DNA of 34,090 bases, taken from a virus. The notes under the pieces are model-generated. The model ran no database searches. It was not told the origin of the DNA and saw only the letters and a program-made list of their open reading frames with translations. The stretch covers positions 1-34,090 of IMG/VR virus record IMGVR_UViG_3300009420_000042. One strand, 5' to 3'. Of this stretch, positions 1 through 34,090 are shown one piece after another (positions within the stretch are counted from its first letter, which is position 1; each line of letters begins with the position of its first letter). A program made the position numbers and the translations under genes.

Positions 1-1
1 A

Positions 2-103
2 CAATATCAAGAGTCTGTATATGAAGAGATAATGGGTAGTGATAATGACGTTGAGACCAACCAACGCGTCGATTACACTAATCCATATGACAGTGAACAA
101 TAG
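2..103 (+). CDS. C-terminal end of an upstream gene (5' truncated)
   Basis: An open frame enters from the left edge and stops with TAG at 101-103. The visible tail is acidic and polar (QYQESVYEEIMGSDNDVETN, then about 13 more residues). It overlaps any gp47 start before position 87, which argues that gp47 begins at ATG 87. In T4-like genomes the gene near gp47 can be the late sigma factor gp55, whose C-terminus also has an acidic Y-E-E-S-x-Y stretch. That resemblance is too short to name the gene. What is certain is only that this frame is open for 33 codons. Confidence 0.45.
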   Translation, partial: QYQESVYEEIMGSDNDVETNQRVDYTNPYDSEQ

Positions 104-1154
104 AGAGTTAAATATCACTCAACCTCGAGTGTGTTGTATATCAGATATACATGTTGGAGTTCATCAGAACAGTTCCATGTGGCATGATATAACTCTTACG
201 TGGGGTGAGTGGTTATCTACAGAATTAAAATCACATGACATTAGCGATATAATCATATGCGGAGATTTATTTCATTATAGAGATGAGATCGCGGTTAATA
301 CTATTCATGTGGTTAATGAGCTACTGAAGATATGGAAGGATTTTAATATAGTGATCTTAGCCGGTAATCATGATTCATTCTATAAGGATAGAGTTGATGT
401 TAACTCGCTATCCATACTGAGTGACCGGTCAAATATATCCATCATCGATACACCATGTATGACCCGGGTGTATAACAGAGATTTAATGTTCTGCCCATGG
501 GGTACTAACTCTAATGAACTTGAGTCATGTGATATAATGTTCGGTCACTTCGAGATAACCTCATTCAAGATGAACCACTTCAAGACATGCATGGATGGTA
601 TCTCATCAACTCAACTACTCAAGTATTGTGATCAAGTAATAACTGGTCATTTCCATCACCGAGATGAGCGGGTGTATGATGCTGGTAATATATTATATCT
701 CGGAAATCCTTTTCAGATGGATTTTGGGGATGCTGGAACCAAGAAGGGTTACTACATACTGGACATCCCGGAGTGTAAGTATGAATTCTTTGAGAATGTA
801 ATGTCTCCGATGCATCACAAATTAAAGTTATCTTCTCTAGCAGAAGCAACTAGGATTGATCCACCTCATCAATCTATGATATCAAACAATATAATCAGAC
901 TCATGATAGACCTACATATAATGTCAGACGAGATAGAGATACTAGTCAAGGAGCTATTTAAGTATAATCCATCGATGTTAACAGTTGAGCACTCTATTAA
1001 TTTTGATAACTTTGGGATTGGAGATGATAGTGATTGTGACTTGTCTGGAGTGGATATACCAACAGCAATTGAAGAATTTATAAACATGCTAGATATAGAT
1101 AACAGCGAACAAGTGTTGAAGTATACACTTGAATTATATAATAAATCTAAATGA
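87..1154 (+). CDS. 47: Recombination nuclease subunit gp47 (Mre11/SbcD-like)
   Basis: Metallophosphoesterase subunit of the gp46/gp47 complex, which resects DNA ends for recombination-dependent replication. Counting from the ATG at 87, the Mre11 motifs are in order: SDIHVG (about 19-24), GDLFH (59-63), GNHD (93-96), GHFE (153-156) and GHFHHR (187-192). Length is 355 aa against 339 in T4. The frame is open from GTG 39, but that start would overlap the upstream frame by 65 nt; ATG 87 leaves 17 nt overlap and 18 residues before the first motif. Neither start has a Shine-Dalgarno. The stop overlaps the gp46 start as ATGA, so the two subunits are translationally linked. Function is well supported; only the start is uncertain. 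Confidence 0.93.
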   Translation: MTVNNRELNITQPRVCCISDIHVGVHQNSSMWHDITLTWGEWLSTELKSHDISDIIICGDLFHYRDEIAVNTIHVVNELLKIWKDFNIVILAGNHDSFYKDRVDVNSLSILSDRSNISIIDTPCMTRVYNRDLMFCPWGTNSNELESCDIMFGHFEITSFKMNHFKTCMDGISSTQLLKYCDQVITGHFHHRDERVYDAGNILYLGNPFQMDFGDAGTKKGYYILDIPECKYEFFENVMSPMHHKLKLSSLAEATRIDPPHQSMISNNIIRLMIDLHIMSDEIEILVKELFKYNPSMLTVEHSINFDNFGIGDDSDCDLSGVDIPTAIEEFINMLDIDNSEQVLKYTLELYNKSK

Positions 1155-2956
1155 AATATGTAACATTCAAACGTTTAACAGTTAAGAATTTTCTATCTGT
1201 AGGTGAAGAGAATGTTGAGATAACATTCCCTACAGGGTTGAATATTATAACTGGTTATAATAAAGATAAAGCAGATAGAAGAAATGGTGTAGGTAAGTCT
1301 ACTATAGCGGATGCTATTTTCTTCTCAATATATGGTATCACGATCCGAGATATAAAGAAGGATAATATACCCAATAATATCACTAGTGGTAAGACTGAAG
1401 TTAGTATAGAGTTTGACGTTAAACAGGATTCCATAATAACCGAGTATAAGATAACTAGACTATTGAATCCAAGTAAATGTTTTATATATAAGAATGATGT
1501 AGATATAACTCGCGATTCTATAAACAACACTACAAAGTTTGTATCTGATTTAATATCGAGCTCACCTGAGGTGTTTCAGAATTGTGTTATAATGACTATA
1601 AACAACACTGTACCATTCATGGGAAAGAAGAAGCTCGACAAGCGTAAGTTTATTGAAGGAATCTTGAACTTAGAGATGTTCAGCACTATGTTGACTAGCT
1701 GTAGAACAGAATATAATGAGATTCAACGAGATTTCAATATCGAGTGTGGTAAATATGAAGCTACATCAAATCAAATCCAATCGATCGAATCTCAGCGTAA
1801 CAACCAGAGGTCATCTGTAGATAAACGAAAAGCAGAATTAGCTAATAGGTTGAGTTCTAATGATAGTGAGATTGAGACACTCAAGAAAAAGTCACAAATA
1901 TCTATAGATAAGAGCATATCAGAGTACAATAATATAGTCAATAAATATGAATCTGCATTAACTACATGTAATGATAAGAAAGACTCTCTGAAAAATGAGA
2001 CATATATTATCAATGCTAATATAAACACACTCCGAGTGAAGTTGAAATCTATAGAGACCGGTACTATATGCCCCTCCTGCCATCAACCTATATCCACACA
2101 TACACATGAGAAGCTAACACAAGAGAAGGTAGATGTCGAGAGTAATATATCAAGTGACATAAACAAGCTAAATGATATTGAGATCAGATTGCAAAAGGCT
2201 GCTGCAGTAGAGGATACTCTACGATCCAACATAACTAAAACTCAATGTATTATAAATGAGCAAGCAATAAAGCTTAAGGAGAAGGACGGTATATTGAGCA
2301 GATTAAATCAATTGGAGCAATGGAACAAAGAGATAATCAGTGATATTGAGGATACGAAAACTCAAATTGATACATTTGATAAGATGTCAGACGATCTCAA
2401 TACTAATCTCCAACAAGTACAACTCGATATAAATAAGATTAAAACTAAAATAACTCTCTTAGATGTAGTGAAGTTTATTGTATCTGAAGAGGGTGTGAAG
2501 TCATATATTGTGAAGAAGATATTACAACTACTGAACAGTCGGCTGGCGTATTATCTCAAGCAGATGGACAGTAATTGCGTGTGTGTATTCAATGAATACT
2601 TTGAAGAGCAGATTATCGATGACAAGGGGAAGGTATTATCGTACTTTAATTTTAGTGGTGCTGAGAAGAAGAATATCGATTTAGCTTGTCTCTTCGCATT
2701 CATGGACATCCGAAGAATGCAAGGAGATGTTGCCTTCAACTTCAATATATACGATGAGTTGTTTGACAGTAGTCTAGATGAAAGAGGAGTTGAGTTGGTC
2801 ATTGATATACTGAATGAGAGAGTAGATAAGTACAATGAATGTATTATGGTTATAAGTCACCGGAAGGAGAGTCAAAAACTAGCCACCGGTGAGGTTATAT
2901 TCTTAGAGAAGAGCAACGGAGTTACAACCCGCGTGATGAACGTGTCAGATATATAG
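1151..2956 (+). CDS. 46: Recombination nuclease ATPase subunit gp46 (Rad50/SbcC-like)
   Basis: SMC-type ATPase partner of gp47. The 601 aa protein has Walker A (NGVGKST, about 45-51), a long coiled-coil region with a zinc hook CPSC at 307-310, an ABC signature (FSGAEKK, 501-507), Walker B (IYDE, 533-536) and an H-loop histidine in VISHR (570). T4 gp46 is 560 aa. The Walker A loop carries an insertion before the glycine: GYNKDKADRRNGVGKS has more residues than the usual GxNGxGKS spacing, as in other gp46 proteins. It overlaps the gp47 stop by 4 nt and is followed within 5 nt by a glycosyltransferase gene. Confidence 0.95.
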   Translation: MKYVTFKRLTVKNFLSVGEENVEITFPTGLNIITGYNKDKADRRNGVGKSTIADAIFFSIYGITIRDIKKDNIPNNITSGKTEVSIEFDVKQDSIITEYKITRLLNPSKCFIYKNDVDITRDSINNTTKFVSDLISSSPEVFQNCVIMTINNTVPFMGKKKLDKRKFIEGILNLEMFSTMLTSCRTEYNEIQRDFNIECGKYEATSNQIQSIESQRNNQRSSVDKRKAELANRLSSNDSEIETLKKKSQISIDKSISEYNNIVNKYESALTTCNDKKDSLKNETYIINANINTLRVKLKSIETGTICPSCHQPISTHTHEKLTQEKVDVESNISSDINKLNDIEIRLQKAAAVEDTLRSNITKTQCIINEQAIKLKEKDGILSRLNQLEQWNKEIISDIEDTKTQIDTFDKMSDDLNTNLQQVQLDINKIKTKITLLDVVKFIVSEEGVKSYIVKKILQLLNSRLAYYLKQMDSNCVCVFNEYFEEQIIDDKGKVLSYFNFSGAEKKNIDLACLFAFMDIRRMQGDVAFNFNIYDELFDSSLDERGVELVIDILNERVDKYNECIMVISHRKESQKLATGEVIFLEKSNGVTTRVMNVSDI

Positions 2957-2960
2957 TATT

Positions 2961-4142
2961 ATGTATGGTACAACTATAGGGACACCAATGGGATCAGTTA
3001 TAACAAACCCGATCAATACCAATACTAATGCCAGGCCGGTTAACACCCCAGTACGAGGTGTAAATTACATCGCAGATTACGGGGGTTGTGGTCATTGGCG
3101 AATGCTATGGCCGAGTCATCATCTTCAAGCCACTCAACAAGCAATTATTCATAATACATCAACAATGATAACCTCTGAAAATTATTATAAAGATGTTGAT
3201 ACTATTAGAGTGCAAAGACAGGTCACCAAGTCTCAATTCTCATTCTTCAAGATACTCAAAAAGATCGCATCCGCTCATAATATACGAATAATATATGAGA
3301 TTGATGACGTGTTTATATATGATGATATACCCAAATATAATAAGCTTAGATCAGCATACAGCGACCCAGAGATTATGAAATGTGGCATTGCTATCATGCA
3401 AGAGTGTGATGAGGTCACGGTTACATGCGAATATATGAAGGAGTACTATAGTCAATATTGTTATAGAGTAACAGTTATACCGAATTACATGCCGAAGCAT
3501 ACATACGATAGATTTTACTGTGAGGACAAACTAGCGTTAAACTATAATACTAATGTAAAGAAGAGAAGAAAGCCTCGAGTCGTATACGCTGCAAGCGGTT
3601 GTCACTTTGACACCACTGGACAGAATAAATATAGGGATGATTTCGAGCATGTGAATGATGCAATCCGGAGAACAGTGTCTGACTTTCAATGGGTCTTCCT
3701 TGGTGCATTTCCCATACCATTGAGAGATTTAATACGGAGCAAGAAGATAGAATTCCATCCATGGGTCTCTCTTCCAGGTTATGTGCAGAAAATTATTGAC
3801 CTGAAGCCAAACGCGATGATAGCTCCGCTAACTGATAATATATTCAACAGATGTAAGAGTGATTTGAAGTTCATAGAATCTTCCGCGCTAGGAATACCTG
3901 TAGTGTGTCAAGATCTAGTAACATATGATAATGCACATATCAAGTTCACCACTGGTGACGATATGATAGCTCAGCTCAACACATTATTCACCGATAAATC
4001 AAAATACATGACACATTGTAGAAACGCGCGTAAGTATGCAGAGACGAGATGGTTAGATGATCATATAGATAAATATTACGAACTATATAAGCACTCATAT
4101 AAGCATGCCGACAGAAAGAGCTTGAACTTAATACAGATGTAG
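2961..4142 (+). CDS. GT-B fold glycosyltransferase (GT4-like)
   Basis: Predicted sugar transferase, 393 aa. The N-terminal half has a Gly/aromatic loop (YGGCGHWRMLWP, about 40-51) and IYEIDD (111-116), both common in phage and bacterial GT-B enzymes. The C-terminal half has the nucleotide-sugar site region KSDLKFIESSALGIPVV (about 299-315), where the glutamate and the following small residues match the E-x7-E element. The acceptor is unknown; DNA bases, virion protein or host surface glycan are all possible. It sits between gp46 and gp43, where T4 has gp45, gp44, gp62 and regA; here gp45 is elsewhere in the window and clamp loader genes are not seen. No signal peptide or membrane segment is visible. 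Confidence 0.75.
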   Translation: MYGTTIGTPMGSVITNPINTNTNARPVNTPVRGVNYIADYGGCGHWRMLWPSHHLQATQQAIIHNTSTMITSENYYKDVDTIRVQRQVTKSQFSFFKILKKIASAHNIRIIYEIDDVFIYDDIPKYNKLRSAYSDPEIMKCGIAIMQECDEVTVTCEYMKEYYSQYCYRVTVIPNYMPKHTYDRFYCEDKLALNYNTNVKKRRKPRVVYAASGCHFDTTGQNKYRDDFEHVNDAIRRTVSDFQWVFLGAFPIPLRDLIRSKKIEFHPWVSLPGYVQKIIDLKPNAMIAPLTDNIFNRCKSDLKFIESSALGIPVVCQDLVTYDNAHIKFTTGDDMIAQLNTLFTDKSKYMTHCRNARKYAETRWLDDHIDKYYELYKHSYKHADRKSLNLIQM

Positions 4143-4156
4143 TTTATTATAGTATA

Positions 4157-6727
4157 ATGTATAGAAATATTGTATATAACAAGCAATCTAAATCCATCTG
4201 TCTATTAACATGGGACAAGGATGGGAACCGAGTTAACGTTAATGCTAGCTATGAACCTTATTTATATATTGAGACTCGGGAGAAGACATCGAATATATCG
4301 CTATTCGATACATACTTAAAGAAAAAGTCATTCACTAGCCCATCTCACCGATATAGATTTATTAAAGAACTAGCCACGGATAGAATATTCGAGAACATTA
4401 GATGGGATCAACAGTTTTTGATTGATGTATTCATGCATGAGAACGAAAAGCCTGAGTTCACCAAGCAACCTCTCAAGACATGGTTCTTAGATATAGAGAC
4501 TTACAGCCCTGGTGAATTCCCAGTACCTGATAAAGCTGCAGATAGTATCAATGTTATCACTGTATTTGACTCATTAACTAAGAGCTTCACTACATGGGGA
4601 ACCAAGAAACTGAAGACTCCTATCAAGAATTGCAAATATATATTCTGTCCTACAGAGTTTGAGTTGTTACAAAAATTTCTAGCTACTATACACGCTGAAA
4701 GCCCGGATGTACTATCAGGTTGGAATAGTGAATTCTTTGATATACCTTATATTGTCAACAGAGTTGCAAAGATACTTGGAGAGAAGTCCTGTCATCTACT
4801 GTCACCTGTAGGTACAGTATATCCTCGTAACATTCGAACACAATTCGGTCGAGAAGCAGTGAGATGGTTTATTGATGGTATCTCCTGCATTGACTACTTA
4901 GATGTATATAAGAAGTTTTCTGTTGGATTGAGAGAGTCATATAAACTTGACGCTATTGCGTCTAGGGAGCTAGGTGAGAGGAAGGTTGAGTATGGTAATA
5001 TAAACCTAGCGACTCTAGCTGATGAGGACTGGCAGACCTTCGTTGAGTATAACATACAGGATGTAAACTTGTTAGTTCGTATGGAGCATAAGCTTAGATA
5101 TATGGAGCTACTTCGCATGCTAGCGTATACCGGGTTGACTACATTTGAGTCTGCTATGGGTACATTACCTGTCATAACAGGTGCATCGGTTATAGCTTCT
5201 AGAAAGAAAGGAAAAATCCTACCAACATTCACAAAGAATGGGTCAGATGGTCAGTATGAAGGTGCATATGTAGGTGAGCCACAGAAGGGTTTTCAGAGAG
5301 ACATTATATCATTTGATGCGAATAGTCTGTATCCGAACACCATGATCACCCTCAACCTATCACCTGAAACCAAGGTTGGTAAGATTATAGATTCAAACTC
5401 TGATGAAGTGATAGTTAGACTCGAAACCGGTAAGGTTCATAAGTTTACTCCGGATAAATTCTATGAATATGTCAAGGTAGAACAACTGGCAATCACACGA
5501 GCTAAAGTACTATTCAGTCAAAAGCAAAAAGGTATAATTCCTGAGATTGTTGATAAGATATACAAATCTCGTGTTGATATCAAGAAAGAGCTGAAGGTAT
5601 TAAAATTGAAATTGAGCAAGATGAAGAAGTCAGATCCAGATTATACTGATACTGACACCGAGATGACCAGACTAGACATCAAGCAATTCACATTGAAGAT
5701 TCTCATCAACACAGTATATGGTTACTTTGGTAACAAGTATGCACCGATCGGAGACGCTGATATAGCCAGGAGTATTACACTAACTGGTCAAGCTGTAATT
5801 AAGCAATCGAACATAATCCTTCAAGAGTATATTAAGGATAATTCGAGTGGAGATTATAAAGATAAAAATCCTATCATATACAACGACACAGACTCGAGTT
5901 ATATATCAATTGAATCCTTACTGAAGTCTAAAGATATACCATTCTCAGAGAATGGTATCATAACCAAAGAAGCCATCCTCGAGGCAGATAAGATTGAGGA
6001 TTATCTAAATCGCGAGATATACAAATGGGCGACATCTAGTCTGAATAGTATTGATCCTAGGTTTGTATTTAAACGAGAAGCGATGAGTGACTCCGGTATA
6101 TTTCTCGCTAAAAAAAGATATGTTCTTCACATGCTAGATGATGAAGGTATACCCTGTAGTAAGTTCAAATATACAGGAGTTGAAGTAGTTAGAACCACCA
6201 TGCCTAACAGTATAAAACCTCATGTAAAATCAATAATCGAGACCATGTTGATGACTCGAAGTTTATCTCAAACCAATGAGAAGTTTCAAATTGTATATGA
6301 CCAATTCAAATCTCTACCTGTCGAGGATTATGCATTTGTGATGGGTGTGAAAGATTACAATAAGTATGCAGATAAATGCACACACTTCAATACGGTCAAA
6401 GGCATGCCTATTCACGTTAAGTCTGCTTATATACACAACCTTCTTTTAGATGAATATAATATTGATAAAACATATGAGAGGATTTCATCCGGAGACAAGA
6501 TTAGATATTTTTATCTCAAGACACCTAATAAGTTTGGTGTTAAGAGTTTAGCGTACAAGCACTACTTACCTCCGGAGTTTCTAGAAGACTTCTCTCCAGA
6601 CATTGAATTAATGTTCGATAAGATTGTGTATAATGTGATAGAGAGATTTTACGAAGGAGTTGGTTGGAACTTGAGAAAACCTGGTCAACAGCTACAAACT
6701 GACCTGTTTGATCTACTAGCTATATAG
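4157..6727 (+). CDS. 43: DNA polymerase gp43 (family B)
   Basis: Replicative polymerase with proofreading exonuclease, 856 aa (T4: 898). Exonuclease motifs: Exo I LDIET (111-115), Exo II GWNSEFFDIPYI (188-199), Exo III YNIQD (298-302). Polymerase motifs: A, DANSLYP (387-393); B, K514...N518 then YG (521-522); C, YNDTDS (575-580). All catalytic aspartates are present (112, 302, 387, 577, 579). The C-terminus ends QLQTDLFDLLAI, resembling a sliding-clamp binding peptide. The start codon lies inside a TATAATG string, but no -35 element is positioned for it. No intein or split is seen. It follows the glycosyltransferase by 14 nt. Confidence 0.97.
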   Translation: MYRNIVYNKQSKSICLLTWDKDGNRVNVNASYEPYLYIETREKTSNISLFDTYLKKKSFTSPSHRYRFIKELATDRIFENIRWDQQFLIDVFMHENEKPEFTKQPLKTWFLDIETYSPGEFPVPDKAADSINVITVFDSLTKSFTTWGTKKLKTPIKNCKYIFCPTEFELLQKFLATIHAESPDVLSGWNSEFFDIPYIVNRVAKILGEKSCHLLSPVGTVYPRNIRTQFGREAVRWFIDGISCIDYLDVYKKFSVGLRESYKLDAIASRELGERKVEYGNINLATLADEDWQTFVEYNIQDVNLLVRMEHKLRYMELLRMLAYTGLTTFESAMGTLPVITGASVIASRKKGKILPTFTKNGSDGQYEGAYVGEPQKGFQRDIISFDANSLYPNTMITLNLSPETKVGKIIDSNSDEVIVRLETGKVHKFTPDKFYEYVKVEQLAITRAKVLFSQKQKGIIPEIVDKIYKSRVDIKKELKVLKLKLSKMKKSDPDYTDTDTEMTRLDIKQFTLKILINTVYGYFGNKYAPIGDADIARSITLTGQAVIKQSNIILQEYIKDNSSGDYKDKNPIIYNDTDSSYISIESLLKSKDIPFSENGIITKEAILEADKIEDYLNREIYKWATSSLNSIDPRFVFKREAMSDSGIFLAKKRYVLHMLDDEGIPCSKFKYTGVEVVRTTMPNSIKPHVKSIIETMLMTRSLSQTNEKFQIVYDQFKSLPVEDYAFVMGVKDYNKYADKCTHFNTVKGMPIHVKSAYIHNLLLDEYNIDKTYERISSGDKIRYFYLKTPNKFGVKSLAYKHYLPPEFLEDFSPDIELMFDKIVYNVIERFYEGVGWNLRKPGQQLQTDLFDLLAI

Positions 6728-6760
6728 TTGATTTATATATAACGATTACTATATATTGGT

Positions 6761-7147
6761 ATGAAACTAGTAGCAATCGTTGATAGTGTAGGTAGAGTTA
6801 TATTAGGTCGTCATGATGTACAAGCAAGTACAAAAGCACAACTGAATTTAAGAAATCCCGCTGTCGTAAATATTCAAGTAGATCAACAATCTGGTCAAAT
6901 CTCTGTGCAGTTGATTCCGTACATTTTTCGTGAATTCGTGAGAGCTGAAAAACGCGCAGATGGTGTTTCATGGAATTTCCAGAAACAATCTATAACAACC
7001 AGCAACGATCTTCACCTGGAAGATAATATACTTGATCAATATACCAAAATATTTGAATCAATAGATGTTGATCAGGGAGAGATTGTAGAAGAAATCAAAG
7101 AACCAGACACTGTTCAACCAGTAGAGTTATTTGATGAGGTAAAATAA
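6761..7147 (+). CDS. Conserved small T4-like protein, function unknown
   Basis: 128 aa. The N-terminal half (MKLVAIVDSVGRVILGRH) looks like a compact beta-rich fold: VVNIQVDQQSGQISVQLIPY gives alternating strands. The C-terminal 40 residues are acidic (DVDQGEIVEEIKEPDTVQPV). I recall similar small proteins near replication genes of marine T4-likes but cannot assign a function. It is the last gene before a rho-independent terminator, so it closes the gp47-gp43 transcription unit. No cysteine clusters, membrane segments or nucleotide-binding motifs are visible. Confidence 0.75.
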   Translation: MKLVAIVDSVGRVILGRHDVQASTKAQLNLRNPAVVNIQVDQQSGQISVQLIPYIFREFVRAEKRADGVSWNFQKQSITTSNDLHLEDNILDQYTKIFESIDVDQGEIVEEIKEPDTVQPVELFDEVK

Positions 7148-7170
7148 TTCTCAACAACTATACACAACAT

Positions 7171-7196
7171 AAAAGGAGGGTAATTCCTCTTTTTTT
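7171..7196 (+). terminator. Rho-independent terminator after the gp43 block
   Basis: AAAAGGAGG, a 6-nt loop (GTAATT), then CCTCTTTTTTT. The GC core GGAGG/CCTC(T) forms the stem, with one G-T wobble, and is followed by seven T. It lies 23 nt after the stop at 7147 and before the sulfotransferase-like gene. Confidence 0.85.
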
Positions 7197-7216
7197 GTGT
7201 AAACTAAGATACTAAT

Positions 7217-7912
7217 ATGAATCAATATGAAGTATTTATTTATTGCGGAGGTAAGTGCGGTAGCATGACTCTTGTAAATACATTCAGCTTCTATAATTAT
7301 AGAACATTACATGTACATGGTGAAGAACAATTTCGGGAAGAGTATGGAGATTCTATATTCGATGTGATTGATCATAGTGATTATAATAAAATATACTTTA
7401 TTGATAGTTATAGATTACCGATTGAAAGAAAAATATCTAGCTTTTTTGAAAATATAAAACTACATGTACCTGACTATGTGAGTAAAACTACACTCGAATT
7501 AATCTCATACTTTAATGAAAACTTAATCAACACCATTGAGGATTATCATCCAATAAATGAAATAATGACTCATGACAATATACCCACATTCACCGCAATG
7601 GATTTCGAGAATAGATATAATATTGTTGAAGGTAATAATCGTGTGTATATAAAATTACTATTCAGAGATATACACAAATGGAGCTCTATCTTAACCACTA
7701 TATTTGGGGTAGATATCATACTTATGAATCAAAATACAACTAAAGATAAAGATATATATCCAGTATATGAGGAATTCCTCTCAAGATATCTAGTACCTGT
7801 ATCATATATTGATGATATTTTGAGTGAAGATGCTGAATTTAAAATATATAATACAGAACAAGAACAAGAAGAATATATTCAAAAATGGAGATACTTATCA
7901 AAGACTAACTAA
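7217..7912 (+). CDS. Sulfotransferase-like protein
   Basis: 231 aa. The N-terminus FIYCGGKCGSMTLVNTF (about 7-23) resembles the PAPS-binding 5'-phosphosulfate loop of sulfotransferases (G-x-x-x-S-G-T/S-T/M-x-L after a beta strand). IDSYRLPIERKISSFFENI (about 62-80) resembles the 3'-phosphate motif R-D-P-x-x-R-x-x-S. On this basis it may transfer sulfate to a glycan, but it could be a related capsule-synthesis P-loop protein without that activity. The gene stands alone: a terminator precedes it and the uvsX promoter follows. Its base composition is visibly more AT-rich than uvsX, which fits an acquired cargo gene. No catalytic residue can be assigned with certainty. Confidence 0.5.
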   Translation: MNQYEVFIYCGGKCGSMTLVNTFSFYNYRTLHVHGEEQFREEYGDSIFDVIDHSDYNKIYFIDSYRLPIERKISSFFENIKLHVPDYVSKTTLELISYFNENLINTIEDYHPINEIMTHDNIPTFTAMDFENRYNIVEGNNRVYIKLLFRDIHKWSSILTTIFGVDIILMNQNTTKDKDIYPVYEEFLSRYLVPVSYIDDILSEDAEFKIYNTEQEQEEYIQKWRYLSKTN

Positions 7913-7935
7913 ACACTCAATTTCTCCCTTTTTAT

Positions 7936-7964
7936 TTGCATTACACAAGATCACATCTTATAAT
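7936..7964 (+). promoter_or_regulatory. Sigma70-type promoter of uvsX
   Basis: TTGCAT (7936-7941), 17-nt spacer, TATAAT (7959-7964). Expected transcription start is about 7971, five bases before the uvsX ATG. The first ten bases, TTGCATTACA, are identical to the gp32 promoter at 14804. Confidence 0.8.
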
Positions 7965-7975
7965 GTATATACAAT

Positions 7976-9034
7976 ATGAGTATAGATAAGAATATTTTAA
8001 AATGCTTCGATAAACTAGATAAACTCAACCCAGAAGCTAAGCTTCTATCTGAGTCGTCACTAAGCACTGTTACAGAGTGGCATGATACCGGTTGTATGGT
8101 TTTGAACGCGATCATCTCAGGTAGTCTGTATGGAGGTCTCCCCATGGGTCGAATCACAGGTTTCGCTGGTCCGAGTCAAGCTGGTAAGACATACATAACC
8201 AATAAAATCTTAGCAAAAGCACAACAAGCAGGTATCATGCCGGTTATATTTGACACAGAGATGGCTGTTGATGAAGCTGCATGCAGAGCAGTAGGTCTTG
8301 ATCCAACAAAAGTTAAATACGTTCCAGTTCAGACAGTTGAGGAATGCCGGAACCAATTAGTTTCATTCCTTGATAGTGTTCATGAAGCTAAGATGCACGG
8401 TAAGTTCATAGTGTGTATAGACAGTCTTGGTAACTTGGCTAGCCAGAAGGAAATAGATGACGTAGAGAAAGGTAAGACAGCTATGGATATGGGCACTAGA
8501 GCAAAAGGTCTGAAGAGTATGATGAGAACTCTCACATTCAAAGCCGCAAAAGCAAATGTAACTGTTTTGTTTGTAAATCATACATATGATGACCCTGGTG
8601 CAATGTTCCCGACTCTAGTGAAGAGTCAGAGCGGTGGTAAGGGTCCGGTATATTTATCAAGTGTGTTAGTTCAGTTGGCAAAAAGAGACGAGAAGAAGGA
8701 TGTCAATAATTCTAATGATGAGATACTACCCGAAGCAAATAAATACAGTGGAGTTACACTCCGAGCTCTCACTATTAAGAATAGATTTATACCTCCGTTC
8801 CTCGAAGGTGAGATGTATTTAAATTTTAAAACTGGGCTGGATATGTATAGCGGACTGAGAGAGATGGCTATAAATCACGGTGTTATCATACAAAACGGAT
8901 CTACATACACTCTACCTAATGGTGAAAAACTAGGGTATTATAAGAACTGGAGTAAGGATAAGGCTCTATGGGATGAGCATATATTACCACCTCTAGAGGA
9001 GAAGTTGAAAGCTACCTTTAAGTATGGTGATTAA
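7976..9034 (+). CDS. uvsX: RecA-like recombinase UvsX
   Basis: Strand-exchange recombinase acting with gp32 and gp46/47 in recombination-dependent replication, 352 aa (T4: 391). Walker A is GPSQAGKT (65-72), the catalytic glutamate lies in FDTEMAVD (E95), Walker B is FIVCIDSLGN (144-153, D149), and the DNA-binding L2 region is around SQSGGKGPVYLSS (217-229). The C-terminal KNRFIPPF is typical of phage UvsX. It has its own promoter and almost no leader; there is no Shine-Dalgarno. The stop codon overlaps the stop of the minus-strand gene 9031-9207 in the palindrome TTAA. Confidence 0.95.
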   Translation: MSIDKNILKCFDKLDKLNPEAKLLSESSLSTVTEWHDTGCMVLNAIISGSLYGGLPMGRITGFAGPSQAGKTYITNKILAKAQQAGIMPVIFDTEMAVDEAACRAVGLDPTKVKYVPVQTVEECRNQLVSFLDSVHEAKMHGKFIVCIDSLGNLASQKEIDDVEKGKTAMDMGTRAKGLKSMMRTLTFKAAKANVTVLFVNHTYDDPGAMFPTLVKSQSGGKGPVYLSSVLVQLAKRDEKKDVNNSNDEILPEANKYSGVTLRALTIKNRFIPPFLEGEMYLNFKTGLDMYSGLREMAINHGVIIQNGSTYTLPNGEKLGYYKNWSKDKALWDEHILPPLEEKLKATFKYGD

Positions 9035-9207
9035 CGCTTGACATCTTCAACAGACACCATACCTTTTCTGATGAATTGCCCAGATGTAGGACAAATCCAA
9101 TGAGCCTCTGTATAAATCTTACCTCTATACTCTCTTACCTTAATCCTAGGTTTGCTGAGAGCGCCAGAGTAAGGTGATAAAATTGATTGTGGTTTTACTG
9201 TATCCAT
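9031..9207 (-). CDS. Small late protein, 58 aa, conserved type, function unknown
   Basis: A complete minus-strand frame fills the gap between uvsX and queC: ATG at 9207, TAA at 9031-9033. The protein begins MDTVKPQSILSPYSGALSKP and continues through IYTEAHWICPTSGQFIRKG to end EDVKR. The S-P-x-S-G...KPRIKV...EAHW.CPTSGQFI layout looks like a compact domain rather than noise. Independent support is a T4-type late promoter (CTAAATA) exactly 5 nt before the ATG, and a stop shared head-on with uvsX. Only one cysteine is present, so no zinc site. Probably a late or virion-associated protein by its promoter; otherwise unknown. Confidence 0.75.
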   Translation of the reverse strand: MDTVKPQSILSPYSGALSKPRIKVREYRGKIYTEAHWICPTSGQFIRKGMVSVEDVKR

Positions 9208-9212
9208 ATAAT

Positions 9213-9220
9213 TATTTAGT
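9213..9220 (-). promoter_or_regulatory. Late promoter ACTAAATA for the 58-aa minus gene
   Basis: Reading the minus strand: ACTAAATA, 5 nt, then ATG at 9207. With the T4 late geometry (box at -13 to -6) the first transcribed base is the A of the ATG. Confidence 0.65.
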
Positions 9221-9241
9221 CGCCTTAAGCTAATTTTATAT

Positions 9242-9247
9242 TATAAT
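9242..9247 (+). promoter_or_regulatory. Possible -10 box of queC
   Basis: TATAAT lies 6 nt before the second ATG of queC (9254), the same spacing as at gp32. No -35 hexamer is seen 16-18 nt upstream, so this is weaker than the uvsX and gp32 promoters. Confidence 0.4.
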
Positions 9248-9253
9248 ATGATA

Positions 9254-9970
9254 ATGAAAAATAATTCAAAGTGTATTGTACCCTTGAGTGGTGGTTTAGA
9301 TTCTACTGTTATATACCACTACGCAATATCACGCGGTCTTGATGTGCATGCAATAGGGTATGACTACGGCCAGAGGCACAGAGTTAAGGAACTAGCATGC
9401 GCTCAAAAGACGATATATAGAACAAAACAAGATAATCTTAAGATACTAGACTTATCATTCTTCAAGGATATTGTAACAACAAGTGCGTTAACGAACAATG
9501 CAATCGATGTAGCAAAAGCTAAGGATGTGATAGGTGATCCACAGACAGTTAATTATGTACCCAATAGAAATATGATGATGCTATCTATATGTACAGCGTA
9601 TGCAGAGTCTATTGAAGCAACTAAAGTCTTTCATGGAGCTGCTCTAGTAGATAGTCAAGCTGGTTTTTGGGATGGTTCTATAGAATTCCTATCAGCTATT
9701 AATGCTATAAATCAACTCAATAGACGCACACGTATCGAGATTATTGCACCATTGATACTCAAGAGTAAAGCTGATATCATCACCATGGGTATAGAGTTAA
9801 AAGTCGACTTTTCTAATACATGGACGTGTTACGAGGGTGAGGATAAAGCATGTGGTGAATGTACTGCGTGTAGTTCACGCATCCAAGGATTTCTTCAAGC
9901 AGGTTACATTGACCCAGTTCAATACTCAAAGGAGATCCCCTGGAAGTCTCATGACTGTGTAGGTATATAA
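9254..9970 (+). CDS. queC: QueC, 7-cyano-7-deazaguanine (preQ0) synthase
   Basis: QueC converts 7-carboxy-7-deazaguanine to preQ0 with ATP and ammonia. The PP-loop ATPase motif SGGLDS is at about 12-17 from this start, and the zinc ligands are in CYEGEDKACGECTAC near residues 192-206 (four cysteines, usual QueC spacing). Length is 238 aa, full size. The frame also opens two codons earlier (ATG 9248), but that codon abuts the TATAAT box; ATG 9254 is 6 nt from it, as at gp32. The next gene, a class II glutamine amidotransferase, starts one base after this stop. In phages QueC serves deazaguanine DNA modification. No QueD, QueE, FolE or DpdA is seen in the window. Confidence 0.93.
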   Translation: MKNNSKCIVPLSGGLDSTVIYHYAISRGLDVHAIGYDYGQRHRVKELACAQKTIYRTKQDNLKILDLSFFKDIVTTSALTNNAIDVAKAKDVIGDPQTVNYVPNRNMMMLSICTAYAESIEATKVFHGAALVDSQAGFWDGSIEFLSAINAINQLNRRTRIEIIAPLILKSKADIITMGIELKVDFSNTWTCYEGEDKACGECTACSSRIQGFLQAGYIDPVQYSKEIPWKSHDCVGI

Positions 9971-9971
9971 T

Positions 9972-10643
9972 ATGTGTGGTATATTTGGATCTTTAGATTA
10001 TGATGCATATAAGTCTATATATGCAGATAACTGCGTCCGGGGAAATTTCGCCGGTGGTTCACTCTATGTGAATCATAAATCTCACAATTACTCAATAAGT
10101 AAATGGCCAGGTGTATTGCACGATTCTGATCTCGACTGTCATGACAAACAATATATTAATCACGACATATATTTAGGTCATACACAAGCACCTACAAGTA
10201 TGATACGAGCGTATGATGAACGCACCACACATCCATTTGTATCTAAAGATTGGGTAGTCGCGCATAATGGTATTCTAGAGAATCACCTAGAGCTAAGAAA
10301 ATCAATTAATAGTGATATATGTTCTGTAGACTCTGCTGTGATACCAGAACTACTCCAACTATGCATGCAGGATACAGTTGACGATATTGATACCATATCA
10401 CTCATGGCATCTAAACTGAAGGGTACATTCGGGTGTTGGATATTTAGCAGGGTGAATCGTGAGGTGTATATTATAAGATCTGGTAGTACTATATACACGA
10501 ATAAAAAGAAGAATGAATTCACCTCTACCCGAACTACAGCATCATTTCAACCCTTACAAGAGGGTGAGATATACAACATGACACAAGATGGTTTAAAGTC
10601 TGTCGGAGACTTTAAGTACAGCTCACCATTCTTTGTACTATAA
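9972..10643 (+). CDS. Class II glutamine amidotransferase, probable partner of QueC
   Basis: 223 aa, essentially a single Ntn-hydrolase glutaminase domain. Sequence begins MCGIFG, so Cys2 becomes the N-terminal nucleophile after Met removal. Further family signatures are GHTQAP (about 71-76) and AHNGILENH (about 97-105). There is no synthetase or sugar-isomerase domain, so it is not a complete AsnB, GlmS or PurF. It begins 1 nt after queC. In archaea and phages such as 9g a fused Gat-QueC protein makes archaeosine-type bases from preQ0; here the two parts are separate adjacent genes. That it supplies ammonia for an amidino-deazaguanine is inference from this pairing. Confidence 0.85.
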   Translation: MCGIFGSLDYDAYKSIYADNCVRGNFAGGSLYVNHKSHNYSISKWPGVLHDSDLDCHDKQYINHDIYLGHTQAPTSMIRAYDERTTHPFVSKDWVVAHNGILENHLELRKSINSDICSVDSAVIPELLQLCMQDTVDDIDTISLMASKLKGTFGCWIFSRVNREVYIIRSGSTIYTNKKKNEFTSTRTTASFQPLQEGEIYNMTQDGLKSVGDFKYSSPFFVL

Positions 10644-10650
10644 ATTTTAA

Positions 10651-10863
10651 ATGAAATATTATAAAGTAGAATACAAGTTAGGTGATTTGAGTACGAATCA
10701 CTTTAGATATTATCAAGCAGAAGATTATGAGAGTGCTCAGCGTTTGTTTGCTGATGATTCAAATAAAAATATATTTGTCGGTGGTGAGGCATGTATCATA
10801 TCTACAGAAGAATATGACCCAGAGTCTGATTGCTGTGATGTTGATGTGGATTGTTCCTGCTAA
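10651..10863 (+). CDS. Small acidic protein with Cys-rich tail, unknown
   Basis: 70 aa. Begins MKYYKVEYKLGDLSTNHFRY, with a pattern of aromatic and charged residues that suggests a small alpha/beta fold. The last 15 residues are DPESDCCDVDVDCSC, with four cysteines and four aspartates, which could bind a metal or form disulfides. It lies 7 nt after the amidotransferase and 4 nt before the glycosyltransferase. The sequence before its ATG (TATAAATT) is close to a late box but overlaps the preceding stop. No known function. Confidence 0.65.
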   Translation: MKYYKVEYKLGDLSTNHFRYYQAEDYESAQRLFADDSNKNIFVGGEACIISTEEYDPESDCCDVDVDCSC

Positions 10864-10867
10864 AATC

Positions 10868-11548
10868 ATGAAAAATATATTAGCTGTATCATGTACATCT
10901 CACAGCAAAGATCGTAGGGATAGCCTGATGGTGTACAAGTCATTAAATTTACTGAAACATGAAATCGACCTTCGTATAATTTATGACAACAAGAGAGGCC
11001 TCCCGGAGGTTTACAATGAGTATATATCTGCAAAATATGCTAAGAAGTACGATATATTATTATTCATACACGATGATGTATATGTAGATGACCTTAAGAT
11101 AAGAGGAAAGCTATATGAGGCAATCAAACAATATGATATTGTTGGTGTCGCCGGTTGTTTGTATCCGATTATAAGAAAACCAGCGTTATGGCATCTGATG
11201 TCAGATCGTCTTAACCATAGAGGTTATGTTGCTCATGTAAACCCACAGGATATAGCAACTATCAATATGACAACATTTGGACCTACTCCTAGTCGTGTTG
11301 CTGTAATTGACGGCCTCTTCATGGCTATCAATCTTAAAAGTGTATTAAATTCTGAATGGAAATTTGATGAAGATTTCAAGTATCATCACTACGATTTATC
11401 ATCCTGCTTATATGCAAATGAGAAGAATTTAAAAATTGGCGTTACACCTATAAACACCATTCACGCTTCATCTGGGTTGTCAAGTATATCTAATCCTGAT
11501 TTCACTGAGTCTCAAGATATATTCATATCTAAACATCATGCCAAATAA
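10868..11548 (+). CDS. GT-A type glycosyltransferase
   Basis: 226 aa, starting MKNILAVSCTSHSKDRRDSL. The frame is open further upstream to 10727, but that part lies over the preceding gene, so ATG 10868 is chosen. ILLFIHDDVYVDD (about 65-77) is the D-x-D-like nucleotide-sugar and metal site; VIDGLFMAINLKSV and KFDEDFKYHHYDLSSCLYA (about 155-190) match the acceptor and catalytic region of GT2-like enzymes that read F-D-E-x-F-x-x-Y-D. The sugar and acceptor are unknown. It follows the QueC/amidotransferase pair and overlaps the helicase gene by 11 nt. Confidence 0.65.
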   Translation: MKNILAVSCTSHSKDRRDSLMVYKSLNLLKHEIDLRIIYDNKRGLPEVYNEYISAKYAKKYDILLFIHDDVYVDDLKIRGKLYEAIKQYDIVGVAGCLYPIIRKPALWHLMSDRLNHRGYVAHVNPQDIATINMTTFGPTPSRVAVIDGLFMAINLKSVLNSEWKFDEDFKYHHYDLSSCLYANEKNLKIGVTPINTIHASSGLSSISNPDFTESQDIFISKHHAK

Positions 11549-12887
11549 GATAGACTTAGATTTCTATGAGACTGTTATAATATATCATGTATTGACAGAT
11601 GACTCATATCTCGGATCTATTGTGGATATATTAGATGTTAAATTATTCAACAATAGAGACATTAGATCTATAGTGAAGATAATTTGTAAATTTTATGAAG
11701 AGCGAGATGCAGTACCATCACTAACAGAGTTGAAGGCTTATCTAATAGATGATACACTGAAGCAAAACTTCAAAGCTGTCGTTAATATCATATCTACATT
11801 TGACTCAAACTTCGATAATGATGAGCTGATGATAAACACAGAGCAATTCTTCAAGGAGCGATCTGTATACAGCACGATGCTGAGTATCGTAGATGAACAG
11901 AAACAAGACAAGCCAGTTGATACATCTGATATTATCAAGAGATTAGAAGACGCATGTAGTATATCCATTCAAGCAGATAAGGGTTTAGATTATTACAATG
12001 ATGTAGATAAACATATATCAGACCTACTACAAGAAGATAGTTGTATATCATCTGGATGGGAGTGGTTGGATGAGAAGATAGGTGGTGGTTATCTTGAGCA
12101 TGGCCGCGCTATATATGTTTTCGCTGGAGAAACTAATATTGGTAAGTCTATATTTCTCGGAAATACAGCGATCAACCTAGCCAATCAAGGTAAGACTGTA
12201 TTGCTAGTAACACTAGAGATGTCTGAATTAGTATACGCTAAGAGGATTAGTACAAATATAACACAGATACCCATAAGTCAACTGTCACATGATGTTGAAG
12301 TTCTTAAATCTGAGATACAATCACACCACGACAAAACACAAGGTCGTATACTGATAAAAGAGTTCCCACCAAGTACAATCACATGCTCGACACTTAAAGC
12401 TTTCATAAAAAAGTTAAGAGATACAGGTATAGTAATTGACGCTCTGGTCATAGATTATGTTAATCTATTGACTACTACTGATGGTGTTAATTCTTATGAG
12501 AGGATAAAGTACGTCACCGAGAGACTCAGAGCTCTTAGTTACGTTTTCACCTGCCCAGTTATTACCGCTACGCAGTTGAATAGATCAGGATACAACGAAA
12601 CTAATCCAGGCCTAGAGACAGTTGGTGAGAGTTATGGTCTAGCTGCTACAGCTGACTGTATGTTCAGTATATGGCAGGAAGAAGAAGACGCAGAGATCGG
12701 AGTTATTAGATTAGGTCTTATGAAAAATCGATTCGGTCAAAACTTTGGTCAGTGTGCTATGCAAATTGACTACCCTACACTAACTATAACACAAGACGAC
12801 TCTCTACCAGATTGTAACAGTACGCACACTGAAGAAGAAGACTCAAAGAGTTCGGATTTTGATATAGAGAAATTCTTGAAAGGTTGA
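11538..12887 (+). CDS. 41: Replicative DNA helicase gp41 (DnaB family)
   Basis: Hexameric 5'-3' helicase that unwinds the fork and carries primase gp61. 449 aa (T4: 475). The N-terminal domain (1-150) is helical; the RecA-like core has Walker A GETNIGKS (197-204), catalytic glutamate in LVTLEMSE (E227), Walker B ALVIDYVNLL (302-311, D306), TATQLNRSGYN (343-353) and the arginine-finger region MKNRFG (395-400). The C-terminus is acidic. Translation overlaps the glycosyltransferase end by 11 nt. The stop is followed by a repeat-rich spacer before the DHH gene. Confidence 0.95.
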   Translation: MPNKIDLDFYETVIIYHVLTDDSYLGSIVDILDVKLFNNRDIRSIVKIICKFYEERDAVPSLTELKAYLIDDTLKQNFKAVVNIISTFDSNFDNDELMINTEQFFKERSVYSTMLSIVDEQKQDKPVDTSDIIKRLEDACSISIQADKGLDYYNDVDKHISDLLQEDSCISSGWEWLDEKIGGGYLEHGRAIYVFAGETNIGKSIFLGNTAINLANQGKTVLLVTLEMSELVYAKRISTNITQIPISQLSHDVEVLKSEIQSHHDKTQGRILIKEFPPSTITCSTLKAFIKKLRDTGIVIDALVIDYVNLLTTTDGVNSYERIKYVTERLRALSYVFTCPVITATQLNRSGYNETNPGLETVGESYGLAATADCMFSIWQEEEDAEIGVIRLGLMKNRFGQNFGQCAMQIDYPTLTITQDDSLPDCNSTHTEEEDSKSSDFDIEKFLKG

Positions 12888-12894
12888 TATACGA

Positions 12895-12929
12895 GTTGAT
12901 ATATATGATTATCAACGATAAATATCGTT
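12895..12929 (+). promoter_or_regulatory. Two adjacent inverted repeats with a late-type box
   Basis: GTTGATA-N8-TATCAAC occupies 12895-12916. It is followed, overlapping by 3 nt, by the palindrome AACGATA-AA-TATCGTT (12914-12929). The second palindrome contains GATAAATA (12917-12924), 11 nt before the ATG of the DHH gene. GTTGATATA also occurs as a direct repeat at 12883. It could be an operator over a promoter; it lacks a T-tract, so a terminator is unlikely. Confidence 0.5.
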
Positions 12930-12935
12930 TATATT

Positions 12936-13841
12936 ATGAGTACGAGAAAGTGTCAAATATTTACTGATTGTGATCTAGATGGTGCTGGAGCATACCTAGT
13001 GTTTAGATGGTTCACTCAATCTAGTTGCTCGGTCAAGGTCACTAGAGTCAATGACGTAGAGCAAGATTATAAGAGTTGGTCTAAGGGTAAAAATGTATCG
13101 GATTATGATATATATTTTCTTGACCTTGATACATCATCTGATGAGATGTTGAATCTTATAGATAAACCTAACGTGACAATCTACGACCACCACAAATCTC
13201 ACGATAGCGCTAAATCACTATATAAGCACGCCAAGATATGTATAACTACATACTCAAGTACTACTAAACTGATATACAATGTACTCAGTGTAAAATATCC
13301 AGAAATAAAACTAACAAACAACCAGAAGCTATTAGTAGTATTAGTGGATGATTATGATAGCTACAAGTTCAAGATTCCAAATTCATATGAGCTCAATTGC
13401 CTGTTCTGGAATTACGCTGGTGATAGATTATCTAAATTTATAGAAGATTTCGATACAGGGTTCTTTGCATTCACTAGACAACATCACAACATAATTAATT
13501 TTTACTTGAAGAAGCTAGCGAATACAAAAAGAAGCCTGAATATATACACCGCAGATATACCTATTAAAGGCAGCAATTATAAATTCATCAGCACGTTTGC
13601 AGATTCATGTATAAATGATATAGCTGATCACATCATAAAGGAACACACTGCAGATATAGGTATGGTAGTCAATACAAAATCAAATAACATCTCGTTCCGG
13701 AAGCAACATACATGTCAGGTTGACCTATCCAAGCTAGCACAAACTATATGCGAGACTGGTGGTGGTCATGAGTATGCCTCCGGTGGGACTATAGGAGATA
13801 AATTTATGGAGTTCAGTAAAATTTTCACACAAATTCAATAA
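12936..13841 (+). CDS. DHH-family phosphoesterase
   Basis: 301 aa. Catalytic motifs of the DHH superfamily are in order: TDCDLDGAGA (10-19), FLDLD (61-65), YDHHKSHD (83-90), VDDYDSYK (about 137-144), and a C-terminal DHHA1 signature GGGHEYASGG (about 275-284). Family members are RecJ-type exonucleases, nanoRNases and cyclic dinucleotide phosphodiesterases. The size, close to stand-alone NrnA-like proteins, favours a small nuclease or phosphodiesterase acting on short oligonucleotides or signalling nucleotides. The substrate cannot be told from sequence. Its stop shares one base with the next start. Confidence 0.85.
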   Translation: MSTRKCQIFTDCDLDGAGAYLVFRWFTQSSCSVKVTRVNDVEQDYKSWSKGKNVSDYDIYFLDLDTSSDEMLNLIDKPNVTIYDHHKSHDSAKSLYKHAKICITTYSSTTKLIYNVLSVKYPEIKLTNNQKLLVVLVDDYDSYKFKIPNSYELNCLFWNYAGDRLSKFIEDFDTGFFAFTRQHHNIINFYLKKLANTKRSLNIYTADIPIKGSNYKFISTFADSCINDIADHIIKEHTADIGMVVNTKSNNISFRKQHTCQVDLSKLAQTICETGGGHEYASGGTIGDKFMEFSKIFTQIQ

Positions 13842-14149
13842 TGAATACAGTAATAACGCAGATAAAGTCAAACGACCCAACGACACCTATAAACACGAGA
13901 GAATTTGATCATAAATTCTTATCATTTTGCACATGTATATGCTTATCTAAAAATAAGAAAATGAATCTAGCCAAGATATTCATAGCATTACTCGAAAACT
14001 CTAGTATCCGCTCCGCGATGCTATACTCCTCTGCAGTTGATAGTGACTGGGTGCTATTAAGAAAATTTCTAGAATATGACTCTACATTATACAAATCAAA
14101 GTATATAAAAAATTACCTACTATCAACATCCACCCCACTAAAGAAATGA
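13841..14149 (+). CDS. Small protein of unknown function
   Basis: 102 aa, Lys/Ser-rich, mostly predicted helical (KKMNLAKIFIALLENSSIRS; then WVLLRKFLEYDSTLYKSKYI). One small Cys pair (FCTCICL) occurs around residue 30. It lies between the DHH gene (1-nt overlap) and the next unknown gene (ATGA overlap), so it is co-translated with them. Its position just before gp32 is where T4-likes keep accessory replication proteins such as gp59 or gp33, but I see no sequence resemblance to either. Confidence 0.65.
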   Translation: MNTVITQIKSNDPTTPINTREFDHKFLSFCTCICLSKNKKMNLAKIFIALLENSSIRSAMLYSSAVDSDWVLLRKFLEYDSTLYKSKYIKNYLLSTSTPLKK

Positions 14150-14802
14150 CCAGTTTTGAAGAATTGATATACAACAAGTATATTGCAGTATCACGATCTA
14201 GTCAAAATAAACCGTTCCGACTTAGAAAAGATTTTACTGATTTTGAGAGTACAGAATATTATGCATATGTGAAAAAATTATCTTACTTCTTCACAAAATT
14301 CCCGCATATAAATCTAGATGACTTCTTCAAAGCACCTTATGAAATATACAAGGATACTGATTTTGATCTTAAATTCTATATATCTCAGAGAGCTTTAAAA
14401 GTGTATACACTATTCAACCAAAAGACCAGAGCATTACCACCAGATAGTGATGAGCAATTGTATGGTATTAAGAAATCACTTCAATACATTCTAACCTTCT
14501 GCAATAATCAATCTATATTAATCGATGATTATATATCCCACAAATCTGGAGGGATCCCTTCATGTGCCCTACACTTGAAGCAATGTAAAGTCACAATGTA
14601 TACATTGCTTGGTTTCAATCAATTCGAGAAGACTATCAATAGCTCAGATATTGAGTATATCAAGCATGTGTTAGGTGATATATATGACAATATACCTACA
14701 TTCAGAACGAAATTTATATCATCAAAGATAGCCAAGAAGTTATCAAGAGTGGGTATAGATAAGATCCGAGATTTACAATCTAAAAACTCAATCGTACAAT
14801 AA
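14146..14802 (+). CDS. Unknown protein next to gp32, possible replication accessory
   Basis: 218 aa, basic and aromatic-rich, all-helical in appearance. Conserved-looking segments are NKPFRLRKDFTDFESTEYY (about 22-40), FFTKFPHINLDDFFKAPYEI (about 48-67) and DFDLKFYISQRALKVYTLF (about 72-90). Size and location immediately before gp32 match the T4 helicase loader gp59 (217 aa), which is also all-helical. I cannot find gp59 motifs by eye, so the identity is open. It overlaps the previous gene as ATGA. The stop is followed one base later by the gp32 promoter. Confidence 0.7.
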   Translation: MTSFEELIYNKYIAVSRSSQNKPFRLRKDFTDFESTEYYAYVKKLSYFFTKFPHINLDDFFKAPYEIYKDTDFDLKFYISQRALKVYTLFNQKTRALPPDSDEQLYGIKKSLQYILTFCNNQSILIDDYISHKSGGIPSCALHLKQCKVTMYTLLGFNQFEKTINSSDIEYIKHVLGDIYDNIPTFRTKFISSKIAKKLSRVGIDKIRDLQSKNSIVQ

Positions 14803-14803
14803 G

Positions 14804-14832
14804 TTGCATTACAGCACACCTTATGTTATAAT
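14804..14832 (+). promoter_or_regulatory. Sigma70-type promoter of gp32
   Basis: TTGCAT (14804-14809), 17-nt spacer, TATAAT (14827-14832). A start 7 nt after the -10 box falls exactly on the A of the gp32 ATG (14839), so the mRNA may be leaderless. The first ten bases match the uvsX promoter. Confidence 0.8.
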
Positions 14833-14838
14833 ATAGAC

Positions 14839-15741
14839 ATGAGTATGTTCAATAGTTCAATGTTTGATACAATTAAAGACGCGTTAAGTAAAGAGACGTC
14901 TGGTTCTCGATCAAGTGGTATTAGCGATATACTGAGATTTGAAAAAGGTAACACTTTTACTGTCCGGTTATTACCTAATATACAAGATCCAGGAAAGACT
15001 TTCTTTCACTACTTCGTACATGGGTGGGAATCGTTTGCAACCGGGCAGTATATAAGTTTTACTAGCCCGACTACATTCGATGAGAGAGATCCTATCGGTG
15101 AGTATAGATACAAGATGTATAAGACTGGTTCGCCAGCAGAAAAAGAAAAGTCGAGAAGTATCATCAGAAGCGAGAAGTGGTTAGTCAACGCTCTCGTGAT
15201 TGACGATCCTTTAAACCCGGACAACAACAACAAAGTAAAGGTTGTTCGTTTTGGCAAGCAACTTCATAAGATTATTATGGATGCAATCTCCGGTGAAGAT
15301 AGTGATCAGTTTGGCTCTCGAGTTTTTGACTTATCATCTAATGGTTGTAATCTGAGAATTCGTTGTGATGACCAAGGTGGATTTCCTACTTATGTAGCTT
15401 CTAAGTTTTTGATGCCGAGTGAGATTGCTAATGTAGATGCAGACTCAACGTACGAAAGTACTACAGATCTAACTAAAGTATTTACAATCAAAAGTTATGA
15501 TGAGTTGCTACAAGGTTTAAACGAACATTATCATGTTAATGACGAAATTTCGAGTACCTCAGATGTACAAAGCTCAACCCCAGCACCCGCTCCATCTCCC
15601 GTGGTATCTACAACCACAGTGGTTGATACACCGGTGGTCGTCAAGCCTGTGTCAAGTGAGTCACCTCAGTCAACAACTGGTGAAGACCAACCGTTAGATG
15701 ATGATAAGATCAAAATGCTCTTGCAGGGTTTAGATGGATAA
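14839..15741 (+). CDS. 32: Single-stranded DNA-binding protein gp32
   Basis: Cooperative ssDNA-binding protein of the replisome, 300 aa (T4: 301). The OB-fold core runs from about residue 30 to 215: NTFTVRLLPNIQDP, then WLVNALVIDDPLNPDNNNKV and KVVRFGKQLHKII align with the T4 core (ANILVVKDP...PEN..KVFKYRFGKKI). The region where T4 gp32 holds its zinc ligands reads HGWESFATGQYISFTSPTTF here and has no cysteine, so the zinc site appears absent. A Pro/Thr-rich linker (about 245-275) leads to an acidic tail ending DDDKIKMLLQGLDG, the usual protein-interaction tail. It overlaps the next gene by 8 nt. Confidence 0.92.
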   Translation: MSMFNSSMFDTIKDALSKETSGSRSSGISDILRFEKGNTFTVRLLPNIQDPGKTFFHYFVHGWESFATGQYISFTSPTTFDERDPIGEYRYKMYKTGSPAEKEKSRSIIRSEKWLVNALVIDDPLNPDNNNKVKVVRFGKQLHKIIMDAISGEDSDQFGSRVFDLSSNGCNLRIRCDDQGGFPTYVASKFLMPSEIANVDADSTYESTTDLTKVFTIKSYDELLQGLNEHYHVNDEISSTSDVQSSTPAPAPSPVVSTTTVVDTPVVVKPVSSESPQSTTGEDQPLDDDKIKMLLQGLDG

Positions 15742-16306
15742 TAAACATAAACCAACCGAAGATATAACACCAGAATCTATTGACTGGGCAAGTTATCATG
15801 CAGATAACCAGCAGAATATAGATATAGGTACCGTAGCTAATCTAGTTCAACGAATCGGTGGTGAGCTGAGTCATATTGATAAACAATTCGTAGGTAGTAG
15901 TCCTTCTCGCGTCGAGAAAATAGATAAGCAGAAGATTTTATCTGAACTCACTCCTGAGAATAATACTAAATCAAGTCCACCAAATCATCCTACCCCTAGA
16001 CAATCTGAGAACATAACTCAAACTAACATCAACCATTCCCCTAGTAGTGCATCAATCAGCAAGGTGCCAATCACCGATGATGCACTACTGGGTATTGTTA
16101 AAAGATTAGATCGATTGGAGTCAACAGCTAAGGCATTCAAGCATGCAAGGAAGATTAAACGAGGTGTTACATATAGCGTGAGTTCTAATAGTATGAGAGG
16201 TCAGATAAAGGATGCAGATCTTATAGCTGAGCTTGTATTATCCGAACTCGCAAAAGGAGTAAAGACAATATCAATTAAATTACATGAAAATTCAGATACA
16301 AAATAG
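15734..16306 (+). CDS. Unknown protein between gp32 and gp45
   Basis: 190 aa. The middle (about 65-115) is low-complexity Pro/Ser/Thr/Asn and probably disordered. The C-terminal 75 residues look folded: DDALLGIVKRLDRLESTAKA (helix), then KIKRGVTYSV and LIAELVLSELAKGVKTISIK. It overlaps gp32 by 8 nt and gp45 by 23 nt, so its expression is coupled to both, suggesting a replication or transcription accessory role such as linking clamp and SSB. No family recognised. Confidence 0.65.
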   Translation: MDNKHKPTEDITPESIDWASYHADNQQNIDIGTVANLVQRIGGELSHIDKQFVGSSPSRVEKIDKQKILSELTPENNTKSSPPNHPTPRQSENITQTNINHSPSSASISKVPITDDALLGIVKRLDRLESTAKAFKHARKIKRGVTYSVSSNSMRGQIKDADLIAELVLSELAKGVKTISIKLHENSDTK

Positions 16307-17021
16307 AATAGACTTCCTGAGATATTTTATATCACCTCTATGTAAGATAGACGAGAATGTAGTGATAAAGACCAGTGATAATAAGCTATCCACCATTGCG
16401 TGTAGTAGTGATTCATCAGTGTTCTTGAATTGTATATATACTGCATGTGATATTGAACCAGGTGTATATTCAGATATAAACCTACCAGATGTTAGCAAGA
16501 TGTTGAACGCTATTAATTCTTTATCAGTTCATGACTTAGAGTTACTTCATGAAGATAATAAATTAAAGTATAAATCAGATGACATAAGCTTCAAGGTGCA
16601 TCTTCTAGAAGATGGTATTATAACACCTCCAGCAGTTAATATAGACAAGCTCAAGAATATTGAGTTTGATACATCATTTGATATACCATATGATCGACTA
16701 CAGACACTGATTAAAGGTTCAACGTTTGCTACAGACACCAATAAAGTATATTTTCAAACTGATAATAATAGAGTCTTAGCTGAGCTTAGAGATTCAGACA
16801 ATGAGTATATCAATTGTTTCTCGTCTATTGTGTCAGAGAGTCACAGGGGAAACCCAATAACTACTGCTGTACCAGTCACGTTTGAAGCATTAAGAATGAT
16901 CCTAGGTATCAAATTTGAAGTATGCTCCGTACACTTGAGCAATAAACTGAATGTATTCTTATTTGACATATCAGGAGAAGGTTATAAAATAAATTATATA
17001 GTAAGCGGATTACGCAGATAA
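16284..17021 (+). CDS. 45: Sliding clamp gp45
   Basis: Trimeric DNA clamp for gp43, also a mobile activator of late transcription in T4. 245 aa (T4: 228). Two repeated clamp-like halves are visible: residues about 1-115, with FLNCIYTACDIEPGVYSDIN and VSKMLNAINSLSVHDLELLH, and about 120-245, with FDTSFDIPYDRLQTLIKGST and FEVCSVHLSNKLNVFLFDIS. The strand-rich pattern and the D-L-x-x-F/M-L-N/G-x-L element near residue 75 match gp45. Start ATG 16284 lies inside the previous gene, 23 nt overlap. T4-type late promoters in the window need this protein. Clamp loader genes 44 and 62 are not in the window. Confidence 0.85.
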   Translation: MKIQIQNRIDFLRYFISPLCKIDENVVIKTSDNKLSTIACSSDSSVFLNCIYTACDIEPGVYSDINLPDVSKMLNAINSLSVHDLELLHEDNKLKYKSDDISFKVHLLEDGIITPPAVNIDKLKNIEFDTSFDIPYDRLQTLIKGSTFATDTNKVYFQTDNNRVLAELRDSDNEYINCFSSIVSESHRGNPITTAVPVTFEALRMILGIKFEVCSVHLSNKLNVFLFDISGEGYKINYIVSGLRR

Positions 17022-17022
17022 A

Positions 17023-17385
17023 ATGAAAAACAAAATATCAACACAAGGTTACTTCAACAAGCGATTAAAAGATAACGGTTATATAATATGGAGAATATTC
17101 GATAAGTATAGCATCGGAGACCATAGAAAATGGACCATACTGTTAAATCCTGGATACCATTCAGTTTATATTACATGCATCGTTAATATGGAATCTGTAA
17201 ACGATACTCCTGTATTTATGTTTGATGATGGTGGTGTGTATATCAGACGTGATTTGAAGATCAAGACTGACAGGATAGAGGATATACTCACACATCTAAT
17301 TGAGAGTGGTATCACAGCGGATGCAGATGATTATCGTAAGATAGAGTTAGAGCAAGAATTTAATGTTTCTCGTGATGACCGATAA
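17023..17385 (+). CDS. Conserved small protein after gp45, unknown
   Basis: 120 aa. Begins MKNKISTQGYFNKRLKDNGY and continues with DHRKWTILLNPGYHSVYITC, DGGVYIRRDLKIKTDRIEDI and an acidic C-terminus. I recall very similar proteins (S-Q-G-Y-F-x-K-R-L-K-x-x-G-Y, then W-T-I-x-x-x-P) beside gp45 in marine T4-likes, where the function is not known. The layout suggests a small alpha/beta fold. Start follows the clamp stop by 1 nt; the 3' end overlaps the next gene. Confidence 0.75.
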   Translation: MKNKISTQGYFNKRLKDNGYIIWRIFDKYSIGDHRKWTILLNPGYHSVYITCIVNMESVNDTPVFMFDDGGVYIRRDLKIKTDRIEDILTHLIESGITADADDYRKIELEQEFNVSRDDR

Positions 17386-17836
17386 AGAAGATGATTATGA
17401 GCCTGAGAAGGTCGTCGGTAAATCACCTGATGAATCAAGTGACATAGAAGAAAATGATGACCTCTTAGATGAGCATTCTGAAGAAGATGAGTCGAGTCTC
17501 TATGGTGTATATGATGAAGATGAGGATATAGAAGATGTATACCGTCGATCACTCAAGCCCGATAAGAAGAACATGCGATCACAATTATTAACAGCAGCAT
17601 TAGAATCACAGATCGTCGAATATCAATCCAAGAGACGTGAGTCATTGAAAACATTAGACGATCTAGCATCTATAATCGAAGAATTTACAGATTCTTTTAT
17701 ATTATTAGGCTACGATTTTAAGGGTAATCCAGTCAACTTAATCTCCGCGCAAACACAACAACAAGCTGATTCTCTAGGCACATTAGTGCATAAATTTTTA
17801 GTGGAGAAGTCCTTGAAAGGTCCAGGTGGTTTATGA
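17375..17836 (+). CDS. Acidic N-terminus, helical C-terminus; unknown
   Basis: 153 aa from ATG 17375 (MTDKEDDYEPEK); a start at 17363 is also open. The first 45 residues are strongly acidic (Asp/Glu/Ser). The rest is helical: KKNMRSQLLTAALESQIVEY and SLKTLDDLASIIEEFTDSFI, followed by a short C-terminal domain with LISAQTQQQADSLGTLVHKF. I considered small terminase gp16, which has a helical core of similar size, but saw no convincing match. It overlaps the previous gene by 11 nt and the reductase gene as ATGA. Confidence 0.65.
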   Translation: MTDKEDDYEPEKVVGKSPDESSDIEENDDLLDEHSEEDESSLYGVYDEDEDIEDVYRRSLKPDKKNMRSQLLTAALESQIVEYQSKRRESLKTLDDLASIIEEFTDSFILLGYDFKGNPVNLISAQTQQQADSLGTLVHKFLVEKSLKGPGGL

Positions 17837-18750
17837 GTAATATATTAATTCTAGGAAATGGTTTCATTGGATCTAAAATCAATCAAAAACTAACACAATC
17901 ACTTGACAAGTCACATACAGTTCAGATAATATCTCAGAGTGATATGGATTATACTAACGTATGCAATCTACTATCTGATGATATAATGGCACCTGATATC
18001 ATTATCAATGCATGTGGGTATACCGGAAAGCCGAATGTTGATGCTTGTGAGGATAATCGATCTGAGTGCTGGAGACTGAACACAGTATTTCCAGTCAATC
18101 TTCATGAGTTCTGTAAAGCAACCGGTGTGTTGTTAATTCATGTATCTAGCGGTTGTATATACAATGGATATGATAAGGTGTATACTGAGGAAGATGAATC
18201 AAACTTCGGTTTATATGATGATGTGAGCAGCTTCTATAGTAAGTCTAAGCACGCTGCAGAGATCTTAATGGATACATCGTCATCGCTAGTGCTATTCCGC
18301 ATTCGAATTCCATTTACATGTGATAGTACATCTAGAAATTATCTCAATAAATTGCTAGGGTATGATAATATCATATCAATGGATAATAGTATCACATGTG
18401 TCGAGGAGTTCACTTCAATGATATATAAGATGATTGAATCTGGTGACATTTATAATATACCTGCCGGTATATACAATGCTGTCAACCCTGAACCGGTAAC
18501 CGCTAGTACAATTACAGACATCTTAGTTGATCATGGATTACATAACGATAACTGGAGCATAGTAGAACTTTCAGCGTTAGATATAAAAGCCAATAGAAGT
18601 AATTGCATTTTATCAGATGATAAGCTATCATCTATAGGATATAGATTCGACCCTACACTCGAATCGTTGATCAATACAATCAAAAAATTATCTACTGATG
18701 TTCAGCTTCGTAAAAAATATTCTAAAAAAGAAGGTTCACAAACCTCATGA
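17833..18750 (+). CDS. NAD(P)-dependent sugar-nucleotide reductase (RmlD-like SDR)
   Basis: 305 aa extended short-chain dehydrogenase. The Rossmann loop is ILGNGFIGSK (about 4-13, G-x-G-x-x-G), then DIIINACGYTGKPNVDACE (about 55-73), the active-site strand HVSSGCIYNG (about 102-111) and YSKSKHAAE (Y-x-x-x-K, about 136-144). These match RmlD/WcaG-like enzymes acting on NDP-sugars such as dTDP-4-dehydrorhamnose. It may feed the phage glycosyltransferases or remodel host surface sugars; no synthase for its substrate is in the window. The C-terminus is Lys/Ser-rich and overlaps the next gene by 53 nt in another frame. Confidence 0.8.
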   Translation: MSNILILGNGFIGSKINQKLTQSLDKSHTVQIISQSDMDYTNVCNLLSDDIMAPDIIINACGYTGKPNVDACEDNRSECWRLNTVFPVNLHEFCKATGVLLIHVSSGCIYNGYDKVYTEEDESNFGLYDDVSSFYSKSKHAAEILMDTSSSLVLFRIRIPFTCDSTSRNYLNKLLGYDNIISMDNSITCVEEFTSMIYKMIESGDIYNIPAGIYNAVNPEPVTASTITDILVDHGLHNDNWSIVELSALDIKANRSNCILSDDKLSSIGYRFDPTLESLINTIKKLSTDVQLRKKYSKKEGSQTS

Positions 18751-18991
18751 GTTAAATCCAGGGTCTATATATGCCGTTCTTCATGGTGTGTATGTAGGAG
18801 AAATGCTCGTCTATATAGAGACCACAATCAATAAAAATCACTTCTTATCGATTCCAAAGATGATTAACAGAGAGATACCCATGGATAAATGGAAATTGGC
18901 TCTAGATAATAATATCGTTGAATTTGTTGAATCAATACCTAAGCAAGAGCTTCAAGTATGCTCTGCACAATACAAACACAATAAACAATGA
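18698..18991 (+). CDS. Conserved small protein, unknown
   Basis: 97 aa. A basic N-terminus (MFSFVKNILKKKVHKP) precedes NPGSIYAVLHGVYVGEMLVY, which resembles an SH3-like or KOW-like small barrel, and FLSIPKMINREIPMDKWKLA. I recall this layout from small proteins before RNase H in marine T4-likes; the role is unknown. Its first 53 nt lie inside the reductase gene, and both frames encode Lys-rich peptides there, so the overlap is tolerated by low-complexity sequence. It overlaps the RNase H start as ATGA. Confidence 0.72.
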   Translation: MFSFVKNILKKKVHKPHELNPGSIYAVLHGVYVGEMLVYIETTINKNHFLSIPKMINREIPMDKWKLALDNNIVEFVESIPKQELQVCSAQYKHNKQ

Positions 18992-19842
18992 ACTTAATTA
19001 TAGACGGATCGAATTTGATGCATAGATCATACTGGGTTAGCTCGAAATATAACAGACCTATGGTTCTGCTATTTCTTAATAGCTTGAGAAAGTTATTCAA
19101 CGAGTGGTCTCCTCATCAAGCATATACTGTATGGGATAGCCGACTCATTAAAGGAAAGAAGAATTTCCGGAGAGATGTTAGTACATACAAGTCGGATCGC
19201 GATAAGGATAAGATTAAGGATGTATATGAATACGATAAATTAATCAGATCACTATGTTCAACCTTAGGTGTACAGAATATATATCCAGGAATACTGGAAG
19301 CTGATGATGTTATATCATATATGTGTAAGCATTACTTAATAGGAAGTAACATAATCATATCAACAGATCAAGATATGTTACAATTGATAAACTTTGATAC
19401 TAGTGTGTATAATCCTATTAAGAAAATTACCTACACATACGACAACTTCCGAGACTACTTTCCGGTAGAATTGAAAGACTATCTAACATATAAAGCACTA
19501 ATCGGTGATAAGTCAGATAATATACAAGGAGTTGCGGGTATAGGTCCAAAGAGAGCTGTTAGATTGATCACAGAAGGTGTTTATAACAGCAAGAGCCTAA
19601 CCTCAAAGGATATATCTAGATTTGAACATAACTTAGATATGATCGATCTCTCAAAAGGTTGGGTTCATCACCCAGAAGAGAAGTCAATATATGAATATCA
19701 ACTCAAAGAATCTAGTAAATCTACATCGAGTCATACAGAGTTTCAAAGATTGTGCGCAGATAATAACGTCGATGTTGAGTATGATTTTTCGATGTTCTTC
19801 AAGGACTCTATTAATAGTGCTGTGGTTGATGCTCTGAGATGA
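18988..19842 (+). CDS. rnh: RNase H / 5'-3' nuclease (FEN family)
   Basis: Removes RNA primers and adjacent DNA from lagging-strand fragments. 284 aa (T4: 305). Metal-binding residues are visible: IIDGSN (4-9, D6), EADDVI (104-109), STDQDM (125-130), IGDKSDN (172-178), followed by a helix-hairpin-helix NIQGVAGIGPKRAVRLI (178-194). It overlaps its neighbours on both sides by 4 nt (ATGA), between the small gene 18698 and primase gp61, a natural pairing for Okazaki fragment processing. Confidence 0.92.
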   Translation: MNLIIDGSNLMHRSYWVSSKYNRPMVLLFLNSLRKLFNEWSPHQAYTVWDSRLIKGKKNFRRDVSTYKSDRDKDKIKDVYEYDKLIRSLCSTLGVQNIYPGILEADDVISYMCKHYLIGSNIIISTDQDMLQLINFDTSVYNPIKKITYTYDNFRDYFPVELKDYLTYKALIGDKSDNIQGVAGIGPKRAVRLITEGVYNSKSLTSKDISRFEHNLDMIDLSKGWVHHPEEKSIYEYQLKESSKSTSSHTEFQRLCADNNVDVEYDFSMFFKDSINSAVVDALR

Positions 19843-20852
19843 ACATACCGCAGACGTACGTCGTCGAGAAGTTCTATCAATTCGCTGGTTATCCGAGATA
19901 TAAAAAATCTAGTAATACATACGAAGGAGGTTGTAGTATATGTAAGGAAGGTTCTTCATGGGGTCGTAAGAGACGTTTATATTACATGCCAGATAAGTCA
20001 GCGATATGTTGTCATAATTGCGGTTGGTATGGAAGTGCATGGAGATGGGTATCAGAAGTCGCGCACTTATCCTATGACGAGATACGAAGTGAGATAACTG
20101 CAAACGAATTCAACTTAATTGACATCAAGTCATTATCAGTAAATAACTCTCAACTTGAGAAATCGAGTGAACCGCTACCTAAAGACAGTATAAATCTATC
20201 ATCTCCACAACAGGTTGAATATTATAAAGATGATCAGATGGTGACCAAGGCTGTTAGATATATCAATTCACGAAGATTAAACAAAGCAGTAAATAGACCA
20301 CCTAGTATGTATATAAGTTTGACAGATTTTGTGCATAAGAATAGACTATGCATACCATCTACAAATAGCGATCATAGTGTGTCATATTATCAGACACGAT
20401 CACTACTAGATGATGGCTCACCCAAATACCTCTCTAAACAATACGCAGAACGTGATGTATATGGAATCAGTGGAATTACAGACATATATCCAAATGTATA
20501 TATATTCGAAGGACCTCTTGATTCATTTTTTGTAGATAACTCTGTAGCTATATACGGTATACAAGAGAAGAGTAAGCAATCACTGACTGTAGCTCAGCAT
20601 GAAGCTCTATCTAACTTATTCTACATGAATAAGGTGTGGGTATTAGACAATCAGCATATAGATAATGCCAGTAGAGAGAAATCTAAGCTATTACTAGACC
20701 GAGGAGAGAGTGTGTTTATATGGCCTCGAAGTCTTACTGAATTTAAAGATTTTAATGAACTGTGCATGCATCATAGATTAAACGAAATCTCGCATAAGTT
20801 CATAGACAGTAATGTATATACTGGCTCAGATGCAAAGCTGAAGCTGATTTAA
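19839..20852 (+). CDS. 61: DNA primase gp61
   Basis: Makes RNA primers on the helicase gp41. 337 aa (T4: 342). An N-terminal zinc ribbon has CSIC (32-35) and CHNC (58-61). The TOPRIM-like core has IFEGPLDSFF (222-231, E224) and VWVLDNQHID (266-275, D270), then FKDFNEL. Start overlaps the RNase H stop (ATGA). The stop codon TAA overlaps head-on with the stop of the minus-strand gene 20849-21289 in TTAA, the same arrangement as after uvsX. Confidence 0.92.
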   Translation: MNIPQTYVVEKFYQFAGYPRYKKSSNTYEGGCSICKEGSSWGRKRRLYYMPDKSAICCHNCGWYGSAWRWVSEVAHLSYDEIRSEITANEFNLIDIKSLSVNNSQLEKSSEPLPKDSINLSSPQQVEYYKDDQMVTKAVRYINSRRLNKAVNRPPSMYISLTDFVHKNRLCIPSTNSDHSVSYYQTRSLLDDGSPKYLSKQYAERDVYGISGITDIYPNVYIFEGPLDSFFVDNSVAIYGIQEKSKQSLTVAQHEALSNLFYMNKVWVLDNQHIDNASREKSKLLLDRGESVFIWPRSLTEFKDFNELCMHHRLNEISHKFIDSNVYTGSDAKLKLI

Positions 20853-21289
20853 ATTGTATCTTTTTGACTAGTCTTGCTCTGAGCAGTGAGTAGATATTGC
20901 TTTAACGATTCCCCTAAGCTTGATAAATCTTGGGCAATCCTAGATATCTTCTTAGATTCACTCCTAGCTACATCAGATAATATCGAACCACAATCTGTTT
21001 GATTGAGCTGAGCGTTCATTGAATCTGGAGTCAATCCATTTAACTGCTCTATAAAACTCTCAACATTATTAACCCAGTTGGTTAATATCTCAGTAGTCTG
21101 AGCGGTTTGATGAGCTTCAAAATCTGCAACTGGGTTTGTTGGTACATCATAATCACCAGGTGATGTGCCATCATCTAGATCCGCAGCAAAGGCTTGACGA
21201 TCTGCCTCCTGCTCTTCACCAGTGGATGTTGAATCAATATCATCATCCTCGCACAACATCTTAAGAAATTTACCTTGAAAGTTACTCAT
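20849..21289 (-). CDS. Acidic late protein with L-C-E N-terminal motif
   Basis: 146 aa from ATG 21289. The frame is open upstream to 21367, but the late box TATAAATA sits 8 nt before 21289, and the upstream extension runs through it and the next gene. N-terminus MSNFQGKFLKMLCEDDD: a short amphipathic helix ending in L-C-E at 12-14, aligning residue for residue with the 23765-24097 product (MDKFQNKFYRALTESDG). L-x-E is the cleavage signal of the T4 prohead protease, so this could be an internal head protein; that is inference. The next 60 residues are acidic (ADLDDGTSPGDYDVPTNPVA), and the C-terminal half is helical. Stop shared head-on with primase. Confidence 0.72.
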   Translation of the reverse strand: MSNFQGKFLKMLCEDDDIDSTSTGEEQEADRQAFAADLDDGTSPGDYDVPTNPVADFEAHQTAQTTEILTNWVNNVESFIEQLNGLTPDSMNAQLNQTDCGSILSDVARSESKKISRIAQDLSSLGESLKQYLLTAQSKTSQKDTI

Positions 21290-21297
21290 GTTATAAT

Positions 21298-21322
21298 TAT
21301 TTATACTTCTACCGCCTAAATA
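21298..21322. promoter_or_regulatory. Divergent pair of late promoters
   Basis: Minus strand: perfect TATAAATA (21298-21305), 8 nt before ATG 21289. Plus strand: CTAAATA (21316-21322), 11 nt before ATG 21334. Predicted leaders are about 3 and 6 nt. The two genes start 44 nt apart. Confidence 0.7.
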
Positions 21323-21333
21323 ATAATATAGAT

Positions 21334-21711
21334 ATGAGAAAAAAACAAATACATGAGAATTTGACATCAGGTGGAGGTCAACAATTATACGGAGGTTCGG
21401 ATGGTCCGAAGAGAGTAAATCTGATGGATGTCTTGAAATTTCAGGACTACCTACAAGACCAGCTTACCAAAGCCCCGAAAGTTCTTCCAGCTCCAATGTC
21501 TCACAATATGCTAGATAACATAGCGGATGTTTTTGTTAAGATAAACGACATTCAATCTGAGCTTATGCATGTATTGCAGAATCCACTAGTAGTGGATAAT
21601 GATGATGTGGTTAAGACGTTGAAGACCATGTATAAGAAATTTTCTAAAATGAAACTTATGATAAAATCTCTATCACACGACCTAGAAGACCTTGATATCT
21701 CTAAAGACTGA
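21334..21711 (+). CDS. Small late protein, helical, unknown
   Basis: 125 aa. N-terminus MRKKQIHENLTSGGGQQLYG is Gly-rich and flexible; the rest (VNLMDVLKFQDYLQDQLTKA; then LDNIADVFVKINDIQSELMH and TMYKKFSKMKLMIKSLSHDL) is helical with heptad-like spacing, so a coiled-coil or bundle is likely. It is transcribed from a late promoter divergent to the minus gene 20849-21289. No family recognised. Confidence 0.7.
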   Translation: MRKKQIHENLTSGGGQQLYGGSDGPKRVNLMDVLKFQDYLQDQLTKAPKVLPAPMSHNMLDNIADVFVKINDIQSELMHVLQNPLVVDNDDVVKTLKTMYKKFSKMKLMIKSLSHDLEDLDISKD

Positions 21712-21712
21712 C

Positions 21713-21720
21713 TCTAAATA
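21713..21720 (+). promoter_or_regulatory. Late promoter TCTAAATA
   Basis: TCTAAATA, 8 nt, then the GTG start at 21729; predicted leader about 3 nt. It overlaps the end of the previous gene region (stop 21711). Confidence 0.6.
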
Positions 21721-21728
21721 ACTATAGA

Positions 21729-22163
21729 GTGAGTAGTTTTAAATCTATAGTTACATTATTGAGTATAAGTATATTGGCTTCTGCGCTCGCAGCTGTCAAC
21801 GGAAACGACTACGTGTATATATTCTACATGACGCTCATATTCCAACTAATTCTTGGCTTCACTGTATCATCAATCCGGAATCCTATTCTTCAACTTAGAG
21901 CTGAAGCTATTGAGAATGAGAGGATACAATCATTCTCCCAACAAGGAGTTGACCTAAAGTGCGCGCATTGCGGTAGTATATCGATAGTACCGGTTGTGTT
22001 AGATGAGAAAAATGAATATGATTGCCCTAGTTGTGATAATAGTAACTCACTATACATCAATATCACTGTGGCTAGGAAGACCAACATGTTGAATATGCAA
22101 CATCTTGTAACTTCATCAATTGATGATGAGAGTACTACAATCGATACCATCCGGAATGAGTAA
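21729..22163 (+). CDS. Membrane protein with zinc ribbon, unknown
   Basis: 144 aa, GTG start. Two adjacent hydrophobic segments (FKSIVTLLSISILASALAAV, about 4-23, and YIFYMTLIFQLILGFTV, about 30-46) form a likely transmembrane hairpin. A cytoplasmic zinc ribbon follows: CAHCGS (about 78-83) and CPSCDNS (about 98-104). The remaining tail is polar. Membrane-anchored zinc ribbons are uncommon among T4-like late genes; a role at the host membrane, or in head assembly, which starts at the membrane in T4, is possible but not shown. The GTG start is supported by the late box. Confidence 0.7.
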   Translation: MSSFKSIVTLLSISILASALAAVNGNDYVYIFYMTLIFQLILGFTVSSIRNPILQLRAEAIENERIQSFSQQGVDLKCAHCGSISIVPVVLDEKNEYDCPSCDNSNSLYINITVARKTNMLNMQHLVTSSIDDESTTIDTIRNE

Positions 22164-22617
22164 CATAATCAACCACAACTCAGACGATATAACCAAACCA
22201 GCATCCGATATATCACCTATTAAATCTCAAGATAGTATCAACAGTGATGACTTATTAGCTATAGTAGAAAAATACTTTATACTATCCGATTCAGATCAAC
22301 GTCAGGCATACGCCGCAGGTAAATCTGATATCATCAGAGATGAGTTCGACATCCATCACTTTATCAACAGTATACACTCTATACTACAAACACACTGCAA
22401 GGATCAAGCTAAAGACAAACACGTCAGTATATCAATCACAAAAATCTTCAAAGGGTTTGAAAACTTAAACGATATCCTTGGTTCATTAAATAGTACGCAT
22501 TCAGCGGATCATTTAGTTGTATTGAGGTTGTTAAGTTATTGCCTTTATTCATATTTTAAGTATAATCAATCATATGATAGACATAAACAAATACAAGCAC
22601 AAGTCAATCGCAATTAA
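22156..22617 (+). CDS. Unknown helical protein
   Basis: 153 aa from ATG 22156 (MSNIINHNSDDITKP). An upstream ATG at 22120 is open but would give a 44-nt overlap; 22156 overlaps the previous stop by 8 nt. The N-terminal 40 residues are polar and disordered-looking. The rest is helical: LLAIVEKYFILSDSDQRQAY, HHFINSIHSILQTHCKDQAK, HLVVLRLLSYCLYSYFKYN. No domain recognised. It lies in the plus-strand late cluster. Confidence 0.6.
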   Translation: MSNIINHNSDDITKPASDISPIKSQDSINSDDLLAIVEKYFILSDSDQRQAYAAGKSDIIRDEFDIHHFINSIHSILQTHCKDQAKDKHVSISITKIFKGFENLNDILGSLNSTHSADHLVVLRLLSYCLYSYFKYNQSYDRHKQIQAQVNRN

Positions 22618-22831
22618 AGCCGACTCTAGAGGAGTAGATGAGATGTCATATTATGAGCTATCTAGGTGGTTGTGTTTAATCGAGGCAATAGAGTATATCG
22701 GTCGAAAATGTGAGCATATAGGTCTACCTGATACAGATGGTTCGTGGGTAAAGCCTATAGCTATCCAGAAGTATGTAGATGAGAGAACAGAGAGTATGTT
22801 ATTCGAGGTAACTAACCAAGGCACCATATAA
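22574..22831 (+). CDS. Small unknown protein
   Basis: 85 aa, MIDINKYKHKSIAIKADSRG... with a helical middle (SYYELSRWLCLIEAIEYIGR) and a segment LPDTDGSWVKPIAIQKYVDE. It overlaps the previous gene by 44 nt; a later in-frame Met at about residue 24 (DEMSYYEL) would remove that overlap. Its stop overlaps the next ATG by one base, supporting it as a translated member of the cluster. Confidence 0.6.
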   Translation: MIDINKYKHKSIAIKADSRGVDEMSYYELSRWLCLIEAIEYIGRKCEHIGLPDTDGSWVKPIAIQKYVDERTESMLFEVTNQGTI

Positions 22832-23136
22832 TGCACTACATCATTGGAACACAAGTATTGATACAGGACTCTAGAGTTAAGTTTAAACCTGGAGCGACCT
22901 CAGGGTCCCGGGTGAGACCAGTGATCTCTGACTTTAAGCCAGGTGTAAGATACACTTTATATCATATACGTAAAGATGAGGATGATAAGATTCGATATGT
23001 ATTTATATCAGATGATCAAACAGATGTCGTTGGATTGAAGTTTGACTCACCTAGTGATGCTGATAAAATGATATCATCAATCAAGGGTGACACTTTACCT
23101 GATTATAAGGATATATACTCTAGGAATTCATCCTAG
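22831..23136 (+). CDS. Small beta-rich protein, unknown
   Basis: 101 aa. MHYIIGTQVLIQDSRVKFKP, then DFKPGVRYTLYHIRKDEDDK, YVFISDDQTDVVGLKFDSPS: alternating strands with an F-K-P-G-x-x-Y-T-L turn suggest a small SH3-like barrel. It is the last plus-strand gene of this cluster. Its stop TAG shares the palindrome CTAG head-on with the stop of the minus-strand neck-like gene. Confidence 0.65.
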   Translation: MHYIIGTQVLIQDSRVKFKPGATSGSRVRPVISDFKPGVRYTLYHIRKDEDDKIRYVFISDDQTDVVGLKFDSPSDADKMISSIKGDTLPDYKDIYSRNSS

Positions 23137-23768
23137 ACATAACCACCATACACATCATCATTTCCAGAATCAGTATAATCAAATATACCGATTGACTCTT
23201 CTCTGACATTATCTTCAACCTGCTGACTCACACTCTCACGCGGTATACCAGGTTCAAAACTATAATCATGTCGTTTAGCTTTAATTAACCATATATAGTG
23301 GCCTGTGAGTTGATTTATTTGTTGTACATCTTGATCGATTCTCTCTGTAATTTCAAAATGATTACCAGATCTACCTCCTGGTCGACCTTCACCAAATTCA
23401 CTCAAATCAAAAACGTCACCAGCCTTAGGCTCGCTACTCTCACCAAATGAATCGTAGAATTGTTGTATGTGGATGAAGCATGTCACCTCATCATCAGAAA
23501 CTAAACCAAACTTTTGCATGACTACTGCGTTCTCATTTAAGTTTAATGTTACTATCAACTTCACACCATCCTTAAAACCAGATTCAGGTTCCTCACCATA
23601 TACACTATCTGCAGTATCGAGTGATGTTTTGTTAACATAATATGTAATCTCAGATCCATATATATTAATCTGTTCACGCCACCAGTCATCATAATTACTC
23701 CGCTCACATGCACTGATATCTTTATTGAGAAACCTCACTGGATCGTTACTGAATGGAGAGGCGCTCAT
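23133..23768 (-). CDS. 14: Probable neck protein (gp14-like)
   Basis: 211 aa (T4 gp14: 256). Features that match T4-like neck proteins: WWREQINIYGSEITYYVNKT (about 29-48), a central KFGLVSDDEVTCFIHIQQF segment, KAGDVFDLSEFG (about 114-125), then HFEITERID and a C-terminal KAKRHDYSFEPGI. In gp14 the pattern is IYG-x-D-V-x-Y, ..KFGL..D, P-x-x-G-D, FEI..V. gp14 closes the portal-head end and joins the tail. It is on the minus strand, away from gp13 and gp15. It starts in ATGA overlap with the gene before it and shares a stop palindrome with 22831-23136. No late box stands directly before it, so it uses the upstream gene's transcript. Confidence 0.6.
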   Translation of the reverse strand: MSASPFSNDPVRFLNKDISACERSNYDDWWREQINIYGSEITYYVNKTSLDTADSVYGEEPESGFKDGVKLIVTLNLNENAVVMQKFGLVSDDEVTCFIHIQQFYDSFGESSEPKAGDVFDLSEFGEGRPGGRSGNHFEITERIDQDVQQINQLTGHYIWLIKAKRHDYSFEPGIPRESVSQQVEDNVREESIGIFDYTDSGNDDVYGGYV

Positions 23769-24097
23769 GAATGTAAAGTGTATGTACCAACCATACTCCG
23801 AGTGATGATCATCTTAGTATTACCTAGATTCTTACTCTCGCCTCTCTGCAATGAACTTATATGATACCTTCTCATTATATCCTCAACGTCAACTACACTT
23901 AGTGGTCTTGTATTACCGGTAGATCTGACATTCTCAACTTTATTATTTAAGTCAGGTCTAGCTCGATGAATCTCTGGAACCTGTCTCATATTCTTCCGAT
24001 CATTCCCTCTCGCACCTAACCTCACGTAAGGTGGTAACTTAGCTAAACCATCACTCTCTGTCAAAGCTCTATAAAATTTATTTTGAAACTTATCCAC
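23765..24097 (-). CDS. Late protein with L-T-E N-terminal motif
   Basis: 110 aa, GTG start at 24097. N-terminus MDKFQNKFYRALTESDG matches the 20849-21289 product at M1, F4, Q5, K7, F8, L12 and E14, and places the L-x-E cleavage-like motif at the same position (12-14). The remainder is basic (about 18 Arg/Lys) and polar: LPPYVRLGARGNDRKNMRQV, then HISSLQRGESKNLGN. A basic protein with a capsid-targeting leader would fit a DNA-binding internal head protein. ATTAAGTA sits 5 nt before the GTG. It is co-transcribed with the neck-like gene (ATGA overlap). Confidence 0.68.
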   Translation of the reverse strand: MDKFQNKFYRALTESDGLAKLPPYVRLGARGNDRKNMRQVPEIHRARPDLNNKVENVRSTGNTRPLSVVDVEDIMRRYHISSLQRGESKNLGNTKMIITRSMVGTYTLHS

Positions 24098-24102
24098 TCA
24101 AT

Positions 24103-24110
24103 TACTTAAT
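24103..24110 (-). promoter_or_regulatory. Late-type box ATTAAGTA
   Basis: On the minus strand ATTAAGTA, 5 nt, then GTG at 24097: the predicted start is the G of the start codon. It differs from TATAAATA at three positions, so it is weaker than the others. Confidence 0.45.
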
Positions 24111-24124
24111 CGTCTCAGTTCATA

Positions 24125-24157
24125 AAAAAACCTTAGACTCTACACCTAAGGTTTTTT
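24125..24157. terminator. Bidirectional rho-independent terminator
   Basis: AAAAAACCTTAG, 9-nt loop, CTAAGGTTTTTT: a perfect 12-bp stem with an A-tract on one side and a T-tract on the other. It ends minus-strand transcription from the gene 24179-24949 and separates it from 23765-24097. Confidence 0.9.
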
Positions 24158-24178
24158 AATTAAATTATTTGTATGATA

Positions 24179-24721
24179 CTACGATAGTAGACCTTGATTA
24201 TTACCGGTAATTTTACCAGTTACAACATTTGATCGACCTCCAGTCGCTGTCATCTTAGCTGTTGTGTCAGCAAGATCTCCATCATTTCCGACTTTATCCA
24301 TCACCTTGCCTGTAGCACCGCCTGAAGTTACCTTACTAGCGTGACCTCTGACAACGTTTTTCTTCTTAGGTCCTAATTGTGTTGGATCTACTCCTGGACT
24401 CGTTCCATCTGAAGTATGCTGAGCTTCAACTGCCTCTGGAAAAGGATCTTCTTCTCCTTCTTCATCTGAACCTAACATGTCTCCATCATCTAAGTCTTCA
24501 ATTTCTGATCCTGTACCGTCAATTTGACTCAATACATCTCTCAGTACATCAGCTTGATCTGATGATAACGTGATTGTAATTTCTTCACCGCTTTCTTCAC
24601 CTTCAAAATCATCAACTGGTTCGTCTTCTATACCCATCTCGAATGAGTCAACATCGAAATCGTCACCAGCTTCCATAATCGTCGAGTAAAGCTTGTCGAA
24701 AATGTTCTCTTTTTTATCCAT
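24179..24721 (-). CDS. Probable nested short form of the acidic late protein
   Basis: In-frame internal start at ATG 24721 giving 180 aa. The evidence is on the DNA: a perfect late promoter TATAAATA stands exactly 5 nt before this ATG, inside the coding sequence of the long form. Its N-terminus, MDKKENIFDKLYSTIMEAGD, has Phe at residue 8 like MSNFQGKF and MDKFQNKF and an I-M-E motif at 15-17, so it resembles an independent capsid-targeting leader. It shares the terminator with the long form. The promoter at this start is a better late-box match than that of the long form, so the short form may be the main product. Confidence 0.55.
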   Translation of the reverse strand: MDKKENIFDKLYSTIMEAGDDFDVDSFEMGIEDEPVDDFEGEESGEEITITLSSDQADVLRDVLSQIDGTGSEIEDLDDGDMLGSDEEGEEDPFPEAVEAQHTSDGTSPGVDPTQLGPKKKNVVRGHASKVTSGGATGKVMDKVGNDGDLADTTAKMTATGGRSNVVTGKITGNNQGLLS

Positions 24722-24949
24722 ACTAGTATTTATATGGCTCTTTTGAATTTTCACTGTTTCTGGAGATTCTTTTATATCTTCTATCTTTTTCTCCACACCA
24801 TCTACACCAGGTCCATCACCCTTAATTTCATCCTTCTTAACATCTTTCTCTAGTTCAAATGTGTCTACATTATCACTCTCGTTTAAAATATCAGTGTATA
24901 CATCTTCAAGTTCTTTGATGTGTCGTGTTAGATTTCTAGATTGTTTCAC
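24179..24949 (-). CDS. Acidic late protein, long form
   Basis: 256 aa, GTG start at 24949. The N-terminal 76 residues begin MKQSRNLTRHIKELEDVYTD and contain ILNESD, an L-x-E motif at 22-24, then Lys/Glu-rich sequence. From Met77 the protein repeats the pattern of a new N-terminus (MDKKENIFDKLYSTIMEAGD). The middle is very acidic, with EEITITLSSDQADVLRDVL (about 123-141) a likely folded segment. The C-terminal 60 residues are Gly/Lys-rich (GGATGKVMDKVGNDGDL, GGRSNVVTGKITGNNQG). The N-terminal L/I-x-E motifs fit prohead protease processing. A late box TATAAGTA lies 5 nt before the GTG. Ends at a strong terminator. Family not recognised with certainty. Confidence 0.7.
   Translation of the reverse strand: MKQSRNLTRHIKELEDVYTDILNESDNVDTFELEKDVKKDEIKGDGPGVDGVEKKIEDIKESPETVKIQKSHINTSMDKKENIFDKLYSTIMEAGDDFDVDSFEMGIEDEPVDDFEGEESGEEITITLSSDQADVLRDVLSQIDGTGSEIEDLDDGDMLGSDEEGEEDPFPEAVEAQHTSDGTSPGVDPTQLGPKKKNVVRGHASKVTSGGATGKVMDKVGNDGDLADTTAKMTATGGRSNVVTGKITGNNQGLLS
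24727..24734 (-). promoter_or_regulatory. Internal late promoter TATAAATA
   Basis: Perfect 8-of-8 T4 late consensus on the minus strand, 5 nt before the in-frame ATG 24721. Predicted first base is the A of that ATG. Confidence 0.7.
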
Positions 24950-24950
24950 G

Positions 24951-24962
24951 TAAATACTTATA
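24951..24962. promoter_or_regulatory. Overlapping divergent late promoters
   Basis: The 12-mer TAAATACTTATA reads TAAATA on the plus strand (15 nt before the terminase GTG 24972) and TATAAGTA on the minus strand (5 nt before the GTG 24949). The two genes start only 22 nt apart. Confidence 0.65.
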
Positions 24963-24971
24963 GAAAAAATC

Positions 24972-26657
24972 GTGAAAACAAAGGACTTAAGCCAAAAATT
25001 TTATCTAGGTAACCAAAATCTACCTACTGATCAAGCTAAATTTGAGTATACAGCCGAGATGGTTTCGGAGCTCAAGAAGACTAAGAAAAACCTTCTTTAC
25101 TTTGCAGAAAATTTCTTTTTCATAGTAAACCTAGATACTGGTAGACAGACAATATCCTTACATAAATGCCAGAAGCGTGCTCTTAGAAACATGAGAGATA
25201 ATAGATTTGTCATCATGTTAGCATCCCGGCAATGTGGTAAGACTACGATGATGACTATATATGCTCTATGGAATGCATGCTTTAATGATGATCAACGTGT
25301 ATTGATAGTAGCTAATAAAGAAGGTACAGCTATAGAGATATTCCAGAGAATCAGGCTAGCGTATGAAGAATTACCCAATTGGATCAAACCCGGAGTTAAG
25401 GAATACGGAAAAACCAGCATGTCATTAGCGAACGGAAGTAAGATAGGTATCAGCACTACAACAGGCACAGCAGCCAGAGGTCAATCCGTCAACTGCTTGA
25501 TATTAGATGAGCTAGCATTCATTGAACCTCATATGGTTGAACCTTTCTGGAATTCAGTATATCCTATAATATCATCATCAAAAAAATCTAAAATATTTGT
25601 AGCCTCTACACCCAACGGTACAGCAAATCTATTTTACAAAATTTATAATGGTGCGATCGCGAACGACAACGGTTGGTCTCCAGAAAGAATAGACTGGTGG
25701 GAGGTTCCTGGTCGTGATGAAGTATGGAAATATGAAACAATAAGAACAATCGGATCAGAAGAAGTATTTCGTCAGGAGTTTGGTAATGAGTTCCTAGAGA
25801 CTGGTGAGAGTGTAGTTGATGAAGTGTTACTCGAGAAATTATTAATCCACAACAAACCACCGATGCATGTATTGGATGAAGGAGACTATCTTATATGGGA
25901 GAATCCAGATCAAGACAACACATACGCAATCGGAGTGGATGTAGGAGAGGGTGTAGACAGAGCAGCGTCAGTCGCACAAATCCTAGATATAACAGATCTA
26001 ACAAACATAAAACAAGTCGCTATATATCATAGTAACAAGATCAGTCCATATAACTTCACTGCTAAGCTATATGATATATTATGTCACTGGGGGTCACCAT
26101 TAGCATTAATTGAGAGAAATAACTGCGGAGCTCAAGTTGTTGACAGTCTCAAGAATCATCATAATTATGAGAATATTGTGACATACACCCCAAATCTTAA
26201 GAAGATTGATCACAATCGACCTGGTGTACTGGCGCATACTAATACCAAGTATAAGGGTGTGATGAATATGAGATATTGGATCAATCAACTTAATGTTGTA
26301 CAACTTAGAGATATAAACACTGTTAATGAGATTAAAAACTTCATCAGACTACCCAACGGAACATGGAAGTCACGACCTGGTAAGGATATGTGGGACGATA
26401 GAGTGATGTCATTAATATGGGCATTGATGATACTAGAGACAACATTGACTGAACGATATTTCGAGATAGAGCAATATGATGATAACGGTAAACCTTTAAT
26501 CATCCGAAGTTTATATGAAGGCTTTGAGCAGTTCATGAATCCTCTGCCTGTATCAGACGATATTGGTAGTGCAGCTCTACCTATATCTTTTGGTGGTTAT
26601 GACACTGGTGCTGATATATCAGAATTAGAATCTATGGGTTGGCATACACCTGAGTAA
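24972..26657 (+). CDS. 17: Large terminase subunit gp17
   Basis: DNA-packaging motor ATPase and headful nuclease, 561 aa (T4: 610). ATPase: Walker A SRQCGKT (85-91), Walker B CLILDE (175-180, D179 E180), coupling motif STPNG (212-216). Nuclease, RNase H fold: GVDVGEG (321-327, D323), LIERNN (379-384, E381), MWDDRVM (473-479). GTG start at 24972, supported by a late box and by the typical N-terminus. It is shorter than T4 at the N-terminus. The small terminase gp16 was not identified in the window. First gene of the plus-strand structural run. Confidence 0.95.
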   Translation: MKTKDLSQKFYLGNQNLPTDQAKFEYTAEMVSELKKTKKNLLYFAENFFFIVNLDTGRQTISLHKCQKRALRNMRDNRFVIMLASRQCGKTTMMTIYALWNACFNDDQRVLIVANKEGTAIEIFQRIRLAYEELPNWIKPGVKEYGKTSMSLANGSKIGISTTTGTAARGQSVNCLILDELAFIEPHMVEPFWNSVYPIISSSKKSKIFVASTPNGTANLFYKIYNGAIANDNGWSPERIDWWEVPGRDEVWKYETIRTIGSEEVFRQEFGNEFLETGESVVDEVLLEKLLIHNKPPMHVLDEGDYLIWENPDQDNTYAIGVDVGEGVDRAASVAQILDITDLTNIKQVAIYHSNKISPYNFTAKLYDILCHWGSPLALIERNNCGAQVVDSLKNHHNYENIVTYTPNLKKIDHNRPGVLAHTNTKYKGVMNMRYWINQLNVVQLRDINTVNEIKNFIRLPNGTWKSRPGKDMWDDRVMSLIWALMILETTLTERYFEIEQYDDNGKPLIIRSLYEGFEQFMNPLPVSDDIGSAALPISFGGYDTGADISELESMGWHTPE

Positions 26658-26673
26658 AAATCATGAAAACCAT

Positions 26674-26686
26674 CTAAATATAAATA
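26674..26686 (+). promoter_or_regulatory. Late promoter, two overlapping boxes
   Basis: CTAAATA (26674-26680) and a perfect TATAAATA (26679-26686) overlap. Distances to ATG 26691 are 10 and 4 nt; the first gives a 5-nt leader, the second would start just inside the ATG. Confidence 0.7.
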
Positions 26687-26690
26687 TAAT

Positions 26691-27284
26691 ATGAACGAAT
26701 ACGAACCATCTCTAGAGCCTATCATGGAACAATCTCACCTGAATAAAGCGAAGTCTGATAAGTTTTTAATGGTACTAGACCTTCCGGATGCTTTGAAGAG
26801 TATCAACACTGCGAACGACAGAGCATCAAATCACGTCAATTCAGATTCTATTATATATAGCGTTTATTCAACTCAGATACCTGAGGTTCATGTATCTGAC
26901 AAAGAGACTAAGTTCTCCGGACAGACTTTTCATTTCACTAGCCACAGCCGTCCAGAGTATGGTAATATAAAAGTAGACTTTACTGTAGATAGTCAATTCA
27001 ACAACTACTGGGTGATATATAAGTGGATCAACTTACTGAATAATAATAAAGAGGGATTCTTTGATGCGGAGAGTTTATCCACAGTTGATAATCCATATGA
27101 GTCGTATTCCACTACTATCACTGTATTTGGATTAGATGAATATAATAAAAAGCGCATTCAGTTTGACTTTATAGGTGTAGTTCCAGTCAAGCTAGGTTCA
27201 ATTCAGTACAATTACAGATCTGATAAAGATATTGAGTCTAGCTTTGAATTTTCTTTCAGTCAGATGATAGCGAAATTGATCTAA
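26691..27284 (+). CDS. Tail tube-like structural protein
   Basis: 197 aa. After a polar N-terminus (MNEYEPSLEPIMEQSHLNKA) comes a beta-rich domain: YSVYSTQIPEVHVSDKETKF, TFHFTSHSRPEYGNIKVDFT, NNYWVIYKWINLLNN, TITVFGLDEYNKKRIQFDFI, VVPVKLGSIQYNYRSDKDIE, SFEFSFSQM. The order, a strand ending in a Pro-containing loop, a strand-rich core, F-x-G-V-x-P-x-x-x-G and a final strand with E-x-F-x-F-S, is the layout of the gp19/gp54 tube fold. It lies between terminase and sheath. I recall homologues in marine T4-likes annotated only as structural or hypothetical. Could be a tail terminator or tube paralogue. Confidence 0.6.
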   Translation: MNEYEPSLEPIMEQSHLNKAKSDKFLMVLDLPDALKSINTANDRASNHVNSDSIIYSVYSTQIPEVHVSDKETKFSGQTFHFTSHSRPEYGNIKVDFTVDSQFNNYWVIYKWINLLNNNKEGFFDAESLSTVDNPYESYSTTITVFGLDEYNKKRIQFDFIGVVPVKLGSIQYNYRSDKDIESSFEFSFSQMIAKLI

Positions 27285-27319
27285 TATACCTGTATTTCCA
27301 AGAAAACATTTTGCAATTA

Positions 27320-27327
27320 AATAAATA
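27320..27327 (+). promoter_or_regulatory. Late promoter AATAAATA of the sheath gene
   Basis: AATAAATA, 12 nt, ATG 27340; leader about 7 nt. The motif is preceded by TTGCAATTAA. Confidence 0.7.
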
Positions 27328-27339
27328 CTAATAGAAACC

Positions 27340-29858
27340 ATGGCACGTACAATACAATCACCCGGAGTCGAGATCAACGAGATTGATCTCTCATTAAGAC
27401 CAAGTTTACCTATAGGTACTAATATACTAGTACCTGGATTTGCTAATCAGGGACCTGTAGACGAAGTTTTACAAGTGACTAGTATATCTGAGTTCGAACA
27501 ACTTTACGGTCTACCTACTAACGCCGCTGAGAGATACTTTTACCATACAGTAAAGGCATCATTCAACAGCCCAGCAAACGTATATGTTACTAGATTACCA
27601 TATGGTGAGAATGAAGGTGAGACGGTGGGAGACGAATATACAGCACTATGCTACCCTGGATATACTAGACCATCTCTCGAAACATTAGAGTCATGGGTAT
27701 CGAGCGATACACCTACTTTATCAGCAGCTGGAGCTGCTTGGACTGAACATGGTTCAACTGTTTATAGTGATCCAGATGCAGTTGAGGTTATATTTGCAGC
27801 TCATCAAGCTTCTGCAACCAAGTATACTGACAGTGATTTATATTTACTAGGTGAACCAAAACACGTAACACTGACACAATCTGAGTATGATTCTCTCACC
27901 AACAACGAAGTTCAGTGGTCTGATAAACCTGGTACAGTTACTTCTTCTGGTATCACAGCAATACAGAATTCTGCTCTTGTCGTACTCAACAGTAGTCGAC
28001 GAGCGATCAACGAAAAATTTGAAGGTTATTATGTAGCATTATCTGATAACACAAACCTAAACCCCGCTACAGATTTTGACAGCGTTCGAGAGTTAAGATC
28101 TATCAACAAGAATACAACCACTGGTAGTACAGTTAAAATTCCAAGTGAAAGACTGACGTTCAATATTGAAGGAGATTCAAATGATAGTAACGTTTCCATA
28201 TCTGAAGTGGTTGAGAACCTAGGTGATTACGACATGAATTCAGTAGAGTTCAGTGATGTATTAACACTAGCTGTTTTTAAGATCCGGCAATCAACATTGA
28301 ATCCTGATGTAGCAAAATTAGACTATGTACTATCAGAGTCATATATAGGTTCATTGTCGTATCATCGTGAAAAATTTGGACAAACTGGAGGCAAAGCAGA
28401 ATCATTCTTTATAGAGAGTATATCTGATTCATCTCCTAATGTAACAGTAATAGTCAATCCTAATATAAGCAAGAGCACTGGTTCGTGGTTGGGTGATGAC
28501 GCTTTACCTGAGAGAAGAGTTCGTATTCTATCTAAGAAGCATCAAGATTATCTAGGTGTAGTTGATCCGTCGGAGCCTAATGGCGCGTTTCTAAACAGAG
28601 CTGAAGAAGCTGACTTAGGTCAATGGATATACAAGATTAACACTGCTGGTTTAAATTTAAATACTGGTGATAAAGTATTTCCACATGGTGTATTCAAGAA
28701 AGCTGAAGCGGCCGCTAAGAATATAGGAGCTATTCCAACTAAACTGGAGTATATTTTCGAGACAATAGACAACCATGAGTTATATCCACTGGATATAACC
28801 TGTGAAGCTGGTCTTGGTACTATATTTGTAGGTTCACATGGAGGTAGAAGATCGTTTGATGATGAAGCCTACTTTGAAGTCGGAGATGGATTAGGTACAG
28901 AAGAGAATGGATATGTAGCTGGAGAACCTGGTTATGATGATTTCAAAGAACCATCAAACCCAGATGGTCAGTGGGGTTATGATAATCTCTACACTCCAAG
29001 AGTGCTTGAGAATAAGAAAAGAACTCTAGTCAACTACAACAACGTAGCTAACGTATTCGTAAATTTTGCTCAGAACAAGAGAAAAGATCACATGACGATA
29101 TTAGATCCTATCAGATATCTATTCGTGCAAGGTCAAAATAATAAAACTCTAGGCAACAAGAATCATATATTTTCAAAACATGTATATTGGCCCGTCCGAC
29201 ATAACTACGAGGCTATAAATACTAGCTACGCAGCCACATACGGTAACTGGGCTCGAGTATTCGACGGTCAGTTGGGTCGTAATATATATGTACCATTCTC
29301 AGGCAGGATGGCTGCATGTTATGCAAGAACTGACGCACAATATCAACCATGGTACGCACCAGCTGGGTTCACAAGAGGTACTCTTAGTACAGTTGCTGAT
29401 ATAGCAGTATATCCTAAACAGAAGCATAGAGATCAATTATATAAAATAAGTGTCAATCCTATCGCAAATTTCCCTAATGATGGTTTTGTTGTATTTGGAC
29501 AAAAAACATTACAATCAAAGCCAAGTGCATTCGACCGAGTCAATGTGCGTAGGTTGTTTCTATACTTAGAGAAAGCAGTCCGTGCTACTGTTAAGTATTA
29601 TGTATTTGAACCAAATACGTTATTCACTCGAACACAAGTAGTGAATGTATTACCCCGATATTCGAGAAGGTTAAGAATACAGAAGGTATGTATGACTATC
29701 TTATAGTATGTGATGAAAGAAACAATACACCATTTGTAATCGATCAGAATGAAATGGTGATCGACATATATATTAAGCCGGTTCGTGCTGCTGAATTTAT
29801 ACTATGTAACTTTTACGCAACAAGAACTGATCAAAATTTCTCGGAATTAGTATCTTAA
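27340..29858 (+). CDS. 18: Tail sheath protein gp18, frame broken near the 3' end
   Basis: Contractile sheath subunit. The main frame (27340-29706, 788 aa) has the typical N-terminus, SPGVEINEIDLSLRPS, then VPGFANQGPVDEV, and the C-terminal core VYWPVRHNYEAINTSYAATY...FEPNTLFTRTQVVNVL, after which it diverges into RYSRRLRIQKVCMTIL and a stop. In the -1 frame the expected gp18 end continues without break: PIFEKVKNTEGMYDYLIVCD, then NNTPFVIDQNEMVIDIYIKP, ending FYATRTDQNFSELVS, with a TAA at 29856-29858. The switch lies near the C4 run at 29653-29656; one extra base there restores about 839 aa. Longer than T4 (659), with extra domains in the middle. Either a sequencing or assembly error, a mutation, or recoding. 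Confidence 0.93.
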
Positions 29859-29859
29859 C

Positions 29860-29867
29860 CATAAATA
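29860..29867 (+). promoter_or_regulatory. Late promoter CATAAATA of the tube gene
   Basis: CATAAATA, 6 nt, ATG 29874; leader about 1 nt. It starts two bases after the reconstructed sheath stop codon. Confidence 0.7.
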
Positions 29868-29873
29868 TTTAAA

Positions 29874-30494
29874 ATGCCAGATGTAAAACAAACAATAACG
29901 GACTTCTATAGAGTAGCCCAAGAGCGAGATTTCTCACGTGATTTTCATTTCCGTGTATTAGGTATCGATGCTGGGGATGCTGGTGGAGTATCATTCAGTG
30001 AAGATGACTTAGTGTATATTAAGACAGCGAGTTTACCTGGGAGATCCATACAGAACAAGCAAGTACCTTATATGGGTATGAATTTCAATGTACCGGGATC
30101 AGTTCAGTATGATGGTTCTGACGCTTGGGGGGTTGAGTTCTATTGTGACCAAGCCGCCACATTGCGCGCGAAATTTGAATCCTGGTCGTTCGACACTTTT
30201 GATGATAGTTCATCTACTGGTAACTACGCAACTCCTTCACAAAACTCAGTAATAAACTTATTACAACTCGATGCACAATTAAATGGTGTCGCAGAGTATA
30301 AGTTATACGGAGCTTATTGCGTGAAGGTGGGTGAGATCGCTTATCAACCATCTGCAGGTTCAGGTGCTCCAATGTCGTTCACCGCGACATTAGCATATCA
30401 ATACTGGAGGAGAGAGAAATCATCTCTTACTGGTTCATTGAGAAACTTCACAAGTGGTATCGCAGATAAAGTTCTAGGAGCATTAGGATTGTAG
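29874..30494 (+). CDS. 19: Tail tube protein gp19
   Basis: Inner tube subunit, 206 aa (T4: 163). N-terminal helix ITDFYRVAQERDFSRDFHFR, then the tube beta core: IKTASLPGRSIQNKQVPYMG (about 50-69), MNFNVPGSVQYDGSDAWGVE, a central loop, YKLYGAYCVKVGEIAYQPSA and SFTATLAYQYWR (about 165-176), the usual gp19 C-terminal strand. The first strands and the ASLPGRSI loop match gp19 closely. It directly follows the sheath gene, as in T4. A short helical extension (SLRNFTSGIADKVLGALGL) ends the protein. Confidence 0.88.
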   Translation: MPDVKQTITDFYRVAQERDFSRDFHFRVLGIDAGDAGGVSFSEDDLVYIKTASLPGRSIQNKQVPYMGMNFNVPGSVQYDGSDAWGVEFYCDQAATLRAKFESWSFDTFDDSSSTGNYATPSQNSVINLLQLDAQLNGVAEYKLYGAYCVKVGEIAYQPSAGSGAPMSFTATLAYQYWRREKSSLTGSLRNFTSGIADKVLGALGL

Positions 30495-30500
30495 GCTTAA

Positions 30501-31469
30501 ATGGCTAAGCTTTTAAAGAAGCTGGTGGCCAAAGCCGGTAAGAAGCTTACAAACAAGCTAGTAGATAAAGCGTTCGGTAGTATTTTCGGAAAGAATCGTG
30601 GCGCGGGTCGTGTGTTTGGGTTAGGAGGTATGGAGCATGATAAGAGATTCGCTGAGAATCCAGATTTACTATCTTATCGGACTATTTTTCATGATCAACT
30701 GACTAATGAATGGGCTTTTCAGACACCCAATAGAAGTCTGTGGTATCTAGAGATAGACAACCTACCAAATGATATCGAGACACAATTCGATTTGGATACA
30801 TTCGAGAGGTCTATAGTTAATGACAGAGTGGCTCAGATGCCCTTTGAAGGCAACCAGGCTGCTCATCTGCGTATTGTGGATGTGGATGGTCAAGGTTCAC
30901 CTAACTCTCGAATGATGAAGAATGTCAAAGGAAATCAAAACACAGGATGTTTATTTGCTCAAGGTGTATCAATCCCTCAAGAATCGATGTCCTTCGAACG
31001 AACCAATCTCACGAATCATAGAGGTTTCATTCAAGGCTTAGTCGCGATGCCGAGAAACGACTTCATGCCTCTAGTTATTGAGTTTCGAGAGACAAACACA
31101 TCATTCATTGATACAGTCATAAGACCTTGGATCATCCTGGCTAGTCATAGAGGATTAGTGTCAAGAGCTCCTGGAGATCTGAAGAATATAAAATCTGATA
31201 TAACTATCACACAACTTGGATTAGAGGGTAGATCGACAGCTTCCAGCATCCGGAAGCAGTTCAGATTCTACAATTGTGTACCATATCAATCTCAGCCTCA
31301 GAATGCTACATATGATACAGATCAAGGATCTGTTCCACCAATCGACACATCATGGGTATATTCTCATTACTCAATGAAGATTGGAACTGGTGGCACCGGC
31401 GCTTCAGATCCTACCATGGAAGGTTTTGGTTCAATTCCGTCTGATTTTGATGGAAGAAGTATAGCTTAG
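30501..31469 (+). CDS. Tube-like baseplate protein (gp54/gp48-like)
   Basis: 322 aa, close to T4 gp54 (320), which joins tube to baseplate and has a gp19-like fold. Basic N-terminus (MAKLLKKLVAKAGKKLTNKL), then EWAFQTPNRSLWYLEIDNLP, GCLFAQGVSIPQESMSFERT, FIQGLVAMPRNDFMPLVIEF and ETNTSFIDTVIRPWIILASH (about 190-210). The R-P-W-x-x-x-A/V-S/G-H element in that last segment is shared by T4 tube and gp54/gp48 proteins. C-terminal SITITQLG-type strands follow. It lies 6 nt after gp19. gp48 rather than gp54 remains possible. Confidence 0.65.
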   Translation: MAKLLKKLVAKAGKKLTNKLVDKAFGSIFGKNRGAGRVFGLGGMEHDKRFAENPDLLSYRTIFHDQLTNEWAFQTPNRSLWYLEIDNLPNDIETQFDLDTFERSIVNDRVAQMPFEGNQAAHLRIVDVDGQGSPNSRMMKNVKGNQNTGCLFAQGVSIPQESMSFERTNLTNHRGFIQGLVAMPRNDFMPLVIEFRETNTSFIDTVIRPWIILASHRGLVSRAPGDLKNIKSDITITQLGLEGRSTASSIRKQFRFYNCVPYQSQPQNATYDTDQGSVPPIDTSWVYSHYSMKIGTGGTGASDPTMEGFGSIPSDFDGRSIA

Positions 31470-31503
31470 CGAGCATTTTCATGCAATGGCTATTAATTAA
31501 TTA

Positions 31504-32397
31504 GTGTCATCTAAGTTCTATTATCAAGTATATCTGCCTAGTATAAAGGACTATATTAGAATATCTGAGATAACTAACCAAGAACTATTAGTCATAGTAA
31601 AGCATAACTCAAACTCAGATAACGTTGGATTGTCAGATTACTTAGAACAATTGATATTGACCAAACTTCACCCAGATTTCTCATCGGTGGATCTACATCG
31701 AATAGATAAAATATGTATATTATTAACCATCATAATGGTATGCATAAACCCCAAGACTACCTTGCAATCCACCTGCACTCAAACACAAGAAGATTTCAGT
31801 ATTAATATCGATATAGGGGACATGCTCAACATCATATCCAACGTGAATTATGATATATGCTCATCAACAACTGGTGATATCACCGTGACATATAGATACC
31901 CTGCGGAGCTCTTAGTGGATACTACGTCTATACACAAGTTGATATATAGTATCATTATCAAAGACATAACCTATTATACCCATGATATGACACAATCACA
32001 ATTAAATGATATAGTGGACAACCTACCAGGTAATCTGTTCACTAGTATAGTGAGTAGTGTCAAGACCATGAACACACAATTCTCTCATGAGAAAATCCTG
32101 GAAATCAAATCACCTTATGTAGAAGAGACTCCTAGAATAGTGGATATGAATCTGATGAACAACGACATGTTAGATATAATATTCATACTGTTTGGAAGTG
32201 ATCTCAATGGATTTTATGAATTGCAATTTGCTATGATGCATAACTACAACTTCTCTCCTCAGCACTACATGGACATAACACCTATTGAATCTCAAATGTT
32301 TTATAAATATATGAAATCTGATGTTGCTCAGAGAAATGAACATGTGGAGCAGATGAAAAAAGACGGTCAATCTCCAGTATCCAACATCACTGGATAA
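31504..32397 (+). CDS. Baseplate hub protein, gp26-like
   Basis: 297 aa, GTG start (no late box precedes; the 34-nt gap holds only AT-rich sequence). YYQVYLPSIKDYIRISEITN then QELLVIVKHNSNSDNVGL and LIDLHRIDKICILLTIIMV match the outline of the T4 gp26 family: an N-terminal strand, an E-L-L helix and a D-x-x-x-L-L-x-x-I helix. A two-residue-spaced polar strand TCTQTQEDFSINIDIGDML follows (about 95-113). Its role would be hub assembly in the baseplate. The match is by layout, so the family call is moderate. It is followed by a second possible paralogue. Confidence 0.55.
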   Translation: MSSKFYYQVYLPSIKDYIRISEITNQELLVIVKHNSNSDNVGLSDYLEQLILTKLHPDFSSVDLHRIDKICILLTIIMVCINPKTTLQSTCTQTQEDFSINIDIGDMLNIISNVNYDICSSTTGDITVTYRYPAELLVDTTSIHKLIYSIIIKDITYYTHDMTQSQLNDIVDNLPGNLFTSIVSSVKTMNTQFSHEKILEIKSPYVEETPRIVDMNLMNNDMLDIIFILFGSDLNGFYELQFAMMHNYNFSPQHYMDITPIESQMFYKYMKSDVAQRNEHVEQMKKDGQSPVSNITG

Positions 32398-32400
32398 ATA
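32393..32400 (+). promoter_or_regulatory. Late promoter GATAAATA
   Basis: GATAAATA overlaps the stop of the previous gene (TAA 32395-32397), 25 nt before ATG 32426; predicted leader about 20 nt, the longest of the set. Confidence 0.55.
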
Positions 32401-32425
32401 ATATTACGTGCATATATATTAATAT

Positions 32426-33172
32426 ATGACTACAAGTAATGTTGATGAACTGATATCTCAATTACAGGAGGCTGCAAACAGCAATCTAATAGATGTTAAT
32501 ATTCTATGTACCGCTGGTGTTGCTAAATTTAAACAGATGACAGTCAAGCAACAATCATCATTAATATCCGGTATTATATCACAAGAGACTGATAAAAATG
32601 CATTTTCATATAATCGAACTACAAGTCAGATCATCATGGACAACAACACTCAGTCTGCTCATATAAAGACTATAGACAAAGGCTCTATATTGGTTCAGAT
32701 GAGGAGAGACACCATGGGAGATGTCGTTAAGATTGGTGAAGATACATACGATATATCTGAGATGGATTTCAAACTAGATGATGAGTCAGTTGAAAAGATC
32801 AACAGTATTCACACAGCATCAATATCTGGTATATCTATATCATACACAACACCGTCATTGAGTCGCGACATGGATATGAATCAAGTGGCAGAGGATAGAT
32901 GGAAAGAAATTGAAGCTGCTGATATAATATCAGATTTATTCAAGCTAGAGTTGTCAAAATATATAACATCTATAACTATAAATGAAGATAATATAATTGA
33001 TATATCAACCTTAGATGTGGATAGCCAGCTCAAGATATGTGATAATCTACCAGTGAAGCTAACTCGACAAGTCATGACATACATTCAAGATGTAAGATTT
33101 ATAGAGCAAGACATGTTGCAAGTAGACGAGAATAAATACATACCCACGGATATAACGTTGTTTGATACCTAG
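32426..33172 (+). CDS. Baseplate-type protein, possible gp26 paralogue
   Basis: 248 aa. VDVNILCTAGVAKFKQMTVK (about 22-41; first residues LIDVNI) then QQSSLISGIISQETD resembles the start of T4 baseplate hub proteins: a strand, F-K-x-x-T-x-K-x-Q, then a helix. The centre is beta-rich (IDKGSILVQMRRDTMGDVVK), and the C-terminal half is helical with a final KLTRQVMTYIQDVRFIEQDM. It ends with TAG inside a perfect palindrome that also carries the promoter of the next gene. No catalytic motif seen. Confidence 0.5.
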   Translation: MTTSNVDELISQLQEAANSNLIDVNILCTAGVAKFKQMTVKQQSSLISGIISQETDKNAFSYNRTTSQIIMDNNTQSAHIKTIDKGSILVQMRRDTMGDVVKIGEDTYDISEMDFKLDDESVEKINSIHTASISGISISYTTPSLSRDMDMNQVAEDRWKEIEAADIISDLFKLELSKYITSITINEDNIIDISTLDVDSQLKICDNLPVKLTRQVMTYIQDVRFIEQDMLQVDENKYIPTDITLFDT

Positions 33173-33193
33173 TGTATAAGTATATACACTAGG
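33168..33193 (+). promoter_or_regulatory. 26-nt palindrome containing a late box
   Basis: CCTAGTGTATA-AGTA-TATACACTAGG: an 11-bp perfect inverted repeat around AGTA. TATAAGTA (33175-33182) spans its centre and lies 13 nt before ATG 33196. The stop of the previous gene is also inside. There is no T-tract after it, so it is not a standard terminator; hairpin or protein site are both possible. Confidence 0.6.
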
Positions 33194-33195
33194 AT

Positions 33196-34090
33196 ATGCT
33201 AAATATAGAGCAAACAGATCAATTGATCCGGGACATGTCAACGTACGTTGACAAGACTGCTGACTCCGTGACATATGGTGAGATGGTACAGATCGTGAGT
33301 GCTTACGTTGCACCTGATGATGATTATAGATCAGTAGATGATGATCAGTATAAATCTGTTCACGTGAATGATATTAGCGATATATCAATGTCACGCTTAT
33401 CAAAGTATATAAAAACATCTAAGAAGGCTAAGAATGTCAAGCCTGAGGTTGATACACCTAAGAAATCTAATTCAAAGAATCCAGATTTATCTCTCATCGC
33501 ATCAGCATTAAAATTTGCTTTACCTATGCTACCGATACTAGCTCTTTCATTACCGTTAACTTCCGGGTTGGGAGCACTTTATGGTGGAGCAACTGCCGGG
33601 TTACTGTCATTAATTGATGATGCAATCATCAGTAAACGAAAATTGACAGAGGACCAGAAACGTCGACAGAAGAAAGCGCGTGATGCAAAACAGAAGAGGT
33701 TGAAAAGAGACAAGGCAAAAAGAGTTGCAGAATCTAAAGCTAAAAAAGCTAAAAAAGCTCAAACCGCAAAAGCCAAAGCTGAAGCGAAGGCAAAAGCCAA
33801 AGCGGATGCAAAAGCCAAAGCTGATGCGAAAAAAGCTCAAAATGCCAAGGAAAAAGCTGAAGCGAAGAAAGCCAAAGCTGATGCGAAGGCAAAGGCTGAA
33901 GCGAAAAAAGCTCAAACTGCCAAGGAAAAAGCTGAAGCGAAGAAAGCCAAAGCTGATGCGAAGGCAAAAGCTGATGCGAAGGCAAAAGCTGATGCAAAAG
34001 CAAAAGCTGATGCGAAAAATGCTGATGCGAAAAAACCCAAGAGTCCTCCGAAACCTACAGCACCAAAACCTAAAACTCCACCTCTTAAAC
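33196..34090 (+). CDS. Ala/Lys-repeat tail-region protein, 3' truncated by the window
   Basis: The frame from ATG 33196 stays open to the end of the window (298 codons, no stop). N-terminus MLNIEQTDQLIRDMSTYVDK, polar to about residue 95, then one hydrophobic segment FALPMLPILALSLPLTSGLG followed by ALYGGATAGLLSLI (about 108-142). From about residue 150 it is basic, and from about 175 to 278 it is an Ala/Lys/Glu/Asp repeat (AKAKADAKAKADAKKAQ), then Pro/Lys-rich (KPKSPPKPTAPKPKTPP). A long charged helix plus a membrane-like segment resembles TolA-type or tape-measure proteins. Position after the baseplate genes favours a virion protein, perhaps one that reaches the host envelope. Function is open. 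Confidence 0.75.
   Translation, partial: MLNIEQTDQLIRDMSTYVDKTADSVTYGEMVQIVSAYVAPDDDYRSVDDDQYKSVHVNDISDISMSRLSKYIKTSKKAKNVKPEVDTPKKSNSKNPDLSLIASALKFALPMLPILALSLPLTSGLGALYGGATAGLLSLIDDAIISKRKLTEDQKRRQKKARDAKQKRLKRDKAKRVAESKAKKAKKAQTAKAKAEAKAKAKADAKAKADAKKAQNAKEKAEAKKAKADAKAKAEAKKAQTAKEKAEAKKAKADAKAKADAKAKADAKAKADAKNADAKKPKSPPKPTAPKPKTPPLK
33829..33978 (+). repeat. 75-nt tandem repeat, two copies, in frame
   Basis: Copies at 33829-33903 and 33904-33978 encode KKAQ(N/T)AKEKAEAKKAKADA and then KAKAEA or KAKADA. They differ at only a few bases. Shorter 18-nt units (AAGGCAAAAGCTGATGCG) continue to about 34015, and degenerate units precede from about 33736. Confidence 0.85.

Follow-up and report, generated by a model that had tools for sequence, protein, structure and literature searches.

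Do otherwise unlike late genes of an uncultured T4-like phage share an N-terminal address for the capsid? The question is raised by the 34,090-nt stretch of IMG/VR record IMGVR_UViG_3300009420_000042 (positions 1 to 34,090, hereafter the window), where an initial annotation, made from the sequence letters, saw a short N-terminal helix ending in L-x-E on several minus-strand genes and compared it with the capsid-targeting sequence (CTS) of T4, whose biology and L/I-x-E cleavage rule have been described (PMC9026906). We took the large terminase subunit (TerL, gp17; 24972..26657, plus strand; phrog_2, E 2e-50) as the anchor for collecting relatives, which yielded 61 related loci.

Three late gene families and their start sites

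The genes belong to three conserved families, here A, B and C, which are syntenic next to TerL and gp14 and for which 28, 36 and 41 members were found in related contigs. No homologue of the three was detected among 50,697 cultured-phage records, and PHROG and tblastn searches returned nothing useful for A, B or C; for A family members the PDB likewise gave no match. A direct scan with B returned no confirmed relative, and its members were obtained through TerL synteny instead. When the AlphaFold models of A and B were compared with the PDB, no hit had an E below 0.5. The description of the genes as late is backed by T4-late-type promoter boxes ahead of the starts of A, B, the long form of C and an internal C start.

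Family A (146 aa; 20849..21289, minus strand) is very acidic, as had been remarked (pI 4.1), and is made up of a leader, a variable acidic linker and a conserved helical C-terminal domain; its AlphaFold model (pLDDT 83) has helices at 53-84 and 103-145. A longer frame from 21367 exists, and both the family members and the promoter favour the ATG at 21289. A late-type box, TATAAATA (21298..21305, minus strand), ends 8 nt before that start, and the same arrangement precedes the start in 27 of the 28 scored members. The leader, MSNFQGKFLKMLCE (21248..21289, minus strand), has a predicted cut after E14, with F4, F8 and L12 each at least 90% conserved among the 26 members that were aligned. The motif [LIVM]-x-E is common to all the predicted A leaders: a script found it in 27 of 28, and the one exception is the window's own, for which the script took a spurious start upstream. 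The fixed E14 spacing that had been proposed is not general, the glutamate of A leaders falling mostly at 13-15. A profile of A gave a weak hmmsearch match to P-SSM2 gp22 (E 1e-4 to 5e-4), but profile-profile comparison does not back a relationship to gp22, hhalign against the gp22 family being not significant (E 0.03 and 0.42).

Family B (110 aa, GTG start; 23765..24097, minus strand) is basic (pI 10.4), again as described, with a small alpha/beta domain predicted by AlphaFold. It overlaps by 4 nt the gene for a gp14-like head closure protein Hc2, which has no leader (23133..23768, minus strand; phrog_679, E 4e-12). A degenerate late box, TTAAGTA (24103..24109, minus strand), ends 5 nt before the B start, and TAA[AG]TA lies 2-14 nt from the start in 26 of 32 scored members. 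The leader, MDKFQNKFYRALTE (24056..24097, minus strand), has a predicted cut after E14 and aromatic residues near 4 and 8, which most members retain. Cleavage of B is uncertain, because many of its relatives lack L-x-E: [LIVM]xE occurs in only 17 of the 32 scored members, and the 15 others include a few misplaced starts.

Family C is very acidic, as reported (pI 4.2). Its long form (256 aa; 24179..24949, minus strand) starts divergently from the terminase across a 22-bp gap that contains the late box TATAAGTA (24955..24962, minus strand), 5 nt before the GTG at 24949. The ILNE/SD (the slash marking the candidate cut) noticed near its N-terminus is present, L-N-E occupying residues 22-24 with a candidate site at 24. 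A short form (180 aa; 24179..24721, minus strand) begins at an internal ATG at 24721, and a nested late-promoter box within the long frame, TATAAATA (24727..24734, minus strand), ends 5 nt before it. That this internal start, suggested earlier, is a real and conserved nested gene start is borne out by a TAAATA box 5-11 nt upstream in 32 of 32 members, these being the members with a recognisable start. Its leader (24671..24721, minus strand) reads MDKKENIFDKLYSTIME followed by AG, with a predicted cut after E17 (IME/A); [LIV]xE is found in all 32 scoreable short-form leaders, and in other members the candidate site is mostly LYE/D or LYE/E. Predicted leader length is 13-15 residues in family A, 14 in the window's B and 17 in its short C, within the roughly 10-20 of a T4-type propeptide. 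Hydrophobic or aromatic residues of the targeting type near 4 and 7-8 are found in A and most B leaders and are shifted in short C (IF..LY).

Sharing of the leader between families and among late genes

Within the window the N-termini of A and B lie where the initial annotation placed them (ATG 21289 and GTG 24097), and sequence comparison finds the residues it listed (1, 4, 5, 7, 8, 12 and 14) identical, and in each of them L-x-E occupies 12-14. Among the other gene pairs of the window the best shares 5 of 15 residues. Since some 0.4 of the window's 703 pairs would be expected to share at least 7 of 15, on a background of random pairs of related genes that itself contains true leaders, the A/B match alone in a single window is within chance and proves little. 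It is the related IMG/VR contigs that make the observation solid at the level of sequence. A profile was built from A leaders only and scored against 3,540 internal decoys; the B N-termini of three related contigs top all non-A proteins (13.9-21.3 bits), the best decoy lies between 6 and 7 bits, and the window's own B reaches 2.6 bits only, with 5 decoys higher. The leaders of mini-gp23 genes, described below, also outscore every decoy. Otherwise A and B are unlike, as had been stated: hhalign of their profiles aligns a 16-residue leader only (E 0.0045). Covariation of the A and B leaders within genomes was not significant (p 0.15 and 0.12).

The rigid profile F4-F8-L12-x-E14, for which a search had been proposed, describes the window's version only; it is too strict elsewhere, because it matches a single late gene out of 221 and 4 of the 667 others. 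Late genes are enriched for the looser [LIVMF]xE at residues 6-22, found in 86 of 221 late against 132 of 667 other genes (p 2e-8; in shuffles a mean of 33 and a maximum of 49), and for the T4 spacing 7-8-10 in 18 of 221 against 8 of 667 (p 2e-6; shuffle mean 0.6, maximum 3), both sets of counts taking in some homologous genes from related contigs.

Besides the leader of A and B (class I, F-x3-F...[LIV]xE), late genes of these phages carry a second type (class II, MNxDxxLIFE/AY), and T4-like leaders (M-K-S-F-K-Q-F) occur on unrelated cargoes; for most class II and T4-like cargoes no confident Pfam domain was found. A tentative reading, to which we give clearly less than even odds, is that several N-terminal address codes direct many proteins of diverse kinds into one capsid, among them predicted hydrolases, a retropepsin-like protease and a nucleotidyltransferase. 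Which core partner a protein meets, or whether it is kept in the head or injected, may depend on the code it carries.

Mini-gp23 genes and the gp23 cleavage site

The contig of the window ends before the genes for gp21 and gp23, which are therefore known from relatives only; both were found in seven related contigs. A comparison of the leaders with the cleavage site of gp23 had been suggested, and it shows similar [VIL]NE-type sites, gp23 itself carrying WC[VIL]NE/[AG]NVAGG or near it in six of the seven contigs; in the other, G006, the site is not clearly [LIV]xE.

Relatives of the window also contain mini-gp23 genes, in which a leader of the A/B type (class I) precedes a copy of the mature N-arm of gp23 and a basic tail. 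In contig G001 the leader MNLFKSYFVKTINE is followed by DNVAGAGG. In the contig of L003, with 70% TerL identity to the window, MSLYKTIFLHLLDE is followed by DNTAGAGG and has the window's exact Y/F4-F8-L12-E14 spacing, and in the contig of L038 MNRFEKVFNEVLAE precedes NNSSGGES. One such gene, G006:33131-33367, had been a candidate for a gp24-like vertex protein, which was rejected; it is a mini-gp23.

T4 gp61.1 is a conserved ORF of unknown function. It has the same architecture as the mini-gp23 genes of this clade and matches T4 gp23 57-93 at 46% (E 5e-8), but it carries the T4 CTS (MKTFKEFIKE/DMVAG), whereas the leaders in the clade are class I or T4-like. In some other Straboviridae the N-terminal domain is longer and ends at the same glutamate. 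In the clade's mini-gp23 and T4 gp61.1 alike, the leader glutamate aligns with the gp23 cleavage position. On these alignments the mini-gp23 genes appear to be the key link between this leader and the T4 CTS.

Interpretation and comparison with T4

Given what is observed here (conserved families, leaders that recur between them, late promoter boxes, and a cut site that aligns with that of gp23), we favour, with a probability of roughly 0.72, the reading that the shared N-terminus of A, B and short C is a T4-type capsid-targeting propeptide cut by gp21. Of the original proposal the rigid profile fell, and the targeting itself is well supported comparatively, by the unrelated late cargoes, the [LIV]-x-E, gp21 and gp23 in the clade and the gp61.1 slot. 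Late in infection, A, B and short C would be made from their own late promoters; the amphipathic leader, with its aromatics near 4 and 8, would bind the prohead scaffold or core, so that the proteins are built into the prohead; gp21, the prohead protease, would then cleave behind the [LIV]-x-E glutamate, releasing the leader and leaving the mature parts in the head. The B leader may often act without being cut. Core binding, cleavage and final location we infer from T4.

The overlap of B with gp14, the aromatic N-terminus kept in B relatives that lost L-x-E, and the status of A, B and C as core genes would also suit an N-terminal helix that serves for docking during head or neck assembly and usually stays uncut, B working with gp14 at the neck and its [LIV]-x-E being incidental. 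We consider this unlikely, though worth keeping in view, as A and short C retain [LIVM]xE throughout and the same leader in mini-gp23 genes stops exactly at the gp23 cleavage position. Far less probable is a cassette of promoter plus 5' end copied among late genes, the likeness then reflecting recent common origin or constraints on starts whose mRNA is near-leaderless, instead of targeting. In its favour, dozens of genes have the late box as close as 4-7 nt to the start, a distance at which promoter and leader might be transferred as a unit. Against it, F4, F8 and [LIV]xE are retained at deep divergence although most leader positions change, the box also precedes many genes without such a leader, and several leader-bearing genes have no box. 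Chance similarity of short sequences, to which the unremarkable A/B match would be open once all gene pairs in the window are counted, is hardly credible given leader conservation across at least 26 contigs and the failure of any of the 3,540 decoys to reach the level of the B leaders from the three relatives.

The targeting propeptide that we favour resembles the T4 CTS of IPI, IPII, IPIII and Alt, which gp21 cuts, in being short, N-terminal and carried by unrelated late proteins, in its aromatic or hydrophobic residues near 4 and 7-8 and [LIV]-x-E before the cut, and in the presence of a gp21-family protease in the clade. It differs in its sequence, which has F-x3-F and a predicted length of 13-17 aa for A, B and short C, in riding on conserved core genes and in coexisting with other leader types. 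The class I leader has no sequence likeness to the T4 CTS MKTYQEFIAE (ipIII scores -6.5 on the A profile, with 271 of 3,540 decoys as high), a likeness that we do not hold to be defining, since ipIII is also unlike further propeptides of T4, for instance that of gp24, a protein starting MAKINELLRE. Whereas the internal proteins that T4 ejects are variable accessory cargo, the clade has kept A, B and C as conserved genes, and so roles in the head core or assembly would fit them at least as well as the delivery with the DNA that had been suggested. The T4 core proteins gp22, gp67 and gp68 are likewise acidic late head proteins with gp21 sites, but A lies outside the gp20-gp23 operon. Like C, T4 gene 21 (gp21s) and gene 17 (internal products) have an additional start in frame that yields a shorter protein; the internal start of C differs in having its own late-promoter box (32/32) and its own leader. 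In SPN3US and phiKZ a prohead protease also cuts after glutamate and matures internal head proteins (PMC5694885), although their propeptides are mostly longer than 100 aa, against 13-24 aa for the leaders of this clade.

The mini-gp23 link offers a first concrete hypothesis for T4 gp61.1, that it copies the N-terminal arm of gp23, with a CTS in front and a basic tail behind; its product would then be expected inside the T4 head, a prediction within reach of any T4 laboratory. A recognisable leader would make head-protein candidates, open to testing, of late genes that lack annotation in uncultured T4-like phages, and would supply a rule, based on sequence, by which to look for proteins that these phages may bring into cells.

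Three late genes and their leaders

The window belongs to a T4-like phage (IMG/VR; 34,090 bases) with the terminase large subunit gene, gp17 (TerL), at 24972-26657 and tail genes downstream of TerL. The three minus-strand genes considered here are A (20849-21289; 146 aa, pI 4.1), B (23765-24097; 110 aa, pI 10.4) and C (24179-24949; 256 aa, pI 4.2). B overlaps by 4 nt a gp14-like head closure gene (23133-23768), which together with several small plus-strand genes occupies the A-B interval. The long form of C and the terminase gene are divergent (24949-24972), with 22 bp between start codons and a late box within. The tail sheath gene (27340-29858) is split into 788 aa and then 56 aa in another frame; the shorter piece carries on the sheath profile (phrog_23 217-414, then 420-472), relatives such as locus L011 have a single 896-aa frame, and the split is either a sequencing error or a real frameshift. 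The final frame (33200-34090) is still open where the contig ends, in a repeat of lysine and alanine (KAKADAKAKAEAKK), and possibly encodes a tail or head structural protein.

The initial annotation proposed that A and B share an N-terminal leader ending in L-x-E, and re-reading the window confirmed both N-termini exactly as written. They form the best N-terminal pair in the window, with 7 of 15 residues identical (runner-up pair, 5). By itself this pair is weak evidence, since about 0.4 pairs with at least seven identities are expected among 703 against a background of random gene pairs from the clade. Scanning with TerL brought in 61 related loci and scanning with A another six; among their ORFs, profile searches identified 28 family members of A, 36 of B and 41 of C at matching places. 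Residues F4, F8 and L12 of the A leader are at least 90% kept (26 aligned members), and [LIVM]-x-E closes the leader in every A member, mostly at residue 13, 14 or 15. When a profile built from A leaders only was scored against 1,135 other N-termini and 3,540 internal decoys, the top three scores (13.9-21.3) were B leaders of related contigs, and decoys never exceeded 7. The window's own B scored only 2.6, with five decoys above it; its case therefore depends on belonging to the family and on how directly it resembles the window's A. When the A and B profiles were aligned with each other, the match covered the 16-residue leader and nothing else.

In B the aromatic N-terminus is better kept than the cut motif, [LIVM]xE being present in only 17 of 32 scored members. 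Some lineages clearly lack it, among them the B of locus L029 (MMTFLEFIKTGVEHRHMK), where the A of the same contig keeps the motif; within genomes, no covariation of A and B leaders was found (p 0.15). Because targeting residues 4 and 7 are separable from processing residues 8 and 10 in the T4 IPIII leader (PMC9026906), it is conceivable that B proteins are targeted yet uncut.

The internal start of C, also noted initially, is well supported. All 32 C members in which an internal start could be recognised have a TAAATA box that ends 5-11 nt before the internal ATG, within the long frame; the short product has its own leader, MSKSIFDKLYE/D or, in the window's group, ..IFDKLYSTIME/A (the slash marks the predicted cut). 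A different late box serves the long product, which often has an [LIV]xE of its own. The in-frame second starts of the T4 head genes gp21 and gp17 are simpler precedents. C members carry L.GK.NKV.GK-type repeats in the C-terminal third (window 24179-24949).

Late boxes, leaders and cargoes across contigs

Genome-wide counts covered eight contigs (about 970 kb), in which gene starts were called independently of promoters. TAAATA boxes 4-7 nt upstream of starts (210 boxes) are far commoner than at other distances. Genes with a box at 3-9 nt number 2 in T4, 5 in P-SSM2, none in Syn9, 13 in HTVC008M, and 52 and 57 in the related contigs G001 and G002. T4-late-type TATAAATA boxes 4-7 nt from the start codon occur at dozens of genes in related contigs (G001-G004, G006, G009, G010); they are rare in T4, Syn9 and P-SSM2 and intermediate in HTVC008M, and the window has such boxes at 21305, 24734, 26679 and 29860. 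Boxes this close to the start codon imply that late mRNAs of these contigs would be nearly leaderless.

An [LIVMF]xE motif at residues 6-22 is enriched in these late genes (86/221 vs 132/667, p 2e-8). The T4 spacing of 7, 8 and 10, with a small, acidic or amide residue next, is enriched too (18/221 vs 8/667, p 2e-6; in shuffles the mean was 0.6 and the maximum 3). Because some of the genes counted are homologues from related contigs, these p values are optimistic. A second leader type, MNxDxxLIFE/AY, precedes roughly a dozen mature proteins, most of which form no cluster with one another; G002 has nine of these (including 8086-8949, 17031-17426, 17430-18284, 153363-154241, 168563-169447 and 215102-216833), and G001 has others (101373-102239 and 169710-171101). 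The late proteins that carry this leader are unrelated and for the most part have no known domain, and a further L-x-E or V-x-E often follows some 7-12 residues on. T4-like leaders (MRSYKEFFYE, MVSYRQFIKE, MKTFKQYISE, MKTFRQFLIE) also occur in the clade. Domains on leader-bearing cargoes include a retropepsin-like Zn_protease (PF05618), a cell wall hydrolase (PF07486), a CTP_transf_like nucleotidyltransferase (PF01467) and DUF6267, with one weak match to M15/VanY peptidase. G006:28900-29553 and G004:16259-16894 have a T4-like leader and then a nucleotidyltransferase fold motif (PF01467 in G006; GxFxPxHxGH by eye in both), possibly a capsid-carried nucleotide or NAD enzyme.

The gp23 maturation position

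A comparison with the gp21 and gp23 cleavage sites had been suggested initially; it was made in relatives only, seven larger related contigs having gp21 and gp23. In six of the seven the gp23 N-terminus reads ..LLENQE.WC[VIL]NE/[AG]NVAGG.. or close to it. The clade also has genes of 71-96 aa (mini-gp23) that join a leader to a copy of this part of gp23 and to a tail rich in lysine and arginine, and in these the leader glutamate falls at the gp23 position. They are found at G001:158657-158881 (MNLFKSYFVKTINE/DNVAGAGG), G006:33131-33367 (..FNRALLE/DMNVAGG) and G002:166596-166808 (MITFKQFVMNE/ENVAGDGG), on the contig of L038 (MNRFEKVFNEVLAE/NNSSGGES) and on that of L003, which is closely related to the window (MSLYKTIFLHLLDE/DNTAGAGG) and whose leader is spaced as in the window (Y/F4, F8, L12, E14); the set includes L181, L184 and L185.

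T4 gp61.1 (NC_000866 18966-19130, minus strand), a conserved ORF that is given no function in the literature consulted (PMC1524935), has the same architecture. It reads MKTFKEFIKE/DMVAGDSGG.., then ..KKKK.., the part before the slash being the T4 capsid-targeting sequence (CTS). Over 37 residues it shares 46% identity with gp23 57-93 (E 5e-8). In other Straboviridae the slot holds a CTS (Klebsiella phage KP17, MKTYKEFVTE/MVAGD) or, in several phages, a longer domain whose glutamate end falls at the same place. The slot just before the gp23 maturation position is thus filled by the CTS in T4 and by the window's leader type in its relatives.

Relation to T4 and likely role

In T4, CTS-bearing proteins enter the core with gp22, gp21 cleaves after L/I-x-E, and a conserved CTS is found on very different cargoes (PMC9026906, PMC3012670). 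The window's leaders have the testable sequence-level features of this system with one exception, their letters being unlike those of the CTS. Searches of 50,697 cultured phage records gave no match to A, B or C. Within the open-access library that was searched, neither the leaders nor the way gp61.1 is built had been described, so their novelty is provisional.

By analogy, A, B and short C would enter the prohead through their leaders, with predicted cuts in A and short C and, less surely, in B (LCE/D, IME/A and LTE/S). Because A, B and C are conserved core genes that lie beside genes for packaging and for the neck, a role in the head core, in internal structure or in head completion is no less likely for them than injection with the DNA.
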